The position numbers and the translations under genes were made by a program. From positions 186,001-250,000 of the forward strand of contig NZ_VSKL01000006.1 in assembly GCF_008086165.1 (NCBI RefSeq): 64,000 nt of DNA. Reading direction: 5' to 3'. Under the pieces are notes generated by a model. It did not search any database. It saw only the letters and a list, made by a program, of their open reading frames with translations, and was not told the DNA's origin. Numbering within the stretch: the first letter of the stretch is position 1; each line of letters begins with the position of its first letter. This document shows positions 1 through 64,000 of the stretch, piece after piece. This DNA comes from Algorimicrobium algoritergicola (GTDB lineage: Bacteria > Bacteroidota > Bacteroidia > Flavobacteriales > Flavobacteriaceae).

Positions 1-699
1 ATTGTAAACTCCTATGATCCGAATGATAAATTGGAGTCTCACGGTCCGGAAATTAAATTGGCTGACTTTTCAAATGAAGACTATCTATACTATACTATTA
101 ACTTTCAAAATTTAGGTACTGCTGAAGCACTTGAAATTAGAGTGGAAGATGTACTAGATAATCAATTGGATCCAGCGTCTTTTAAAATGTTAAAGGCGAG
201 TCATGATTATACTGTGACACGAGTTGACAATGCTTTAACATGGCAGTTTGATGCTATAAACCTTCCAAGCGAAAGTATGGACGAACCAAATAGCCATGGT
301 TATGTGTATTTTAAAATCAAACCTTTGCCAGGTTATTCTGAAGGTGATCTGATTCCAAATACAGCCGATATTTATTTCGATTTTAATCCAGCTATTACCA
401 CCAATACGTTTGAAACCGAATTTGTAGCGAACTTGTCCGTTGGTGAATTTGCATCCGTTAATTATACTATGTATCCAAACCCAGCAAATACGGTGGTTAA
501 TTTTGAGTTTAGTAAGGGAAACATGAATACCATTCAGATACAAGTTTTTGATGTAACCGGAAATTTAGTATCCAAATCGAATCTCATATTAGAAGGTAAT
601 AAGCTTTCTCTTAATGTTGCTAATTTACCTCAAGGATTGTATTTTATTGAATTGAAGAGCAACGGATTTAAGACGATTGAAAAGCTAATTGTAAACTAA
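1..699 (+). CDS. C-terminal part of a T9SS-sorted surface/secreted protein (5'-truncated by window edge)
   Basis: The reading frame is open from base 1, so the gene starts outside the window; an internal TTG at 31 is not a credible start. The visible part begins with a SYDPNDK motif, typical of the repeat-like domain that precedes the sorting signal in many large Bacteroidota adhesin-like proteins (DUF7619-type). A beta-rich domain of about 130 residues follows. The last 75 residues form a type A T9SS sorting domain: a YPNPA motif near visible residue 147, then a beta-rich stretch ending in KLIVN. By family knowledge the protein would cross the outer membrane through the T9SS and be cleaved or anchored at the surface. 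The catalytic or adhesive part is not visible, so the function is unknown. A terminator hairpin follows at once. Confidence 0.85.
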   Translation: MVNSYDPNDKLESHGPEIKLADFSNEDYLYYTINFQNLGTAEALEIRVEDVLDNQLDPASFKMLKASHDYTVTRVDNALTWQFDAINLPSESMDEPNSHGYVYFKIKPLPGYSEGDLIPNTADIYFDFNPAITTNTFETEFVANLSVGEFASVNYTMYPNPANTVVNFEFSKGNMNTIQIQVFDVTGNLVSKSNLILEGNKLSLNVANLPQGLYFIELKSNGFKTIEKLIVN

Positions 700-719
700 T
701 TATATACGTCAAATATTAC

Positions 720-752
720 AAAAAAAGCTTCAGTTTTACTGAAGCTTTTTTT
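720..752 (+). terminator. Rho-independent terminator after the T9SS cargo gene
   Basis: AAAAAAGCTTCAGT and ACTGAAGCTTTTTT form a hairpin with a three-base loop, followed by a T run. It begins about 20 bases after the stop codon. Confidence 0.85.
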
Positions 753-809
753 GTAATGTCTACTTTTGAAATTCGACAAAGCAGTATAACCACTAAAATA
801 AACTATTTT

Positions 810-1619
810 ATGAAAAATTATATTCTTGCAATGACAATCTTGGTTGTTTTTTCGGCGTGCAAACAAAATAATGCCAAACCAGAAACGATAGAAACTTCTG
901 AAGAAACTGTAGGAGTTGTTGAAGTTGAAAAAACCAAATATCCAGAAAATCTGACTAAAGTATTCGATGCTCATGGTGGAATTGATGCTTGGAAATCGAT
1001 GAAGTCCATAGCATTTACCATGGAGAAACCAGACGGAAAAGAAGTGACAACTACCAATCTTAATTCAAGAGAAGCGCTGATTGAAAGCCCTAATGCAAAT
1101 ATCGGATTTGATGGTAGCAAAGCGTGGTTTTTAAATAAAACAGAAGGAGACTATCAAGGATATGAGCCGTTATATTACTATAATTTGATGTTCTATTTTT
1201 ATGCCATGCCTTTTGTCTTGTCTGATGATGGAATTAATTATGCCGAAGCTGAACCTTTGGTTTTTGAAGGCGTAACGTATCCAGGAATACAAATTACTTA
1301 CAATGTTGGAGTAGGGGAAACACCAGAAGACCGCTATGTGTTGTATTACAACCCAACAACATATCAAATGGAATGGTTAGGGTATACGGTTAGTTTTGTT
1401 CCAGGTATAGATAAAAAAGAATTACACTTTAGAAGGTATGATAATTGGCAAAAAGTGAATGGCTTATTATTGCCTAAAACAATTGTAGGTTATGGTTTCA
1501 AAGATGATAAACCAACAGAAGCGAAAAAAAGTACCGAGTTTATAGATGTACAAGTAACCGATAAAGAGATCGAGTCTAGCAAATTTGCAAAACCAGAAAA
1601 AGGAGAGTTTGTAAACTAG
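810..1619 (+). CDS. Lipoprotein of unknown function, DUF6503-like
   Basis: I chose the ATG at 810. The longer in-frame ATG at 756 lies before a TACTTTTG promoter element at 761-768 and would prepend 18 residues to an obvious signal peptide. From 810 the protein has MKNYIL, a hydrophobic core and a lipobox ending in FSAC, so it should be a lipid-anchored exported protein of 269 residues. The body contains a DAHGGIDAWKSMKS motif, which recalls the flavobacterial DUF6503 family, whose fold is thought to resemble LolA-type lipoprotein carriers. That assignment is from memory of the motif and uncertain. It is a single-gene unit between two strong terminators, convergent with the amidohydrolase genes. 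Confidence 0.75.
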   Translation: MKNYILAMTILVVFSACKQNNAKPETIETSEETVGVVEVEKTKYPENLTKVFDAHGGIDAWKSMKSIAFTMEKPDGKEVTTTNLNSREALIESPNANIGFDGSKAWFLNKTEGDYQGYEPLYYYNLMFYFYAMPFVLSDDGINYAEAEPLVFEGVTYPGIQITYNVGVGETPEDRYVLYYNPTTYQMEWLGYTVSFVPGIDKKELHFRRYDNWQKVNGLLLPKTIVGYGFKDDKPTEAKKSTEFIDVQVTDKEIESSKFAKPEKGEFVN

Positions 1620-1632
1620 AATTCATAAATTA

Positions 1633-1676
1633 AATAAAAAAAGCGAGCTAATTGAAATTAGCTCGCTTTTTTGTTT
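1633..1676. terminator. Bidirectional terminator between convergent genes
   Basis: AAAAAAGCGAGCTAATT and AATTAGCTCGCTTTTTT form a long hairpin with A and T runs on both sides. It serves the lipoprotein gene on the plus strand and the amidohydrolase gene pair on the minus strand. Confidence 0.88.
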
Positions 1677-1696
1677 TTGTTTAATTTTATATAAAC

Positions 1697-2992
1697 TTAT
1701 TGATTCTTGTACTTTTCGGAATAACGTCTCCAAAGTTCTGTTTGGTGACTTTCCAAGCTAATCTGACGTCCTTGAATAAACGCTTCCGTCAAAACATTGG
1801 TTCGCATATCTAATGCATCACCTTCACTAATAAAAAGTGTGGCATCTTTTCCTGCTTCCAAAGTTCCAGCAAACGCATCAATACCTAGAATTCTAGCGTT
1901 ATGAGATGTAATTAATTTTAGAGCATCTTCTTTGTCCATGCCGTATGCTGCGCAAGTTCCTGCGTAGAAAGGTAAATTACGCGTTTGGAAATTTTCAGCA
2001 TTTCCAACTTGAATACCAACCAAAATGTCAGCATCGTGTAAAAGTTTCGCTAATTTAAATGGCATATCATAGTCCTGATCATCATTGGCAGGTAATGTAT
2101 GTGGCGTATTAATTAAAACAGGCACCTTATTTTGTTTCAATAAATCCGTTACTTTATGCGCTTCTGCACCACCTACAATAACTAATTGTTCAATATTATT
2201 GTCTTTTGCAAAATGAATAGCATCCGTAATTCCTTTTTCATCATTTACATGAACAAACAGTTTTTGCTTTCCATTGTACAAGCCTTGCATCGCTTCAAAA
2301 GGTAGGTTAATTGGTTTTTTATCACCTTTTAAGTAGGCTTTACTATCGTTAATAAAAGCCGTAACCTCGTTTATTTGTTCTGCATAATCTTTGTTTGGTT
2401 TTAAACCTGCAGGTTCTCCTAACCACCAACGACCTCTAGAAAAAGCGCTTGGCCAATTAAGGTGAATAGCGTCATCTGCTTTAATAGCAGCATCTTCCCA
2501 ATTCCATGCATCCAATTGAACTATAGATGAGGTTCCAGAAATACGACCACCTTTTGGCGATACTTGTGCCATTAATACGCCATTTGGTCGCATAGATTCT
2601 ACTACTTTAGATTCCGTGTTGTAAGCAATTAAACTGCGTACATGTGGAATCATACCGCCAACTTCATCTTGATCGTCCGAAGCTCTTACGGCATCTACTT
2701 CTACTAATCCTAATGCAGAATTGGCTGCAATAAATCCGGGATATACATGTTTCCCCTTGGCATCTATAACAGTCATGCCAGACGTATTGGAATTTGTCGC
2801 ATTTACAGATGTGATTTTTCCATTTTCAAAAACAATCACAGAATTTTCGATTACCTGACCATTTCCAATGTGTGCCGTAGCACCAACAATAGCAATGGAT
2901 TTTGTTTGTTTGGATTCTGGTGTTTGTTGCGCAAAGGAAAAGCTTCCCATAAATAGCGTAATAACAAGGATGTATATATTATAATGTTTCAT
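1697..2992 (-). CDS. Exported amidohydrolase-like protein lacking the metal-binding HxH
   Basis: The start is set at the ATG at 2992 (431 residues), which gives a clean signal peptide (MKHYNIYILVITLFMGSFSF then AQQ). A longer frame reaches into the upstream gene. The order of the fold is that of composite-domain amidohydrolases: a short beta sandwich with GKHVYPGF, a TIM-barrel region, and a C-terminal ITSHNARILGI...GTLEAGKDATLF segment that completes the sandwich. After GKHVYPGF the usual DxHxH metal ligands are replaced by IAANSALG, so the classic binuclear site looks absent. It lies 19 bases downstream of the larger amidohydrolase gene, probably in one transcript, and resembles that protein's N-terminal half (shared IVGG motif). 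Role: periplasmic, possibly a non-catalytic partner; the function is not shown. Confidence 0.82.
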   Translation of the reverse strand: MKHYNIYILVITLFMGSFSFAQQTPESKQTKSIAIVGATAHIGNGQVIENSVIVFENGKITSVNATNSNTSGMTVIDAKGKHVYPGFIAANSALGLVEVDAVRASDDQDEVGGMIPHVRSLIAYNTESKVVESMRPNGVLMAQVSPKGGRISGTSSIVQLDAWNWEDAAIKADDAIHLNWPSAFSRGRWWLGEPAGLKPNKDYAEQINEVTAFINDSKAYLKGDKKPINLPFEAMQGLYNGKQKLFVHVNDEKGITDAIHFAKDNNIEQLVIVGGAEAHKVTDLLKQNKVPVLINTPHTLPANDDQDYDMPFKLAKLLHDADILVGIQVGNAENFQTRNLPFYAGTCAAYGMDKEDALKLITSHNARILGIDAFAGTLEAGKDATLFISEGDALDMRTNVLTEAFIQGRQISLESHQTELWRRYSEKYKNQ

Positions 2993-3011
2993 CTTATTTT
3001 CTTTTAGAATA

Positions 3012-5987
3012 TTAAATCGTGTCACAATGGAAATGTTCATCTACTTTCTTAACAACGGGCTTGGTTTTTAAACCTTTATTTTTGGCTTGTAACATCATAG
3101 TTGTTAATTCGTTTTTCTCTTGTTTTATGCTTTCGCGGATTTGCTTATCACGATCAATATCAAAATAAACTTTTCCTTCAATCAATGTTTTTTCAGCTTT
3201 TGCGTAAATGGACATCGGATGATCACTCCATAAAACCATATCAGCATCTTTTCCAATTTTTACACTACCAACACGATTATCAATATGTAATAATTTGGCA
3301 GGATTTAATGTTACCATTTTCCAAGCCTCTTCTTCGCTAACGCCGCCATATTTTACCGTTTTGGCCGCTTCTTGATTTAATCTACGAGACATTTCGGCAT
3401 CATCACTATTAATAGCCGTTACAATACCCTGGTTATGAAGAATAGCGGCATTGTATGGAATGGCATCATTCACTTCATACTTATAAGCCCACCAATCACT
3501 AAATGTGGAGGCACCAACACCATGCTCTTTCATTTTATCAGCTACTTTATAACCTTCTAAAATGTGTGTAAATGTATTGATGTTAAAATTGAAACGTTCT
3601 GCAACTTCCATCAGCATATTAATTTCACTTTGAACGTAGGAATGACAACTAATAAAGCGGTCCTTATTTAAAATTTCAACAAGCGTTTCCATTTCTAAAT
3701 CCTTACGATACGGTTTACCACTTTTCTTTAAAGCTTCGTATTCTTTTGCTCTGGTGAAATAATCGGTATATACTTGTTCCACACCCATTCTGGTTTGCGG
3801 AAAACGGGAACGCGAATAATCGCCCCAATTAGATTGTTTTACGTTTTCACCTAACGCAAACTTGATAAATTTAGGACTATCAGGGAAGATTAAATTTTGA
3901 GCTGATTCTCCCCATTTTAATTTAATAATTGCAGAGCGACCACCAATAGGATTTGCCGAACCATGCAGAATTTGGATGGTTGTAACACCACCAGCTAAAT
4001 TTCGATAGATATTAATGTCATCGGAATCGACAACATCTTCAATAGTAACTTCTGCCGTAGAGTTTTGTCCTGCTTCGTTAACAGCTGCTGTTGCAATATG
4101 CGAATGTTCATCAATAACACCAGAGGTAATGTGTTTTCCTGTGGCATCAATAACCAGAGCATTTCCTGCGCTTAAATTGTTGCCAATTTTAGCAATCTTG
4201 CCGTCTTTAACAAGGACATCGGTGTTCTTTAAAATACCAGCTTCTTCATTGGTCCAAACCGTAGCATTTTGAAATAAAATGGTTTGCTGTTTTGGTCTTT
4301 CAGTAAAACCATAGGCTTCATTAGGATAAGTAACGGGAAATATCTTAATATCAGATTTAGAATCTTTTTCGTCCTTATCTTCGGAATCATCTGATTTTTC
4401 AGCGTCTTTAGACTCCAGTTTTTTAGCATAAAAAGTTGTTTCATTCCCGTTTGGTAAAATAGCAGAACCATTTAAATTAGATGTGTTAGCTATTTTTGCA
4501 GAGAGTCTTATAAAATCTTGTTTGGTAGTATCTATACTTGAAAAGGTTAGTGACATCCAATCATCAGTCATAGCTATTTTAGAACCCAAGGTTTGGGAGT
4601 CCGTTTTCACAGAAGCTTTTAACTTCGAAATTTCACCAGAAATTTTTAAATCGTAAGTTGTTCCGGCAACTTGCAATTCATAATCTCCACGAATATCTTT
4701 TGTATTCATAGGTACAATCTCATGTCTGTTACCTAAAACCCAGTTTTCATAAAGTGTTGTTTTGGTATCGAAAATAGTTCCAGAAGTAATTAAGAAATTC
4801 GCATAAGACCCATTTTTAAGCGTTCCTATTTCACTGCTTTTTCCTATTATTTTTGCAGGAACGGTTGTTAACGCTGCTAATGCTGCCGTTTCATCCAAAC
4901 CGTATTCAATAGCTTTTTGCAGGTTCGGCATAAATTCAGACGATTTTTTTAAGTCGTGCATGGTGAGGGCAAATGGCACACCGTTTTTATATAAAACAGC
5001 AGGATTGCTTGGTTTCTGGTTCCACTCACGCATATCAGACAAACTAGCTGTGTTTGCCATAATTGGATCTTCCATATCAAATGCATCTGGAAAATTGATA
5101 GGAATAATAAATGCGGCATTCGTTGCTTTAATTTCTTGAATTAACTCATACTCATCACCACCACCAACAATAACATATTGGGTTTTAACATCGTCTCCAA
5201 CTTTGTCCATACGCAAGTCGTTCATTTTACTTCCTGCATCAATTATTTGAACTAAATCTTTATTATTATTGAACGCTTCTAACGATCTGTCTTTTGTTTC
5301 CGACAAGCCTTTGGCATACCAATCGGCATCATAATTTACCTGTCTAATCAACGCCATTGCGCCCATTAAAGAAGTTGGATATGCTTGTCTAGACGTAACA
5401 CTTTTACTAGTTGACAAATACTGTGCAGAACGATCTGACAAAATGCGAGAGGCATCCGTTCCACTTGGGGATAAAGCAATTAAACTACCAGTTCCACGAA
5501 TAATACCATCAGGAATATGGGTATTCACCGTTCCAAAACCAGCTTCGCGTAATTCGGTTGCCGCTTTAGCATCAAAAGCATAAGCCTCAATAGCGTTTTG
5601 TTCTGGTTTAATATGGTCGTTCCAATAATAACCTTCTCTAGACGCATCATATTGTGGGCTATTAGAGTTTTCTGCACGTGCTGGTTTTTTGGTTCCAAAA
5701 GATGAGTATATATCCACAAATGAGGGATAAATATGTTTGCCTTCCAAATTGATTACTGTTGTGTTTTCTGGAATTTGAACTTGCTTTCCACTTGAAATAA
5801 CTTTGCCATCTTTAATTAATAGTGTGGCATTTTCAAGCGTTTCAGTTGGAGAAATGTGAATGGTTGCATTGGTGAAAGCATGATAACTATGACTTTCAGT
5901 TTTTACACCATCATTTTTTGGAAAATAGTTTTGTGAAAACAGCGATATGCTGAACACAAAACACAAAAGCGTAAGGAGTTGTTTCAT
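3012..5987 (-). CDS. Exported two-module amidohydrolase (inactive-looking N half, catalytic-looking C half)
   Basis: This 991-residue protein has a signal peptide (MKQLLTLLCFVFSISLFS). Residues 25-430 form one amidohydrolase-like module: GKHIYPSF is followed by VDIYSSFG where HxH is expected, and LTTVPAKIIGKSSEIGTLKNG closes it. About 100 residues of linker follow, with an acidic/lysine-rich stretch (KDAEKSDDSEDKDEKD). Residues 565-970 form a second module with H628 and H630 in DEHSH, later histidines in CHSY and FTHILEGYK, and an aspartate in AINSDD, which is the expected imidazolonepropionase/amidohydrolase ligand set. The C half is therefore likely a metal-dependent hydrolase acting on a C-N bond in the periplasm; the substrate is unknown. 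The homologous 431-residue protein follows 19 bases later. Confidence 0.88.
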   Translation of the reverse strand: MKQLLTLLCFVFSISLFSQNYFPKNDGVKTESHSYHAFTNATIHISPTETLENATLLIKDGKVISSGKQVQIPENTTVINLEGKHIYPSFVDIYSSFGTKKPARAENSNSPQYDASREGYYWNDHIKPEQNAIEAYAFDAKAATELREAGFGTVNTHIPDGIIRGTGSLIALSPSGTDASRILSDRSAQYLSTSKSVTSRQAYPTSLMGAMALIRQVNYDADWYAKGLSETKDRSLEAFNNNKDLVQIIDAGSKMNDLRMDKVGDDVKTQYVIVGGGDEYELIQEIKATNAAFIIPINFPDAFDMEDPIMANTASLSDMREWNQKPSNPAVLYKNGVPFALTMHDLKKSSEFMPNLQKAIEYGLDETAALAALTTVPAKIIGKSSEIGTLKNGSYANFLITSGTIFDTKTTLYENWVLGNRHEIVPMNTKDIRGDYELQVAGTTYDLKISGEISKLKASVKTDSQTLGSKIAMTDDWMSLTFSSIDTTKQDFIRLSAKIANTSNLNGSAILPNGNETTFYAKKLESKDAEKSDDSEDKDEKDSKSDIKIFPVTYPNEAYGFTERPKQQTILFQNATVWTNEEAGILKNTDVLVKDGKIAKIGNNLSAGNALVIDATGKHITSGVIDEHSHIATAAVNEAGQNSTAEVTIEDVVDSDDINIYRNLAGGVTTIQILHGSANPIGGRSAIIKLKWGESAQNLIFPDSPKFIKFALGENVKQSNWGDYSRSRFPQTRMGVEQVYTDYFTRAKEYEALKKSGKPYRKDLEMETLVEILNKDRFISCHSYVQSEINMLMEVAERFNFNINTFTHILEGYKVADKMKEHGVGASTFSDWWAYKYEVNDAIPYNAAILHNQGIVTAINSDDAEMSRRLNQEAAKTVKYGGVSEEEAWKMVTLNPAKLLHIDNRVGSVKIGKDADMVLWSDHPMSIYAKAEKTLIEGKVYFDIDRDKQIRESIKQEKNELTTMMLQAKNKGLKTKPVVKKVDEHFHCDTI

Positions 5988-6075
5988 GGGTTTAGGTTGG
6001 TTTGAAATTTAAAAACTTAAATATAAGTAATAAGAAATGGGTGCTAAATGAATTAGATATTTTTTAACATTTTGT

Positions 6076-7137
6076 TTAGTTTTCCAAAAAATAGTTCACA
6101 TAAAGCGCAACTACGTAGCTATAACTTTCCATGCCGCCTTGTTGGTTATTGGCTTTTAAAAAGGAATTGTAAGTTTCTTTAAAAACGGGTTCTGTGATGT
6201 TTTGATAACGCCTCCAAAAATCTTGAACTTCCTGATAGTTTTTCAGAATACCAATATTGATGGTTAATAATAATTCTTGATATTTTTCGGGATTACGTCT
6301 AAAAACTTCCATTAAACAATGGCGTAAAGCGAAGGTTGTTCCACTGTATTTGAAATGTTGGTCTGTATGTGACATAGCAGCCAAGCTACCAATAAAATTG
6401 GCTTCATTCTCTGCGGCATAACCTAACTGATGTGCAATTTCATGGGAAACCGTTGTTGGGAATTTATATATGGGAATGAGTTCGTCTACTTGAGCTTCAT
6501 TGGTTAAAGGATTTAAATAGCCACTAAATCCCATATACGTTAGCGGCACACTAAACAACGACATTTTAATACTCTTTGGGTGGTATTCCAAATGTGGATA
6601 CTGCTTTTGTAATTGCACGTAACCCAAAGGCGCCATGCTTAAAATGTCTTTTTTGGAGTAGGGTAAATCTACTATTACCGTATCATGAGTTGCGACTTTT
6701 AAATGAAGGGCATTCGATTTATTAATCAATTTTTCGGTAACTGTAATGAGTTCTTCGGTTGAATAATCGGCTTTCAGGTTCAGGTTTTTATGAAGCGGTA
6801 ATCGGTAATAATTAAAAGCCCAAAACAGATGAAAAGCGAAATAGATTAAAGAGATGGTTGCGAAAATATCAATAATCCAGTTTTTAAAATCTTTAAAAAT
6901 CCGTTTTCTAGTTATAACCAACCAACGGATTATGAAAATGATGGCCGCTGCATAAAAAACATCGCCAAAAGAAAATGGCATCCAACCAAAAACATAACGG
7001 GATAAGGCAGAAATCCATTGGTAAAGGCAATTACTGTAATACGTTTCCACAAATTCTGGAAATTGTGCTAAAATATTAATGAGGATAATCTGTGGAATAA
7101 GCGCGAGCGCTATTAAAAGCTTTGGGTTTTTCTGCAT
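6076..7137 (-). CDS. DUF3810-family membrane protein with HEIAH metalloprotease motif
   Basis: The protein has 353 residues. The N-terminal 130 residues carry three hydrophobic segments (near residues 8-26, 58-75 and 88-110). A soluble domain follows. Around residue 235 is SHEIAHQLGYAAENEANF, an HExxH zinc motif with a downstream glutamate in the position used by gluzincin-like peptidases. The layout matches the Bacteroidota DUF3810 family, whose activity is, as far as I know, not established. It is a single gene, divergent from pepD and separated from it by 73 bases that hold the pepD promoter. Membrane location is well supported; protease activity is inferred from the motif only. Confidence 0.85.
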   Translation of the reverse strand: MQKNPKLLIALALIPQIILINILAQFPEFVETYYSNCLYQWISALSRYVFGWMPFSFGDVFYAAAIIFIIRWLVITRKRIFKDFKNWIIDIFATISLIYFAFHLFWAFNYYRLPLHKNLNLKADYSTEELITVTEKLINKSNALHLKVATHDTVIVDLPYSKKDILSMAPLGYVQLQKQYPHLEYHPKSIKMSLFSVPLTYMGFSGYLNPLTNEAQVDELIPIYKFPTTVSHEIAHQLGYAAENEANFIGSLAAMSHTDQHFKYSGTTFALRHCLMEVFRRNPEKYQELLLTINIGILKNYQEVQDFWRRYQNITEPVFKETYNSFLKANNQQGGMESYSYVVALYVNYFLEN

Positions 7138-7154
7138 ATTTCAAAAATAAGGAA

Positions 7155-7189
7155 TTGTTTTATTACTCTATACATTATAATTACCTTTG
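7155..7189 (+). promoter_or_regulatory. Bacteroidota-type promoter for pepD
   Basis: TTG at 7155-7157 and TACCTTTG at 7182-7189 fit the Bacteroidota consensus (TTG then TAnnTTTG), with a 24-base spacer, one longer than usual. The pepD start codon is 22 bases beyond the -7 element. Confidence 0.5.
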
Positions 7190-7210
7190 TAAAACTTAAA
7201 AAATACAGAT

Positions 7211-8674
7211 ATGAACGAAGCAATACGAGAACTAGAACCAAAAGCCTTATGGAATAAATTTGCCGATTTAAATGCGGTACCGCGACCTTCAAAAAAAGAA
7301 GAACGGGTTATTGCATTTATGAAGGATTTCGGACAAAAATTAGGTCTTGAAACTATAGAGGATAACGTTGGAAATGTTATTATAAAAAAACCAGCCACAA
7401 AAGGCATGGAAGATAGAACAGCTATTGTCATGCAGTCGCATTTAGACATGGTGCATCAAAAAAATAATGATACAGATTTCGATTTCGATATACAAGGAAT
7501 TGAGATGTATATTGATGGCGATTGGGTTCGTGCTAAAGGCACAACGTTAGGAGCCGATAACGGGTTAGGTGTTGCTACTATTATGGCTATTTTAGAAAGC
7601 ACCGATATTGAGCATCCGGCTATTGAAGCCTTATTTACAATTGATGAGGAAACGGGAATGACAGGTGCTATGGGACTTGAAGGCGGTTTACTTCAAGGCG
7701 AAATTCTATTAAATTTAGACACTGAAGAAGATGATGAAATTGGTGTAGGTTGTGCAGGCGGTGTTGATGTAACAGCTAGAAGAACGTACAAAGAAGAAGA
7801 AACACCAGAATTTAAAACCGGTTATGCTATTACTGTAAAAGGTTTGCAAGGCGGTCATTCAGGTATGCAAATTCACGAAGGTTTAGGAAACGCTAATAAA
7901 ATTATGAACCGTTTATTGTTTGATGGTTTTGAGAATTTTGGCTTACGTATTTCTGAAATTAATGGCGGTAGCTTACGTAATGCTATTCCACGTGAAAGTC
8001 ATGCTATTGTTGCCATCGATTCCATTCATGAAGATGCTTTTGTTGCCGAAATGGCAGACTATGCACAGGTTATTCAAACCGAGCTAAAAACGATGGAACC
8101 CGATTTAAAAATTGAAGTTTCCAAAGTAGAAACGCCTGAAAAAATTATGGATTTAGGTGTTCAAGAAGGTGTTACGCGTGCATTGTATGCGGCCGTAAAC
8201 GGTGTGTATAGAATGAGTGCAGATATTAAGGACTTGGTTGAAACCTCAAATAATATTGCCCGTGTTGTTATGAAAGATGGTAATATAGAAATAGCCTGTT
8301 TAACACGCTCTTCAGTTGAAAGTGCTAAATGGGATTTAGCCAATAGTTTACGAGCGTCTTTTGAATTGACAGGTTGTGAAGTAGAATTTGCAGGTGAATA
8401 TCCAGGTTGGACACCGAATATGGATTCTAAAATATTAAAAGTTTTAGAAAAGCTTTATATAGATATGAATGATGATAAGCCACACGTTGCTGCATGTCAC
8501 GCAGGATTGGAATGTGGTATTTTAGGTCAGAATTATCCAGAGATGGATATGATTAGTTTTGGACCTAATATTAAAGGAGCGCATAGTCCAGATGAACGTG
8601 CTCAAATTTCATCAGCACAAAAATACTGGAAATTTGTTTTAGAGATTTTAAAGAATATTCCGAAGAAGCAATAA
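7211..8674 (+). CDS. pepD: Aminoacyl-histidine dipeptidase (M20 family peptidase, PepD/carnosinase type)
   Basis: The 487-residue length is typical for cytosolic PepD dipeptidases, which hydrolyse Xaa-His and other dipeptides with two zinc ions. Visible features in order: VMQSHLDMVHQ near residue 77 (first metal histidine and aspartate), GTTLGADNGLGVA (bridging aspartate), FTIDEETGMTGA (catalytic glutamate followed by a metal-ligand glutamate), NLDTEEDDEIGVGCAGG, the GGHSGMQIH segment of the lid domain, and HAGLECGIL plus SFGPNIKGAHSPDE, which supply the final ligand residues. No signal peptide is present, so it is intracellular. It is a single-gene unit with its own promoter and a strong terminator. 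Confidence 0.95.
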   Translation: MNEAIRELEPKALWNKFADLNAVPRPSKKEERVIAFMKDFGQKLGLETIEDNVGNVIIKKPATKGMEDRTAIVMQSHLDMVHQKNNDTDFDFDIQGIEMYIDGDWVRAKGTTLGADNGLGVATIMAILESTDIEHPAIEALFTIDEETGMTGAMGLEGGLLQGEILLNLDTEEDDEIGVGCAGGVDVTARRTYKEEETPEFKTGYAITVKGLQGGHSGMQIHEGLGNANKIMNRLLFDGFENFGLRISEINGGSLRNAIPRESHAIVAIDSIHEDAFVAEMADYAQVIQTELKTMEPDLKIEVSKVETPEKIMDLGVQEGVTRALYAAVNGVYRMSADIKDLVETSNNIARVVMKDGNIEIACLTRSSVESAKWDLANSLRASFELTGCEVEFAGEYPGWTPNMDSKILKVLEKLYIDMNDDKPHVAACHAGLECGILGQNYPEMDMISFGPNIKGAHSPDERAQISSAQKYWKFVLEILKNIPKKQ

Positions 8675-8697
8675 AATAAATCAAGTAATTAATACCA

Positions 8698-8739
8698 TAA
8701 AAAAGCCGCGTTTCTAAATTAGAAACGCGGCTTTTTTTA
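8698..8739. terminator. Bidirectional terminator between pepD and the PPIase gene
   Basis: AAAGCCGCGTTTCTAA and TTAGAAACGCGGCTTT form a long GC-rich hairpin flanked by A and T runs. The genes on either side converge. Confidence 0.9.
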
Positions 8740-8752
8740 TAGGGTGTTTGGA

Positions 8753-9910
8753 TTATTGTTTTCCTTGAATACCTTCAATTTTTAATTCGAAAATTAAATT
8801 CGAGTTTGGTGGAATAGGACCAGAGCCATTTTCACCATATCCTAAATACGAAGGGATAAAAACTTTTGCTTTATTACCAACATTCATATTTAACATGGCT
8901 TCTCTAAAACCAGGAACTAATCCAGCAGTTTCATTATAAATCATAGGGAATGGTTTGTAACCGCCTTGTGCATCACGCTGTTCGTTATAAGCGTTGTTTG
9001 CTTTGGCAACTTCAGCCCAGCTTGTATCAAATAAACGACCATCCTCAAAGAAACCAGCATAATTTACTAATACCTTATCAACACTTGATGGTTTTGTATT
9101 TTCACCTTCTTCAATGAAAATCATGATGACACCAGTATCTAATTTTTTAACGATTCCTAAATCTGAATTTTTAGCGATAAATGCTTCAGCAGCCACACTA
9201 GCCGATTCTTTCATTTTATTGCGAGCCGCTTCTTTTAAGGCTTCTTGCTTTTCTAAAACTTTAGGGAGTTCTTCTTTGTAAACTTCTGCAGCGTTAAAAC
9301 CTTCAGCAGCTTTTCCTTTTCTAATAATGTTTAATTTTTCAATTATTACAGGTTCAACAGGTTTATTGCTTCCTGGCTCAACTTTTACGTTAGAGATTGT
9401 ATCTAAAACGTCCATGCCAATTACAACTTCTCCAAAAACAGAGTGCCTATTATCTAAATTAGCTGTTGGTACTTCCGTAATGAAAAATTGACTACCATTA
9501 GAGTTAGGACCTGAATTTGCCATGGATAAAATACCTGGTTTGCTATGTTTCAAATCTGGGTGAAATTCATCAGTAAACTTATAACCAGGATCTCCAGATC
9601 CCGTTCCAGTAGGGTCACCACCTTGAATCATGAATTTATTAATAACACGGTGAAATGTTAAACTGTCGTAATAATGTTTTCCTTTATACGCATCAGAAAC
9701 ATCTGGATGTGTACCTTCTGCTAATGCCACAAAATTGGCAACTGTTACAGGAACTTTGTCGTAAAATAATTTGGTAACCATGGTACCTTTGTTGGTCACA
9801 AATTCAGCGTAAAGTCCATCTTCTAAATCAGGATACTGCTGACTGCAAGATGTAAAACTTACTAAAAGTGCCAATACTAATAATTTCATGGTATGTTTCA
9901 ATGTGTTCAT
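8753..9910 (-). CDS. Periplasmic lipoprotein fusing a cyclophilin and an FKBP peptidyl-prolyl isomerase domain
   Basis: The product has 385 residues from 9910; an in-frame ATG at 9889 (MKLLVLALL) would also leave an intact lipoprotein signal, and the choice between them is open. The lipobox ends FTSC. Residues 30-205 are a cyclophilin domain (FHRVINKFMIQGGDPTGTG, SMANSGPNSNGSQFFIT). A helical linker rich in Lys and Glu follows. The last 130 residues are an FKBP domain (VLVNYAGFFEDGRLFDTSW, LVPGFREAMLNMNVGNKAKV, FIPSYLGYGENG). Both domains catalyse prolyl isomerisation, so the protein is probably a periplasmic or outer-membrane-anchored foldase. It lies downstream of gldI in a three-gene leftward run, another PPIase gene, suggesting a shared role in folding exported proteins. 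Confidence 0.92.
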   Translation of the reverse strand: MNTLKHTMKLLVLALLVSFTSCSQQYPDLEDGLYAEFVTNKGTMVTKLFYDKVPVTVANFVALAEGTHPDVSDAYKGKHYYDSLTFHRVINKFMIQGGDPTGTGSGDPGYKFTDEFHPDLKHSKPGILSMANSGPNSNGSQFFITEVPTANLDNRHSVFGEVVIGMDVLDTISNVKVEPGSNKPVEPVIIEKLNIIRKGKAAEGFNAAEVYKEELPKVLEKQEALKEAARNKMKESASVAAEAFIAKNSDLGIVKKLDTGVIMIFIEEGENTKPSSVDKVLVNYAGFFEDGRLFDTSWAEVAKANNAYNEQRDAQGGYKPFPMIYNETAGLVPGFREAMLNMNVGNKAKVFIPSYLGYGENGSGPIPPNSNLIFELKIEGIQGKQ

Positions 9911-9941
9911 TTTTAAGTTTTAAATAAGTGTTTATATCAAT

Positions 9942-10487
9942 TTAATTGGGTTCTGTTGTTTTTATGTCTATAAGTGAAACTTCACAAATAAGTGGCACAT
10001 TGGTGCCTATTTTATTTTCGTCCCCATAATAGCCATAGGCTTTTTGAGAAGGAAATAAAAATGTAACCGTTTCGCCTTCTCGCATGAGTTTTAAACCTTC
10101 ACGCAATCCCGTAAACAACTCCTGCTTATCCATGATGTAGGTTTGCGTTTTTAAATCGGCTTTACTATATATTACTGTTTCGTTTATATCTTTAATAGTA
10201 TAGTTATAAGTAACTATATCACCAAAATCAGGGGTTATTAAAGAATCAGCTACTTTGGTTTGGTAATAATACCAGAATCCACTGTTGGAAGCTATATAAT
10301 CTGTTACAGAATCTTTAGCCATTAGCGTTTCAAAAACAGCACGTTCCTTATTAATTAAATTTTTATTGCGTTCCACAGACTGATCAATAAACGAGCCCGA
10401 TTTAGCAGAAATGGGACGTCTTGCTTCTGGTGATTTACAAGCAAAAGCAGTTAATAGTAGACATATTATAACTAAAAATCTATTCAT
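9942..10487 (-). CDS. gldI: Gliding-motility lipoprotein GldI, FKBP-type peptidyl-prolyl isomerase
   Basis: This 181-residue lipoprotein (lipobox LTAFAC) has an N-terminal helical stretch and a C-terminal FKBP domain: DIVTYNYTIKDINETVIYS, FTGLREGLKLMREGETVTF and FLFPSQKAYGYYGDENKIG. The length, lipid anchor and domain match GldI of Flavobacterium johnsoniae, which is needed for gliding and, by inference in that system, for folding of motility/T9SS proteins. Its start overlaps the end of the DHH phosphoesterase gene by eight bases and it precedes the cyclophilin-FKBP gene. The same window contains T9SS cargo, consistent with a functional type IX apparatus encoded elsewhere. Confidence 0.88.
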   Translation of the reverse strand: MNRFLVIICLLLTAFACKSPEARRPISAKSGSFIDQSVERNKNLINKERAVFETLMAKDSVTDYIASNSGFWYYYQTKVADSLITPDFGDIVTYNYTIKDINETVIYSKADLKTQTYIMDKQELFTGLREGLKLMREGETVTFLFPSQKAYGYYGDENKIGTNVPLICEVSLIDIKTTEPN

Positions 10488-11499
10488 TTTTCAGGGCATT
10501 GTTATAAGCGGGTAATATACTAATAAATTTTTCAACCGTTTCTGGAAGCGACAAATCGCTTTTGCCACCTGCAGCATTTGTATGACCACCGCCTTCAAAA
10601 TGTGCACGTGCAAATTCATTCACAGAAAAGTCGCCTTTAGAACGTAACGATATTTTAATAATATTGTTTTGTTTATCTTCAATAAATATAGCTGCAAAAA
10701 TAATATTTTGAAGGGATAATGCATAATTTACAAAGCCTTCTGTATCACCTTTTTTATAATTATATGTATTTAATTCATCTTGAGACAAGGTAATATAAGC
10801 CGTTCTAGATTCTGGAATAACCTTTAAATTAGTAAGCGCGCAGCCTAAAAGTTGCATGCGTTCAAAACTATTGGCATCCATAACCGCATTATGAATTTCA
10901 GCGTGTTGTGCACCTTTATCAATTAGGAAGGCCGTAACACGATGCGTTTCGCTTGTAGTTGAAGCAAAACGAAACGATCCTGTATCTGTCATAATTCCGG
11001 TATATAAACACGTCGCAATATCCTGATTGATAAGGTTTTTGTCATCCAACATATCAATAAAATGGTATACCATTTCACAGGTGGAACTCATGCTAACGTC
11101 AGAATACATATACGTGGCATAATCATCTGGTTGTTGATGATGATCTATCATTATTTTCATGGCAGAGCTGGCTTTTAAAGCCGCTTCCATATAACCTGTT
11201 CGGTTTAATGCATTAAAATCTAATGTAAAAATGATATCAGCATTCTGAATTAAGGCATCACATTTTTCTGTATCCGTGTCATATTTTAAGATGGTGTCTT
11301 CTCCTGGCATCCATTTTAGAAATTCGGGATAATCATTAGGTGCAATAATTACAGCTTCCTGATTATGAATCCTTAAATAATGATAGAGTCCTAAAGTTGA
11401 ACCAATAGCATCACCATCTGGATTTTTATGCGGAACAATAACCATTTTTTTTGGTGATCGTAGTAGTTGATTAATGTCTGAAATAGCTTCTTTTTTCAT
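10480..11499 (-). CDS. nrnA: DHH/DHHA1 phosphoesterase, NrnA-like oligoribonuclease / pAp phosphatase
   Basis: The product has 339 residues. The first domain carries VIVPHKNPDGDAIGS near residue 20, DFNALNR near 96 and IDHHQQPDD near 118, the manganese-binding motifs of DHH phosphoesterases. The C-terminal DHHA1 domain has GGGHTNAAGG near residue 310. NrnA proteins degrade 2-5-mer RNA and dephosphorylate 3'-phosphoadenosine 5'-phosphate, substituting for Orn. The size and two-domain form fit NrnA better than c-di-AMP phosphodiesterases such as GdpP, which have extra membrane and PAS domains; a c-di-AMP/pApA-specific role cannot be excluded. Its stop overlaps the gldI start, so translation may be coupled. 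Confidence 0.85.
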   Translation of the reverse strand: MKKEAISDINQLLRSPKKMVIVPHKNPDGDAIGSTLGLYHYLRIHNQEAVIIAPNDYPEFLKWMPGEDTILKYDTDTEKCDALIQNADIIFTLDFNALNRTGYMEAALKASSAMKIMIDHHQQPDDYATYMYSDVSMSSTCEMVYHFIDMLDDKNLINQDIATCLYTGIMTDTGSFRFASTTSETHRVTAFLIDKGAQHAEIHNAVMDANSFERMQLLGCALTNLKVIPESRTAYITLSQDELNTYNYKKGDTEGFVNYALSLQNIIFAAIFIEDKQNNIIKISLRSKGDFSVNEFARAHFEGGGHTNAAGGKSDLSLPETVEKFISILPAYNNALKNE

Positions 11500-11558
11500 A
11501 GGTGACGAATATACAATTTTTTAGTATTGGTTTATATGGTTTTTATTAAGAAATACAT

Positions 11559-11566
11559 TACTTTTG
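11559..11566 (+). promoter_or_regulatory. -7 promoter element (TACTTTTG) upstream of ndk
   Basis: TACTTTTG matches TAnnTTTG. No TTG lies at the ideal spacing upstream. The ndk start codon is about 86 bases downstream, giving a fairly long leader. Confidence 0.4.
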
Positions 11567-11652
11567 CACGAAATTTAAAGGAAAGAAATTTAGATCGTAA
11601 ATAGCTTTTCTTAATTAGAATCCATTAATAGAAATATAACTTAAACAAAGGA

Positions 11653-12072
11653 ATGGCAACAAATAGAACATTTACCATGCTTAAGCCAGATGCAGTTGAA
11701 AACGGGCACATTGGCGCAATTTTAGAGAAAATCAATGCTTCAGGCTTTAGAATAGTCGCATTGAAAAAAACACAAATGACACAAGCTGATGCTGAAGCTT
11801 TTTATGCAGTGCATAACGAGCGTCCATTTTTTGGTGAATTAGTTGAGTTTATGACACGTGGTCCAATTGTAGCAGCTATATTAGAAAAAGATAATGCTGT
11901 TGAAGATTTTAGAAGCTTAATTGGTGCTACCAATCCTGCTGATGCTGCTGAAGGAACTATTCGTAAGTTATATGCAACTTCTATGGGAGAAAATGCTGTT
12001 CACGGAAGTGATAGCGATGAAAATGCTGCTATTGAAAGCGCATTCCATTTTTCTGGACGTGAGATGTTTTAG
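11653..12072 (+). CDS. ndk: Nucleoside-diphosphate kinase
   Basis: This 139-residue cytosolic enzyme transfers the gamma phosphate of ATP to other NDPs through a phosphohistidine. The conserved parts are all present: [19 protein letters not shown] at the N terminus, [18 protein letters not shown] (Kpn-loop region), and the active-site NAVHGSDS with H117. Length is normal. The gene stands alone, divergent from the nrnA-like gene and followed by a strong terminator. A shorter overlapping frame at its 3' end is a shadow. Confidence 0.97.
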
Positions 12073-12094
12073 TTACATGCATTATAAAAATTAT

Positions 12095-12129
12095 AAAGCC
12101 TAAAATGTTTATCATTTTAGGCTTTTTTT
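12095..12129 (+). terminator. Terminator after ndk
   Basis: AAGCCTAAAATG and CATTTTAGGCTT form a hairpin with a TTTAT loop and a T run. The stem is nearly the same as that of the hairpin after tRNA-Pro at 42662. Confidence 0.88.
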
Positions 12130-12171
12130 ATTCAAAGTATTACCTTTACTGTGTTCTAAAAAAAGAATACT

Positions 12172-14745
12172 ATGAAAAAAACAAACTATGCCTTATTAGT
12201 TTGTGTCCTGTTTTCTACCTTATTAATAGCCCAAAACTCTCAAAAAGCTATCAATGAATTACAAATAGTTACGCAAGCGCGAGTTTCGGTGAATGTCCAA
12301 TCTGGAGTTCCCGAGTTTATTAAATTTCCTGCAAATCAACCACTAACGTTGTCTGGTGGTACGCTTCAAGAAAAAATCCGAACGTTTTTAGAAACCCATA
12401 CAGGGTTGTTTAATGACAGTCAAGATTTAAGCAACTTTACATTTCAACCCGCTAAAAAAGACAGCTATGGTTTTCAAAGTGTAACCATGAATCAGCAACA
12501 TCAAGGTGTTCCTGTTTTTGATGGCCAATTGCGATTTCATTTTAATCATTCTAATCAACTAACTGCAATTAATGGGAACTACATTACAAATATTAAAGTA
12601 AATGCTGTTCCTTCAATTTCAGAGCAAGCGGCAAATGCTGTTGCTCTAAATATGTTAGCTAAACAGGATCTTAACTATTCTGGTGAAACCGTTTTTGTAT
12701 ATGAAACAAATTTATTTGTTTTTCAAAAAGGCCTTATTGAAAATAATTTAGGATCTAGCTATTTGGTGTATGAGGTGGAAGCCAGAAACAATGCAGATGT
12801 TAGAGAATATTTTTATGTCAATGCGCATGATGGTACTTTGGTAGAGCAATTCACGGGTATGCCACATGCTTTAGATCGTATTGTTTACGAAGGAGATACA
12901 ACTACTGTTGCTTGGCAAGAAGGTGATGTTTTTCCAGGTAATTTGACTATCTGGCAACGTAATGAAGTGGAAGCTTCAGGGCATGTCTATAATTTTTTCA
13001 ATAACGCCTTTGGTTATGTGTCTTATAATAATGCGGATGCGCAAATGATAACCATTAATAACAGTAACAATCCCAATTTTAATTGTCCTAATGCAAACTG
13101 GAATGGAGTTTCTGCTAACTATTGTAATGGTACAGCAACTGATGACGTGGTTGCGCATGAATGGGGACACGCTTATACTGAATATACAAGCGGCTTAATT
13201 TACGCATGGCAATCGGGTGCTATGAATGAATCGTTTTCAGATATATGGGGAGAAACGGTTGATTTATTAAATGATTACGCGGATGAAGATGATGATGTAT
13301 CCTTAAGAACAGGCTGCAATAGTTCTGATCGTTGGCGAATTGGCGAAGATGCGACTGCCTTTGGTGGTGCTATTCGCGATATGTGGAATCCACCATGTAA
13401 TAACGACCCAGGAAAAGTTACCGATGGCTTATTTCGTTGTGGCGAGGGGGATTTTGGAGGTGTCCATTCTAATTCTGGTATTCCAAATCACGCCTATGCA
13501 CTTTTGGTTGATGGTGGTACCTATAATGGACAAACTATTAACGGCATTGGCTTGACAAAAGCGGCTCATATTTTTTGGCGTGCGCAAAGTACGTATTTAA
13601 CGGCTACTAGCGATTTTTTCACGTTGGCAGACGCGCTTGAAGCATCCTGCACAGATTTATTAGGTATTAATTTAGAAGGATTATCCACAGTAGCAACTGC
13701 GGCTGGACCATCCAATCAGATTATTACTATGGTAGACTATAATGAATTAGTGAAAGCTATTCTAGCGGTGGAATTACGCATTCTTCCAGAGTCTTGTGGA
13801 TATGAAGCTATTTTAGCGGCAACTAATGATCCTTGTGAAGCTTCAACTAACAATCCAATATTTTATGAAGATTGGGAATCTGGTTTAGGAAACTGGACCT
13901 TAGAGCAGTTACCTGTCAACTCAAATTCCTGGGAGCCTAGAGATTGGGAAGTTACTAGTAGTCTGCCCCAAGGGAGATTGGGACAAGCTGTTTTTGGTGC
14001 AGATCCCGTAAATGGTAATTGTACCAGTTCCATGCAAAATGGAATTATCCGATTAGAAAGCCCTGAAGTTTTTATTCCTAACGATTATCTAACAGGAACT
14101 TTTGAAATGATATTTATGCATTATATCGCTACCGAAGAAGGTTGGGATGGTGGAAACATTAAATACCGATTAAACAGTTCTGGTAACTGGCGACTACTTC
14201 CTAAAACCGCCTTTACTGCTAATGGATATAACGCACGGATTAACCCTGTAAGAGAAGATAATGATAACCCATTGGCTGGCCAAGATGGCTTTACAGGAAC
14301 TGATAGTGGATCTAACTCCGGAAGTTGGGGACGTAGTGTTGTGAATTTGTCATCTATTACTGGTGTCGTAGCAGGAAGTACAGTTCAGTTTCGATTTGAA
14401 ATGGGAACCGATGGCTGTAATGGTCTAGTAGGTTGGTATGTAGATGATATTTCTATTTATAATTGTAACTACGCCTTATCGGTTGAAGACTTTACTGCTG
14501 TGGAAAATGGCATAAAAGTATATCCAAATCCATCTAATGGTCAATTTACTATGAAGAATATTGGAAATCTAAATTTAGTGAAAGCTGATGTTATGGATAT
14601 CAATGGCCGTTTAGTGAAATCTATTAATTTATCTGGAATTCAGGATACAACTACTTTAGATATTTCTAGTGTTGCCTCTGGTTTATACTTTATGAAAGTA
14701 TATACTAAAACAGCAAACACCGTTATTAAATTGATTAAGGAATAA
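12172..14745 (+). CDS. Secreted M4-family (thermolysin-like) metallopeptidase with T9SS sorting tail
   Basis: The protein has 857 residues. A signal peptide (MKKTNYALLVCVLFSTLLI) is followed by an FTP/PepSY-type propeptide (about 25-235). The M4 catalytic domain has VVAHEWGHAYTEYTSG with H329, E330 and H333, and the third zinc ligand E353 in MNESFSDIWGE. From about residue 560 a beta-sandwich module begins (FYEDWESGLGNW ... GWYVDDISIYNC), like those found in many gliding-bacterium exoenzymes. The tail has VYPNPSNGQF and ends IKLIKE, a type A T9SS signal. It should be exported by the Sec system, moved through the T9SS and matured by propeptide removal. Role: extracellular protein degradation. 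Confidence 0.95.
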   Translation: MKKTNYALLVCVLFSTLLIAQNSQKAINELQIVTQARVSVNVQSGVPEFIKFPANQPLTLSGGTLQEKIRTFLETHTGLFNDSQDLSNFTFQPAKKDSYGFQSVTMNQQHQGVPVFDGQLRFHFNHSNQLTAINGNYITNIKVNAVPSISEQAANAVALNMLAKQDLNYSGETVFVYETNLFVFQKGLIENNLGSSYLVYEVEARNNADVREYFYVNAHDGTLVEQFTGMPHALDRIVYEGDTTTVAWQEGDVFPGNLTIWQRNEVEASGHVYNFFNNAFGYVSYNNADAQMITINNSNNPNFNCPNANWNGVSANYCNGTATDDVVAHEWGHAYTEYTSGLIYAWQSGAMNESFSDIWGETVDLLNDYADEDDDVSLRTGCNSSDRWRIGEDATAFGGAIRDMWNPPCNNDPGKVTDGLFRCGEGDFGGVHSNSGIPNHAYALLVDGGTYNGQTINGIGLTKAAHIFWRAQSTYLTATSDFFTLADALEASCTDLLGINLEGLSTVATAAGPSNQIITMVDYNELVKAILAVELRILPESCGYEAILAATNDPCEASTNNPIFYEDWESGLGNWTLEQLPVNSNSWEPRDWEVTSSLPQGRLGQAVFGADPVNGNCTSSMQNGIIRLESPEVFIPNDYLTGTFEMIFMHYIATEEGWDGGNIKYRLNSSGNWRLLPKTAFTANGYNARINPVREDNDNPLAGQDGFTGTDSGSNSGSWGRSVVNLSSITGVVAGSTVQFRFEMGTDGCNGLVGWYVDDISIYNCNYALSVEDFTAVENGIKVYPNPSNGQFTMKNIGNLNLVKADVMDINGRLVKSINLSGIQDTTTLDISSVASGLYFMKVYTKTANTVIKLIKE

Positions 14746-14762
14746 TTGAGTTCTATATTATA

Positions 14763-14796
14763 TTAAAAAATCCCGCAGTTTGCGGGATTTTTTATT
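14763..14796 (+). terminator. Terminator after the M4 peptidase gene
   Basis: AAAAATCCCGCA and TGCGGGATTTTT form a stem with a GTT loop, then a T-rich tract. Genes on both sides converge. Confidence 0.88.
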
Positions 14797-14838
14797 TTTA
14801 AAAGTATAGATGGACTTTTTTCTATTATTATATTTAAT

Positions 14839-14887
14839 CAACTAACAACTAACAACTAACAACTAACAACTAACAACTAACAACTAA
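14839..14887. repeat. Seven perfect copies of a 7-bp tandem repeat (CAACTAA)
   Basis: The heptamer CAACTAA is repeated seven times without a mismatch. The last copy overlaps the TAG stop codon of the DciA-like gene on the minus strand (14884-14886). A short perfect array of this kind is expected to vary in copy number by slippage. Confidence 0.97.
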
Positions 14888-15180
14888 CGTAGCACCAATT
14901 CTTTAATAATTTGCTTTCCTAAATTTTCGTTAAGCATAGAAATAATTTTTTCTTTCCCGTAACTTAATTCTTCACGCAGGACACTAGAACTTAACTGGAC
15001 ATACAATGTTTCGCCTTTAAGTTGAATAGCAGTCGTATAATTATTTACACCATTACCCATCATGCTTTGCCATGCATCTTGTACATTTACAGCATTTAAT
15101 CCTTGTTCTAATCTGTTGGTTTCAACAAACTCCTTAAGTGCGTCTGCAATTGTTAAATTTTCATTATTACGTTTAGCCAT
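14884..15180 (-). CDS. DUF721 / DciA-like protein
   Basis: This 98-residue protein has the small DUF721 domain: an N-terminal MAKRNNENLTIADALKEFV, a central VQDAWQSMMG and a beta-rich C terminus with LYVQLSSSVLREELSYGKEKI. DciA proteins load the replicative helicase in bacteria lacking DnaC or DnaI; the short Bacteroidota forms share the domain but I cannot show the loader function here. Its ATG overlaps the TAA of the upstream lipoprotein gene by one base (TAATG), and recF lies one gene further upstream, so a replication/repair operon recF - lipoprotein - dciA is likely. Confidence 0.82.
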   Translation of the reverse strand: MAKRNNENLTIADALKEFVETNRLEQGLNAVNVQDAWQSMMGNGVNNYTTAIQLKGETLYVQLSSSVLREELSYGKEKIISMLNENLGKQIIKELVLR

Positions 15181-15611
15181 TAGTCTAAATTTAAAGGTTT
15201 GTAGCGTTTATACAAAAATACGGCTTCATGTTTGTTTACTACTTTTAATTGCTCTTTAGTTACTAACAAAATGGTTTCTTTCCAAGAATCAAAAGGTGTT
15301 TTATAATACACATTCAAACTATCGTTTTCAATTTTAATGGTGAAGGTTTCGGCATTATTTGATGTTTCAAAAGTACCCATAAAATTAGGTTTCATTTTTT
15401 TTCGGACACCTTGTAGTGAATCTTCTAAACTTATAAAATCAATCGTATCATTAAAATTATATTCTTTAGTACTACCATCTTTTAAGGTTACGCGCTCAAT
15501 TTCCCAATACCCTTCAAGGTTTTTTAAAGATTCTTCTGGGTTTTTAGTACAACTAGAAATAACAAGTGTAATAACCAGGAGTAAGGTGAAGTTTTGAAGT
15601 TTCTGTTTCAT
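15180..15611 (-). CDS. Lipocalin-like lipoprotein
   Basis: I start this at the ATG at 15611, giving 143 residues beginning MKQKLQNFTLLLVITLVISS and a lipobox cysteine. A longer frame from 15644 would overlap recF and spoil the signal. The mature part is short, beta-rich and contains GYWEIERVTLKDGSTKEYN near the front, a pattern common in small lipocalin-like Bacteroidota proteins. The ligand and role are unknown. It lies between recF (13 bases upstream) and the DciA-like gene (overlap of one base), which suggests co-transcription rather than shared function. Confidence 0.8.
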   Translation of the reverse strand: MKQKLQNFTLLLVITLVISSCTKNPEESLKNLEGYWEIERVTLKDGSTKEYNFNDTIDFISLEDSLQGVRKKMKPNFMGTFETSNNAETFTIKIENDSLNVYYKTPFDSWKETILLVTKEQLKVVNKHEAVFLYKRYKPLNLD

Positions 15612-15624
15612 AATGAAAACGGTT

Positions 15625-16704
15625 CTATAGTTTAAAAATTTCATAAGATTGATGCACTTGCTTTACAACAGCTTCCGTACGATCAGCATGTGTATCGCTT
15701 ATAAAAAGTTGACCAAAATTTTCGTCGTCTACCAATTTAATAATTTGGGATACGCGTTGTTCGTCTAATTTATCAAAAATATCATCCAATAGCAAAATAG
15801 GATTTACGTGACTTTTAGATTTTATAAAATCGAATTGTGCCAATTTTAAAGCAATTAAAAACGATTTCTGCTGTCCTTGACTTCCAAATTTTTTAATAGG
15901 ATGTCCAGCAATGTTAAATATTAAATCGTCTTTATGAATTCCAACACTGGTATATTGTATGGCTTTGTCCTTATTAATAACGGTTTTTAAAAGAGCTTCC
16001 AAACGGTTGTCTGTTAAATCGCTTTCATAAACCAATTCTACCCATTCGTTGCCGTTACTAATAGCTTCATAACGCGCCTTAAAAATAGGAATAAAGGTTT
16101 CTAAAAATGCTTGACGCTTCTCATGAATTTCATGTCCATATTGATCTAGTTGTAAATTATAAACTTCTAACGTGTCCTTATTAAAAGTATGGTTTAAGGC
16201 AAAATATTTTAAAAGCGAATTACGCTGTGCTAAAATTTTATTGTATTTCAATAAGGCATTCAGATAGTTTTTATCGCTTTGCGAAATAACACCATCCATA
16301 AATTTACGTCTCGTAGCACTTCCTTCAATTATTAAATCCCGATCGGCTGGCGAAATAATCACTAAAGGCAAAAATCCAATGTGATCACTGTACTTTTCAT
16401 AAATTTTGCCGTTTCGTTTTATAATCTTTTTCTGACCTCGTTTTAAACTCACTACAATTTTTTCTGGCGAATCTTCTTTTTCATATTCACCATTCACCAC
16501 AAAAAAAGCTTCGTCGTGTTTAATGTTTTGAGAAGCAATGGGATTGAAGTAACTTTTCCCAAATGATAGGTGATAGATGGCGTCTAGCACATTGGTTTTT
16601 CCAACACCATTATTTCCAACAAAACAGTTTATTTTCTCATTGAAAACAAAGCTGCGTTCATCAAAATTTTTATAATTAAGTACCGATAAGGATTTCAAAA
16701 TCAT
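15625..16704 (-). CDS. recF: DNA replication/repair protein RecF
   Basis: This 359-residue SMC-like ATPase loads RecA on gapped DNA together with RecO and RecR. Walker A is [20 protein letters not shown] near residue 29. The ABC-type signature region is [20 protein letters not shown] near residue 265, and Walker B is [13 protein letters not shown]. The D-loop/H-loop end contains FISDTHADR. Length is standard. It is the first gene of a leftward run with a lipoprotein and a DciA-like protein, and is divergent from the TPR gene. Confidence 0.96.
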
Positions 16705-16798
16705 GTAAAAAGAAACTTAAAAAAGTGTTTAGTTTAAAGGAAGTGCAAATTATTGAAAAATAACAAATAAATAGGCTTTCAAATCTAAAGAAAAATTA

Positions 16799-16806
16799 TA
16801 TTTTTG
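16799..16806 (+). promoter_or_regulatory. -7 promoter element (TATTTTTG) for the TPR-ribH transcript
   Basis: TATTTTTG fits TAnnTTTG and sits 21 bases before the ATG of the TPR gene. No TTG is found at the usual distance upstream, so only the -7 element is claimed. Confidence 0.42.
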
Positions 16807-16827
16807 CACCGCATTAATTAAGAATAT

Positions 16828-17601
16828 ATGGCAACGTACAAGAAGAGAGGATATAAACCAGAATCGAAAGAAGACAAGCAGCATGATGTTGAAGAGAACT
16901 CAACAACAGCAGAAGTTTTTAATACACTTGATGAAAGTGCTTCCAAGACTGAAGATTGGGTAATTGGCAATCAGAAATACATTTTTATTATCATTGCAGT
17001 AGTGGCAGCCGTGGTTTTAGGTTATTTAGGTTATAACGAATTTATAGCAAAACCAAAGCAAACGGAAGCTATGAATGATATGTACCAAGCGCAAAAATAT
17101 TATGACCAAGCAGTAAATGCAACGGCTGAAAAAGATTCGTTATTTAGCTTGGCCTTAAATGGTGGTGAAGGAAAATTTGGAATGTTAGATATTATTTCTG
17201 AATATGGTGGGACACCATCTGCAAATATGGCTAACTATTATGCTGGTATGGCATACTTGAATATGAAAGATTATAAAAATGCGGTTTCGTATTTAGGTGA
17301 TTTTTCAGGAGAAGATGAAATTTTAGCACCTATGGCTAAAGGTTGTATAGGTGATGCTTTTGTACAATTAAACCAGCAAGAAGATGCTTTAGGGTATTAT
17401 GAAGATGCTGCTAAAATGCGTTCAAATGAGTTTACGACACCTATGTTTTTATATAAAGCCGGTGTTATAGCTTTAGATTTAGGTAAAACAGATGTGGCGC
17501 TTAAGCATTTTAAAAATATTAAAGAAAACTATCCAACGTCTACTGAAGGTACTAATATTGATATCTTTATTGGAAAAGCAGAGGCTTTGGCAAGTAACTA
17601 A
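16828..17601 (+). CDS. Membrane-anchored tetratricopeptide-repeat protein (YfgM-like)
   Basis: This 257-residue protein has a charged cytosolic N terminus (about 50 residues, starting MATYKKRGYKPESKEDKQ), one transmembrane helix (about residues 50-68, IFIIIAVVAAVVLGYLGY) and a periplasmic helical domain. The helical part has TPR-like repeats, for example YYAGMAYLNMKDYKNAVSYL and GDAFVQLNQQEDALGYYEDA. The topology matches YfgM, a partner of the SecYEG/PpiD complex in proteobacteria. That role is an analogy. It is followed three bases later by ribH. Confidence 0.85.
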   Translation: MATYKKRGYKPESKEDKQHDVEENSTTAEVFNTLDESASKTEDWVIGNQKYIFIIIAVVAAVVLGYLGYNEFIAKPKQTEAMNDMYQAQKYYDQAVNATAEKDSLFSLALNGGEGKFGMLDIISEYGGTPSANMANYYAGMAYLNMKDYKNAVSYLGDFSGEDEILAPMAKGCIGDAFVQLNQQEDALGYYEDAAKMRSNEFTTPMFLYKAGVIALDLGKTDVALKHFKNIKENYPTSTEGTNIDIFIGKAEALASN

Positions 17602-17604
17602 TAC

Positions 17605-18084
17605 ATGGCTACAGAAAATAACAATTTATCAGAATACGATAAAGCTACAATCCCAAACGCGAAAAATTTTCGGTTTGGGATTGTTGTTTCAGAATGGAAT
17701 GATACCATAACAGAAGGACTTTATAAAGGCGCAATCGAGGCTTTATTAGATAATAACGTTTCAGAAGAAAATATTATTCGTTGGAATGTTCCTGGTAGTT
17801 ATGAGTTAATTTTTGGCTGTAAAAAAATGCAACAACAACCGGTTGATGCTGTTATTGCCATAGGAAGTGTTATTCAAGGCGAAACCAAACATTTCGATTT
17901 TGTATGTGAAGGCGTTGCTCAAGGAATTAAAGACCTTAACGTATTACATAACGTGCCTGTTATTTTTTGTGTGCTAACCGATAATAATATTCAACAGTCT
18001 ATTGATCGTTCGGGTGGAAAACACGGAAACAAAGGAACTGAAGCGGCTATTGCTGCTATTAAAATGGCAGAACTGAACAAGTAA
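17605..18084 (+). CDS. ribH: 6,7-dimethyl-8-ribityllumazine synthase
   Basis: This 159-residue enzyme condenses 5-amino-6-ribitylaminouracil with 3,4-dihydroxy-2-butanone 4-phosphate in riboflavin synthesis, usually as an icosahedral 60-mer or a pentamer. Conserved parts: FGIVVSEWNDTITEGLYKGA, WNVPGSYELIFGCK, AVIAIGSVIQGETKHFDFV and the catalytic-histidine loop in GETKHFDF. It lacks an N-terminal extension. It follows the TPR gene directly, with no FMN riboswitch visible upstream. Confidence 0.95.
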   Translation: MATENNNLSEYDKATIPNAKNFRFGIVVSEWNDTITEGLYKGAIEALLDNNVSEENIIRWNVPGSYELIFGCKKMQQQPVDAVIAIGSVIQGETKHFDFVCEGVAQGIKDLNVLHNVPVIFCVLTDNNIQQSIDRSGGKHGNKGTEAAIAAIKMAELNK

Positions 18085-18246
18085 GCAGCCTAATTTCTTA
18101 AATTTTATTTTACATATTTTAATAGACATGAACTAACTTCATGGACTATTAAGCAGGATATTGTTAACAATTTTTGGCAATCTGAATGTCCTTTTTCCTT
18201 GTAAATTCAGTACTTTTGAAGTTAAAGCAACTAATTAGAAAGTACA

Positions 18247-18453
18247 TTGGCTAAAAAAAATAAAAGCTTTAGTTATAAACCAAGATTCCAAGATGCGCCT
18301 GAAAAAAATCAGCCAGATGATATTCAGACAAAATGGCAAGGTTTAAAAGGCGATAGAAAGCGAAAAAGTAGTTTTCTTACCTCATCATTATTTTTGGTCT
18401 TGTTTTTGATTACTATCTTAGTAGTGATTTACGTATTAAGTCGCTACGAATAA
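18247..18453 (+). CDS. Small single-pass membrane protein, paralogue of the next gene
   Basis: This 68-residue product starts at TTG; no in-frame ATG lies between the preceding stop and the conserved start of the protein. Aligning MAKKNKSFSYKPRF with the start of the next gene's product supports the TTG. The N-terminal half is basic and soluble, with GLKGDRKRKSS; the last 25 residues form one transmembrane helix ending LSRYE. Both small proteins share the aromatic-basic FSYKPRF/YSYTPRY motif. Function is unknown. It sits in a rightward run leading into mutL. Confidence 0.72.
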   Translation: MAKKNKSFSYKPRFQDAPEKNQPDDIQTKWQGLKGDRKRKSSFLTSSLFLVLFLITILVVIYVLSRYE

Positions 18454-18462
18454 TATAGAATT

Positions 18463-18747
18463 ATGGGAGTTTTTAGTAAGCGAAAAAATAAAAAATACAG
18501 CTACACACCTCGTTATTATAAAGGTGGTGAGAATCCGTACGAAATAAAACATAAGTTCGATGATTTTCGCTCAACCGTTGGTAGTAGTGGTGGTTTAAAA
18601 ACAAAGATAAATACCGCTTGGGACGATTATAAAAACAATGCTGATAATCATGCCAATAGACGTGTATTGATCATAATAGCCGTTTTAGTTTTTATATTTT
18701 TACTCATTATTGGTTTCGATTTATCCATATTCCTTCCTGAAAACTAA
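18463..18747 (+). CDS. Small single-pass membrane protein conserved next to mutL
   Basis: The product has 94 residues: MGVFSKRKNKKYSYTPRY, a soluble middle (KFDDFRSTVGSSGG, NTAWDDYKNN) and one C-terminal transmembrane helix (RVLIIIAVLVFIFLLIIGF). In databases such proteins have, to my recollection, been labelled riboflavin synthase subunit beta because they lie near ribH; nothing in the sequence resembles a riboflavin enzyme. Its TAA overlaps the mutL ATG by one base (TAATG), so translation is likely coupled to mutL. Confidence 0.8.
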   Translation: MGVFSKRKNKKYSYTPRYYKGGENPYEIKHKFDDFRSTVGSSGGLKTKINTAWDDYKNNADNHANRRVLIIIAVLVFIFLLIIGFDLSIFLPEN

Positions 18748-20600
18748 TGGCAGACATTATTCAATTATTACCCGATCATGTAGCCAATCAAATTGCTGCA
18801 GGTGAAGTTGTTCAAAGACCAGCTTCCGTAGTAAAAGAGCTTTTAGAAAATGCCATTGATGCGCATGCTTCAGAAATTAAATTGCTTATTAAAGATGCCG
18901 GAAAAACCCTCGTTCAAGTAATCGATAATGGTTCTGGGATGAGTATTACAGATGCACGTTTTAGTTTTGAACGTCATGCAACATCTAAAATTAAATCGGC
19001 TGACGATTTATTCCAATTAAGTACTAAAGGATTCCGTGGTGAAGCTTTGGCAAGTATTGCCGCTATTGCCCATGTGGAATTAAAAACCAAGCAGGAAGCG
19101 GATGATGTAGGCACCCAAATAGTCATTGAAGGCAGCGAAGTAAAGGAACAAGAAGTGGTTGTAACCCCAACAGGAACTTCTATTGCTGTAAAAAATCTGT
19201 TCTTTAATATTCCAGCACGACGTAATTTTTTAAAATCGAATACGGTGGAATTGCGCCATATTATTGACGAATTCCACCGTGTGTCTTTGGCACATCCATC
19301 TATTCAATTTTCCATGTATCATAATGGAAGCGAAACGTTTCAGTTACCTTCCAGTAATTTCAGACAGCGTATTGTAAATATCTTTGGTACAAAAACCAAT
19401 GAAAAATTGGTGCCTGTAAATGAAACGACTGAAGTTTTAACCGTTTCAGGATTTGTAGGAAAACCTGAATACGCCAAGAAAACGCGTGGCGAACAGTTCT
19501 TTTTTGTAAATAATCGCTTTATAAAAAGTGCTTATTTAAATCACGCTATTAATTCAGCTTTTGATGGATTATTAAAAGATGGAACGCATGCGAGTTACTT
19601 TTTAGATTTAACGGTAAATCCGCAAACTATTGATATTAATATTCATCCAACAAAAACAGAAATTAAGTTTGATGATGAACATACCTTGTATGCTATTTTA
19701 AGGTCGGCAGTGAAACATAGTTTAGGGCAATTTAGTATTGCGCCAGTTTTAGATTTTGATCGCGATTCCAATTTTGATACGCCTTATAATTTCGAAAACA
19801 AACAAGTAAAAACTCCTAAAATAGAAGTAGATCGTTCGTTTAATCCCTTTCAGGAAGAAACTCGATCTAAAGCATCTTTCAATACGTCGTATAAAAAAGA
19901 ACCAGCTGGAATTTGGGAAGGTTTGTATGTTGGAATGGAATCTAAAGGTACCAAATCGGCAACCGATTTCAATGAAATGCGTTTTGAAAGCGATGAACAA
20001 ACGGGAAACATGTTTCAAGACGATTCTAGTTTAGACGTGAAACAATCTACTTATCAACTTCATAATAAATATATAGTTAGTACTATAAAATCTGGTATGT
20101 TGGTAATTGACCAACATCGTGCACACCAGCGGATTCTATATGAAAATTTCTTAAAGCACATCACTATTAAAGAGAGTGTAAGTCAGCAATTATTATTTCC
20201 TGTATTAGTGTTTTTATCGCAACAAGAAATGGATTGTATAAAGGAAGTACAAGAAGATTTAGAACATACCGGATTTGTATTTGCTAATTTTCATAATGAT
20301 CATATTGAAATTTCAGGTGTTCCAATTAGTGTTCCGGAGAGCGAAGTCACTGTTATTTTGGAACAGTTAATTAGTGATATAGAAAATGAAGTGCCAGACA
20401 CGCATTTTAGTGCAACCGATTTATTAGCAAAATCTATGGCGAAGAGTTTGGCTATAAAGAGAGGGCAATCCTTATCTTTGATGGAGCAGGAACATTTAGT
20501 AAATAGCTTATTTGCTTGTAAAGACCCTAATAGTTCGCCAACAAATCAAGCAACTTTCATTACGATAAGCGTGGATGAAATAGATAAAAAATTTATATAA
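18747..20600 (+). CDS. mutL: DNA mismatch repair protein MutL
   Basis: This 617-residue protein has the N-terminal GHKL ATPase domain: E34 in ELLENAIDAHAS, DNGSGM, and TKGFRGEALASIAAIAHVE, followed by the transducer domain with FVNNRFIKSAYLNHAI and NIHPTKTEIKF. A variable linker spans about 340-430. The C-terminal dimerisation domain contains DQHRAHQRILYE, related to the DQHA(x)2E(x)4E endonuclease motif, but A and the first E are replaced by R and Q, and SPTNQATF stands where CPHGRP-type zinc residues are expected. The nicking activity is therefore doubtful. MutL couples MutS mismatch recognition to downstream excision. It overlaps the preceding small gene by one base. Confidence 0.96.
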   Translation: MADIIQLLPDHVANQIAAGEVVQRPASVVKELLENAIDAHASEIKLLIKDAGKTLVQVIDNGSGMSITDARFSFERHATSKIKSADDLFQLSTKGFRGEALASIAAIAHVELKTKQEADDVGTQIVIEGSEVKEQEVVVTPTGTSIAVKNLFFNIPARRNFLKSNTVELRHIIDEFHRVSLAHPSIQFSMYHNGSETFQLPSSNFRQRIVNIFGTKTNEKLVPVNETTEVLTVSGFVGKPEYAKKTRGEQFFFVNNRFIKSAYLNHAINSAFDGLLKDGTHASYFLDLTVNPQTIDINIHPTKTEIKFDDEHTLYAILRSAVKHSLGQFSIAPVLDFDRDSNFDTPYNFENKQVKTPKIEVDRSFNPFQEETRSKASFNTSYKKEPAGIWEGLYVGMESKGTKSATDFNEMRFESDEQTGNMFQDDSSLDVKQSTYQLHNKYIVSTIKSGMLVIDQHRAHQRILYENFLKHITIKESVSQQLLFPVLVFLSQQEMDCIKEVQEDLEHTGFVFANFHNDHIEISGVPISVPESEVTVILEQLISDIENEVPDTHFSATDLLAKSMAKSLAIKRGQSLSLMEQEHLVNSLFACKDPNSSPTNQATFITISVDEIDKKFI

Positions 20601-20610
20601 GTAAAATCTT

Positions 20611-21381
20611 ATGATGAATAATATTACCGATACTGTCAAACATTTAATCATTTTAAACGTGCTAATGTTTGTTGGTACGCTAGCAGTTGGAGGAGCCGCA
20701 ATTGGAGAAAACACCGTATTTTATGATTGGTTTGCCTTACATTTTCCGAAAAATGTGGCGTTTCAACCATGGCAAATAATTACACATATGTTTATGCATG
20801 GCGGTTTTATGCATATTTTGTTTAATATGTTTGCCTTATGGATGTTTGGAACGGCTGTAGAGCAACGTTTTGGCGCTAAAAAATTCATATTTTTCTATTT
20901 GTCATCTGGTTTGGGAGCTGCCCTTTGTATGATTGGGTATTATTATATTACCTTTTATTCAGGCCTTAGCACATTAACCGCAGCAGGTGTTGGTGAATCT
21001 CAAATTATTGAAACATTAAATTCAGGTATGTATAATACTGGTTGGCAACAAATTATGGGTGCTGCAGATATGCAGCAGTTTATTGGTGTTTTTAATAGCA
21101 CGATGGTAGGTGCTTCTGGCGCTATCATGGGCGTTTTAGTTGCCTTTGGTATGTTGTATCCAGAATCTAAATTGATGTTAATCTTCCTGCCTGTTCCTAT
21201 TAAAGCCAAGTATTTTATTCCCGGTATTATTGCATTAGATTTAATTTCGGCCGTTACGGGACAATCCTTTTTTAGCCCAAGTAATACAGCTTATGTTGCC
21301 CACCTTGGTGGTGCTTTGACTGGGTTTTTAATTATGTGGTATTGGAAAAAAACACAATTCAACAAAAACCGTTGGGACTAA
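20611..21381 (+). CDS. Rhomboid-family intramembrane serine protease
   Basis: The product has 256 residues and about six transmembrane helices. The catalytic serine is in MVGASGAIMG (GxSx motif near residue 169) and the histidine in AYVAHLGGALTGF near residue 231. HMFMHGGFMHILFNMFALW near residue 53 is the L1-loop/TM2 HxxxxHxxxN signature of active rhomboids. An inserted loop of about 45 residues (about 112-160) separates two helices. The substrate is unknown. It lies ten bases after mutL and one base before a second rhomboid gene. Confidence 0.9.
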   Translation: MMNNITDTVKHLIILNVLMFVGTLAVGGAAIGENTVFYDWFALHFPKNVAFQPWQIITHMFMHGGFMHILFNMFALWMFGTAVEQRFGAKKFIFFYLSSGLGAALCMIGYYYITFYSGLSTLTAAGVGESQIIETLNSGMYNTGWQQIMGAADMQQFIGVFNSTMVGASGAIMGVLVAFGMLYPESKLMLIFLPVPIKAKYFIPGIIALDLISAVTGQSFFSPSNTAYVAHLGGALTGFLIMWYWKKTQFNKNRWD

Positions 21382-21382
21382 A

Positions 21383-22267
21383 ATGGCAAACTTAAATCAA
21401 GATATCCGCAATAAATTACAGCATCTCAATATTTTTGAGAAACTGATAGTTGTTAATTTGGCTGTTTTTATAGTCGGATTATTAGTAACGCTACTTTTCA
21501 AATTCGATTTAAATTGGTTTGAATTACCGAGTATTTTTGGTGAGTTTATATTTCAACCTTGGAGTGTTATCACCTATGCGTTTGTGCATTATGATTTTTG
21601 GCATTTCTTTTTCAATATGATTTGGCTTTATTTTATTGGTGGCATGTTTAATAATATGTTCTCTAAAAAAATGGGACTGAATGTATATTTTTTAGGAGCT
21701 ATTTCGGGAGGACTTCTGTTTTTATTAGGTTATAATCTGTTTCCAAATTTGTTCCAATCGCCAACCAGATTGGTAGGAGCTTCAGCAGCTGTTCGCGCAT
21801 TATTGATTTTTTTATGTGCCTATATGCCGAGTATGGATGTTCGCTTTTTCACCTTTAATTTAAAGTTATGGTATATTGGTGCAGCCATTGTTGCTTTTGA
21901 TGTTCTAGGTATCATTGCAGGAATAAATGATCCTGTTTCTGGTAATGCTGGCGGTAATTTGGCACATGTAGGTGGTGCTATTTTAGGTTATTTTTATGCG
22001 AAACAATTAGTTAAAGGAAAAGATATAGGGAAAGGGTTCGAAAAATATATGGATCAATTTATGAATCTGTTTTCAAAGTCGAAAAAATCACCTTTAAAAA
22101 CTGTTTATAAAAAGAAGTCTGGTAAAGTTGCGGGTTTTTCAAAAGAAGAATTCGATCAGTTTAATAATCAGAAGAAAATAGACGTGATCCTTGATAAAAT
22201 TAGTAAAAGTGGTTACGATAGTTTAACGAAAGCCGAAAAAGCGTTTTTGTTTAAAGCTGGAAAATAA
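21383..22267 (+). CDS. Second rhomboid-family intramembrane protease
   Basis: The 294-residue product has six predicted membrane helices and a soluble C-terminal tail of about 80 residues, rich in lysine (SKSKKSPLKTVYKKKSG) and ending in a helical segment. The nucleophile motif is RLVGASAAVRALL, keeping Gly-x-Ser, and the histidine is in GNLAHVGGAILGYF. FVHYDFWHFFFNMIWLY corresponds to the HxxxxHxxxN signature. It starts one base after the first rhomboid gene; the two proteins are only moderately alike, so this is an old tandem pair. Both may be active, with different substrates. Confidence 0.88.
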   Translation: MANLNQDIRNKLQHLNIFEKLIVVNLAVFIVGLLVTLLFKFDLNWFELPSIFGEFIFQPWSVITYAFVHYDFWHFFFNMIWLYFIGGMFNNMFSKKMGLNVYFLGAISGGLLFLLGYNLFPNLFQSPTRLVGASAAVRALLIFLCAYMPSMDVRFFTFNLKLWYIGAAIVAFDVLGIIAGINDPVSGNAGGNLAHVGGAILGYFYAKQLVKGKDIGKGFEKYMDQFMNLFSKSKKSPLKTVYKKKSGKVAGFSKEEFDQFNNQKKIDVILDKISKSGYDSLTKAEKAFLFKAGK

Positions 22268-22349
22268 TATACTATTTTTAGTAAATGTAAGTTATAGCAG
22301 CTTGTAGTATTGTTATTAGATTTCGGCTTGCCGTTTTCATTCAAATTAT

Positions 22350-23372
22350 ATGAAAAACTTAAAGTTAATAGATAAATTTGTATACCTCTTAAATGGTCTG
22401 TTAGCCTTTGTTTTGCTATTGTCTTATTTATTGCCTTTTGTACCACCTAAAACGTTTGCATTGCTTTCTGTGTTGAGTTTAGGCGTACCATTCTTGATTC
22501 TTATAAACGTGGTTTTCTTTTTATATTGGTTAATCAAACTCAAAAAACAGTTGATATTATCGGCAGTTGTTTTAGTTATCGGCTACTTTAGCTTTGGATC
22601 TTTATATAAGTTTTCTTCAGAAGATGATAAAACTCATGACCACCAACTTAAAGTCATGAATTATAACGTACGCTTGTTTAATTTGTACGATTGGATTCCT
22701 GAAAAAGGTATAGCGGTAAAAATGGTGGATTTAATCAAACAGAAAGCACCAGATGTACTGACTATTCAAGAATATCATCCGCATCCTGATGTCGATTTAA
22801 CATCTTTTAAATATAAATTCGAAAAATTATCAGGGAATAAAACCAAATATGGTCAGGTTATTTTATCACAATATCCCATTATCAATTCAGGTTCTGTGGG
22901 CTTTCCAGAGACATCGAACAATGCCATCTTTGCGGATATTGTAAAAGCAGATGATACCATTCGCATTTATAATATTCATTTGCAATCCTTAAAGATTGAT
23001 GCTAATATGGATAAGCTGAAACAGGAAGATTCTGAACGTTTATTAAAACGTATTGAACAAACGTTTGAAATGCAGCAACTTCAAACTGAATTGTTTTTAG
23101 AGCATAAAGCCGCTTGTTCTTATAAGGTTATTATTTCTGGCGATTTTAATAATACCGCGTTTTCTTACGTGTATAAGGAGTTGAAAGGTGATTTAAAGGA
23201 TACGTTTAAGCAGGCAGGAAATGGGTTTGGTAGAACATACGACTTCAAGTTTTTCCCAATCCGAATCGATTTTATTTTCAGTGATCCGTCTTTTGAAATT
23301 ACTGATTTTAAAACTATAGACAACAAATATTCAGATCATTATCCCATAATGACCACGTTGAAGTTACATTAA
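22350..23372 (+). CDS. Membrane-anchored endonuclease/exonuclease/phosphatase (EEP) family protein
   Basis: The protein has 340 residues. Three hydrophobic segments fill the first 90 residues. The EEP domain follows with VMNYNVRLFN, TIQEYHP (catalytic glutamate), IYNIHLQS, ISGDFNNTAFSY and the terminal RIDFIFSD ... SDHYPI with the catalytic aspartate-histidine pair. The active site should face the periplasm or cytosol side depending on helix number, which is not settled here. EEP enzymes cleave phosphodiester or phosphomonoester bonds; the substrate is not predictable. The 3' end overlaps the convergent DUF6122-like gene by nine bases. Confidence 0.9.
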   Translation: MKNLKLIDKFVYLLNGLLAFVLLLSYLLPFVPPKTFALLSVLSLGVPFLILINVVFFLYWLIKLKKQLILSAVVLVIGYFSFGSLYKFSSEDDKTHDHQLKVMNYNVRLFNLYDWIPEKGIAVKMVDLIKQKAPDVLTIQEYHPHPDVDLTSFKYKFEKLSGNKTKYGQVILSQYPIINSGSVGFPETSNNAIFADIVKADDTIRIYNIHLQSLKIDANMDKLKQEDSERLLKRIEQTFEMQQLQTELFLEHKAACSYKVIISGDFNNTAFSYVYKELKGDLKDTFKQAGNGFGRTYDFKFFPIRIDFIFSDPSFEITDFKTIDNKYSDHYPIMTTLKLH

Positions 23373-23672
23373 CGCACAGTCGGCTGAATCTGCTATAATA
23401 TGAATTGCCAATCCAATACCAACTAATCTGGTTTTCTTCGGAATTAATAAAAGCACATACAAGCCAATTGCCCAATAGGTATGCAATGGATGAAAATTAA
23501 TACTACATCTATTTGGGTCAAAAGTGGGTGTTGCTAATAGGTGATCTAAATCGATAACCATAGTTGCCACCATAATAAGATATGCCTTTAACCAAAAGGT
23601 TCTGTAAAACGCTATAGCAACTACTAAAGGCAGTAAGAAATGCAGATTATAATGAACGAGGTTTTGTAGCAT
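23364..23672 (-). CDS. Small membrane protein, DUF6122-like
   Basis: The protein has 102 residues and three or four hydrophobic helices: HFLLPLVVAIAFY, AYLIMVATMVIDLDHLL and YVLLLIPKKTRLVGIGLAIHII. It carries spaced His and Asp residues (VHYNLHF, DLDHLL, NFHPLHTYW, HIIADSADC) reminiscent of YdjM-like membrane-bound metal-dependent hydrolases. I believe this is the Bacteroidota DUF6122 family. Its ATG overlaps the stop of the WbqC-like gene by one base, so the two are probably translated together. Confidence 0.75.
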   Translation of the reverse strand: MLQNLVHYNLHFLLPLVVAIAFYRTFWLKAYLIMVATMVIDLDHLLATPTFDPNRCSINFHPLHTYWAIGLYVLLLIPKKTRLVGIGLAIHIIADSADCALM

Positions 23673-24292
23673 TACCAGAATGATTTTTGAGATTCTAGGT
23701 AATTTAAGGCATTTGGGCCTTCATTACATATCAAATCTAAAATACTTAAGTTGTTAATGAAGCCATGCTTATCATCAAAAACTTGGGTATAGGATTCAAA
23801 ATTAGGTGCTTTTTCGCCTTTGGCTTTTACTAGATGCCGTAAATCGGTAAATTGAGCGGGCTCTTTTTCAAAAGTGGTTGTTTGTTTGATTTCAATTTCT
23901 AATTGCAGGCAATCGGAAATAATTTGAAAACAGTGTAGGTTAAAATCGAGTAAATTAGAAACCGGTTCTTCAAATAAGGGCTTTAATTCATCTTCATAAA
24001 ATTCAAAAAAAGGCGATGTTTTATAAGCCGATTCTAAAGATTTCCAATGATTTCGTTGCCAGTTTTCGTCATTAAAAGTAAGGACATCCACATATTGCTG
24101 ACGATCCTTTTGGGTGTGAACTACTGGAATATTCAACAGTAATTTACCATTTGCACCATAAATATAGGTTCTGTTTCTATATGTCTGCTTTTGGAAATTA
24201 TCAGCCATTTCAAAGGTGACAGTTTCCGCCTGACTAATAGCTACAAAATGCGCAATACTCGGAAAATATGTAGGATGTATAAGGATGTTCAT
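23672..24292 (-). CDS. WbqC-like family protein
   Basis: This 206-residue protein begins MNILIHPTYFPSIAHFVAIS and has YGANGKLLLNIPV and WQRNHWKSLESAYKTSPFFE, the hallmark segments of the WbqC-like family. The family includes proteins from surface-polysaccharide clusters, and some members are thought to act in sugar or glycine/aminotransfer modification. Here the gene sits between lepB and a DUF6122-like gene, away from any polysaccharide locus, so no specific role is claimed. Confidence 0.85.
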   Translation of the reverse strand: MNILIHPTYFPSIAHFVAISQAETVTFEMADNFQKQTYRNRTYIYGANGKLLLNIPVVHTQKDRQQYVDVLTFNDENWQRNHWKSLESAYKTSPFFEFYEDELKPLFEEPVSNLLDFNLHCFQIISDCLQLEIEIKQTTTFEKEPAQFTDLRHLVKAKGEKAPNFESYTQVFDDKHGFINNLSILDLICNEGPNALNYLESQKSFW

Positions 24293-24309
24293 TTGTTTAG
24301 ATGCTTGTT

Positions 24310-24345
24310 GTAAAGTTGTAAAGAAAAATAGCCGAACAACTTTAC
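24310..24345. other. Inverted repeat between lepB and the WbqC-like gene
   Basis: GTAAAGTTGT and ACAACTTTAC form a perfect 10-bp stem with a 16-base loop. No strong T run follows on either strand, so it may be a weak attenuator or an RNA-stability structure rather than a terminator. Confidence 0.45.
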
Positions 24346-24354
24346 GTTTTACAA

Positions 24355-25950
24355 CTAACTATTAGCTTTCTTATGTTTTCGCCATTTACTGAAACCAAAC
24401 CAAGCGGCTAATAAAACCAAAAACGGAATAAAATACGAAACCGGTTCACCACTGCCATTTACGGTAGTAAATAAACGCTCCCAACGAATTTTTTCTTTAA
24501 TGCCTTGGCCATTGCTATTATAACTCATCCAAATAAACACCGGTTTTCCAACCACGTGATCGAAAGGCACAAATCCCCAAGAACGTGCGTCTAATGAGTT
24601 GTGACGGTTGTCTCCCATGAGCCAATAATAATCTTTTTGGAATGTATAACTATTGGCAACTTCACCATTAATAAAAATCTGATTGCCTTTTACTTGTAAG
24701 GTGTTATTTTCATATTCTGTAATGGCACGTGTATAAAGTGGTAAAACCTCTAAATTTAAGTCAATTGTTGCTCCAGCTTCAGGAATATAAAGCGGTCCAA
24801 ACCAATCGTTATTCCAATTGTAATTAGCGTCATGAGGGAAAACACTTAATTCGCGTTCACCTTCTTCACGTTTAAGAGGTTCAACACTCTTTACGTTTGG
24901 ATGGTTTTTAAATTTCGCTAAATTTTCATCTGAAATTCCAGCAAAGTAACTCACCGAGTAGTCTTGGTTATACTGCGGGAAATCAGTTATGTTGTATCGG
25001 CTTGACAATATATAATTGTTGAAAGGCCCATTTTTTGTTTCTACTTTATAAGAAAACTGCAATTTAGCTCTGTCTGGTAGTGCGTTTTGCTTTCCATTAA
25101 TGAATACAAAACCATTTCGCACTTCTAACGAATCTCCAGGAATACCAACGGCACGTTTTACATAATTGGTTTTCTTATCAATAGGTTTGTAGTAATTTCT
25201 ATCAGCCGTTTTATACATATTATACAACGTATCTACTGGCCAGTTGAAAACAACAATATCATTATGTTTTATATTTTGAAAACCTGGAATTCGTAAATAG
25301 GGTAGTGATAATTTATTTATGAATGATGTGTTTCTGTTTTCTACATTATCATCATATAAATATGATTTTTTATTAATAAACGGAATGGTATCATGAACCA
25401 TTGGAGCAGCTACAGTAGACATTGGCACGCGCGCTCCATAATGGAATTTACTAACAAAAAGGAAATCGCCAACCAATAATGATTTTTCTAAAGAGGACGT
25501 TGGAATGGTATAAGGTTGAATAATATAGGTGTGTACAACGGTTGCAGCCACAATAGCAAACAGAATAGAACTTACCCAGTCTCCAAGAGGCGTTCGCGGA
25601 TGTAAACTTCTATCTTTTACATGATGAACATCTACAGCGTAGTTTAAATAGTAATTATAAAAGCCTAAAGTGAATAGTGCTAAAACAGTATCTGTCGTGG
25701 AATTTTTCCCAAAACTTCTAGCGGTTTCAACCCATACTACTGGAAACATGATGAGATTTACAATAGGTAAAAAGAGTAGAATAGTCAAATACCAGGGACG
25801 GTTAATAATCTTCATTAAAATAACCGCGTTGTAAACGGGAACAAAGGCTTCCCAAGCTTGTCTGCCAGCTTTTATATATAATTTCCAAGTTCCTAATCCA
25901 TGAATAACTTGAATGATTAGGATAACTATGATCAATTGAATGAGTGTCAT
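24355..25950 (-). CDS. lepB: Signal peptidase I
   Basis: This 531-residue inner-membrane protease removes signal peptides from Sec substrates. The first 115 residues hold several hydrophobic helices resembling DUF5684, an N-terminal extension common in Bacteroidota. The catalytic domain starts with IPTSSLEKSLLVGDFLFVSK (nucleophile serine). KRAVGIPGDSLEVRNGFVF supplies the general-base lysine, and LMGDNRHNSLDARSWGFVP is the final signature. A large insertion of about 150 residues separates the last two motifs, as is usual in this phylum. A C-terminal transmembrane helix (PVSYFIPFLVLLAAWFGF) precedes the end. It is upstream of the WbqC-like gene and downstream of dapB. Confidence 0.95.
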   Translation of the reverse strand: MTLIQLIIVILIIQVIHGLGTWKLYIKAGRQAWEAFVPVYNAVILMKIINRPWYLTILLFLPIVNLIMFPVVWVETARSFGKNSTTDTVLALFTLGFYNYYLNYAVDVHHVKDRSLHPRTPLGDWVSSILFAIVAATVVHTYIIQPYTIPTSSLEKSLLVGDFLFVSKFHYGARVPMSTVAAPMVHDTIPFINKKSYLYDDNVENRNTSFINKLSLPYLRIPGFQNIKHNDIVVFNWPVDTLYNMYKTADRNYYKPIDKKTNYVKRAVGIPGDSLEVRNGFVFINGKQNALPDRAKLQFSYKVETKNGPFNNYILSSRYNITDFPQYNQDYSVSYFAGISDENLAKFKNHPNVKSVEPLKREEGERELSVFPHDANYNWNNDWFGPLYIPEAGATIDLNLEVLPLYTRAITEYENNTLQVKGNQIFINGEVANSYTFQKDYYWLMGDNRHNSLDARSWGFVPFDHVVGKPVFIWMSYNSNGQGIKEKIRWERLFTTVNGSGEPVSYFIPFLVLLAAWFGFSKWRKHKKANS

Positions 25951-26013
25951 ATATTTTTACTTTTGTCTTTATTGGTAGGCAACCTACATATTTCGTTACC
26001 TGAATTGATTGTT

Positions 26014-26715
26014 TTAACCTATGTTTAACACATCTTTCATGGTGTAAACACCTGTTTTATCTTGTAGCCATTCAGCGGCTATAACAGCGCCTAGCGCAAA
26101 ACCTTCGCGACTATGGGCTTCGTGTTCAATAGTGATGGTATCTGTATTGCTAGTATAGGAAACGGCATGGGTTCCAGAAACATCATCAAGGCGTTTGGCT
26201 GAAATGGGTATGGTATTTTCTTTTTGGGAAAGCAGGCTCCAATCTGTATAGGAATCGTGCTCTGAAATGATAGACTCTGCTAATGAAATAGCCGTTCCAC
26301 TTGGCGCATCCAGTTTTTGAGTATGATGGATTTCTTCTAAAGAAACTTTGTAAGACTCAATTTTCGACATCATTTTGGCTAGTTGTTTATTTAGTTCAAA
26401 AAAGATGTTGACACCCAAACTAAAATTTGACGCATAAATAAAAGCACCATTTTCTTCTTCGCAAAGTGCTTTTGCTTTCTTGAAATTGTCCAACCAACCG
26501 GTAGTTCCAGAAATAACCGGAACACCATGCTTAAAACATTTTATGATATTAAAAAAAGCAGCATTGGGAACACTAAAATCGATAGCAACATCTGCTTCAG
26601 TGATATCATAACCTTCTTCATCGTTGGTTTTAATAACAATAGTATGGCCACGTTCAATAGCTATTTTTTCAATGGTTTTACCCATTTTACCATATCCTAA
26701 AAGTGCAATTTTCAT
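26014..26715 (-). CDS. dapB: 4-hydroxy-tetrahydrodipicolinate reductase
   Basis: This 233-residue enzyme reduces the DapA product with NAD(P)H in lysine and meso-diaminopimelate synthesis. The nucleotide-binding start is MKIALLGYGKMGKTIEKIA, VISGTTGW and YASNFSLGVN follow, and the substrate site EIHHTQKLDAPSGTA (with the catalytic His pair and Lys) is intact. Length is slightly short but normal for Bacteroidota. It starts two bases after the DUF5683 gene. Confidence 0.95.
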   Translation of the reverse strand: MKIALLGYGKMGKTIEKIAIERGHTIVIKTNDEEGYDITEADVAIDFSVPNAAFFNIIKCFKHGVPVISGTTGWLDNFKKAKALCEEENGAFIYASNFSLGVNIFFELNKQLAKMMSKIESYKVSLEEIHHTQKLDAPSGTAISLAESIISEHDSYTDWSLLSQKENTIPISAKRLDDVSGTHAVSYTSNTDTITIEHEAHSREGFALGAVIAAEWLQDKTGVYTMKDVLNIG

Positions 26716-26717
26716 GC

Positions 26718-27320
26718 TTAAAATTTAAAATTAACAGTAATCCCTAAATCACCTGTATTATCAAATTCATTAATTTTATAATGAGGTGCTAGAGATAGGT
26801 TATCATCTACATTATACTGCAGTAAATGCGCATCCACATTGGCATCAATAATATTTAAGGCGTAAATAGCAATGGTAACCAGAAGTGAAATTTCTCTATT
26901 CCTGCTCAATGTTTTTTGAGCTTCACGTAAGCCATCATCATTAATGGTTCCGTAAAATTCATCGTCTGTAAAACCAGCTAATCGCCTTTTGTATGCACTT
27001 CTGTAGCGTTTGTATTCTTTATTATTATCTAAATAAAAATACATGCCAATTCCTAAACCAGCATAAACAACAGGAATTTTCCAATATTTTTTATTGTAGG
27101 CTTGACCTAATCCTGGTAGTACAGCAGAATAAAAAGCGGCACGAGCAGGTGCTAACGGATCAATAGGATCTGAAACAATATTATTAGCTTCTACTTGTAG
27201 TTCTTCTAGTGTTTCTGTTTTGACTTCTTCCTTGTCTTCAGAATTTTTATCTTCTTGAGCCCACGTATTACTACAAAAAGCCAAGATAATAATAAGCACT
27301 ATGGCATATTTATTCAGCAC
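26718..27320 (-). CDS. DUF5683-family exported/membrane protein
   Basis: The 200-residue product has a signal peptide (MLNKYAIVLIIILAFCSNTWA), an acidic linker (QEDKNSEDKEEVKTE) and a domain with RAAFYSAVLPGLGQAYNKKYWKIP, the signature of DUF5683 proteins. Two further hydrophobic segments (VVYAGLGIGMYFYL, ISLLVTIAIYALNIIDANVDA) are present. Function is unknown. In this phylum the gene is regularly found between parAB and dapB-lepB, as here; its start overlaps parB by 11 bases. Confidence 0.85.
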   Translation of the reverse strand: MLNKYAIVLIIILAFCSNTWAQEDKNSEDKEEVKTETLEELQVEANNIVSDPIDPLAPARAAFYSAVLPGLGQAYNKKYWKIPVVYAGLGIGMYFYLDNNKEYKRYRSAYKRRLAGFTDDEFYGTINDDGLREAQKTLSRNREISLLVTIAIYALNIIDANVDAHLLQYNVDDNLSLAPHYKINEFDNTGDLGITVNFKF

Positions 27321-28212
27321 GTTTTACCAATTTTAAAATACGATTAAAGTCTTCTTCCGAATGAAAAGGAATAGAAATATTACCTTTTCCATTTTTTGAT
27401 ACTTTAACGTTGATTTTATGACCAAAGTATTCAGAAAAATCTTTGATACCCGTTTTTACAAATTTAGGAAGTTCTTCTGGTTCTTTTGGTGTTTTTAACG
27501 TTTTATCTGATTGAAAGTCACGGACTAATGTTTCCGTATCTCGAACAGATAATTTATTGGTAATTATCTTCTCATAAATATCTAATTGGAGACTTTGATC
27601 TTCAATGGTTATGATGGCACGACCATGACCCATAGAGATAAAACCGTCTCGCATACCTGTCTGGATAATGGGATCTAGTTTTAATAGGCGTAAATAGTTG
27701 GCAATAGTTGAGCGTTTTTTACCAACACGATCACTCATTTGTTCTTGCGTTAGATTAATTTCGTCAATTAATCGTTGGTAGGATAATGCAATTTCAATAG
27801 GATCTAAATCTTGACGTTGAATGTTTTCAACCAAAGCCATTTCAAGCGATTCTTGATCATTTGCAATCCGAATATAAGCTGGAATGGTTGTTAAACCAAT
27901 CAGTTTTGACGCTCTAAAACGACGCTCACCAGAAACCAATTGAAAGGTATTAAAGTCTAATTTTCTAACCGTAATAGGTTGAATAACCCCTAATTCTTTA
28001 ATAGAAGAAGCTAATTCACGTAAAGTTTCTTCGTTAAAATTAGTACGTGGTTGAAACGGATTAATATCAATAGAATCAATGTCAAGTTCTACAATACTAC
28101 CAATAACTTGGTCTGCATTTTTATCTTGACTCGTTTTTATATCGTTCGAAGGATCTTTTAGCAATGCTGATAATCCTCTACCTAAAGCTTGTTTTTTGGT
28201 TGCCTTCGCCAT
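27310..28212 (-). CDS. parB: Chromosome-partitioning protein ParB
   Basis: The protein has 300 residues. KQALGRGLSALLKD starts it, typical for chromosomal ParB (the ParA-stimulating N terminus). The CTPase/ParB domain has IDINPFQPRTNF, ELGVIQPITVRK and SGERRFRASKLIG. The helix-turn-helix follows with LTQEQMSDRVGKKRSTIANY. A C-terminal dimerisation segment ends the protein. ParB loads on parS, spreads by CTP-dependent sliding and recruits SMC. It lies three bases after parA. I did not find a clear parS near the genes. Confidence 0.96.
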   Translation of the reverse strand: MAKATKKQALGRGLSALLKDPSNDIKTSQDKNADQVIGSIVELDIDSIDINPFQPRTNFNEETLRELASSIKELGVIQPITVRKLDFNTFQLVSGERRFRASKLIGLTTIPAYIRIANDQESLEMALVENIQRQDLDPIEIALSYQRLIDEINLTQEQMSDRVGKKRSTIANYLRLLKLDPIIQTGMRDGFISMGHGRAIITIEDQSLQLDIYEKIITNKLSVRDTETLVRDFQSDKTLKTPKEPEELPKFVKTGIKDFSEYFGHKINVKVSKNGKGNISIPFHSEEDFNRILKLVKRAE

Positions 28213-28215
28213 GTT

Positions 28216-28980
28216 TTAGGAGTTTTTATTAATAATTTCTTTTGCCAAACTTAAGTAATTTGTGGCACCTTTGCTTGACGCATCATAGTTAATGATACTT
28301 TCACCATAACTAGGTGCTTCACTTAAACGTACATTTCGTTGAATAATGGTTTGGAAAACCATATCGTTAAAATGTTTTTGAACTTCTTCAACCACTTGGT
28401 TTGATAAGCGTAAACGTGAATCGTACATCGTTAATAGTAAACCTTCAATATCCAATTCAGGATTATGAATTTTTTGCACACTTTTAATGGTGTTCAAAAG
28501 TTTACCAAGTCCTTCTAAAGCAAAATATTCACATTGAATAGGAATAATTACAGCATGAGCAGCCGTTAAAGCGTTTAAAGTCAGTAGGCCTAAAGAAGGT
28601 GCGCAATCTATTAATATAAAGTCGTAGTCATCAACAATGTCGCCTAATGCTTTTTTAAGCATGTATTCGCGTTCGTCTTTATCTACTAACTCAATTTCTA
28701 TAGCAACAAGATCTATATGTGCTGGAATAATATCCAGGTTTGGCGTGTCGGTTTTGATAATGGCTTCTCTGGCACTATTAGAATGCTCAAGAAGTTGGTA
28801 GGTTCCAATCTCGACAGTTTCAACATCAATACCCAATCCAGACGTTGCGTTAGCTTGTGGATCGGCATCTATAAGGAGTACTTTTTTTTCAAGTACGCCT
28901 AGGGAAGCAGCTAAATTTATGGAGGTTGTTGTTTTTCCAACACCACCTTTTTGATTAGCTATAGCTATTATTTTACCCAT
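28216..28980 (-). CDS. parA: Chromosome-partitioning ATPase ParA (Soj)
   Basis: This 254-residue deviant-Walker ATPase starts MGKIIAIANQKGGVGKTTTS, with the signature lysine before GVGKTT. DADPQANATSG and FILIDCAPSLGLLTLNALTAA complete the nucleotide site. No N-terminal helix-turn-helix is present, as expected for chromosomal (type Ia-short) ParA. It forms an ATP-dependent gradient on the nucleoid and moves ParB-parS complexes. It heads the leftward run parA-parB-DUF5683-dapB-lepB-wbqC and is divergent from nirK across 266 bases. Confidence 0.96.
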   Translation of the reverse strand: MGKIIAIANQKGGVGKTTTSINLAASLGVLEKKVLLIDADPQANATSGLGIDVETVEIGTYQLLEHSNSAREAIIKTDTPNLDIIPAHIDLVAIEIELVDKDEREYMLKKALGDIVDDYDFILIDCAPSLGLLTLNALTAAHAVIIPIQCEYFALEGLGKLLNTIKSVQKIHNPELDIEGLLLTMYDSRLRLSNQVVEEVQKHFNDMVFQTIIQRNVRLSEAPSYGESIINYDASSKGATNYLSLAKEIINKNS

Positions 28981-29140
28981 TAATTGATTTGGTTTAATTA
29001 CGCGTAAAAATACAATTATTTGTGGGTTTAGAAAATGGAAGTTGTTAACAAACGTTAAACACTGGACGTTTTTTTTAATAGAGCTGATTTTAATTGGTTT
29101 AGCCTGTTTTTTTGTTATTTTAACTCAAAATTAAGAAAAC

Positions 29141-29152
29141 TGATAATTATCA
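29141..29152 (+). promoter_or_regulatory. FNR/CRP-family-like palindrome upstream of nirK
   Basis: TGATAATTATCA is a perfect 12-base palindrome matching the core of FNR/DNR-type sites (TTGAT-N4-ATCAA). Its centre is about 41.5 bases before the inferred nirK transcription start near 29188, the normal position of a class II activator. No -33 TTG is found, consistent with activator dependence. Confidence 0.6.
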
Positions 29153-29175
29153 TAAAACAAACTTGGTTTGATGAT

Positions 29176-29183
29176 TACATTTG
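29176..29183 (+). promoter_or_regulatory. -7 promoter element of nirK (TACATTTG)
   Basis: TACATTTG matches TAnnTTTG. The ATG of nirK is 63 bases downstream. The upstream -33 element is absent and replaced in position by the FNR-like palindrome. Confidence 0.55.
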
Positions 29184-29194
29184 TTACACAATTA

Positions 29195-29208
29195 GGATGG
29201 ATTCATCC
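29195..29208 (+). promoter_or_regulatory. Candidate Rrf2/NsrR-type operator downstream of the nirK start site
   Basis: GGATGGATTCATCC is an imperfect palindrome (GGATG...CATCC) that matches 11 of 14 positions of the perfect GGATAAATTTATCC site upstream of ric. It sits just after the predicted transcription start, where a bound repressor would block elongation or open-complex formation. Confidence 0.5.
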
Positions 29209-29246
29209 GAGTTGATTTTTTAAACACTAATTAATTATTTAAAACT

Positions 29247-30710
29247 ATGAAAACAAACAAAACTAAAAAACCTGTTTACCCAATGCTATTATCGTTGGCT
29301 TTTGCTATATTTTTTATAGGTTGTATGGACAAAGAAAAAACAACGTATGAAAATTCTGAAGATATTCCAGCGGGTCAAGAAATGATGGCAGAATTGACAT
29401 CACCACCTCATGTACCAACACCAATTGGCAGAAGAAAAGCGAAAAAGCTCAAAGTTAATATGGAAATCCTTGAGCAAGAAGGTGAGTTAACAGATGGCGT
29501 TAGATACAATTATTGGACTTTTGGAGGCTCTGTGCCAGGAAGTTTTATTAGAACACGAGTAGGTGATGAAGTGGAGTTTACATTATCTAATCACCCAGAC
29601 AATAAACTACCTCATAATATTGATTTACATGCTGTAACGGGACCTGGAGGAGGAGCAGAGTCTTCTTTCGTGGCACCAGGTTTTGAAAAGACGTTTTCTT
29701 TTAAAACGTTGAACCCAGGACTATTTGTTTATCATTGTGCTACAGCACCTGTAGGAATGCACATTGCAAATGGTATGTATGGTCTAATTTTGGTTGAACC
29801 AGAAGGCGGTTTACCACCAGTAGATAAAGAGTATTATATCATGCAAGGTGATTTCTATACCAAAGGAAAAAATGGTGAAAGAGGATTACAACCTTTTGAT
29901 ATGCAAAAAGCTGTTGATGAAAATGCCGATTATGTTGTGTTTAACGGAAGTGTTGATGGTTTAACAGGTGATAACGCTATTACAGCTCAAGTAGGAGAAA
30001 CCGTAAGGCTTTATGTTGGTAATGGTGGACCAAACCTAGTATCATCATTCCACGTTATTGGAGAAATATTTGATAAAGTATATGTTGAAGGTGGCGGCTT
30101 AATTAATGAAAATATACAAACAACTCTTATTCCAGCTGGTGGAGCTGCTATTGTAGAATTCCGTGTAGATGTACCTGGATCACTTGTTTTAGTAGATCAC
30201 TCTATTTTTAGAGCGTTTAATAAAGGTGCTTTAGGAATTCTGAATGTTGAAGGTGAAAAGAATAAGAAAATTTATTCAGGTGAAATTCGTGAAGGTATTT
30301 ATTTACCAGAAGGTCCTGGTATTCAAAGTATGCCTACAACAGATGAAATTGTAGAATCGGAAATTCCAGCAAAATCATTTGAAGAGCAAATGGAATTTGG
30401 TAAGCAAATATATATGCAAACGTGTTTTGCTTGTCACCAAGGCGAAGGTCAAGGTATTCCTAATGCGTTTCCTCCATTGGCGAAATCAGATTACTTAAAT
30501 GCTGATGTAAATCGTGCAATTAGTGCTGTAGTGAATGGCTTAAGTGGTGAGATAACTGTAAACGGAAATACATATAATAGTGTTATGACTAGACAGATGA
30601 TTTCTTCTGAAGAGGTTGCCAATGTATTAACCTACGTTTATAATAGTTGGGGTAACAATAAAGAGGTTGTTACAACAGAAATGGTAAATAAAGTAAAGAA
30701 TAAAAAATAA
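29247..30710 (+). CDS. nirK: Copper-containing nitrite reductase with C-terminal cytochrome c domain
   Basis: NirK reduces nitrite to nitric oxide. The 487-residue protein has a lipoprotein-type signal (FAIFFIGC). Two cupredoxin domains follow. Type 1 copper ligands are visible in YHCATAPVGMHIANGMYG (C164, H172, M177), with H163 a type 2 ligand; LPHNIDLHAVTGPGGGAE carries further ligands and the catalytic Asp region, and LVDHSIFRAFNKGALG the third type 2 histidine. From about residue 380 a class I cytochrome c domain is fused, with CFACH (C393, C396, H397) and an axial methionine probably in NSVMTRQM. Such NirK-cyt c fusions receive electrons directly from the quinone/cytochrome chain. It is followed by genes for an FGE-fold protein, an SCO protein and a porin. 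Confidence 0.95.
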   Translation: MKTNKTKKPVYPMLLSLAFAIFFIGCMDKEKTTYENSEDIPAGQEMMAELTSPPHVPTPIGRRKAKKLKVNMEILEQEGELTDGVRYNYWTFGGSVPGSFIRTRVGDEVEFTLSNHPDNKLPHNIDLHAVTGPGGGAESSFVAPGFEKTFSFKTLNPGLFVYHCATAPVGMHIANGMYGLILVEPEGGLPPVDKEYYIMQGDFYTKGKNGERGLQPFDMQKAVDENADYVVFNGSVDGLTGDNAITAQVGETVRLYVGNGGPNLVSSFHVIGEIFDKVYVEGGGLINENIQTTLIPAGGAAIVEFRVDVPGSLVLVDHSIFRAFNKGALGILNVEGEKNKKIYSGEIREGIYLPEGPGIQSMPTTDEIVESEIPAKSFEEQMEFGKQIYMQTCFACHQGEGQGIPNAFPPLAKSDYLNADVNRAISAVVNGLSGEITVNGNTYNSVMTRQMISSEEVANVLTYVYNSWGNNKEVVTTEMVNKVKNKK

Positions 30711-30716
30711 TTAATT

Positions 30717-31493
30717 ATGAAAACCAGAGTCTTTAGCTTGCTTTTAATGTGTTTAGTGTTTCAATCTATTATGTTTGGGCAAGCTAAAGATATGGTTCTT
30801 ATAGAAGGAAGTCGCTATTTACCATTGTATGGTCGTGACTCAACAGTAGTTGCTGTCAACGATTTTAAAATGGATATGTATCCCGTTAGTATTAAGGACT
30901 ATGAAGCGTTTTTAAACGATAATCTAAAATGGCGAAAGTCGCAAGTAAAAGGATTATTTGCAGACAAAAGCTACTTGACTAATTGGGAATCAGATTTAAA
31001 AATGAATGATTTTGTTAATCCCAACAGCCCAATTACAAATGTATCATGGTTTGCCGCAAAAGCCTATTGCGAATGTCAAGACAAACGATTACCAACTGTA
31101 GATGAATGGGAATATGCTGCTATGGCTGATGAAACCACCAAAGACGCCAGAGTTAAACCCGAATATAACGCACGAATTTTAGCTTGGTATGAAGCACCTC
31201 GTAAAGAATATATTATTGGTGAAAGTCCAAAAAACATTTGGGGAGTTTATGATTTACATGGTTTGGTTTGGGAGTGGACTCTAGATTTTAATTCGGTGTT
31301 AATTACTGGAGAATCTAGAAAAGATAGTGATACCGATAGTAATTTGTTTTGCGGTAGTGCTTCCATAAATGCAACCGACTTAATGAATTATGCCGCCTTT
31401 ATGCGTTATGCAATAAGAGGAAGTTTACAAGCAAAGAACTCAATGAAAAACCTAGGTTTTCGTTGTGTACAAGATGTCGAAAAATTGAAATAA
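30717..31493 (+). CDS. FGE/SUMF1-fold exported protein co-located with nirK
   Basis: This 258-residue protein has a signal peptide (MKTRVFSLLLMCLVFQSIMFG) and the formylglycine-generating-enzyme fold: MYPVSIKDYEAFL, ITNVSWFAAKAYCECQDKRLPTVDEWEYAA, DLHGLVWEWTLDF and a terminal NLGFRCVQD. In true FGE two active-site cysteines lie near the end; here one cysteine (LFCGSAS) is in about the right place and the second is missing, so sulfatase activation is unlikely. Related proteins are found beside nirK or nosZ in Bacteroidota, where a role in reductase maturation has been suggested by position only. It starts six bases after nirK. Confidence 0.82.
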   Translation: MKTRVFSLLLMCLVFQSIMFGQAKDMVLIEGSRYLPLYGRDSTVVAVNDFKMDMYPVSIKDYEAFLNDNLKWRKSQVKGLFADKSYLTNWESDLKMNDFVNPNSPITNVSWFAAKAYCECQDKRLPTVDEWEYAAMADETTKDARVKPEYNARILAWYEAPRKEYIIGESPKNIWGVYDLHGLVWEWTLDFNSVLITGESRKDSDTDSNLFCGSASINATDLMNYAAFMRYAIRGSLQAKNSMKNLGFRCVQDVEKLK

Positions 31494-31494
31494 A

Positions 31495-32211
31495 ATGAAA
31501 ACACTAAAATATATAATTGTTGTTTTGCTAACCGTTGTTGCATTTCAAAGTTGTAATTCCGATAAGAAAAGCACCGATCAACTGACTGAAGTTTATCAGT
31601 GTCCTATGCAATGTGAAGGCGATAAAACCTATGATAAAAACGTTGGTTGTCCTATTTGTAAAATGGATTTACAGCTAGTTGAGGACAAAGTATCAAAAAC
31701 GGAAGCTACTGGAGAGATTTCAGATGAATCTATTTTCAACCTGACTAGTAAATGGAATACGGAAGAAGGTACAGAAATTCAGCTTGAAGATTTAAAAGGA
31801 AAAACCCTGGTCATGGTCATGATTTATACGTCTTGTAAAGCTGCTTGTCCAAGATTGGTAGCAGATATGCGGAATATTGAAGCACAAATCCCTAAAGAGC
31901 GTTTGGAGGATCTTCAATTTATATTAGTAAGTATAGACCCTACAATCGATACACCAGAACGCTTAAAAGATTTTGCCATAGAAAACGCTGTGGATGCTGA
32001 ACATTGGACATTTTTACAAGGTACAGAAAGTGGTGTAAGAGAGTTTGCCAATGTCCTATCTGTAAAGTATAAGGAGATTTCACCTATAGATTTTTCGCAC
32101 TCCAATATCATTTCTGTGTTTAATGCTCAAGGCGAATTAATGCATCAGCAAGAAGGTTTGGGAGTAGATAATAAAGAAACTATTGCAACTATTTTAGAAT
32201 TAACACCATAA
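31495..32211 (+). CDS. SCO1/SenC copper chaperone fused to an N-terminal heavy-metal-binding domain
   Basis: The product has 238 residues and a lipobox (VVAFQSC). Residues 30-65 are a small Cys-rich domain, YQCPMQCEGDKTYDKN then VGCPICKMDLQLV, like the heavy-metal-binding domain found at the front of CusB-type proteins. The SCO thioredoxin-fold domain follows with TSCKAACPRLVADMR (C114 and C118, the copper CxxxC) and the ligand histidine in DFSHSNIISVF. SCO proteins insert copper into the CuA site of oxidases or supply other periplasmic copper enzymes; here NirK two genes upstream is the obvious client. It starts one base after the previous stop. Confidence 0.9.
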   Translation: MKTLKYIIVVLLTVVAFQSCNSDKKSTDQLTEVYQCPMQCEGDKTYDKNVGCPICKMDLQLVEDKVSKTEATGEISDESIFNLTSKWNTEEGTEIQLEDLKGKTLVMVMIYTSCKAACPRLVADMRNIEAQIPKERLEDLQFILVSIDPTIDTPERLKDFAIENAVDAEHWTFLQGTESGVREFANVLSVKYKEISPIDFSHSNIISVFNAQGELMHQQEGLGVDNKETIATILELTP

Positions 32212-32225
32212 CATAAAGATCCTCA

Positions 32226-32245
32226 TGCATGCAAATTGGCATGCG
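32226..32245 (+). other. Inverted repeat between the SCO gene and the porin gene
   Basis: TGCATGC and GCATGCG surround AAATTG, about 15 bases after the SCO stop. It lacks a T run, so it is more likely an mRNA processing or stability hairpin than a terminator; the porin gene start follows 20 bases later. Confidence 0.35.
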
Positions 32246-32264
32246 AAAGTAAACTAATAATATC

Positions 32265-33530
32265 ATGAAAAAACTACTAATTATCATGCTCTTCGGAGTC
32301 ATGAGCCAGACCCTTTTTGCCCAAAATTTCGAAATTTCAGCAGAAATTAGGCCACGTTTTGAATATCGTAATGGATATAAAACGCTGACAGTAGATTCAT
32401 TGGATGCGGCTTCGTTTGTATCCCAGCGTACCCGACTAAATTTGGGATATGGGAGTGAAAAAATTAATGTGTATTTAAGCATTCAAGATGTTCGTGTTTG
32501 GGGAGATGTTCCTACTTTAAATACAACAGATGCTAATGGCACATCCATTCATGAAGCTTGGGCAGAATTATTATTAACGCCTGAATTTACTTTAAAACTG
32601 GGTCGTCAAGAAATTTCTTATGACGATCAACGGATTTTTGGAGCCGTAGGTTGGGCACAACAAGCAAGAAGTCACGACGCTTTATTAGCTATTTATAAAC
32701 CTAATACCAATAATCATTTTGAATTGGGTTTAGCACTAAATGCGACTTCTGAAAGTCTTTTTGAAACCAATTACGCTTTAAACAATTACAAATCTTTACA
32801 ATATATTTGGTATCACACGAAATTGTCACCTGTTGATTTAAGTTTTTTAGCACTTAATAACGGATTAGCTTTTATAAAAAATGGGAAGCAAGAAGTAGAT
32901 TACAACCAAACATTTGGTGCGTATGCTAAATTGGCTAAAAGTCCATTTAACGCAGAAGCATCCCTATATTTTCAGACGGGAAAAATTGCTGACCAACCAG
33001 TTCGAGCTTACAACGCATCTATTAATGGATCTTACACTTTTAAAAACGGTTTAAAACCAGGACTAGGAGTGGAATATCTTTCAGGAACCGATATGGATAC
33101 TACAAATTCTGATATCAATTCCTTTAATCCTTGGTATGGAACAAATCATAAATTTAATGGATGGATGGATTATTTTTACGTCGGAAATCACATCAATTCC
33201 GTTGGGTTGGTTGATGTTTACGCCAATATAACCTATACTAAAAACAAATTTTCAGTTTCTGTTATTCCGCATATGTTTTCGTCTGCGGCAACAGTAACTA
33301 ATTCATTAAACGAAGATATGGATGCTTATCTAGGAACAGAAATAGATTTAGCATTAACCTATAAATGGACTAAAGACGTGAGTTTTCAAGCAGGGTATTC
33401 GCAAATGTTTGCAACAGAAACCATGGCCGTTTTAAAAGGTGGAAATGCCAATGCAACAACTAATTGGGCTTGGGCTATGATTACCATAAAACCTAGTTTA
33501 TTTAAAACAAGTTTTAAGATTAACGAATAG
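32265..33530 (+). CDS. Outer-membrane porin, alginate-export (AlgE)-like family
   Basis: This 421-residue protein has a signal peptide (MKKLLIIMLFGVMSQTLFA) and a beta-rich body with alternating polar and hydrophobic residues. Early segments such as SAEIRPRFEYRNGYKTL, SQRTRLNLGYGSEKINVYLS and LKLGRQEISYDDQRIFG are typical of the alginate-export domain family. It probably forms an outer-membrane channel of about 16-18 strands. As the last gene after nirK-FGE-SCO it could admit nitrite or copper, but its solute is unknown; the family is widespread and often not specific for alginate. Confidence 0.82.
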   Translation: MKKLLIIMLFGVMSQTLFAQNFEISAEIRPRFEYRNGYKTLTVDSLDAASFVSQRTRLNLGYGSEKINVYLSIQDVRVWGDVPTLNTTDANGTSIHEAWAELLLTPEFTLKLGRQEISYDDQRIFGAVGWAQQARSHDALLAIYKPNTNNHFELGLALNATSESLFETNYALNNYKSLQYIWYHTKLSPVDLSFLALNNGLAFIKNGKQEVDYNQTFGAYAKLAKSPFNAEASLYFQTGKIADQPVRAYNASINGSYTFKNGLKPGLGVEYLSGTDMDTTNSDINSFNPWYGTNHKFNGWMDYFYVGNHINSVGLVDVYANITYTKNKFSVSVIPHMFSSAATVTNSLNEDMDAYLGTEIDLALTYKWTKDVSFQAGYSQMFATETMAVLKGGNANATTNWAWAMITIKPSLFKTSFKINE

Positions 33531-33570
33531 CAGCACTATGTTCGGATACTAGTTTTTGTTGCCTATTCGT

Positions 33571-34032
33571 TTATTTCCAAAATTCATCAGTTATGTTATC
33601 TTCAAAAGATTCTGGCTGGTGAATTTTTGCTATATGCTGAAGTTGTTCTTCAGTTGCTACTTTCTGTATTTCAGGGAATAAGATACGCTCTTCAAAACGA
33701 ATGTGCTGTTCCAATTCTTCTTCAATTTTACTCAATGATTTGTCTAAACTGGTATCTTCTGCAAATAAGCGTTTTAAGCGTCTATGATCTGCAAGCGCTT
33801 TTTTTACCAACTCATTTTGAGAATCTAAAATGGAAAAAATTTTAGCTTCCTCTAATTCAAAATGTGGAATTAAATGATGTTCAAAAAACCAATCTGCATA
33901 GGTTTTCATACGTTCTACTGAAACGTTTTTACTGAAACCTGACCTGATTTTCCATGATAATAACAAGCCATGATGATGCTCACGACTTAATGGTTGCAAT
34001 GCTTTATGACGTTTAAGTGGTTTGGGTTCCAT
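33571..34032 (-). CDS. Hemerythrin-domain protein
   Basis: The product has 153 residues with no signal peptide. It carries the HHE four-helix motifs: SREHHHGLLLSWKIR, ADWFFEHHLIPHFELEEAKIF and LEQHIRFEERILFPEIQ, enough ligands for a di-iron centre. Such proteins bind O2 or NO or act as di-iron sensors. Its start overlaps the end of the upstream membrane-protein gene by 20 bases, so the two are very likely co-expressed, and Ric and an Rrf2 regulator lie further upstream. A role in NO handling is inferred from this context. Confidence 0.88.
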   Translation of the reverse strand: MEPKPLKRHKALQPLSREHHHGLLLSWKIRSGFSKNVSVERMKTYADWFFEHHLIPHFELEEAKIFSILDSQNELVKKALADHRRLKRLFAEDTSLDKSLSKIEEELEQHIRFEERILFPEIQKVATEEQLQHIAKIHQPESFEDNITDEFWK

Positions 34033-35215
34033 ACGATTTTTGTTTAAGATAACTTATTAAAATAAGCGCAATACTAACTGGTAGAAAGATACTTACAACA
34101 AATAAAATGCTGTAATAATTTGGCAAAAGTCCGATACCTAAAAAGTAAAATGCGCCTTGAATAAATAAAATAGCTTCCGTTAAAATAAAGCCCAGCAAAA
34201 ATAAGGATAAGCCAACGGAAATAAAACTACTTGGCAGTATAGTTTTAGATTGTAATAAAAATGCAAATAAAAATCCACTAATAACACCTAACATAGTCAA
34301 GTGAATAAAGCCAATAATAAAATTATGATGCTCAAATAGTTCCGAAGAAAATTGCGGAATTATAGATAGGGTTTGTAAGATAGTTTTAATGATAAAACAG
34401 CCTAACGAAAACTGATACATACGTATAACTAGCAGAGATGTTTCGGCCTTAAACGTTTGAAATTTACGTTTTATAATTTTTATGAAATAGAAAAGTGAAA
34501 CTAATTGTAACAGGATCCCTAATCCGTTAATCCAATAGAGTAGTGGGTGACTTGCAAACCATTGTATAGGTAAGGCAAAGGTTAAAACGGTAGCTAAAAC
34601 AAGATATTTAAAGAATGCTTTTGCGTTTTCTGATGGTTGAATGTTTAACTGATGACAAGCAATTGCTAAAACAGCAAATAGAAACCAGCCATTAAATTGA
34701 AAGTTTAAAAAGAACTGAATAGCTATTTGATAAAAAGCCGATGCTTGACCTAATAAACTTACAGCAGGCCCTAAACACCAAACACCAATGGTAGAAATAA
34801 CCATAAAAAGCAAGGATGCCTTAACCAATTGTTTTACAAAGCTGTTTTCTATCTGTAAGTCATTCCAAATCCGATACACAAAATAATAACTACAAAAAAT
34901 ATGTAACGTTGAAAAGCTTATTGAAATAGCAGCATATCCTTGAAACGGAAAACTAATCATCATGCCAATAACTGCAATTTGGGTCAGCCAAAAAAGTTTG
35001 GAATAAATTGGTTTTTGTTCTGGTACAAAATAGTGAACATAAAAGCAATAAAGCATTAAGTAGGCCCAACCTAACATGGCAACATGAGAATGTGCATGCG
35101 TAAGAAACCTATAATTGATAGCTATGGGATTCAGGTAAAAATAGCGCAACGTCAAACCCATGAGTGCTGCTATTAAAAAATTAAATAGACAGGTAAGAAC
35201 CGGATTTTTTGGCAT
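34013..35215 (-). CDS. Polytopic His-rich membrane protein, heme-copper-oxidase/NnrS-like
   Basis: The product has 400 residues and about twelve hydrophobic helices. Conserved-looking histidines lie in or next to membrane segments: FLTHAHSHVAMLGWAYLMLY near residue 37, FSTLHIFCSYYF, and HHNFIIGFIHLTMLG near residue 290. The spacing recalls single-subunit heme-copper oxidase/cbb3 subunit I-like and NnrS proteins, but I cannot identify a full catalytic-subunit ligand set. NnrS is a heme- and copper-containing membrane protein of denitrifiers. It lies between ric and the hemerythrin gene, overlapping the latter by 20 bases, which supports a role in NO or O2 chemistry. The identity is tentative. 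Confidence 0.7.
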   Translation of the reverse strand: MPKNPVLTCLFNFLIAALMGLTLRYFYLNPIAINYRFLTHAHSHVAMLGWAYLMLYCFYVHYFVPEQKPIYSKLFWLTQIAVIGMMISFPFQGYAAISISFSTLHIFCSYYFVYRIWNDLQIENSFVKQLVKASLLFMVISTIGVWCLGPAVSLLGQASAFYQIAIQFFLNFQFNGWFLFAVLAIACHQLNIQPSENAKAFFKYLVLATVLTFALPIQWFASHPLLYWINGLGILLQLVSLFYFIKIIKRKFQTFKAETSLLVIRMYQFSLGCFIIKTILQTLSIIPQFSSELFEHHNFIIGFIHLTMLGVISGFLFAFLLQSKTILPSSFISVGLSLFLLGFILTEAILFIQGAFYFLGIGLLPNYYSILFVVSIFLPVSIALILISYLKQKSYGTQTT

Positions 35216-35241
35216 GCATTAAAACGTTAGAATAGATAAAA

Positions 35242-35330
35242 AAAAACACTTCTCTTGTTGAAACCATAACTTACAATAAATATTCCCTCTAATAAAATAC
35301 TTATTTATAAAATAGACAGGAGAAGTGTAT
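35242..35330 (-). terminator. Long-loop hairpin with T run between ric and the His-rich membrane-protein gene
   Basis: On the minus strand ACACTTCTCCTG pairs with CAAGAGAAGTGT (11 of 12 positions) across about 60 bases and is followed by an uninterrupted run of about ten T. This resembles a terminator whose stem is closed by a very long loop, placed just before the start codon of the downstream gene at 35215. Confidence 0.45.
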
Positions 35331-35366
35331 CAGTAAACAAACTATTAATTACTAATTTTTAAATTA

Positions 35367-35399
35367 AACTGGAAGTTAAAAAGGTATTAACTTCCAGTT
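35367..35399 (-). terminator. Hairpin downstream of ric
   Basis: AACTGGAAGTTAA and TTAACTTCCAGTT form a perfect 13-bp stem with a seven-base loop, 25 bases beyond the ric stop codon. The following minus-strand tract is AT-rich but has no long T run, so termination may be partial. Confidence 0.55.
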
Positions 35400-35424
35400 A
35401 TTGAAAATAACAATTGCTATTAAT

Positions 35425-36162
35425 TTACTCTTGGAAAAAGCGCTGCTCTAATTTGGCGGCTTCAGGGAATAAAATGTTATTTTCTAAATGAATGTGTAGG
35501 TGTAAGTCTTTTTCAAATTCGTCTAACATGGCAAATGTTACTTTATATGTATTGCATGCATCTGCAGGTGGTGTATAATTGTTAGTTATAAGAGCAATTT
35601 TTCTAAAGCGTTCACCTTCGTTTTCATGTTCTTCCATCATCATGGCAATTGGATTTTCAACGGTTCCAAAATGTGGCGCTTCAATAGCTTGTCCGGCCAA
35701 AGTTGCTTTTACCATTTTTTTGATGAATGGAAATAGTATTAATTCTTCTTTTTTCATGTGCGCTGAAAGTTCGCCAGCACAACCAGTAAAGAGTTCATTA
35801 ATTTTAAATAATTCCGGGTGATTTCCACCATGCACTTTACATAATTTATCTAAAAACTGACGTAGTACGGGAATTTTTTCTTCCACATATCTATGGTGTG
35901 TTTTCTCAATATATTCTGCAAGTAAATCTAATGGCCATGATTTGTAATCTATGGCACTATTGCCTTTGGAATCTAAAACAGCATCAAGTTTACTTAAAAG
36001 TTCATCTGGATTTACGCCATTTTTATTACAAACTTCTTCTACAGTTCTGTGTCCTTTGCAACAAAAATCTATTCCATAGTTACTGAATACAGCAGCTGTT
36101 CTAAAATCATCGGCTACAAATTCGCCAATCGGTTTGCTCATGTTTTTATGTAATGTTTCCAT
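35425..36162 (-). CDS. ric: Iron-sulfur cluster repair di-iron protein Ric (ScdA/YtfE/DUF542)
   Basis: This 245-residue cytosolic protein restores Fe-S clusters damaged by NO or oxidants. The N-terminal ScdA_N domain has GIDFCCKGHRTVEEVC. The hemerythrin-like domain follows: EYIEKTHHRYV, VHGGNHPEL, LSAHMKKEELILFPFIKKM, MMEEHENEGERF and HLHIHLENNILFPEA, supplying the di-iron ligands. The start at 36162 gives METLHKNM; an internal ATG at 36141 (MSKPIGEF) is possible. A perfect operator-like palindrome (36178-36191) lies 15 bases upstream, and an Rrf2 gene is 72 bases upstream on the same strand, fitting NO-responsive control. Confidence 0.93.
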   Translation of the reverse strand: METLHKNMSKPIGEFVADDFRTAAVFSNYGIDFCCKGHRTVEEVCNKNGVNPDELLSKLDAVLDSKGNSAIDYKSWPLDLLAEYIEKTHHRYVEEKIPVLRQFLDKLCKVHGGNHPELFKINELFTGCAGELSAHMKKEELILFPFIKKMVKATLAGQAIEAPHFGTVENPIAMMMEEHENEGERFRKIALITNNYTPPADACNTYKVTFAMLDEFEKDLHLHIHLENNILFPEAAKLEQRFFQE

Positions 36163-36177
36163 ATTGTTACTTATTTC

Positions 36178-36191
36178 GGATAAATTTATCC
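36178..36191 (-). promoter_or_regulatory. Perfect palindromic operator GGATAAATTTATCC upstream of ric
   Basis: The 14-base sequence is exactly self-complementary and lies 16 bases upstream of the ric ATG. A 12-of-14 match occurs in the Rrf2-gene promoter (36712-36725) and an 11-of-14 match after the nirK start. This set is best explained as the binding site of the Rrf2 protein encoded next to it. Confidence 0.6.
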
Positions 36192-36234
36192 TATTTATAA
36201 TTAAATTTTTTTTACGTTTACTTATTTGTGTTAT

Positions 36235-36669
36235 TTAAATTTTTAAAAAGGTTGCACCTGATTTGATGTCTAATGCTAGTTCTTCCAAATTCGTTGTTTC
36301 CAACATGACTTTCAAATCATTTCGTATATCTTTAAACTTATCATGTACAGGACATGGATGGTTTTCATCGCAGGTGTGCAGGCCTAATCCGCAACCGTTA
36401 TAAATTTTATCCCCATCAATTGCACGAACAATTTCTTCTAATTTAATACTCGAAATTTGCGATTTTACAATTTCAAAACCACCATGCGCTCCTTTTACGG
36501 AGTTAATGATGTTATGTCTAGCTAAATCTTGTAAAATTTTTGCTGTAAACGCTTCTGGTGAAGCAATTTCTTTAGCAATCTCTTTTAAACTCACCCGCTT
36601 TTCTTGGTAGGAGTTTAAGGCGATAAAAATGGAGGCTTTGATGCCGTATTCACAAGCTTTAGAAAACAT
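36235..36669 (-). CDS. Rrf2-family transcriptional regulator, probably NO/redox-sensing (NsrR-like)
   Basis: The product has 144 residues. The N-terminal winged helix has CEYGIKASIFIALNS and ASPEAFTAKILQDLARHNIINSVKGAHGGFEI (written here across the helix-turn-helix and wing). The C-terminal half has three cysteines in CGLGLHTCDENHPCPVHDKF, the usual Fe-S ligand loop of NsrR and IscR. NsrR senses NO through its cluster. Location directly before ric and the presence of the same palindrome in its own promoter support NsrR-like autorepression; IscR-type function cannot be ruled out from sequence alone. Confidence 0.88.
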   Translation of the reverse strand: MFSKACEYGIKASIFIALNSYQEKRVSLKEIAKEIASPEAFTAKILQDLARHNIINSVKGAHGGFEIVKSQISSIKLEEIVRAIDGDKIYNGCGLGLHTCDENHPCPVHDKFKDIRNDLKVMLETTNLEELALDIKSGATFLKI

Positions 36670-36686
36670 AGTTTTGTTTTATGGGA

Positions 36687-36725
36687 CAAATATATAACAT
36701 ATTTTTAATTCAGACAAATTTATCC
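36687..36725 (-). promoter_or_regulatory. Promoter of the Rrf2 gene with overlapping operator
   Basis: On the minus strand TTG (36717-36715), a 20-base spacer and TATATTTG (36694-36687) form a full Bacteroidota promoter. The operator-like AGACAAATTTATCC at 36712-36725 covers the -33 element, so the regulator would block its own transcription. Confidence 0.6.
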
Positions 36726-36780
36726 GAATTAAAAATTATATTTTGTAAATTGACGTGTAAGTAAGTATTTATGGTAAACG

Positions 36781-38904
36781 TTAATCTATCAAAATTTCTA
36801 AAATTTGAATAGCCGCTTCACTAATTTTTGTTCCTGGGCCAAAAACGGCTACAGCACCAGCATCAAATAAATATTGATAATCTTGTTTTGGAATGACACC
36901 ACCAACAATAACCATAATATCTTCGCGGCCATACGCCTTAAGCGCATCAATAACTTGGGGAACCAAAGTTTTATGACCAGCAGCTAGAGATGACACACCT
37001 AATATATGTACATCGTTTTCAACAGCTTGTTTTGCGGCTTCTTGGGGCGTTTGAAAAAGTGGGCCAATGTCCACATCAAAACCAACATCAGCATAACCAG
37101 TAGCAACCACTTTCGCGCCACGATCATGACCATCTTGTCCCATTTTAGCAATCATAATTCGCGGACGTCTGCCATCTTGTTCGGCAAATTTATCTGCTAA
37201 TTCTTTGGCTTTTTTGAAAGATTCATCATCTTTAATTTCTTTACTATACACGCCTGAAAAGGATTTAATTTGTGCTTTATATCGACCGAAGGCAACTTCT
37301 AGCGCATCACTAATTTCTCCTAGTGTTGCACGTTCTCGAGCTGCTTCAACAGCTAAAGCTAATAAATTATCTTGATTTGATTTTGCAGCTGTTGTTAAAT
37401 TAGCTAATGCTTGTTGCACCTTATTAGAATCTCTTGTTGCTTTAATAGCGTTTAAGCGTTCAATTTGTGATTTCCTAACCGTTTGGTTATCCACTTCCAG
37501 AGTGGTAATTGGTGCTTCTTCTGCTAATCGATATTTATTGACACCTACTATAATATCTTGATTGGAATCTATACGTGCCTGTTTTCTGGCAGCAGCTTCC
37601 TCAATACGGAGTTTTGGAATTCCAGCTTCAATAGCCTTGGTCATACCACCTAATTCTTCAACCTCTTCAATGAGTTCCCAAGCTTTTTCGGCTATATCCT
37701 GCGTCAACTTTTCTACATAATAACTCCCAGCCCACGGATCGACCGTTTTCGTTATTTGCGTTTCTTCTTGTAAATAGATTTGTGTATTTCTGGCAATTCG
37801 TGCTGAAAAATCAGTTGGCAAGGCAATAGCTTCATCTAAAGCGTTTGTATGTAAACTTTGTGTGCCTCCAAAAGCCGCCGCCGCCGCTTCAATAGTAGTT
37901 CGTGCTACATTATTAAACGGATCTTGTTCAGTTAAACTCCAACCCGAAGTTTGACAATGCGTTCGTAAAGCTAGCGATTTTTCATTTTTAGGATTGAATG
38001 GTTTTATCAGTTTGGCCCAAAGCATTCGCGCTGCTCGCATTTTTGCAATTTCCATAAAATGGTTCATGCCAATTGCCCAGAAAAATGATAGACGTGGAGC
38101 AAACGTATCAATATCCATACCTGCGGCTATTCCTTTTTTAACGTATTCCAGTCCGTCGGCTAGGGTGTAAGCCAATTCAATATCACAAGTGGCACCAGCT
38201 TCTTGCATGTGATAACCCGAAATACTGATGCTATTAAACTTCGGCATATTTTTACTCGTATATTCAAAAATATCCGAAATGATTTTCATGGAAGGTGTTG
38301 GTGGATAGATATAGGTGTTTCGCACCATAAATTCCTTTAGAATATCATTTTGAATTGTTCCCGCTAAAAGTTCTGGTTTCACGCCTTGCTCTTCTGCGGC
38401 TACAATATAAAAAGCCATAATAGGTAAAACGGCACCATTCATGGTCATGGAAACACTCATTTTATCCAACGGAATTTCATCGAAAAGAATTTTCATATCC
38501 TCAACAGAATCAATGGCAACACCAGCCTTACCAACATCGCCAACCACACGATCATGATCGGAATCATAACCACGATGTGTTGCTAAATCGAATGCAACTG
38601 ATAAGCCTTTCTGTCCAGCAGCTAGATTTCGTCTGTAAAATGCATTACTATCTTCAGCTGTTGAAAATCCTGCATATTGTCTAATGGTCCAAGGTCTTCT
38701 AACATACATGGTGCTATAAGGTCCACGAAGATTTGGTGTAATACCAGCCGCAAAATTAAGGTGTTCTAAATTGGCGACATCTGCTTTTGAATAAACAGAT
38801 TTTATAACAATATCTTCAGCAGAATTAAAGGTGTCAAAAGAATCATTTACTGTTTGAGTATCTGTTGATTTTAATTGAATATGTTGAATGTTTTTCCGAC
38901 TCAT
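36781..38904 (-). CDS. mutB: Methylmalonyl-CoA mutase, large (catalytic) subunit
   Basis: The ATG at 38904 ([11 protein letters not shown]) is preferred; an upstream in-frame ATG at 38943 would add 13 residues with no family counterpart. The enzyme (about 707 residues) interconverts (R)-methylmalonyl-CoA and succinyl-CoA with adenosylcobalamin. The substrate TIM barrel has [20 protein letters not shown] and [22 protein letters not shown]. The C-terminal B12 domain has [20 protein letters not shown], with the DxHxxG cobalt-ligand histidine. It follows the small-subunit gene, and the pair probably links propionate/branched-chain catabolism to the TCA cycle. No cobalamin riboswitch is visible upstream. 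Confidence 0.95.
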
Positions 38905-38965
38905 AATAATAGATTGTTTAATGGATGCGATGTCACTTTGCAAATTTGCCTCTAATAGTTATAGG

Positions 38966-40336
38966 TTATTGTTCCGTTTGCAGACGATCTTGTTCCAAGT
39001 TTTCGGCTAATCGTCGTTCAATTATAGGGGCAATAAGTGTTTTTCTTGCCTGTGTTTTAACAAAGGGAAACAATTCCAATTCATCTGCCATTTTATCGGC
39101 TTTATTTGGATGTTTATTTGTTCCAAGTAAGGTGATTTTCCCTGCATCAAATTGAGATTGTTCTTTGTTGGCACTTTCCTTTATTTTACGTTGAATGATG
39201 CCTTCTTTTAACTGCTTTAAAAAGCCGCCATTTGATTCAATATCTTTAAAGAGTTCCAATCCTTTTTCAGCTAATTGATCTGTTAATGTTTCAATGTAAT
39301 AAGAACCTTCAGAAGGGTTTTTAACTTGATCAAAATAACTTTCATGCTTTAAAATCAAAAGTTGATTACGTGCAATACGATCTCCAAATTCATTATTTTT
39401 ATGATAAATAGCATCATATGGCATATTGCAAATAGTATTGGCACCACCTAAAATAGCACTCATACATTCCGTGGTTGTACGGAGCATGTTGGTGTTATAA
39501 TCGTAAATGGTTTTGTTGCGTTTGGTTGGAACTGCAAAAATATGGCAGGTTGTATTGAAGCCATAGTCAGCTGCCAACGCTTGATATAAAACGCGTAAGG
39601 CACGAATTTTAGCTATTTCAAAAAAGTAATTTGAACCAACTGCTATTTGAAAAACCGTTTTAAATGTTTGTTTTTCTGATACTGAAAACTGCTCATTTAA
39701 ATGATTAAAGTATTCATTGGTGTGCGCCAAAGCATAGGCTAATTGCTGCACCATATTAGCACCAGCATTCTGATATAAGGTGGTATCAATAGTAACCGTA
39801 TTTGTACGTTTTACGATGCTCCTAAAAGCTTCATGATCCGCATTCAAATTAGAAAACCAATTTCCAGTTCGAGCTAGATTTCCAATAATATCTGTTTGAA
39901 TGATGGCTTGATTATTAACGCCTAAATTGGTGATTTTTTCAGCAAAGGATTCCGATAAAAACTGTAACTTAAAATAAATAGTTGTTTTTTTTAAGTCAAT
40001 ACTTTTTAAGAGTTTATCTACAGAAACGGTATCATCTGGAATAATGAATTTAATGCTTTCAGCACCATTTTTTAAAGCAGAAACGGCAATGCCATTCGCT
40101 ACTTCAATTTGTTGTACAAAAATGGTCTGACAAATATTCCAAGGCGTATTTGAAATTGCTTTGGTTGAAACATTTTCTAACGTATCTTGATGGTAAAATG
40201 GTTTCACATTAATACCTTCATTAGATTGCCAAATAAGTGTTTCGTTATAATCGGCACCTTTTAAATCAGATTGTATTTTTTGTTTCCATTCTTTGGAAGA
40301 TACTTCAGGAAACATGCTAAATAAAGGTTTAGTCAT
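38966..40336 (-). CDS. mutA: Methylmalonyl-CoA mutase, small subunit
   Basis: The start at 40336 (MTKPLFSMFPEVSSKEW) gives 456 residues and overlaps the preceding gene by eight bases; a longer frame from 40372 is not supported. The sequence follows the mutase barrel (KWKQKIQSDLKGADYNETLIW type front, SEKQTFKTVFQIAVGSNYFFEIAKIRALR, NPSEGSYYIETLTDQLAEK) but it ends before a B12-binding domain, as in Bacteroidota/actinobacterial small subunits, which are structural rather than catalytic. It pairs with the large-subunit gene downstream. Confidence 0.92.
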   Translation of the reverse strand: MTKPLFSMFPEVSSKEWKQKIQSDLKGADYNETLIWQSNEGINVKPFYHQDTLENVSTKAISNTPWNICQTIFVQQIEVANGIAVSALKNGAESIKFIIPDDTVSVDKLLKSIDLKKTTIYFKLQFLSESFAEKITNLGVNNQAIIQTDIIGNLARTGNWFSNLNADHEAFRSIVKRTNTVTIDTTLYQNAGANMVQQLAYALAHTNEYFNHLNEQFSVSEKQTFKTVFQIAVGSNYFFEIAKIRALRVLYQALAADYGFNTTCHIFAVPTKRNKTIYDYNTNMLRTTTECMSAILGGANTICNMPYDAIYHKNNEFGDRIARNQLLILKHESYFDQVKNPSEGSYYIETLTDQLAEKGLELFKDIESNGGFLKQLKEGIIQRKIKESANKEQSQFDAGKITLLGTNKHPNKADKMADELELFPFVKTQARKTLIAPIIERRLAENLEQDRLQTEQ

Positions 40337-40655
40337 TTTTATTTTCTTTTGGAATACTATCTTCATATTCAATTATAAAGATTTCTTCATTGGCTTTCTT
40401 CATATAGTATTTTTCGCGTGCTAATTTTTCAACACCTAATTCGCTACTCAATTCTTTAATGGCTTTTTTATCCTTTTCAATTTCCTTGTTATAGTACTCT
40501 TTTTCAGTTTCAAGCTCATCAATTTCCGTATTTAATTCCCTGTGAATTAAATAGGAATTGGCATCAAAGAAAATCATCCATACAGCAAATACTACAACTA
40601 TTAGGATGAAAATATTTTTAAAAGGTTTTAAATATTTGCGATTTAGTTTTGCCAT
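40329..40655 (-). CDS. FtsB/DivIC-type septum formation initiator
   Basis: The protein has 108 residues, one N-terminal transmembrane helix (about 13-30, IFILIVVVFAVWMIFF), then a long coiled coil (IDELETEKEYYNKEIEKDK) and the short conserved EKLAREKYYMKKANEEIFII end typical of the family. FtsB/DivIC bridges FtsL and FtsQ/DivIB in the divisome. It overlaps udk by one base and mutA by eight, in a compact leftward operon. Confidence 0.88.
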   Translation of the reverse strand: MAKLNRKYLKPFKNIFILIVVVFAVWMIFFDANSYLIHRELNTEIDELETEKEYYNKEIEKDKKAIKELSSELGVEKLAREKYYMKKANEEIFIIEYEDSIPKENKND

Positions 40656-41263
40656 TATACTAAACGTTGATTGATAATAGTTTTAACAATATCCACAGCA
40701 ACGGTGTTGTATTTATTGTTTGGTATAATAATATCAGCATACTCTTTCATAGGCTCAATAAACTGTTGATGCATGGGTTTAAGCGTATTTTGATAACGGC
40801 TTAAAACTTCATCTAAATCCCGACCACGTTCTGAAATATCGCGTTTTAATCGGCGAATTAAGCGCTCATCACTATCTGCATGAACAAATATTTTAATATC
40901 AAACATATCTCGTAATTCCGGATTTGTTAGTATTAAAATACCTTCAACAATCATCACTTTTCTTGGGTGTGTAAGTATTATATCACCAGTGCGATTGTGT
41001 TTTATAAACGAATAAACAGGTTGCTGAATATCATTTCCTTTCTTTAATTCTTTTAAATGCGATTCTAATAATTCAAAATCGATGGAGCGTGGATGGTCAA
41101 AATTGATTTTTATACGTTCGTCATACGATAAATGTGTCGTATCTTTATAATAAGAATCTTGCGAAATTACACCAACTTCACCTTCTGGAAGTTGATCCAG
41201 AATCTGATTTACAACGGTTGTTTTACCACAGCCAGTACCACCAGCAATACCAATAATAAGCAT
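40655..41263 (-). CDS. udk: Uridine kinase
   Basis: This 202-residue enzyme phosphorylates uridine and cytidine in pyrimidine salvage. The P-loop is GIAGGTGCGKTTVVNQIL at residue 5. ISQDSYYKD, NFDHPRSIDFELL and VMIVEGILIL are the other family motifs, and RLIRRLKRDISERGRDLDEV is the lid/substrate region. The length is standard. It heads the udk-ftsB-mutA-mutB run. Confidence 0.95.
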   Translation of the reverse strand: MLIIGIAGGTGCGKTTVVNQILDQLPEGEVGVISQDSYYKDTTHLSYDERIKINFDHPRSIDFELLESHLKELKKGNDIQQPVYSFIKHNRTGDIILTHPRKVMIVEGILILTNPELRDMFDIKIFVHADSDERLIRRLKRDISERGRDLDEVLSRYQNTLKPMHQQFIEPMKEYADIIIPNNKYNTVAVDIVKTIINQRLV

Positions 41264-41353
41264 GAATTATTTTTTTAGTTATGGGTACAAATTTAGTTAT
41301 TTAGTATGGAATTTATTGGTTCATTTATTTAAACTTCGTTACTGATGTTTGAT

Positions 41354-42463
41354 TTACTCTTTTTTAGGTAGAATTTTCACAATTCCAAGATTTTCAATAC
41401 CAACATAAATGTAACCATCTGGACCTTGTACAACTGACCTCACACGACCTAAGCCATCTAACAGGCGTTCTTCTTTTATAACCTTTTCGCCTTTGAGATA
41501 ACACAAATCTAGGTATTGAAATTTTAAAGAACCAACTAAAAGATTCCCTTTCCAATCTGGATATACGGTACTGGTAATAAATGCCATGCCACTTGGTGCA
41601 ATGGAAGGATCCCAATAGTGGATAGGTGCCGTCATACCAGGTAAGGTTGTTTTATTTGTAATTTCAGTTCCGGAATAGTTTACACCATACGTAACTTTTG
41701 GCCAACCATAATTGTTGCCAGCTTGTACAATATTAATTTCATCACCACCTTTTGGACCATGTTCATGAATCCAAATAGCTTTTGTTTCTGGATGAATTGT
41801 CATGCCTTGCGGATTACGATGTCCATAAGAATATATGGCTTTTTTGGCATTAGGCGAAGTTAAAAAAGGGTTGTCTTTAGGAATAGAGCCATCATCATGT
41901 AAGCGATAGATTTTTCCGCCATCTTTAGTCAAGTCCTGTGGATTGACATCCCGATCACCACGATCGCCAATGGAGAAAAATAAAAAGTTATCGGTATCAA
42001 TTACAATTCGTGAACCGAAGTGCTGACCTGCTTTTGTGTTAGGAGACGCCTTGTATAGTACCTGAAAATTAATTAATGAATTGTTGTTCAGTTTTGCGCG
42101 TGCAATAGCGGTATTTCCACCTTTGTCATCACCTTCCGCGGAAGCATAAGAGAAATATATCCATCCATTAGATTTATAATCTGGGTGAAGCGTAATATCC
42201 ATTAAACCACCTTGTCCATAAACATGTATTTCAGGAAGCCCCGTGATTCGTGTTTTCTTGCCATTTTTGAAATGAATAAGCGCTCCCGATTTTTCTGTAA
42301 TCAGCATGGAGTTATCAGGTAAGAATACAAAGCCCCAAGGATTTTTTAAATCTGGAACAACCACTTGATGCGAATGATTGGTATTTGTTGGGTTTTTATC
42401 TTGAGCACACGCAAAAATGCTCATTGAAAGAATTAAAGTTAATATGTAAAAACGTGATTTCAT
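41354..42463 (-). CDS. PQQ-dependent aldose sugar dehydrogenase-like lipoprotein (GSDH/YliI family)
   Basis: The protein has 369 residues with a lipoprotein signal (LSMSIFAC). The six-bladed propeller of soluble glucose dehydrogenases is recognisable: LKNPWGFVFLPD, GQGGLMDITLHPDY, GQHFGSRIVID, FFSIGDRGDRDVNPQ, YSYGHRNPQGM and IHEHGPKGGDEIN (catalytic His region), and GNNYGWPKVTYG. Members oxidise aldoses with PQQ in the periplasm; some lack PQQ synthesis partners and may acquire the cofactor externally. No pqq genes are seen in this window. It is a single gene. Confidence 0.9.
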   Translation of the reverse strand: MKSRFYILTLILSMSIFACAQDKNPTNTNHSHQVVVPDLKNPWGFVFLPDNSMLITEKSGALIHFKNGKKTRITGLPEIHVYGQGGLMDITLHPDYKSNGWIYFSYASAEGDDKGGNTAIARAKLNNNSLINFQVLYKASPNTKAGQHFGSRIVIDTDNFLFFSIGDRGDRDVNPQDLTKDGGKIYRLHDDGSIPKDNPFLTSPNAKKAIYSYGHRNPQGMTIHPETKAIWIHEHGPKGGDEINIVQAGNNYGWPKVTYGVNYSGTEITNKTTLPGMTAPIHYWDPSIAPSGMAFITSTVYPDWKGNLLVGSLKFQYLDLCYLKGEKVIKEERLLDGLGRVRSVVQGPDGYIYVGIENLGIVKILPKKE

Positions 42464-42501
42464 GATATCTATATTTTAACTATAAATTTAAAAAATATTT
42501 G

Positions 42502-42533
42502 TTGCATGGTTCTAAAGAAAAGCTATATATTTG
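42502..42533 (+). promoter_or_regulatory. Promoter of tRNA-Pro
   Basis: TTG at 42502-42504 and TATATTTG at 42526-42533, 21 bases apart, match the Bacteroidota consensus exactly. The mature tRNA begins 49 bases after the -7 element. Confidence 0.65.
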
Positions 42534-42581
42534 CACCTCGGTTTTGAAATGTTTATTTTAAAGCTGAAAAGATAACCAATT

Positions 42582-42659
42582 CGGGGTGTAGCGTAGCCCG
42601 GTTATCGCGCCGCGTTTGGGACGCGGAGGTCGCAGGTTCGAATCCTGCCACCCCGACCA
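42582..42659 (+). tRNA. tRNA-Pro (anticodon TGG), CCA encoded
   Basis: The acceptor stem CGGGGTG pairs with CACCCCG, followed by A and an encoded CCA. The anticodon stem CGCG/CGCG holds loop TTTGGGA with TGG at 42617-42619. The T arm GCAGGTTCGAATCCTGC is complete. It reads CCA and, by wobble, other proline codons. Confidence 0.96.
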
Positions 42660-42661
42660 AT

Positions 42662-42697
42662 AAAGCCTAAAATCTGAATGGATTTTAGGCTTTTTTT
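42662..42697 (+). terminator. Terminator of tRNA-Pro
   Basis: AAAGCCTAAAATC and GATTTTAGGCTTT form a 13-bp stem with a TGAATG loop and a T run, directly after the CCA end. Confidence 0.9.
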
Positions 42698-43250
42698 ATG
42701 CAATTACATCGTCGTCGTTAGACGAACGAAAGTAATGGCATAAAAAAAGTCGTTAACTGCGCTAGCAGTTTAGGCTTAATTGAGCAACGAATCCACTTCA
42801 GGATCAGCGCCGCTAATCAATAATATATTTTTTCATTTTCATTTTTAAACGAACGAAAGAAATGGCATAAAAAAAGTCGTTAACTGCGCTAGCAGTTTAG
42901 GCTTAATTGAGCAACGAATCCACTTCAGGATCAGCGCCGCTAATCAATAATATATTTTTTCATTTTCATTTTTAGACGAACGAAAGAAATGGCTTTTTCA
43001 GCAATGACAGTAATTTGGGATATATATCTTGTTTTATATATAAATTGGAGGTAATCATTAAAAAATAGTAAATAAAACTAATTCAGATCTAAAATTAAAT
43101 TACCATTAGTTTAAAAGGTAATCTCTATTTCATACCACTTTCATAACAAACTAAACGTTAATATTTTGATAAGACGTTGAGCTGCTATGGTATTCCGACT
43201 AATAATTGTTAGTTTTGCACGAATTTAAATTTAAATTAAACATATTTTTT
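42698..43250. other. Gene-free interval after tRNA-Pro
   Basis: No credible reading frame was found on either strand. The first 300 bases are filled by a 127-bp tandem duplication; the remaining 250 bases are AT-rich and lead to the FKBP gene. A TAGTTTTG element at 43210-43217 is a possible -7 sequence for that gene, though a TTG at the right distance is missing. Confidence 0.7.
42722..42993. repeat. 127-bp tandem direct repeat, two full copies and an 18-base third
   Basis: Copies run 42722-42848 and 42849-42975, each starting ACGAACGAAAG, with only two differences seen (AGTAATGG versus AGAAATGG, and the last base). A third copy breaks off after 18 bases at 42993. Each unit contains the hairpin AACTGC-GCTA-GCAGTT; read on the minus strand this is followed by AACGAC and seven T, resembling a terminator. 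Confidence 0.95.
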
Positions 43251-43679
43251 ATGAGTCATGTAAAAGAAAATGATACTGTACAAGTTCATTACACAGGAAA
43301 ATTAAGTAGTGGTCAAGTTTTTGATAGTTCTGCAGATAGAGAGCCATTAGAATTCACACTTGGTCAAGGTATGCTAATTCCAGGTTTTGAAAAGGCAGTT
43401 TTAGAAATGAAAGTTAGCGATAAAAAAACAGTCGTAATAGAAAAAACTGAAGCTTACGGAGACGTTCAAAAAGAATTGTTTCATGAAGTAAAGAAAGATC
43501 AGTTACCGCAAGATATCAAGCCTGAAGTAGGAATGGGTCTTGCCTCTAAAAATCCTGATGGAACTGAACACCAATTTCGTGTAGCCGCAGTAAACGACGA
43601 TCATATTGTAGTTGATGGCAATCATCCATTAGCTGGTCAAGATTTAACTTTTGAATTAGAGTTAGTATCTATTAAGTAA
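43251..43679 (+). CDS. SlyD-like FKBP peptidyl-prolyl isomerase
   Basis: The start is the ATG at 43251 (MSHVKENDTVQVHYTGKL, 142 residues); a frame beginning at 43206 has no support. The FKBP domain (GQVFDSSADREPLEFTLG) is interrupted by the insert-in-flap domain (KTEAYGDVQKELFHEVKKDQ) and resumes before NHPLAGQDLTFELELVSI, the SlyD/SlpA order. The nickel-binding His/Cys-rich tail of E. coli SlyD is absent. It is a cytosolic foldase. It is a single gene between the repeat region and a terminator. Confidence 0.93.
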   Translation: MSHVKENDTVQVHYTGKLSSGQVFDSSADREPLEFTLGQGMLIPGFEKAVLEMKVSDKKTVVIEKTEAYGDVQKELFHEVKKDQLPQDIKPEVGMGLASKNPDGTEHQFRVAAVNDDHIVVDGNHPLAGQDLTFELELVSIK

Positions 43680-43704
43680 ACATAATTTTTAATATTTGTA
43701 TACT

Positions 43705-43736
43705 AAAAAAGCTTGAGGTTCACTCAAGCTTTTTGC
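43705..43736 (+). terminator. Terminator after the SlyD-like gene
   Basis: AAAAAGCTTGAG and CTCAAGCTTTTT form a stem with a GTTCA loop. Confidence 0.86.
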
Positions 43737-43833
43737 GTTTTAAGAATTAACTTATTCCCTATTAAATCAGTTATTATAATATTCTATATTATAACATAAT
43801 AAATCTATTGCGCAAGTAGTCATATATGCTGAA

Positions 43834-43870
43834 AATTCATTAAATTAGAATCGTTAGTCTTTAATGAATT
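43834..43870. promoter_or_regulatory. Perfect 11-bp inverted repeat upstream of the first YtxH operon
   Basis: AATTCATTAAA (43834-43844) and TTTAATGAATT (43860-43870) are separated by 15 bases, 50 bases before the ATG. No T run follows, so an operator for a dimeric regulator is more likely than a terminator. Confidence 0.5.
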
Positions 43871-43919
43871 AAGATTTAAAAACTGAAATTTAATTTAATA
43901 AAATAAACATATAAATATC

Positions 43920-44249
43920 ATGGGAAAAGAAAGTAATACAATATTAGGAATATTAGCAGGAACAGCCATTGGCGTAACATTAGGTATTTTATTTGCTCCA
44001 GATAAGGGATCAAATACAAGACAACGAATTGCAGATGAAGCTGGACATGCACGTGATAAAATGAGTGAAACAGCTCATGACTTACGAGATAAAGTATCCA
44101 ATACCGTTACACATAAGAAAGCGGATTTTGATCAGCAATTGGAATCTATAGTAAGTGACGTAAGTCATAAAACGGAAGATGTTATTACCAGTTTAGAACA
44201 AAAATTAAGTGACTTAAAAGCTAAAAATAAGAAGTTCCAAAAATCATAA
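43920..44249 (+). CDS. YtxH-like envelope stress protein (copy 1)
   Basis: This 109-residue protein has one N-terminal hydrophobic helix (ILGILAGTAIGVTLGILFAP) followed by DKGSNTRQRIADEAG and a long charged helix predicted to be coiled-coil or amphipathic. This is the YtxH/general-stress-protein layout; YtxH is induced by stress in Bacillus. The exact role is unknown. A close paralogue of the same length lies at 57745, with matching motifs from start to end. It is the first gene of a three-gene set with a holin-like and a DUF6327-like protein. Confidence 0.85.
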   Translation: MGKESNTILGILAGTAIGVTLGILFAPDKGSNTRQRIADEAGHARDKMSETAHDLRDKVSNTVTHKKADFDQQLESIVSDVSHKTEDVITSLEQKLSDLKAKNKKFQKS

Positions 44250-44254
44250 TGTAG

Positions 44255-44605
44255 ATGAATATTTTCGAATCTTTAAATGAAACTACCAGCAAAATGACCG
44301 ATGCTGGAGAAACATATGTTGAAAAATCTCAAGAGTATTTCAAGCTCAAGATTTTTCAACAAATAACAGTTTCCATAAGTATGGTTGCTAAAGCCTTGGT
44401 TATAGGTGGGCTACTCGGTATAGGTTTGTTGTTTCTTGCTTTTGCATTAGCTTTAGCTATTGGTGAATGGCTGGGAGATTTAGCACTGGGATATTTAATA
44501 GTTGCCGGTGTGTTTTTACTTGTAACAGGAATTATATATTTAAAACGAGCAGCCATTAATAAAGTTATTATTAAGAGTCTTTCTTCCAAATTTTTTGATT
44601 CATAA
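44255..44605 (+). CDS. Phage-holin-superfamily (DUF1469-like) membrane protein (copy 1)
   Basis: The product has 116 residues. An amphipathic N terminus (MNIFESLNETTSKMTDAGETY) leads into YFKLKIFQQ, then two transmembrane helices (about 41-65 and 75-97). The family is called holin-superfamily III in databases from a structural resemblance, but chromosomal members like this are not lytic proteins and are found beside YtxH. It starts five bases after ytxH and three bases before the next gene. Confidence 0.84.
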   Translation: MNIFESLNETTSKMTDAGETYVEKSQEYFKLKIFQQITVSISMVAKALVIGGLLGIGLLFLAFALALAIGEWLGDLALGYLIVAGVFLLVTGIIYLKRAAINKVIIKSLSSKFFDS

Positions 44606-44608
44606 ACT

Positions 44609-44809
44609 ATGAAAAACTACCAATCTTTTACAGATATTGAATCTGACCTGAAACGATTAGATTTAGAACGTAAAATAGCTTTTGAGGAAATGAAACTTCT
44701 TAAAACAGAATTTAAAGAAGATTTAAAACCATCAAATTGGATTAATACGCTGCTTAATGTGGCTGGAAAATATGGTTTGTATATGGTAATGAAGCGTTTC
44801 TTAAAATAA
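44609..44809 (+). CDS. DUF6327-like small protein (copy 1)
   Basis: The product has 66 residues: MKNYQSFTDIESDLKRLDLE, RKIAFEEMKLLKTEFKEDLK, then a short segment that may associate with the membrane (WINTLLNVAGKYGLYMVMKRF). The N-terminal half is predicted to be helical and coiled-coil. A paralogue at 58474 shares the DIE(S/T)-L(K)-L-LERKIA-EE core. Together with YtxH and the holin-like protein it probably forms one membrane-associated stress complex; this is inferred from repeated co-location. Confidence 0.8.
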   Translation: MKNYQSFTDIESDLKRLDLERKIAFEEMKLLKTEFKEDLKPSNWINTLLNVAGKYGLYMVMKRFLK

Positions 44810-44827
44810 TATTAGAATACTACAAAT

Positions 44828-44863
44828 TAAAAAAATCCATATTATGAATATGGATTTTTTTTA
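44828..44863 (+). terminator. Terminator of the first YtxH operon
   Basis: AAAAATCCATATT and AATATGGATTTTT form a 13-bp stem with an ATG loop and a run of eight T. Confidence 0.88.
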
Positions 44864-44973
44864 TGCCATAAATTATAATTCTAAACTATTTACGATAAGG
44901 ATTTTACGTATTGTGTCATTAATAGTGCTAGTATATAATTAAGTTTGAGTATTAATAATTAAAACATAAAATT

Positions 44974-45510
44974 ATGAAAACTTTAAAAACAATTATGGCA
45001 GCATGCCTCCTTTTTATAACCGTTGGCACGACTGCACAAAATGACAAGGACAAAAAAATAATGAAAGATGCAGAGCACGCTAAAACCATGATTATGGAGA
45101 AAGATGCTGGTTTTGAAAAATTCTTTAAAAATGCATCAGGTTATGTTATTTTTCCAAATGTTGGCAAAGGTGGTTTAATAGTAGGTGGAGCTAGTGGAAA
45201 TGGCGTTGTTTATGAAAATGGCAAAGCTGTTGGTATGGCAGATTTAAAAGAACTAAGTGTCGGATTAAAAGCTGGAGGTCAAGCTATTGTTGAGGTTGTT
45301 TTCTTTGAAACCGATGAAGCATTAGCTGAATTTAAAGAAGGAAATTTTGAATTTGGAGCCGAAGCTTCAGCTGTTGCCGTTGATAAAGGCGTTTCTCAAA
45401 ACACAAATTATAGCGATGGTGTTATAGTATTAACCATGCCTAAAGCAGGATTAATGGCTGACATTTCAGTTGTTGGTCAAAAATTTAGTTATCACAAATT
45501 TAAAATGTAA
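44974..45510 (+). CDS. SYLF (YSC84-like) lipid-binding domain protein, exported
   Basis: The product has 178 residues. The signal peptide is MKTLKTIMAACLLFITVGTT then AQND. The SYLF domain follows: FFKNASGYVIFPNVGKGGLI, GGASGNGVVYENGKAVGMAD, ELSVGLKAGGQAIVEVVFF and FEFGAEASAVAVDKGVS. SYLF domains bind phosphoinositides in eukaryotes; in bacteria they are periplasmic proteins of unknown use. It is a single-gene unit in the stress island. Confidence 0.92.
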   Translation: MKTLKTIMAACLLFITVGTTAQNDKDKKIMKDAEHAKTMIMEKDAGFEKFFKNASGYVIFPNVGKGGLIVGGASGNGVVYENGKAVGMADLKELSVGLKAGGQAIVEVVFFETDEALAEFKEGNFEFGAEASAVAVDKGVSQNTNYSDGVIVLTMPKAGLMADISVVGQKFSYHKFKM

Positions 45511-45528
45511 TTGAGTAAGACCAAGTTA

Positions 45529-45564
45529 TTAAAAAAGGTTGGCTTTTAAGTCAACCTTTTTTCA
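45529..45564 (+). terminator. Terminator after the SYLF gene
   Basis: AAAAAAGGTTGGCTT and AAGTCAACCTTTTTT form a stem with G-T pairing near the loop and a T run. Confidence 0.82.
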
Positions 45565-45624
45565 ATCAATTAAAAGAGCTAAATTTAGGTGTTATGCTTT
45601 TACTAACTTTTTTATTCCAAAAAA

Positions 45625-46518
45625 ATGAACCAAAAAAATAGTGAAAAATTTAAATTAAAACATTTGCCATCGCTTATAGTGGATACTTATAAAGCGTGGG
45701 ATGCTAATGAACCGTTTAGATTAAGTGCGGTTGTAGCATATTATGCCGTTTTATCTTTGCCAGGACTTTTAGTAATTATTATAAATTTAGTAGGCTATTT
45801 TTGGGGGGTTGAAATTGTCCAAGGTCAATTAACTAATGAAATTTCAAGAGCTTTAGGTAGTGATGCTGCTGAATCCATACAAGCCATGATGGTAGAAACA
45901 CAAAACAATGAAAAAAGTACTTTGGCAACCATTTTGGGGATTGGTACTTTAATTTTTGGTGCAACAGGTGTTTTTTATCATTTACAGATATCTATTAATC
46001 AAATTTGGAAAATAGGTTCAGAAAACAGCCTGGGGATTTGGAAAATGATTTTAGATCGTGCACGTAGTTTTGCCTTTATTTTAGCTATTGGCTTTTTAAT
46101 GCTTATTAGTTTTTTAGTTACGGCAATCATATCAGCATTAAATGATTATATCCAAGGGTTATTCCCAGACCTTGTAGTTTATATTGCTTTTATATTTGAT
46201 TTTCTAGTGTCAATTGGTGTGATAACCTTACTCTTTGCACTCATATTTAAATTTTTACCGGATGCAAAAATAAAATGGAAAACCGTATGGATTGGTGCTT
46301 TAATTACTTCGGTTTTATTTGTTTTAGGAAAGTTCCTTTTAGGCTTATATTTCGGTCAGGCAAATCCTGGATCAACGTATGGAGCAGCAGGAACCATTGT
46401 GCTTATTTTACTATGGGTATCCTACTCATGTTTAATTCTATTTTTTGGAGCGCAGTTTACATGGGTATATGCCGAAAGGTATGGATTTGGAATTAAGGCA
46501 AGTTCAAAAGTTGAATAA
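45625..46518 (+). CDS. YihY/BrkB-family membrane protein
   Basis: The product has 297 residues and about six transmembrane helices. Family signatures are LSAVVAYYAVLSLPGLLVII, ATGVFYHLQISINQIWKI, FKFLPDAKIKWKTVWIGALI and TYGAAGTIVLILLWVSYSCL followed by LFFGAQFTWVYAERYG. The family was once annotated as ribonuclease BN or virulence factor BrkB; transport or envelope roles are more likely and no function is proven. It is convergent with the CsbD gene. Confidence 0.92.
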   Translation: MNQKNSEKFKLKHLPSLIVDTYKAWDANEPFRLSAVVAYYAVLSLPGLLVIIINLVGYFWGVEIVQGQLTNEISRALGSDAAESIQAMMVETQNNEKSTLATILGIGTLIFGATGVFYHLQISINQIWKIGSENSLGIWKMILDRARSFAFILAIGFLMLISFLVTAIISALNDYIQGLFPDLVVYIAFIFDFLVSIGVITLLFALIFKFLPDAKIKWKTVWIGALITSVLFVLGKFLLGLYFGQANPGSTYGAAGTIVLILLWVSYSCLILFFGAQFTWVYAERYGFGIKASSKVE

Positions 46519-46537
46519 AAACAGTATTAAAGAAGCA

Positions 46538-46574
46538 AAAAAATATCCCTAAATTAATATTTAGGGATATTTTC
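46538..46574. terminator. Bidirectional terminator between BrkB- and CsbD-family genes
   Basis: AAAATATCCCTAAAT and ATTTAGGGATATTTT form a perfect 15-bp stem with a TAAT loop, and A/T runs at both ends. Confidence 0.88.
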
Positions 46575-46600
46575 ATGAATGGTTAATACTTAATTAGTGA

Positions 46601-46786
46601 CTACCACTCTTTAATTTCTTTTTCAATATCTTCTTTGGTTTTACCCGTTTTTTCTTGAAGTTTTCCAACCATTTCGTCGAATTTTCCTTCGGCGTAAGTT
46701 ACATCGTCATCCGTAAGTTTACCATACTTTTGTTTAAACTCACCTTTTACTTGTTTCCATTTTCCTTCTAATTGATCCTTATTCAT
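46601..46786 (-). CDS. CsbD-family stress protein
   Basis: This 61-residue hydrophilic, helical protein begins MNKDQLEGKWKQVKGEFKQK and continues YGKLTDDDVTYAEGKFDEMVGKLQEKTGKTKEDIEKEI, the CsbD/YjbJ pattern. These are abundant general-stress proteins of unknown mechanism. It is a single gene, facing BrkB across a bidirectional terminator. Confidence 0.93.
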   Translation of the reverse strand: MNKDQLEGKWKQVKGEFKQKYGKLTDDDVTYAEGKFDEMVGKLQEKTGKTKEDIEKEIKEW

Positions 46787-47290
46787 GATTTAAAATTTAA
46801 GTTAATATTCATTTTAATTGTTTGATAAAGATACGTTTGACAGAGAGCAATTATGAACTCAATTAATAAAAAAATGGCAGCAATAAATTTTCATTTTTAC
46901 ATTTATTGGCATTCATTTTTTATTGGATAGTGTTAATGATTTAAAAAGCAATCTTGCATATTTGATGGAAGTAATTAAAGTTAGATAATTACATACAAAC
47001 CTAACCATGGATATCCCAAGCATAAATAATGAAGCACAATATGAGGCCTTACGTGATACAGGTTATAGTAAATAAAAATTAGCAAGAATAGCCAATTCGG
47101 CTTATTCAGGAAAAAAGGAGGGCAAGCAAAACCTAATGAATATTGGACAAAACAAGAGTTTTATAGTCAAGTACAAAATGTTGATACTGTTAGACGCACA
47201 AAATGAATAAATCCGAATTAATAAAAGCCTTACAAAACAATTAAAACCTATATTTATTAAAGTTAATTATTAACTAAGCAAATTATAAGT
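46787..47290. other. Interval holding a decayed gene
   Basis: No intact frame of more than about 40 codons is visible. The first 220 bases are AT-rich and unremarkable (probably the CsbD promoter); 47007-47244 is the remnant described separately; the last 46 bases are the leader of the AI-2E transporter gene. Confidence 0.7.
47007..47244 (+). pseudogene. Broken DUF7218/Rho-N-like small stress gene
   Basis: From the ATG at 47007 the frame gives QYEALRDTGYSK, then a TAA at 47073-47075, then KLARIANSAYSGKKGGQAKP in the same frame, until a stop at the end. The expected ending MNKSELIKALQNN is present from 47203 to 47244, but one base out of frame. The intact family, common near YtxH and CsbD genes, reads QYEALR-x-GYSKEKSARIAN-x(3)-GKKGG ... 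K-MNK-(S/D)-(E/D)-LI-ALR-N. Thus at least one nonsense change and one frameshift interrupt it. Confidence 0.8.
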
Positions 47291-48313
47291 ATGAATATTA
47301 TTCCACCAAAAGTTATCCGTCAGTTATTCTTATTGATGCTGATATTACTTGTCTCTATTTTGATTTTTCGAGAAATCACACCCTATCTTTCAGGTGTATT
47401 AGGGGCCATTACCATTTATGTTTTATTAAGAAAAACAATGACAAAACTGGTTAAACGAGGTTGGAGTCCTAATCTAGCAGCCATAACGCTTATGCTGATG
47501 TCATTTTTCACCATATTATTACCCATTGCAGGAGCGGCAGTCATGTTAGGTAATAAAATTAGCAGAGCTGTTGAAAACTCCGAACGCGTAACTAAAATTG
47601 TTAAAACCCAATTGACAGAAATTGAAACTCGTTTTGGGTATGATTTAACGTCTCAAATAGATGCATCGGCCATTTCAGGTTGGTTATCTGATAATCTTCA
47701 AAGTTTTGCTGGAAGCACCTTTAATACGGTTATTGCTATTTCCATAATGTACTTTATGCTTTTCTACATGTTTACAAATAGGAAGCAACTACGTGAATCC
47801 TTAATGGATTACATTCCAATAAACCGGGATAATTTAAAGATAGTTGGTAATGAAATGCATGCTATGGTAAGAGCGAATGCACTGGGAATTCCTTTAGTGG
47901 CTATAGCTCAAGGTATTGTGGCTTTAATAGGGTTTTTAATTTTCGGTATAGAATCGCCTTTTTTCTGGGCCGTAATTGTAACTATAGGTTCTATGGTGCC
48001 TTTTGTAGGTAATATGTTAGGGACACTCCCTGTTTTTATCATTACTATGGCAAGTGGTAACACATTTGAGGCTTGGGGAATCCTTATTTATGGTATTGTG
48101 GTTGTTGGATCTACCGATAATTTAATTCGTTTATTCGTGCTTCGGAAATTAGATGATGTTCATCCATTAATCACTTTAATTGGTGTTATAATAGGGATTC
48201 CATTATTCGGTTTTATAGGTTTAATTTTTGGCCCCTTATTAATTAGTTTGGCTTTAGTAATCATTCGTATTTATAAAAAGGAATATGCGAATCAAAAAGA
48301 AAACGCACTTTAA
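47291..48313 (+). CDS. AI-2E-family (TqsA/PerM-like) transporter
   Basis: The product has 340 residues and about eight helices. The N-terminal part has LLMLILLVSILIFREITPYL, the middle a soluble segment (NKISRAVENSERVTKIVKTQ), and the C-terminal part IPLVAIAQGIVALIGFLIFG, FWAVIVTIGSMVPFVGNMLG, and DNLIRLFVLRKLDDVHPLI with GFIGLIFGPL, which are family hallmarks. Members export small molecules or act as antiporters; AI-2 export itself is shown for few. Its 3' end overlaps the convergent LpxR-like gene by four bases. Confidence 0.92.
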   Translation: MNIIPPKVIRQLFLLMLILLVSILIFREITPYLSGVLGAITIYVLLRKTMTKLVKRGWSPNLAAITLMLMSFFTILLPIAGAAVMLGNKISRAVENSERVTKIVKTQLTEIETRFGYDLTSQIDASAISGWLSDNLQSFAGSTFNTVIAISIMYFMLFYMFTNRKQLRESLMDYIPINRDNLKIVGNEMHAMVRANALGIPLVAIAQGIVALIGFLIFGIESPFFWAVIVTIGSMVPFVGNMLGTLPVFIITMASGNTFEAWGILIYGIVVVGSTDNLIRLFVLRKLDDVHPLITLIGVIIGIPLFGFIGLIFGPLLISLALVIIRIYKKEYANQKENAL

Positions 48314-49260
48314 AATCTGTATAATATTTTTAAGCTTCCAAAAGAATGATTTTTAGTTCTATCAAATTCGCCTGTATTAAATTGCATGGAAAATGTGGCC
48401 GCAAAACGTTTAAAGGAATATTGGACACCTGCATGTGAGGTAAAAATATAATGATTTATCTGTGTTTCCGGTTTGGCTAAATTGGTGTTGAAAATATTTC
48501 CTTGTATTGTGGCATTGTAAAATGATATTTTATAACCTACACCATAGTCAAAAAACCATTCCGCATGTTCATTATTAGAAAATAGACCATTTTTACTGCC
48601 AACGGATGCATTTATGTTATTGAGTTTTCCTAATCTAAAATTTAATTTTGGCCAAACATAGGTGTGAATATTTCCTAATGACGCATCAACGGATGCAAAC
48701 GTGTCCAAAAAGCCAGTACTATATATTTCATGGGCATAGCTACCGGTAAAATTTAAACCAAATTGATTTGGTATTTGATCACTCCAGTCAATGGGTTCAT
48801 CTCTCGATATATGTTCATGAAAATAATTTTGGATAACGCCAGCCTGTGATGCTTTTCCTAAAACTCCCATTTCTAAACCAAAACGAAAATACGATTTATT
48901 AAAAATATAATTTGTTTGAAATTCAGCATAGCTCCAACCAGCGTAAGGTCTTTCAATAATTTCGTCATCTTTCGTGTCATCATCAAGATAATTGGGTGTG
49001 TAAGCTTCAATATTAATGCCAGCCATATAGGAATGACCTTGTTTTTCCTTAAACAATGATCCTAAATAATTAGTATTATTGGTTTTCCATCTATATCTAC
49101 CACTGATGCCGTAGGTGTAGTTTCTATCAGAAGTATTGTAAATAACAAAAAAGTCGTTATCTGTTACTATTTCTATTTCGTTATTATACGTTTTAGTCTC
49201 TTGGGCAAATACTGAAACATGCAACAATAATACTAACGTAAGAAGGCTAAATTTAATCAT
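48310..49260 (-). CDS. LpxR-like outer-membrane lipid A deacylase family protein
   Basis: The product has 316 residues: a signal peptide (MIKFSLLTLVLLLHVSVFA) then a beta-barrel body of the DUF2219/LpxR family. NNEIEIVTDNDFFVIYNTSDRNYTYGISGRYRW, read in two parts, contains the N-D-N-D-F and D-R-Y/N-Y-T-x-G segments near the LpxR active site, and later PYAGWSYAEFQTNYIF matches the R-P-(Y)-A-G motif. LpxR removes 3'-acyloxyacyl chains from lipid A in a calcium-dependent way. Activity here is inferred. A membrane remodelling role fits the stress island. Confidence 0.85.
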   Translation of the reverse strand: MIKFSLLTLVLLLHVSVFAQETKTYNNEIEIVTDNDFFVIYNTSDRNYTYGISGRYRWKTNNTNYLGSLFKEKQGHSYMAGINIEAYTPNYLDDDTKDDEIIERPYAGWSYAEFQTNYIFNKSYFRFGLEMGVLGKASQAGVIQNYFHEHISRDEPIDWSDQIPNQFGLNFTGSYAHEIYSTGFLDTFASVDASLGNIHTYVWPKLNFRLGKLNNINASVGSKNGLFSNNEHAEWFFDYGVGYKISFYNATIQGNIFNTNLAKPETQINHYIFTSHAGVQYSFKRFAATFSMQFNTGEFDRTKNHSFGSLKILYRF

Positions 49261-49451
49261 TTTTGAGTTTTAAAAATGCAAAGATACCTGAAATTAACTC
49301 TGTTTTCTTCTCAATTAAAATTTTTATTAACGCAATAAAATTTCTGTTTTTTTATTTTTATTGCATTAATTTTTTGGGGGATAACGGCAAATACTTCGAC
49401 TATAAATGAATATTTTGCAACGGTAATAAGAACCTTAAAAATTTAAGCTAT

Positions 49452-50060
49452 ATGAAATCATCAAATCAAATACAATTAGAAAATATAGCAGAAACAGATT
49501 TTGAAATATTTGCTTTATTAAAGCAACGTTATAGTCCGCGGGTTTTTAAAAATGAATTAATTAACAACCGACATTTAGGTCAGCTGTTTGAAGCCGTCCG
49601 TTGGTCTGCAAGTTCCAATAATTTACAACCATGGCGATTTATTTATGCGGTACAAGGAACGAAAGCTTATCAGAAAATTATTGACTGTTTAAGCGATTTT
49701 AATAAAACCTGGGCAAGTAACGCGCCACTTTTAATGCTAGCAGCATACAAGGAAACTAATAATGATGGAAATGAAAACTTTCATGCACTACACGATTTGG
49801 GATTAAGTTTAGGAAATATGACCTTGCAAGCACAATATTTAGGTATTGGTATGCACCATATGGCTGGTATTAATTGGCAAGAAGCACACAAACAATTTAA
49901 GGTTCCTAGCGGATATCATGTTGCTACGGCAATAGCTTTAGGCTATTATGGTGGTGAGTTAGATGCGTTACCAGAGGATTTACAAAAACAAGAATTAGAT
50001 AAACGCAGGAGAAAGCCTCAAGAAAGCTTTGCTTTTAATGGCATGTGGGAAGAGAAATAA
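49452..50060 (+). CDS. Nitroreductase-family oxidoreductase
   Basis: The product has 202 residues. The FMN-binding nitroreductase start is FALLKQRYSPRVFKN, then AVRWSASSNNLQPWRFIY, ALHDLGLSLGNMTLQAQYLG and HHMAGINWQEAHKQFKVP. These enzymes reduce nitro groups, quinones or dehalogenate substrates with NAD(P)H. The substrate is unknown. It is 30 bases ahead of a NADP-binding oxidoreductase gene, so the two may form a redox operon. A copy of ATTAACGC lies upstream at 49326. Confidence 0.9.
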   Translation: MKSSNQIQLENIAETDFEIFALLKQRYSPRVFKNELINNRHLGQLFEAVRWSASSNNLQPWRFIYAVQGTKAYQKIIDCLSDFNKTWASNAPLLMLAAYKETNNDGNENFHALHDLGLSLGNMTLQAQYLGIGMHHMAGINWQEAHKQFKVPSGYHVATAIALGYYGGELDALPEDLQKQELDKRRRKPQESFAFNGMWEEK

Positions 50061-50090
50061 ATAGTAATAGTAAAAAAAAATTAAAATATC

Positions 50091-50732
50091 ATGAAAATAG
50101 GAATTATAGGAAGCGGTAATATAGGTGGGAATTTAGGGAAATATTGGGCTAAAGCTGGGCATGAAGTTTTGTTTAGTTCCAGGCATCCGGAAAATCTTCA
50201 ACCTTTAGTTCAAGAAAGTGAAGGACATGTTAAAGCTGTTAGCGTTGCCAGTGCTTTTGAGGCTAATGCTGACGTATATTTATTGGCAACACCTTTTGAA
50301 GCTATTGATGAACTAGCAGAAGTTTATGCCGGTGAGTATGGAGATAAAGTTATTATAGATGCTACTAACCCCTATCCAGAACGCGATGGAAATATAGCAC
50401 AAGACGTACGAAATGCAAATTATAATGCTACAGAATATACAGCCATGAAGTTCAATACAGCAAAAACTATTAAGGCGTTTAATACTATTAAGGCAGAAGA
50501 TTTACAAAACTATGCTTTTAATGATGTTGATAAAATTGCTATTCCTTTTGCAGCTCAAGATGAAGAAAGCAAATTAGTAGCAAGACAACTTATTCAGGAT
50601 ATAGGTTTTGAACCCTTGTATGTTGGGAGCTTAAGCGATACTAGTATTATGGATCCAGATCAAGCTATTTATGGTAAATCCTTATCACGAGAAGACTTAC
50701 AATATTTAGTAAACGCATCGCGATCAGCTTAA
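50091..50732 (+). CDS. F420/NADP-oxidoreductase-like NAD(P)-binding protein
   Basis: The protein has 213 residues, opening with MKIGIIGSGNIGGNLGKYW (Rossmann GxGxxG) and FSSRHPENL, where SSR suggests NADPH preference. LLATPFEAIDELAEVYAGEY, IIDATNPYPERDG and TIKAFNTIKAEDLQNYAF follow the family of short F420H2:NADP oxidoreductase-like (FNO/pyrroline-5-carboxylate reductase-like) proteins. True F420 chemistry is unlikely in Bacteroidota. Substrate unknown; it follows the nitroreductase gene. Confidence 0.87.
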   Translation: MKIGIIGSGNIGGNLGKYWAKAGHEVLFSSRHPENLQPLVQESEGHVKAVSVASAFEANADVYLLATPFEAIDELAEVYAGEYGDKVIIDATNPYPERDGNIAQDVRNANYNATEYTAMKFNTAKTIKAFNTIKAEDLQNYAFNDVDKIAIPFAAQDEESKLVARQLIQDIGFEPLYVGSLSDTSIMDPDQAIYGKSLSREDLQYLVNASRSA

Positions 50733-50753
50733 TGTAAATTGAAATATTTTATG

Positions 50754-50784
50754 ATAAGAGGCGATTTATTGTCTCTTTTTTATT
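50754..50784 (+). terminator. Weak terminator after the redox gene pair
   Basis: AAGAGGCGA and TTGTCTCTT can pair in RNA as a nine-base stem with two G-U pairs, followed by TTTTTT. Confidence 0.55.
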
Positions 50785-50960
50785 GTGAAAATTTAATTTA
50801 TAAGAAACTCGTTTAAATATAGTACTTTAGGAAGATTAAAGTATTAATTGAATATTGACTGTCAGTATATTAGTAAATATTTGTCATTTGCGAGAATTTA
50901 TTTCAGTAAATACGTCTACCTTTATAAGGAAAAAATTTAAAGAATAGGTTTCAATTTATC

Positions 50961-51503
50961 ATGACACTTTTTGTAAAATACGATTTAGACTTGGTTTGTA
51001 AAACCGTAATAAAAGTACAATTAGATGCGCTTCATATTTCGCATACTATTACCAGTATTGGTGAAATTAAAATTCATAAAGATTTAGACACGGAAAAGCG
51101 ATCAGCTTTAGAAGTCGCTTTAAAAAAATACGGTATTCAAATTTTATCAAATCAAAAGGAAACATTGGTGGAACGCATTAAGCATACTATTGATGAGATG
51201 CTTAAAAACAATGATTTGCGAACGTTAAAAGTGTCTAGCTATTTATCAGACACCTTAAATTATTCGTATGCGCATTTGTCAACAGTTTTCTCTGAAAGCA
51301 CCTACACATCCATAGAAAATTATATGATTCTAAAAAAGGTGGATTTAGTTAAAGAGCGTATTTGTAATACCAATTTAACCTTAACAGAAATAGCCTATCA
51401 GTTAGACTATAGTAGTGTGGCCCATTTATCAGGTCAGTTTAAAAAAACAACGGGTTTAACACCAAGTGGTTTTCAGCGGATTATGAAAAATAGAAATCTA
51501 TAA
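50961..51503 (+). CDS. AraC-family transcriptional regulator with N-terminal ferredoxin-like domain
   Basis: The protein has 180 residues. The first 75 (FVKYDLDLVCKTVIKVQLDAL, ISHTITSIGEIKIHKDL) are a small alpha/beta domain resembling a metal-ion-binding or ligand sensor fold without a CxxC. The AraC DNA-binding domain follows: VSSYLSDTLNYSYAHLSTVF (first helix-turn-helix) and LTEIAYQLDYSSVAHLSGQF with KKTTGLTPSGFQR (second). No receiver domain is present. It lies 15 bases before a receiver-only response regulator and then a histidine kinase, suggesting a split signalling chain. Confidence 0.88.
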   Translation: MTLFVKYDLDLVCKTVIKVQLDALHISHTITSIGEIKIHKDLDTEKRSALEVALKKYGIQILSNQKETLVERIKHTIDEMLKNNDLRTLKVSSYLSDTLNYSYAHLSTVFSESTYTSIENYMILKKVDLVKERICNTNLTLTEIAYQLDYSSVAHLSGQFKKTTGLTPSGFQRIMKNRNL

Positions 51504-51518
51504 GTATCACTTAATAAA

Positions 51519-51974
51519 ATGAATGGAATGAATGACATGCTATTAAATATTGTATTAGCAGATGATGACGAGGATGACAGAATGTTGTTTAGTGAAGCCA
51601 TTGAAGAAATTGATATGCGCACCAAATTATCTTTATTTAATCATGGGCAAGAGCTCATGGATTATTTAATTTTGCCAAATGTTGTTTTGCCAAATTTGAT
51701 TTTTCTAGATTTAAATATGCCAATAAAAAATGGCAAGCAATGTTTAATTGAAATTAGGAATAATCCCAAATTAAAAGATTTATGTGTGGCTATTTATTCT
51801 ACATCTTCATCAGAGAAAGATATTGAAGATACTTTTTTAAATGGAGCAAATATTTATGTAAATAAGCCCAATAACTTTAGTAAATTGCGAGAAGTGGTCG
51901 AAAAAGTCTTACAACTCAATTGGCAATATCATACCTCCAATTTGAATAAAGATACTTTTCTCTTCCGTATCTAA
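51519..51974 (+). CDS. Receiver-only response regulator (CheY/Rcp1-like)
   Basis: The product has 151 residues and a single REC domain. The acidic pocket is ADDDEDDRMLF, the phosphoacceptor aspartate is D64 in FLDLNMPIKNGKQ, the switch threonine/serine is in YSTSSSEKDI, and the conserved lysine is in NKPNNF. No output domain is present. The Rcp1-like form is common beside PAS kinases in Bacteroidota. An alternative start at 51531 (MNDMLLN) is possible. It lies five bases upstream of the kinase gene. Confidence 0.92.
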   Translation: MNGMNDMLLNIVLADDDEDDRMLFSEAIEEIDMRTKLSLFNHGQELMDYLILPNVVLPNLIFLDLNMPIKNGKQCLIEIRNNPKLKDLCVAIYSTSSSEKDIEDTFLNGANIYVNKPNNFSKLREVVEKVLQLNWQYHTSNLNKDTFLFRI

Positions 51975-51979
51975 CAATT

Positions 51980-54577
51980 ATGAATTTTAAACGCGTTTAT
52001 ACATCTACTAAAACCTACTTTGTGCTATCTTTTTTGGCACTTGTATTGCTTGTTTTTACATCAACTATGGCTTATAAACAGGTTGTAGTCATGCAGAATT
52101 CGGCTGAAATGGTTTCACATTCTCTTCATGTGTATAACGGAATTAGTTTGTTAACAGCTCATTATACGGAAGCAGATTCAGAAGAATTTAGGGATGCATT
52201 GCTAAATTCAGATAAAAGTGAAAACGTCTATCAAGCTTATCGTGAAGAAGGGCGTGTTATCATGGACAGCTTGACGCATTTGCTGGATGATAATCCATCA
52301 CAAATAAAACGGTTACAATCAGTCAAAGGCCTATTAAGCGACTTATATAATCAGCTTCAAGACTTAGATGAAACAGATTTAGATACAGATGATACTTTGT
52401 TGCAATATAGAGATGCGCAAAAGTCCGTAGTTAGTATTACGCTCTACCAAATAAGAAGTCTAAAAAGTGACATATTGAGTGAAGAGCAACGGCTTATGCA
52501 ACTTCGGCAAGAAACCTATGAATCGGATAAATCGTTAGCTCCTTTATTACTATTACTATTAGCCTTTTTAGCGTTATTAGTTTTTATACTTTCTTTTTTA
52601 AGAATGTATAGAAACAAATTACGAATTAGAGAATCGGAGAACTTTTTGAGAAATGTTCTAGGCACAACCGATAATGTGGTAAATTATTATGAACCCATAT
52701 TTAATGATGATGATAACGAAATTATAGATTTTACTATTATATATGCCAACGCCTGTAATCGGGATTATTTTGGTTTAGATCCAGACGATATGTTAGGGAA
52801 AACGGTTTTAGAAGTCTTTCCGTTTTTAAAAGGTAGTGACGCATTTAGCAAATTTGTAGAGTGTTATAATACCCAAGAAAAAGTAAAATTTGAAATTGAA
52901 ATGACGATGAACGATTCACACATGTGGTTTGAATCGCTAGTAACTACGTTGTCCAATGGTATTTTAGTTACCGCTAGAAATATTACCGCTCAAGAGCAGG
53001 CTAAAAACACACAGCTTAAACTTAAAAAACGATTAGAAAATCAAAACCTAAAACTATTAGATAATCGGGCATTATTGGCTAATATATTTAAAAGCATCTC
53101 ACATATTGTAATGCATTTTAAATCCATTAGAAATGAAAACAATGAAATAATTGACTTCCAAGTTCTATTTGTTAATGACCGCATTAATCCTGTAACTGGT
53201 GATATTCCCGAAGAAATTAAAAATAAAAACGTTTCTGATGTTTTTCCAGAGATTTTTAAAACAGGTGTTTTTGAACATTTAGTGAATGCAATTGAAAATA
53301 ATAAAACAATAGAATATGATGTTCCTTATGAAAAAGGGGATAAAACACATTGGTTTTCTGCTACAGCTATAAAACTTGGCGATGGCGTTACGGTTACCAT
53401 TAGAGAAACAACGGATGAAAAGGAAAAATCTGATCAATTATTAAAGCTGAATGAACAACTAGTTATTAGGAACTCCATTTTAAACGATGCTGAAAGTATA
53501 GCTAAAATTGGTAGTTTCTTATGGTATAAGGATTCAGACACGCGTGAATTATCCGATAATTTTTACCGCATTTTAGGTTTTAATCCTAATGAATTTTTAT
53601 CCTCATCAAAAAAATATAGAGATTTTATTCACCCTGAAGATTTAGCAGTATATGATAGGCGGTTAAAAGATTCAATAAACGGATTAACATCTGATGAGTT
53701 TACCTACCGCATAATAACTAAAAAAGGGAAAATTAAATTTGTAAAAACCAATGGTCAATTTTTAGATAAGGAAGGACAAACGGTTATGATTGGTGTTGTG
53801 CAAGATGTTACACAAACCATTAGCGCAGCTGAAGAATTGCGTAAAAGTAATTCCGAGTTACAGCAGAGTAATGCCGAATTAGAATCTTTTAACCGAGTAG
53901 CCAGCCATGATTTGCAAGAACCACTCCGTAAAATACAACTCTTTATTTCCAGAATAGAAGATATTGAAGGCGAAACATTTTCGGGAAAAGGGAGCAATTA
54001 TTTTGTGAAAGTTAAGAATGCTGCCGAACGCATGCAAAATCTTATTCAAAATTTATTAGCTTATTCTAGGATTGATAGTAGTAAAACAGATTTAGAACGC
54101 ATTGATTTAAATAATGTTTTACTTAAAGTTCAAGAAGACCTAGCTAATACTATTAAAGATACAGAAGCTGAAATTACATCAGATAAGCTACCAGATATTC
54201 ATGGTGTTTTCTTTCAAATGGAGCAGTTATTTGCCAATCTTATGGCCAACGCTCTAAAGTATAGAAGCAAAACTTCGGTTCCTAAAATTGTAATTCAGTC
54301 TAATAAAGTAAGCAGTTCGGAATTACCTAAAGATTTTATAACCACGAGTCAGTTGTATTATAAAATTACGTTTTCTGACAATGGTATTGGTTTTGATGAG
54401 AAGTATACTGAAAAAATATTTGAAGTTTTTCAGCGCTTACATCAAAAAACTGAATATACCGGAACTGGAATTGGATTAGCTATTTGTAAAAAAATTGTAG
54501 AAAACCATAATGGCTATATTTATGCCAAAGGAAAATTAGGCGAAGGTGCGCAATTCATTATATTCTTACCAGCTTAA
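51980..54577 (+). CDS. Transmembrane PAS sensor histidine kinase
   Basis: This 865-residue protein has one helix at residues 10-32 and another near 188-208. The periplasmic part between them is helical, like CHASE3. Three PAS-type domains follow (about 220-335, 355-480 and 500-615). HisKA has H643 in SHDLQEPLRKI. The ATPase domain has an N box (LFANLMANALKYRSK), G1 SDNGIGFDEKY, F box IFEVFQRLH and G2 GTGIGLAICKK. It autophosphorylates at H643 and should signal to the D64 receiver just upstream. The signal is unknown. No HAMP or receiver domain is fused. Confidence 0.94.
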   Translation: MNFKRVYTSTKTYFVLSFLALVLLVFTSTMAYKQVVVMQNSAEMVSHSLHVYNGISLLTAHYTEADSEEFRDALLNSDKSENVYQAYREEGRVIMDSLTHLLDDNPSQIKRLQSVKGLLSDLYNQLQDLDETDLDTDDTLLQYRDAQKSVVSITLYQIRSLKSDILSEEQRLMQLRQETYESDKSLAPLLLLLLAFLALLVFILSFLRMYRNKLRIRESENFLRNVLGTTDNVVNYYEPIFNDDDNEIIDFTIIYANACNRDYFGLDPDDMLGKTVLEVFPFLKGSDAFSKFVECYNTQEKVKFEIEMTMNDSHMWFESLVTTLSNGILVTARNITAQEQAKNTQLKLKKRLENQNLKLLDNRALLANIFKSISHIVMHFKSIRNENNEIIDFQVLFVNDRINPVTGDIPEEIKNKNVSDVFPEIFKTGVFEHLVNAIENNKTIEYDVPYEKGDKTHWFSATAIKLGDGVTVTIRETTDEKEKSDQLLKLNEQLVIRNSILNDAESIAKIGSFLWYKDSDTRELSDNFYRILGFNPNEFLSSSKKYRDFIHPEDLAVYDRRLKDSINGLTSDEFTYRIITKKGKIKFVKTNGQFLDKEGQTVMIGVVQDVTQTISAAEELRKSNSELQQSNAELESFNRVASHDLQEPLRKIQLFISRIEDIEGETFSGKGSNYFVKVKNAAERMQNLIQNLLAYSRIDSSKTDLERIDLNNVLLKVQEDLANTIKDTEAEITSDKLPDIHGVFFQMEQLFANLMANALKYRSKTSVPKIVIQSNKVSSSELPKDFITTSQLYYKITFSDNGIGFDEKYTEKIFEVFQRLHQKTEYTGTGIGLAICKKIVENHNGYIYAKGKLGEGAQFIIFLPA

Positions 54578-54601
54578 TTAGACTTCCATTAAATGGTTAT
54601 A

Positions 54602-54628
54602 TTAAACATCGACTAGATGTTTTTAGTA
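54602..54628 (+). terminator. Short hairpin after the histidine kinase gene
   Basis: AAACATC and GATGTTT form a seven-base stem with a GACTA loop and a short T tract, 25 bases after the stop. Confidence 0.5.
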
Positions 54629-54838
54629 ATTAAAACACTTTTTCAAACTTATTTTTTTATTCACTTGAAAATCAAGGTTTTTGGGCTTAAATCTAAAGAT
54701 TATATAACACAATGCCGAAATTGTGTAACAGCAAAGGGTCTTACTTAATCGATCTTTACAGTATCATTAATTATGGATATTTCATTTTAATGATTTACAA
54801 AACAAAGAGATTAATTTACTAACTTAAAATACGACCTT

Positions 54839-55867
54839 ATGAAAACTGCATATTTAGAAGCCAATACAATACAAGCTACTTTCCAACAATTAGAAGAAAC
54901 ATTTGGTGGTACTTTTACAACAGACCATAAAGAACATTCTTTAAAAGTGGATAGTGAATTAGGAAAAGGAATTATTACAGGAATTTCGTTAAATGATGGA
55001 ATTACCTATTTGGAATTTGACATGATTTTTAATCACGATTTTGTTTTGGCCATTAATACGCCTGATAAAAACCCAATCTATTTCACATATTGCTCTAAAG
55101 GACAATTAGGACATAGTTTTGGAGAAACAGGAGAGAAGCGTACGTTAGAAAGTTTCCAAACTGGAATTTTAACTAGCAGAAAAGCGGAAGAAAATTTACT
55201 GTATTTTAAAAAGGATGAGCAATTAAAAACGACGCTTATTTCAGTACAAACTACAAACTTGAATTATGAGTCCGGTTCTGAAGGTTTAAAACAGAAACTA
55301 ATTGAAACATTCTTTAAAAATCACAATGAAGAAAATTTTGTATATATAGGATCTCACAACTTAAAAATTTCTAAAAAAATAGACCAACTTCAGGCTATTT
55401 CTCAAGAAGGTTTGGTAAGAACCTTATTAGTTCAAGGATTGGTTCATGTTATTTTAGCATTGGAAATCCAACAGCATTCAGACGATTTAAATAACAAACA
55501 CCAAAAAACGGGATCGCTTACCGTTACTGAAATGAAAACAATTAAAACCGTTTCAGAATATGTAAATGAGAATTCAGAAACACAAATTACTATTACAGAT
55601 TTATATGGTAAATTTGGTTTATCACCTTCAAAGTTACAAGAAGGATTTAAGTTAATGCATGGTCATACTGTAACGGAATATATTAGAGAGGTACGTATTA
55701 AAAAGGCCGAAGGTTTATTGAAAAATACAGATATGAACATCTCGCAAGTGGTTTACACGATTGGGTTAACAAGTAGAAGTTATTTTTCTAAAATATTTAA
55801 AGAAAAGTATAACTGTAGCCCAAAAGATTACAAGTTTGCACAACGTGAATTATCTATGACAGCCTAA
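54839..55867 (+). CDS. AraC-family transcriptional regulator with a large N-terminal domain
   Basis: The product has 342 residues. The N-terminal 225 residues form a mixed alpha/beta sensor-like domain (MKTAYLEANTIQATFQQLEE; FVLAINTPDKNPIYFTYCSK) without a recognisable ligand-binding family. The C-terminal AraC domain has ITDLYGKFGLSPSKLQEGF and ISQVVYTIGLTSRSYFSKIF with KEKYNCSPKDYK. It is a single gene. Being next to the two-component set and the stress genes it may regulate them, but no target site is visible. Confidence 0.88.
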   Translation: MKTAYLEANTIQATFQQLEETFGGTFTTDHKEHSLKVDSELGKGIITGISLNDGITYLEFDMIFNHDFVLAINTPDKNPIYFTYCSKGQLGHSFGETGEKRTLESFQTGILTSRKAEENLLYFKKDEQLKTTLISVQTTNLNYESGSEGLKQKLIETFFKNHNEENFVYIGSHNLKISKKIDQLQAISQEGLVRTLLVQGLVHVILALEIQQHSDDLNNKHQKTGSLTVTEMKTIKTVSEYVNENSETQITITDLYGKFGLSPSKLQEGFKLMHGHTVTEYIREVRIKKAEGLLKNTDMNISQVVYTIGLTSRSYFSKIFKEKYNCSPKDYKFAQRELSMTA

Positions 55868-55956
55868 TAATTAATTTGAAACCGTCTTTTTAAAGACAAA
55901 CTTTTAACATGATTTTTATGTTGAGGTTTTAAATAGAATTAATAATTAAATAACAT

Positions 55957-55989
55957 ATAAAAAGCTCAACATATAGTTGAGCTTTTTTG
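55957..55989 (+). terminator. Terminator after the AraC-family gene
   Basis: AAAAGCTCAAC and GTTGAGCTTTT form a stem with an ATATA-type loop and a run of six T. The small minus-strand gene that follows converges on it. Confidence 0.86.
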
Positions 55990-56023
55990 TTTTCTGATTA
56001 CATTTTAATATCCTTTTAGAAGA

Positions 56024-56176
56024 TTAAAACCAATCAAAATACATTCCTGAAATAATAACAGCTATAACCAAAACTATTAGCGCAACTATTATAAATGTTG
56101 CAGTGAATACTGTTTTTTTATCATCTTGTAATAAATAATCTTCTCTATCTGAATCTTTATCTTTAACTACTGGCAT
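56024..56176 (-). CDS. Small membrane protein (50 residues)
   Basis: The frame from the ATG at 56176 encodes MPVVKDKDSDREDYLLQDDK, KTVFTATFIIVALIVLVIAV and IISGMYFDWF, an acidic cytosolic N terminus and one C-terminal transmembrane helix. It occupies most of the gap between the AraC-family gene and the succinate-semialdehyde dehydrogenase gene, 12 bases beyond the latter's stop on the same strand, so it is probably its downstream partner. No family is recognised, but the clean signal of a tail-anchored helix makes it a likely gene. Confidence 0.68.
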   Translation of the reverse strand: MPVVKDKDSDREDYLLQDDKKTVFTATFIIVALIVLVIAVIISGMYFDWF

Positions 56177-56188
56177 AATTTTTATTTT

Positions 56189-57556
56189 TTAAAGGTTAAT
56201 ATATATTGTTTTCTTATTTACAAATTCGTGGATGCCTTCCACTGATAATTCACGACCAAAACCTGAAGCTTTTGTGCCTCCAAACGGTAATCTTGGATCT
56301 GATTTTACCATGTCGTTTATAAAAAAGGCGCCATCTGGAATCCGATTAATTTGGTGTTTTGCAGTTTCAGTATCTTTTGTAAAAACCATACTGCCTAAAC
56401 CAAATCTACTATTGGTAGCTAGTTTATAGGCTTCTTCAGCATCTTTTACTTTTATGATGGCAGCAACAGGACCAAAGGTTTCTTCATCAAAAACTGGCAT
56501 ACCTGGTGTAACATCTGTAATTATTGTGGGTTCAAAAAAGGCCTTGTCGCTTTTATTTCCAATAAGTATTTTAGCACCTTTTTTTACGGATTTATCTACT
56601 TGATCTTTAAGGGTTTTTGCTAAATCTTCGCGAGCTAGAACACTTAATCCAGTTGCTTCTTTTAAAGGATCACCAATCTCTATGGACATTACTTTATTTT
56701 TAAATTTTTCTAAAAATTCATCATAAATAGCTGCTTCAACAATAAAACGCTTGGCAGCAATACAACTTTGTCCTGTATTTTGCATTCTGGCATTTACCAT
56801 AGTATCTAGATAAGAATCTAAATCGGCATCCGCTAAAACAATACACGCATTATTTCCACCCAATTCTAAAACTGTTTTTTTGAGATTTTTCCCGGCTACT
56901 TGGGCAATATGTTTGCCTGCTTTTTCACTTCCTGTTAAAGAAACGGCTTGAATTCGGTTGTCAGCAATAATAGATTCTATTTGATCGTGATCTACAATTA
57001 ATGTTTGAAAGCATCCTTTAGGAAAACCACTTTCTTCAAATAAATCTTGAATTGCTAATGCAGAACCTGTCACATTTGCCGCATGTTTAAGTAAAACGGT
57101 GTTTCCAGCTGTAATAGTTGGAATGGCAAAACGTAAAACTTGCCAAAATGGATAATTCCATGGCATAATTCCTAGAATACAACCCAAGGGATCATAACTT
57201 ATAAAACTTTCCGAAGCATCGGTTTCTATAAGTTCATCTGCTAAAAAATCGTCAGCATTAGTGATGTAAAAATCGGTTAACAATGCACATTTTTCAATTT
57301 CTGCCATGCTTTGAGAAATAGGTTTTCCCATTTCTTTTGTCATGAGCTCACTATAAAGTTGCTTGTTTTTAATAAGCGTATCAGCTAATTGTTTAAACAA
57401 CGTAATGCGTTCAGAAATTTCTGTAGTTTTCCACTCCTCAAACGTTTGGTTAGCAAGACTTAAATAGCTTTCCACTTTATCATCAGAAAACTGTTTATAG
57501 CTTTCCAAGATATTCCCATTATAAGGATTTATGGTTTTAATTGTTTTAGTAGACAT
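56189..57556 (-). CDS. NAD(P)-dependent succinate-semialdehyde dehydrogenase-type aldehyde dehydrogenase
   Basis: This 455-residue enzyme oxidises succinate semialdehyde (or a related aldehyde) to the acid. Signatures: GIMPWNYPFWQVLRFAIPTI near residue 130, LLKHAANVTGSAL, SLTGSEKAGKHIAQVAGKN, ELGGNNACIVLADADLD (general-base glutamate) and the nucleophile in NTGQSCIAAKRFIVE. FGPVAAIIKVKDAEEAYKLA and FGGTKASGFGRELS end it. It lies divergent from the second YtxH operon. In other bacteria SSADH closes the GABA shunt and detoxifies aldehydes, which fits the stress context. Confidence 0.92.
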   Translation of the reverse strand: MSTKTIKTINPYNGNILESYKQFSDDKVESYLSLANQTFEEWKTTEISERITLFKQLADTLIKNKQLYSELMTKEMGKPISQSMAEIEKCALLTDFYITNADDFLADELIETDASESFISYDPLGCILGIMPWNYPFWQVLRFAIPTITAGNTVLLKHAANVTGSALAIQDLFEESGFPKGCFQTLIVDHDQIESIIADNRIQAVSLTGSEKAGKHIAQVAGKNLKKTVLELGGNNACIVLADADLDSYLDTMVNARMQNTGQSCIAAKRFIVEAAIYDEFLEKFKNKVMSIEIGDPLKEATGLSVLAREDLAKTLKDQVDKSVKKGAKILIGNKSDKAFFEPTIITDVTPGMPVFDEETFGPVAAIIKVKDAEEAYKLATNSRFGLGSMVFTKDTETAKHQINRIPDGAFFINDMVKSDPRLPFGGTKASGFGRELSVEGIHEFVNKKTIYINL

Positions 57557-57744
57557 TGTTTTTTTTTAAGTGCTTACAAGTTAATTTTTAACGGTTGTTG
57601 AAATTAACGTATTCCATAAAACAATTAACGCGATACATGAAATTGTTTTACGGCAATAATTAAATGATTAGCGTTAATGTAAACGGCTTATTATCATGAT
57701 CTTTGAAGTATTGAAACACATGTTTAATTTAAAAAATATATACC

Positions 57745-58074
57745 ATGACAAATAACGGAAGTACAGGATTAGGAATTTTAGCTGGAGCAGCTATAGGAGC
57801 AGTATTAGGAATTTTATTTGCACCTGATAAAGGAAGTGCTACAAGACAACGCATAGCCGATGAAGCAGAATTACAAAAACAACGTTTAGCATCAACAGCA
57901 TTAGATTTACGTGATCGCGTTGCTTCAACAGTAAGCACAGAAAAACACAATTTAGAAGATAGAGTGGAATCTTTGGTAACAGATGCAAGTTATAAAGCTG
58001 AAGATGTTATTACAGCATTAGAATCTAGACTTAAAGATCTTAAAATGCAGAATAAGAAACTTCAAAAATCATAA
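57745..58074 (+). CDS. YtxH-like envelope stress protein (copy 2)
   Basis: This 109-residue protein is collinear with copy 1: MTNNGSTGLGILAGAAIGAV, LGILFAPDKGSATRQRIADE, DLRDRVASTVS and a final NKKLQKS that matches NKKFQKS of the first copy. The N-terminal glycine-rich helix is hydrophobic; the rest is a charged, probably extended helix. It heads the second three-gene operon. Copies of ATTAACGC and GCGTTAAT lie in its upstream region. Confidence 0.86.
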   Translation: MTNNGSTGLGILAGAAIGAVLGILFAPDKGSATRQRIADEAELQKQRLASTALDLRDRVASTVSTEKHNLEDRVESLVTDASYKAEDVITALESRLKDLKMQNKKLQKS

Positions 58075-58080
58075 TTGATT

Positions 58081-58446
58081 ATGAATGTTTTTGAATCCAT
58101 AGGAGAAAAAACAGGAAGAGCAGCAGATATTGGTGAGAACTTTTTAGAAAAATCTCACCAATATTTTAAGCTTAAAGTATTTCAACAATTAGCTTATTCT
58201 TTAAGCATGGTAGCTAAACTTTTGGCTGTTGGGACCTTAATGGTTCTAGGGCTTATTTTTGGCGCAGTTGCTGGAGCTATTCATTTAGGACAGCTTTTAG
58301 AAAATTTGGCTTTAGGGTACCTTTCTGTAGCAGGAATATTCTTTATTATCGGACTCATTGTTTATATGGCGCGTAAATCTATCAGCGCATATGTTATAAT
58401 GAAAATAGGATCTAAATTTTATTTAGAAGATGATATAGACTATTAA
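58081..58446 (+). CDS. Phage-holin-superfamily (DUF1469-like) membrane protein (copy 2)
   Basis: The start is the ATG at 58081 (MNVFESIGEKTGRAADIGEN, 121 residues); a TTG two codons upstream is less likely. KSHQYFKLKVFQQLAYSLSM follows and two transmembrane helices lie near 43-70 and 80-103. It matches copy 1 (EKSQEYFKLKIFQQ) throughout but is five residues longer, with an acidic tail (EDDIDY). It is separated from the YtxH gene by only six bases. Confidence 0.84.
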   Translation: MNVFESIGEKTGRAADIGENFLEKSHQYFKLKVFQQLAYSLSMVAKLLAVGTLMVLGLIFGAVAGAIHLGQLLENLALGYLSVAGIFFIIGLIVYMARKSISAYVIMKIGSKFYLEDDIDY

Positions 58447-58473
58447 TTTGAACTTACTTTTAAGAAATTACTT

Positions 58474-58683
58474 ATGAAACCACCATACACGAACTTTCAC
58501 GACATTGAAACCGAACTGAAGCAATTAAATTTAGAACGCAAAATTGCCTGGGAAGAATTAAAATTACTGAAAACAGAAATAAAAGACGACTTCAGACCGT
58601 ATAACTGGATTGAGCCAATAGTAAAAGGTGCTAGTAAATATGGCGTATTTGTTCTTTTTAGAAAGCTTTTTTCAAGAAGGTAA
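58474..58683 (+). CDS. DUF6327-like small protein (copy 2)
   Basis: The product has 69 residues: MKPPYTNFHDIETELKQLNL, ERKIAWEELKLLKTEIKDDF, then a C-terminal segment (YNWIEPIVKGASKYGVFVLF) and a basic end (RKLFSRR). It parallels copy 1 in every block. Its stop codon lies inside the terminator stem that follows. Confidence 0.8.
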   Translation: MKPPYTNFHDIETELKQLNLERKIAWEELKLLKTEIKDDFRPYNWIEPIVKGASKYGVFVLFRKLFSRR

Positions 58684-58716
58684 TATGTTGTTATAACATA
58701 TTAACCTTCTTTTTAT
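58675..58716 (+). terminator. Terminator of the second YtxH operon
   Basis: AGAAGGTAATATGTT and AACATATTAACCTTCT pair with one bulge around GTTAT, followed by TTTT. The stem begins within the last codons of the DUF6327-like gene. Confidence 0.82.
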
Positions 58717-58739
58717 TTTTATAACTAAACCAAAAAAAC

Positions 58740-59174
58740 ATGACAATTTTTGAAGCTATAAGACAGGATCACGATATACAACGGGACTTATTAGACAAGC
58801 TCGTTAAAACATCAGGTGATACCAAAACAAGAGATAAAATTTTTAAAGCGGTTAAAAAACAACTTGAGGTTCATGCAGATGCTGAAGAACGTCATTTTTA
58901 TAAACCGTTAATTAGTAATGATATGATGCAAGAACATGCTAGACATGGAATAGCGGAACATCATGAAATAGATGAGCTTATTGAGCAGTTGGAAAACACC
59001 GAACGCGATGCGTCATCTTGGTTAAAAATTGCAAAAGATTTAAAACATAAAGTGGAACATCATCTAGAAGATGAGGAACATAGTTTTTTCCAATTAGCAG
59101 GAAAAGTTTTTAGTGATACTCAAAAAAAATCTTTGGCAACTTCATACCAAAGTCACATGAAAAATAATTTATAA
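58740..59174 (+). CDS. Hemerythrin HHE-domain protein
   Basis: This 144-residue cytosolic protein begins MTIFEAIRQDHDIQRDLLDK and has KKQLEVHADAEERHFYKPLI, HGIAEHHEIDELIEQLEN and LKHKVEHHLEDEEHSFFQLA, the di-iron ligand motifs of the HHE family. It could bind O2 or NO or store iron during stress. Unlike the hemerythrin gene at 33571 it is in the stress island rather than the nitrite module and lacks the GGAT palindrome upstream. Confidence 0.9.
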   Translation: MTIFEAIRQDHDIQRDLLDKLVKTSGDTKTRDKIFKAVKKQLEVHADAEERHFYKPLISNDMMQEHARHGIAEHHEIDELIEQLENTERDASSWLKIAKDLKHKVEHHLEDEEHSFFQLAGKVFSDTQKKSLATSYQSHMKNNL

Positions 59175-59198
59175 GTCTAGAGACTTACTTTTAATCTT

Positions 59199-59242
59199 TT
59201 GCGTTAATTTAATTTTTTTTTAGATTAACGCATTCTTTTTTC
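59199..59242 (+). terminator. Hairpin after the hemerythrin gene, built from the GCGTTAAT motif
   Basis: TGCGTTAAT and ATTAACGCA form a perfect nine-base stem with a T-rich loop, followed by TTCTTTTTT. The stem sequence is the same octamer that recurs upstream of the second YtxH operon. Confidence 0.6.
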
Positions 59243-59347
59243 TACATGTATCTTTATAATAGTAAGTGCTTTAAGTTGTTTATAGTGCTAGATGTCAAAA
59301 AGCAAACATCCATAAATAAATTGCTAGAAATTTAAATACATATTATT

Positions 59348-59797
59348 ATGAACCCATACACAAAAGAAGTAGGAAGCAAACTAAATGCGTTGTTAGAAAA
59401 AAATTATGATGCTGAAAAAGGCTATAAAAAAGCAGCTGAAAATACAGATCACATAGCTTTAAAGAATTTTTTTAATCGTAAAGCCGCTGAACGTTATGAT
59501 TTTGGACATCAACTAAAGTCTGAAATTAAAAATTTTGGTCAGGAACCTGAAACAGGTGGAAGTGCTACAGGTACAGCACACAGAGCTTGGATGGATGTAA
59601 AAGCAGTTTTTTCAAGTGACAATGAAGAGTCTATGCTTGAAGAAGCCATTCGTGGCGAGAAGGCGTCCGTAGAAGAATATGAAGAGGTGCTGAAAGAAAC
59701 AGCCTTGCCAACATCAACCAGAGATTTAGTTTTAAATCAGAAAAATACTATTTGGCAAGAATTAAACACGATTAAAAAACTAGAGGATTTGAAATAA
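59348..59797 (+). CDS. PA2169/DUF2383-like four-helix-bundle protein
   Basis: The product has 149 residues, all helical: MNPYTKEVGSKLNALLEKNY, DAEKGYKKAAENTDHIALKN, FFNRKAAERYDFGHQLKSEI and the second pair LEEAIRGEKASVEEYEEVLK. The spacing of Glu and His (DAEKGY, AERYDFGHQ, EEAIRGE, EEYEEV) resembles ferritin-like and DUF2383 proteins that may bind a metal. Its function is unknown; it often accompanies CsbD, YtxH and hemerythrin genes. Confidence 0.87.
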   Translation: MNPYTKEVGSKLNALLEKNYDAEKGYKKAAENTDHIALKNFFNRKAAERYDFGHQLKSEIKNFGQEPETGGSATGTAHRAWMDVKAVFSSDNEESMLEEAIRGEKASVEEYEEVLKETALPTSTRDLVLNQKNTIWQELNTIKKLEDLK

Positions 59798-59816
59798 TCT
59801 TTGTTTAAATCTATTA

Positions 59817-59852
59817 ATAAAAAGGGTTCTTTTATAAAGAATCCTTTTTTAT
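59817..59852 (+). terminator. Terminator after the DUF2383-like gene
   Basis: AAAAAGGGTTCTTT and AAAGAATCCTTTTTT form a stem with one G-T pair and a TAT loop. Confidence 0.8.
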
Positions 59853-59973
59853 TAAAACTTATTTGAGTTAAAAGCTATCCCGATAGAGCAACTCTAAAGT
59901 ATATAAAATTACGATATTTACATTGTAGAACGCTGATAGTCAGTTTTCTAATTAACCATTAAACACACACATT

Positions 59974-60132
59974 ATGTTACGTTGGACAATTATTTTTATA
60001 GTATTAGCAATTATAGCTGGAATCTTTGGTTTTGGTGGAATAGCAGCAGGAGCAGCAGGTATTGCTAAAGTATTATTTTTTATATTTATTGTACTTTTTA
60101 TTATTTCACTTATTCGAGGAAGAAAAGTATAA
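59974..60132 (+). CDS. DUF1328-like small membrane protein (52 residues)
   Basis: The frame encodes [40 protein letters not shown] and [12 protein letters not shown]. Two helices joined by a glycine/alanine turn with a basic end fit the DUF1328 (YtjA-like) family. It is short but its sequence is a full family match. It lies 34 bases before another small gene, probably in one transcript. Confidence 0.88.
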
Positions 60133-60166
60133 ACTAAATTCTAATTAACAATTAAAACCACTTATT

Positions 60167-60325
60167 ATGAGAAAATTTCTTTATGTTTTTTTAGTGGCAT
60201 TCAGTATGTCACTAGTACTACCAAGTTGTAGAGATCAAAAAAATGATAGTATCGAAGATGTTGCGGATGATGTAGGAGATGCTGCTCAAGATGTAGCAGA
60301 CGATGTAGAAGATGCTATTGATTAA
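60167..60325 (+). CDS. Small acidic lipoprotein (52 residues)
   Basis: The frame encodes a lipoprotein signal (MRKFLYVFLVAFSMSLVLPS then C) and a mature part of about 30 residues made of near-repeats: DVADDVGDAAQDVADDVEDA. The repeats give an acidic amphipathic helix. It recalls entericidin-sized lipoproteins by size and location but not by charge. No other family is recognised. It follows the DUF1328 gene. Confidence 0.75.
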   Translation: MRKFLYVFLVAFSMSLVLPSCRDQKNDSIEDVADDVGDAAQDVADDVEDAID

Positions 60326-60440
60326 AATAACAGTACTTATATTTTATTAAACCTATCCAAAGTCGTATTTTGGTTAGTAATTAAAGCAGGTGTTTGCGTT
60401 TAGTGAATATCCTGCTTTATTGTAATTTAAAATTTATATT

Positions 60441-60764
60441 ATGAAACAAGAACGAACGGAATTAAAGCATATCCAAAAGTATCAAGAACGTGGTTATACA
60501 AGTAGTTTCAGATGTGAAGCTGGTTCTCTAGTTGAATTAATAAGTAAAAGGGGGTATCAACCAAATCAAATTTTTATTAAGAGGACACAGCGTTTTGAAG
60601 GGATAAGCAACCCATCAGATATGTCCATTCTATACGTGATAGAAACAGAAGACGGAAAAAAAGGTCTGGTTACGGCTAGTTATGGTATAGATAGCGATAC
60701 CGATTTAGATAGTTTTTTTAGAAAAATACCAGCAGAGAATGATCATTCTAATGACGTTATTTAA
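60441..60764 (+). CDS. Conserved hypothetical protein (107 residues), family often mislabelled PRPP synthetase
   Basis: The body has QERGYTSSFRCEAGSLVELI, PNQIFIKRTQRFEGISNPSD and ILYVIETEDGKKGLVTASYG. The RFEGISNPSD and GLV-A-YG motifs match a small Bacteroidota family that carries the database name phosphoribosylpyrophosphate synthetase without any PRPP-synthase residues. Cytosolic, function unknown. It closes the stress island and converges on the thioredoxin-fold gene with seven bases between stops. Confidence 0.78.
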   Translation: MKQERTELKHIQKYQERGYTSSFRCEAGSLVELISKRGYQPNQIFIKRTQRFEGISNPSDMSILYVIETEDGKKGLVTASYGIDSDTDLDSFFRKIPAENDHSNDVI

Positions 60765-60771
60765 AATAACG

Positions 60772-61206
60772 TTATTCTATAGGGTATCTACCATCAACAG
60801 ATTTCTCCTCTTTATCAAAATACTTTGATATTTCTGAAGGCGTTTCAATAAAATGAAAGTTTTTACCGTCCACTAAAATAGGACAACGTAGACTACTTGG
60901 ATGATTTTGAAGAATTTTAATCCAATCATCTTCAGATAAAGATGCTTTATCTGTATTATAACTATTTTTAAAATCGGGATGTTCTTGATTCACTAAACCA
61001 CCCAAAGTAGTATTAAGGTTGGTAGCAATTTCAGCCCATTGCGTTCCAGTTACTTTTGTTTTAGAAATATCAATTGCTAAAATGCCACGATTAGTGGTGT
61101 TTACATAAGCATAAGCTTGTTGTCCTAATGAAGTTTCTGAATTATAATACAGTATCACTTTTCTGTTATTGGTTGCAATGGTTCCCATAGAATCCTCTTC
61201 TTTCAT
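60772..61206 (-). CDS. Thioredoxin-fold ArsC/Spx-related protein without the active-site cysteine
   Basis: The product has 144 residues from 61206 (138 from the ATG at 61188, MGTIATNNRK). The fold of ArsC-type proteins is seen in VILYYNSETSLGQQAYAYV near the front and LRCPILVDGKNFHFIETPSE near the end; the last matches the LxRPIL-V-GK ending of ArsC/Spx. However, where the catalytic CxxxxxK/C motif should be there is NSETSLG, and the only cysteine is in LRCP. Redox or arsenate reductase activity is therefore unlikely. It is 227 bases from the divergent trxB. Confidence 0.78.
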   Translation of the reverse strand: MKEEDSMGTIATNNRKVILYYNSETSLGQQAYAYVNTTNRGILAIDISKTKVTGTQWAEIATNLNTTLGGLVNQEHPDFKNSYNTDKASLSEDDWIKILQNHPSSLRCPILVDGKNFHFIETPSEISKYFDKEEKSVDGRYPIE

Positions 61207-61400
61207 TTTTATTATAAATCTATTTGTAAAAAGTAACGCAATATAGCGTAATAAAATTAAATTTTAACTCGAAAGGAAGGCTGTAAGACCTGTTAAACTA
61301 AAAATTGAGCTAAACAGTTTATACGCAAGCTGTATCACTAAAATTAATTGTTACATAATAACTTTTAACAAGTTTACTGTAAGGTTTCTACTAAAAATTC

Positions 61401-61408
61401 TACTTTTG
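61401..61408 (+). promoter_or_regulatory. -7 promoter element (TACTTTTG) of trxB
   Basis: TACTTTTG fits TAnnTTTG and is 24 bases before the trxB start. A TTG at the usual distance is not visible. Confidence 0.45.
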
Positions 61409-61432
61409 TATTAATAAATTTACACTCAAATT

Positions 61433-62413
61433 ATGTCTGAAACGATAGAAAAAGTAAAATGTTTAATAATAGGTTCTGGTCCTGCTGGTTATACAGCGGC
61501 TATTTATGCAGCCAGAGCAAATATGAAACCTGTTTTATACCAAGGAACGCAACCAGGTGGTCAGTTAACTACTACGAATGAAGTAGAGAATTTTCCAGGT
61601 TATCCAGATGGTATTACGGGTCCAGCCATGATGATGGAGTTACAAAAACAAGCAGAACGCTTTGAAACAGATGTACGCGATGGTTGGGTAACGAAAGTTG
61701 ATTTTTCTGGAGACATACATAAAGTATGGGTAAATGAAACCAAGGAAATTCATTGTGAAACGGTTATCATTTCTACAGGTGCATCTGCTAAATATTTAGG
61801 ATTGGATTCGGAACAGAAATACTTGAAATTAGGTGGTGGTGTTTCGGCATGTGCTGTTTGTGATGGTTTTTTCTACAGAAATCAAGAAGTCGTAATTGTT
61901 GGAGCAGGAGATAGTGCTTGCGAAGAAGCTCACTACTTATCTAAACTTTGTAAAAAAGTGACGATGTTAGTTAGACGTGATGAATTTAGAGCTTCTAAAA
62001 TTATGGCAGCTCGTGTTCAGAAAACGGAAAACATCGAAATCCTTTATAACACGGAAACGGATGAAGTTTTAGGTGATGGTCAAGTGGTTACTGGCGTGCG
62101 CGCTTACAATAATAAAACGCAGGAAAAACATGAAATTCCTGCAACCGGATTTTTTGTTGCTATTGGACACAAACCTAATACGGATATTTTTAAAGACTTT
62201 TTAGAATTAGATGAAACGGGTTACATTATTAATGTACCTGGAACTTCTAAAACAAATGTAGAAGGTGTTTTTGTGTCTGGTGATGCTGCAGATCATGTAT
62301 ACAGACAAGCGGTTACAGCTGCCGGAACGGGTTGTATGGCTGCTTTAGATGCGGAACGTTGGTTGGCTGCTCAAGATGTTGATTTTGAAGTAAGCACATC
62401 TACTTATAACTAA
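61433..62413 (+). CDS. trxB: Thioredoxin-disulfide reductase
   Basis: This 326-residue flavoprotein reduces thioredoxin with NADPH. It shows the FAD motif CLIIGSGPAGYTAAIYAARA, the redox centre CAVCDGFF (C140, C143), the NADPH motif VVIVGAGDSACEEAHYLSKL with RR in MLVRRDEFRAS, and the final FAD segment VEGVFVSGDAADHVYRQAVT. Length is normal. It is a single gene with its own promoter element and terminator. Confidence 0.97.
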   Translation: MSETIEKVKCLIIGSGPAGYTAAIYAARANMKPVLYQGTQPGGQLTTTNEVENFPGYPDGITGPAMMMELQKQAERFETDVRDGWVTKVDFSGDIHKVWVNETKEIHCETVIISTGASAKYLGLDSEQKYLKLGGGVSACAVCDGFFYRNQEVVIVGAGDSACEEAHYLSKLCKKVTMLVRRDEFRASKIMAARVQKTENIEILYNTETDEVLGDGQVVTGVRAYNNKTQEKHEIPATGFFVAIGHKPNTDIFKDFLELDETGYIINVPGTSKTNVEGVFVSGDAADHVYRQAVTAAGTGCMAALDAERWLAAQDVDFEVSTSTYN

Positions 62414-62434
62414 ATAACGTAAAGATTACACATA

Positions 62435-62468
62435 TAAAAAACCGAAGCAATTGCTTCGGTTTTTTTGT
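62435..62468 (+). terminator. Terminator after trxB
   Basis: ACCGAAGCAATTGCTTCGGT is a perfect palindrome flanked by AAAAA and TTTTTTT. Confidence 0.9.
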
Positions 62469-62556
62469 GCTTTGTTTCTTTCAAAAGAGAAACATATAAA
62501 GTGTTATAATAATGGAAATAATAATTTTTGATAAGGTGGTCATGATTGGTTGATTT

Positions 62557-62583
62557 TTGATTGATTGATTGATTGATTGATTG
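62557..62583. repeat. Tetranucleotide microsatellite (TTGA) x6 plus a partial unit
   Basis: Six perfect TTGA units and TTG lie between trxB and the PspC-type gene, in non-coding DNA, next to a 20-bp palindrome. Confidence 0.93.
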
Positions 62584-62603
62584 CCTGCCTGTCGACAGGC
62601 AGG
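62584..62603. repeat. Perfect 20-bp palindrome CCTGCCTGTCGACAGGCAGG
   Basis: The sequence is its own complement, GC-rich in an AT-rich gap, and lies 11 bases beyond the stop codon of the minus-strand PspC-type gene. No T run follows, so it is not a standard terminator. It looks like a dispersed palindromic element. Confidence 0.8.
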
Positions 62604-62614
62604 ATGACATGTTT

Positions 62615-64000
62615 TTAGTTGTTATCGGTTGTTATTTCTATTCCATTTTTGTCAATATTTACTTTAACTTCCTCACTATTGGCTTTTATGCCGTCTTCAT
62701 TTACTTCTAAACTAGAGTCGGTTGATTTGATTTGAACACCATTCTCGTCAATTCTAACGCTTGAATTGTCATCATTGACATTTATGTTCACTTTAAAATC
62801 GTCTTCAGGGCAATCTTCACAAATAACACCGTCATTTATTATTTTTAAATAATGCTCTTCCATACCATTATCTAAAATGTCATTGTAATAGCTGGAGTTT
62901 CTATGAAAATTATATGTGTTGTCATCTGCATATAAGGTGCTTCCTTCAGGTAAATACAAGGTGATTTCTACTTCTTGATCGCTAAATTTATTGTCGATTT
63001 CAGTTGTTAAAAACGCATCCAATATTAACGTGTTGCCTTTCAATTCATACTTGTAATTAATGTTTTCTGCACGTTTTTTAGCTAAAAGAAAATCGCTGCC
63101 ATCGGCTTGTTTTTCAATAGTTATATAGCCTAAAGAATCTCGGGTAGATTTTACAATTAAACGAATATCCGTTGAGTAAATAATTTTTTTATTGTTGTCA
63201 TCGTAAGCTAATCGCGTAGAATTACCATGTCTGTTAAAGTTTTTATTATAGGTAATACTCTCTGCCATTTTCACAACCAATGTATCATTAGCTGTAATAT
63301 TTAGTGTGTCCTTTTGTGATACACTCGCATCAAAAGCATGCTGTGTGGCTTGTTTAATACCAATAATAGTCAAACTAATTATGGCTACTAACCAAATTCC
63401 TAATAGGGAGAATTTCGCAATATTTCCAATAGATTTTAGGTTGTTAATTAAAATTTTAAGTCCCAAATAAAAGACGAAAAAGAAAGGAATTCCAATAGCA
63501 AAAAAGAACAACATAGATACGAGCCAAATAGGTGTGTTAGCAGCATTTGCAGCATCTAATAATTCAAATCCTGGAATATGGATAATGTCGGTTACACCAA
63601 CCGTTAACAATCCAATAAGCAAGCTGATTAATGTACCAGCTCCAATAATAATTAGAATGATACCTATAAACTTGGCAATAACTTTAAAGAAGAAAACAAA
63701 GATATTCCCAATAGCATCAAAAAAACTTTGTGAGCTAGATTTAATACTATTTCCATGCTTTTGAAAATTGACATTTTTTGCGGCACCAGAAACCGAATCG
63801 GAAACTGATTTGGCCGTTCCTGACAAAGAATCGCCGACATTTTTAGCAACATCGGAAACGTTATCAAAGCCATCCTTGATTTTTTTTTCAATATTACTAA
63901 TGTTGACAGGCTCACCAGTCATGGTAAGCTTGTCAGCAGTCGTTTTGGCTTCAGGAATTAAAACCCATAGTATAATGTACAAGAATACACCTGTTCCAGC
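62615..64000 (-). CDS. PspC-type membrane protein with C-terminal beta-rich domain (5'-truncated by window edge)
   Basis: The frame stays open to base 64000, so the gene begins outside the window; a TTG at 63982 is not its start. The first visible residues (FLYIILWVLIPEAKTTADKL) are the end of a PspC domain. Then comes a helical linker with repeats of VSDVAKNVGDSLSG type, about four transmembrane helices (IGIILIIIGAGTLISLLIGL and others), and a periplasmic part of about 250 residues with adhesin-like beta strands; the tail repeats V-N-I-D-x-N-G-x-x-I pattern (VRIDENGVQIKS, VNIDKNGIEITT). Probably an envelope-stress sensor or regulator; the paired regulatory gene would lie outside the window. 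Confidence 0.85.
   Translation of the reverse strand, partial: AGTGVFLYIILWVLIPEAKTTADKLTMTGEPVNISNIEKKIKDGFDNVSDVAKNVGDSLSGTAKSVSDSVSGAAKNVNFQKHGNSIKSSSQSFFDAIGNIFVFFFKVIAKFIGIILIIIGAGTLISLLIGLLTVGVTDIIHIPGFELLDAANAANTPIWLVSMLFFFAIGIPFFFVFYLGLKILINNLKSIGNIAKFSLLGIWLVAIISLTIIGIKQATQHAFDASVSQKDTLNITANDTLVVKMAESITYNKNFNRHGNSTRLAYDDNNKKIIYSTDIRLIVKSTRDSLGYITIEKQADGSDFLLAKKRAENINYKYELKGNTLILDAFLTTEIDNKFSDQEVEITLYLPEGSTLYADDNTYNFHRNSSYYNDILDNGMEEHYLKIINDGVICEDCPEDDFKVNINVNDDNSSVRIDENGVQIKSTDSSLEVNEDGIKANSEEVKVNIDKNGIEITTDNN

Follow-up and report, generated by a model that had tools for sequence, protein, structure and literature searches.

A 144-residue regulator of the Rrf2 family, encoded in the 64,000-nucleotide stretch of the Algorimicrobium algoritergicola genome analysed here (hereafter, the window), probably acts as an autoregulated repressor that is released by nitric oxide (NO) through a three-cysteine iron–sulphur (Fe-S) cluster and controls ric together with denitrification genes. 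The operator behind this reading is a 24-bp dyad, consensus AATTMGGAYAAATTTRTCCKAATT, found before rrf2, ric and, in degraded form, nirK; the operator and its predicted regulon are supported by sequence comparison with relatives.

The rrf2 gene (36235..36669, minus strand) was characterized by family models, alignment and a structure model, and its product carries conserved cysteines at C93, C100 and C106. On the same strand, ric (35425..36162) encodes a 245-residue di-iron Fe-S repair protein of the ScdA/YtfE type (TIGR03652, 242.7 bits; cut-off, 204.7), and is followed on its 3′ side by the gene of a 400-residue membrane protein (34013..35215), for which a structure model predicts a heme-copper-oxidase fold. 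The cluster ends with the gene of a 153-residue hemerythrin-domain protein (33571..34032), found as an open reading frame (ORF) with a Pfam search. On the plus strand, nirK (29247..30710) encodes a copper nitrite reductase with a C-terminal cytochrome c domain (TIGR02376, 360.4 bits; cut-off, 296.3).

A preliminary description of this DNA had linked ric, rrf2 and nirK through a shared 14-bp palindrome, and all three copies were present at the positions claimed, namely as the exact GGATAAATTTATCC at 36178–36191, separated by 15 bases from the ric ATG (36162, minus strand), as AGACAAATTTATCC with two mismatches at 36712–36725, and as GGATGGATTCATCC with three mismatches at 29195–29208. Taken alone, the 14-mer did not carry the case, as the eight matches with up to three mismatches in the window correspond to the chance level (mean of 7.47 in shuffled sequences). 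It is, however, the core of the larger 24-bp dyad, and there the case stood: the pattern AATTCGGATAAATTTATCCGAATT matched 36173–36196 with three mismatches and 36707–36730 with two, compared with no match in 100 shuffles. Accordingly, the rrf2 operator (AATTCAGACAAATTTATCCGAATT on the plus strand, 36707..36730) and the ric operator (ATTTCGGATAAATTTATCCTATTT on the plus strand, 36173..36196) were assigned from the sequence, a model search and orthologous sites. The matrix derived from the sites of relatives returned the same consensus, with near-invariant GA and TC.

The degraded nirK operator (AATTAGGATGGATTCATCCGAGTT, 29190..29213) was assigned from the sequence and the matrix. It ranked third in the window by the trained matrix, with a score of 13.6 that permuted matrices reached on average 0.155 times per window (maximum of 3; 200 permutations), and it was absent from the genome-wide model-search list at an E value of 10. 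Among five genomes of the same genus, four had nirK orthologues with copies of the site scoring 28.3, 21.7, 14.5 and 15.7, and nirK was not found in the stretch examined of the fifth (G005). Variation among the four sites was mainly central, and the bases 5′ of GAT differed in one. The notion that an AT-rich palindrome was merely seen three times by chance can draw on the background frequency of the 14-mer with three mismatches, but we consider its probability negligible, as it is refuted by the 24-mer shuffles, the model search of the genome, the comparison with permuted matrices and conservation before orthologues.

The check set beforehand was conservation of the motif upstream of orthologues and above background in relatives, and both were found. 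The Rrf2 protein occurs in 35 of 60 relatives at an E value of 1e-10 or better, paralogues included. A matrix was grown from the window consensus and trained on 30 loci; on these same loci, 26 of the 30 Rrf2 genes of relatives (including paralogues) had a site scoring above 8 within 110 bp upstream. Of the 40 sites above 8 bits in the training regions, 26 lay upstream (30 regions) and 14 downstream (29 regions), and a fixed 22-mer with up to five mismatches was found in 17 of the 30 loci. A second set comprised 79 named loci (1,534,608 bp) from one scan of GTDB genomes, mostly from Flavobacteriaceae, plus Marivirga, metagenome-assembled genomes labelled Lewinella, Sphingobacteriaceae and others. 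These loci were picked around rrf2, so that the neighbourhood of target genes is enriched by design, and at least two coincide with training genomes (L129 with L017 and L084 with L013). The set yielded 158 sites scoring at least 20, 169 at least 18 and 183 at least 15, compared with means of 0, 0.55 and 1.5 (maxima of 0, 5 and 8) for 20 symmetric column permutations of the matrix. Within 150 bp upstream of rrf2, a site of at least 18 was present in 56 of the 79 loci and one of at least 13 in 62, with the operator centre at a median of 53 bp before the start codon. Together with the 26 of 30 training genes, this comparison supports the autoregulation proposed earlier. Twelve of the 17 loci without a site of at least 13 in those 150 bp belong to Flavobacterium; among the 17 loci drawn in all, four of five from this genus had rrf2 further along the cluster and sites between norC and ric.

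The sites also follow the regulator across genomes. Genome-wide searches used a model built from 27 sites; they are less biased than the locus sets, although only filtered candidates were scored. Relatives were counted as having this Rrf2 at 45% identity or more, a chosen cut; a site at an E value of up to 0.01 was found in 19 of 25 of these versus 2 of 35 others (Fisher, 1.3e-8, a partly circular comparison), and sites away from rrf2 in 8 of 25 versus 2 of 35 (p = 0.012). Among 296 genomes of the phylum, seven had a match at an E value of 0.002 or better, including the genome studied here. One of the seven, from another order of the class (L208), has rrf2 between two sites and, after it, an ORF that we take to encode a truncated-globin-like protein. 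These data bear on an alternative in which a different N-oxide regulator binds the palindrome and controls rrf2, the Rrf2 protein being a mere target. Binding of Rrf2 to the palindrome is a prediction from sequence, and in the nirK and nos promoters the sites lie near FNR-like sites, both of which would suit such a regulator. Against it, the sites track this Rrf2 across genomes and occupy a fixed place before rrf2, a paralogous Rrf2 on the norCB side has a related operator before itself and before norC, and the FNR-like sites are separate, different palindromes. We therefore hold this alternative to be very unlikely and infer that the Rrf2 protein is the binder.

With regard to the genes behind the sites, 173 of the 183 sites of at least 15 adjoin rrf2, ric, nirK, the cytochrome gene of the nos operon, norC or qNOR (20 adjoin two of them), five adjoin a gene for a 132-residue protein, and five adjoin none of the named targets. 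The latter precede an SDR gene, a hemerythrin-PAS gene and a cupin gene, with two unassigned, although one counted as unassigned (L125, at 7066) lies 65 bp before a tblastn match to Rrf2 that ORF calling had missed. As counted per locus, where some promoters may fall outside the locus, nirK was present in 30 of the 79 loci with sites in 26, ric in 71 with sites in 59, norC in 12 with sites in 9, and nosZ in 24 with sites before its cytochrome gene in 11. The link between ric, rrf2 and nirK put forward in the preliminary description is thus borne out by sites before their orthologues.

In the own genome (3,536,492 bases), 7 of the 17 places listed by the model search were examined, and the four highest-ranking ones lie before ric and rrf2, before the nosZ operon and before a cupin gene. 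The nos site (G000:C27:38219) lies before a cytochrome-fasciclin-nosZ-nosL-nosD-ABC operon and is also found in G001, G002 and G004; the nirK site is found in G001. The fourth site (G000:C22:469459; matrix score, 23.8; positions 1159–1182 of L219, G000:C22:468300-470700) precedes a 112-residue cupin-like gene. L207 and L141 each have a site followed by a gene that looks similar by eye, in one case with a qNOR-like gene coming right after it. With up to one mismatch, GGAYAAATTTATCC occurs at four places of the own genome, namely ric, rrf2 and two inside coding sequence. Operator matches inside coding sequence of this genome were judged to be chance or left open, as were sites that in single relatives lie within unrelated ORFs or at their ends (L147, L148 and L150) or before ORFs that are presumably hflC-like (L154) and SDR-like (L206). 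The same applies in the own genome to a site-like sequence (20.2; positions 1158–1181 of L221, G000:C25:209300-211700) directly before an ORF that we assume to be CysH-like; it is perhaps the operator of another Rrf2 protein.

By sequence models, the regulator exceeds the cut-offs of the Rrf2 superfamily (PF02082, 84.8 against 30; TIGR00738, 86 against 73.3). With the NsrR model NF008240, whose cut-off of 182 was exceeded by one of 14 control genomes, it scored 31 bits (30.4 when the whole genome was searched), and a paralogue in the same genome scored higher (38–39 bits), so that NO sensing cannot be read from family membership. Scores were likewise below the curated cut-offs of IscR (TIGR02010, 52.6 against 207.55), the Xanthomonas-type SUF regulator (TIGR02944, 59.8 against 110.65) and CymR. 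The structure model (mean pLDDT of 82.8) matches the PDB structures of CymR, RsrR, NsrR and IscR, with which it shares the fold; among 12 solved chains ranked by sequence profile, RsrR came first and NsrR last. Aligned sequence identity to the window Rrf2 was 21% for Escherichia coli NsrR and 25% for E. coli IscR. The preliminary description had ascribed to this protein the three-cysteine loop of NsrR. Three cysteines do stand, with C93, C100 and C106 invariant in 30 Rrf2 sequences, but their spacing differs (CX6CX5C, versus CX4CX5C in the NsrR and CX5CX5C in the IscR of E. coli), and the cut-off of the NsrR model was missed.

Comparison likewise supports an operator unlike known NsrR sites, as the published NsrR motif gATGyAT-N5-ATrCATc occurs at background frequency in the window (nine matches with up to three mismatches, 11.9 expected), and the promoters of rrf2, ric and nirK lack it at this tolerance. 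Membership in NsrR proper was therefore rejected, based on the curated model and the motif. The predicted sites nevertheless lie before genes typical of NsrR control (ytfE/ric, nirK or nor genes), and the best reading is that the window Rrf2 works like NsrR, although the curated model does not class it as one. Its targets, together with the three cysteines, suggest NO as the probable signal.

The same operator and the same Rrf2 could instead answer to iron or Fe-S status, as in IscR and RirA, or to redox, with the denitrification genes controlled as clients rich in iron, copper and haem. The curated scores fit this alternative in being nearer to those for the SUF regulator and IscR than to that for NsrR, with none above its cut-off, and the half-site arrangement GAY-N6-RTC resembles the GAC...GTC half-sites of the IscR type 1 operator. 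The targets of IscR, RsrR and CymR differ from those found here. Against the alternative, the identified genes behind sites, in the part of the listed places that was examined, are ric, nirK, nos, norC, qNOR, the cupin gene and, once, the truncated-globin-like gene, and they include no isc, suf or iron-uptake gene. With the own site before the CysH-like gene as a caveat, we regard iron or redox sensing as unlikely and retain release by NO as the preferred reading.

Bacteroidetes promoters consist of a TTTG element at −33 and TAnnTTTG at −7. The rrf2 promoter, on the minus strand, has a −7 element of this type (TATATTTG, 36687..36694) whose position is conserved in relatives, and, after a 20-nucleotide spacer, a −33 TTTG (36715..36718) that lies inside the operator, as the earlier claim of an overlap between the 14-mer and this element had it. 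In 55 of 60 rrf2 sites, TAnnTTTG begins 22–25 bp past the operator centre. The G that creates TTTG in the gene-proximal half-site is found in 36 of 60 rrf2 sites compared with 11 of 58 ric sites (p = 5.5e-6), and a C stands at its mirror base in 10 of the 60 rrf2 sites. At nirK, the −7 element (TACATTTG, 29176..29183, plus strand), assigned from the sequence and the nirK sites of relatives, is closely followed by the operator, again as described before. Across relatives, 12 of 23 nirK sites have TAnnTTTG 25–29 bp ahead of the operator centre and five have it 47–49 bp beyond; in nos sites, the −7 element lies 47–49 bp after the centre in 9 of 11. A sigma-70 scan revealed no excess over shuffled sequences (14 versus 16.1).

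An FNR-like palindrome (TGATAATTATCA, 29141..29152) lies 5′ of the nirK promoter, based on the sequence and the nirK sites of relatives. Scored with a permissive pattern, FNR-like matches accompany all 23 nirK sites (16 at 58–65 bp before the operator centre, five at 12–13 bp after it) and all 11 nos sites, where they start 12–14 bp past the centre. They were also found at 7 of 11 norC sites and at all five sites before the 132-residue gene, and at 5 of 60 rrf2, 9 of 58 ric and none of 10 qNOR sites; nirK and nos combined (34 of 34) thus differ from rrf2, ric and qNOR (14 of 128; Fisher, 4e-24). The nirK and nos promoters of the own genome show the same layout of operator and FNR-like site as those of relatives. 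At nos, the operator is 5′ of the FNR-like site, and simple promoter occlusion does not apply.

In the mechanism that we propose, an Rrf2 dimer, probably with an Fe-S cluster on C93, C100 and C106, would bind the 24-bp dyad and repress rather than activate. At its own gene it would do so by masking the −33 element, and at nirK from a position just past the transcription start; ric with its downstream genes and the nosZ operon would be repressed as well. NO arising from nitrite reduction would damage the cluster and free the protein from DNA, which would switch on the genes for Fe-S repair, nitrite reduction and N2O reduction jointly. Since nirK and nos carry an FNR-like site, their full expression would require low oxygen (or another Crp/Fnr signal) as well as NO. 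At nos, where the operator abuts the FNR-like site in all 11 cases, Rrf2 and the Crp/Fnr protein may compete, in which case N2O reductase would be made only under low oxygen with NO at hand; this order of events is the one that the site layout suggests.

One regulator for all denitrification genes of the own genome was considered and rejected. The norCB cluster, whose neighbours are presumably norE-, norD- and norQ-like, holds a second Rrf2 gene that is 32% identical to the first (L170, G000:C11:868000-886000). Its promoter contains AATTAGGACTAAAATATCTTTTTT, scoring 17.6, and the norC promoter (G000:C11) contains AAGACTAAAAGGTCTT, scoring only 4.0; the two sites lie at 7149–7172 and about 13133–13156 of L170. 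Because the norC promoter scores 4.0 and carries a different palindrome, and the cluster has a second Rrf2 with a related site, norCB is more likely under the predicted control of this paralogue. The paralogue operator has the same GAY-N6-RTC geometry as the rrf2 and ric operator, with different flanks. Two relatives of the genus retain both promoter sites with at most single changes; AAGACTAAAAGGTCTT is unchanged in G002 and has one change in G001. Among the 60 relatives, norC is present in 11, six of which (G000, G001, G002, G008, G023 and G059) have the second Rrf2 at 50% identity or more; G007 has the second Rrf2 without norC. The norC promoters of G010, G042, G021, G052 and G059 contain no recognisable site of either kind, and the start of the second Rrf2 was not found by string search in 5 of 12 loci. 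A gene duplication that split the NO regulon between two Rrf2 proteins is possible. More broadly, and as a tentative proposal that we hold somewhat short of probable, Bacteroidota with this nosZ type may govern denitrification with an Rrf2 lineage of their own, which would have a private operator code, have been duplicated into sister regulators (ric, nirK and nos falling to the first, norCB in this genus to the second) and compete with the Crp/Fnr protein at nos.

NsrR is known from beta- and most gamma-proteobacteria, Bacillus and Streptomyces, with the motif used above, as given in the parts of the comparative study drawn on here (Rodionov et al. 2005, PMC1274295). As described there, the NsrR regulon resembles the present one in its Rrf2-family regulator, its palindromic operators and the targets dnrN/ytfE (ric), nirK and norB; it differs in that GAY and RTC are here 6 bp apart in a 24-bp dyad and that the predicted set also takes in a nosZ operon and a cupin gene. 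The same parts of that study mention Bacteroides and Porphyromonas only in connection with HcpR. HcpR and further Crp/Fnr regulators of N-oxide genes control nitrosative-stress genes in Bacteroidetes, and FNR-like sites occur at nirK and nos here, but these regulators are from another protein family and have another palindrome (GTAACnnnnGTTAC for HcpR2) (PMC1274295). In Magnetospirillum, according to the consulted portions of the report, NsrR directly regulates the nir, nor and nos promoters and an NO donor lowers its binding (PMC11014258); the targets are alike, here by predicted sites, whereas that protein clusters with NsrR-like regulators, has a 19-bp motif and comes from an alphaproteobacterium. 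A 2018 metagenome study, in the sections used here, found Rrf2 genes enriched beside clade II nos clusters, with a role that was hard to predict (PMC6264515).

No description of this operator or regulon was found in the titles and abstracts of the open-licence literature searched, and the logic is NsrR-like, so that we read the system as a variant of a known NO switch. What appears to be new is that another Rrf2 lineage, using an operator of its own, follows this logic. If the reading is true, flavobacteria have their own version of the nitric-oxide switch. Coastal-sediment flavobacteria carry clade II nosZ, an N2O sink; the operator gives the nos-adjacent Rrf2 a testable role, with a predicted binding site, a list of target genes and a model that makes nirK and nos expression depend jointly on NO and on a Crp/Fnr signal. 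Moreover, where experimental work is lacking, the matrix can be used to predict the NO regulons of flavobacterial genomes.

Several observations touch on neighbouring genes and relatives. In another family, L029 (G040) has a related Rrf2 (48% identity) without such a site upstream; neighbouring AT-rich dyads suggest a changed operator. In five Winogradskyella loci (L078, L088, L094, L097 and L098), the operator before the 132-residue gene is centred 19 bp before the start in all five cases, and the gene adjoins the nos cluster in both loci drawn. Positions 1661–3022 of L042 (G003) encode, behind an operator, a heme-copper oxidase subunit whose N terminus is extended by 150 residues, also present in G004:C66; its match in the own genome, the cbb3-type gene, is only 33% identical, and it is a candidate NO reductase variant. 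The 400-residue membrane protein 3′ of ric had no Pfam or NCBIfam match at an E value of 0.001. Its confident model (pLDDT of 91.7) matches heme-copper oxidase subunits (cbb3 CcoN and NorB) with TM scores by query of 0.69–0.74 and 11–13% identity; possibly it is a degenerate oxidase that plays an NnrS-like part in defence against NO. The protein is present in 55 of the 79 loci, mostly 3′ of ric. Among 29 sequences, His42 and His305 are found in all and His40 and His44 in 28; position 171 is histidine in 28 and asparagine in the window copy.
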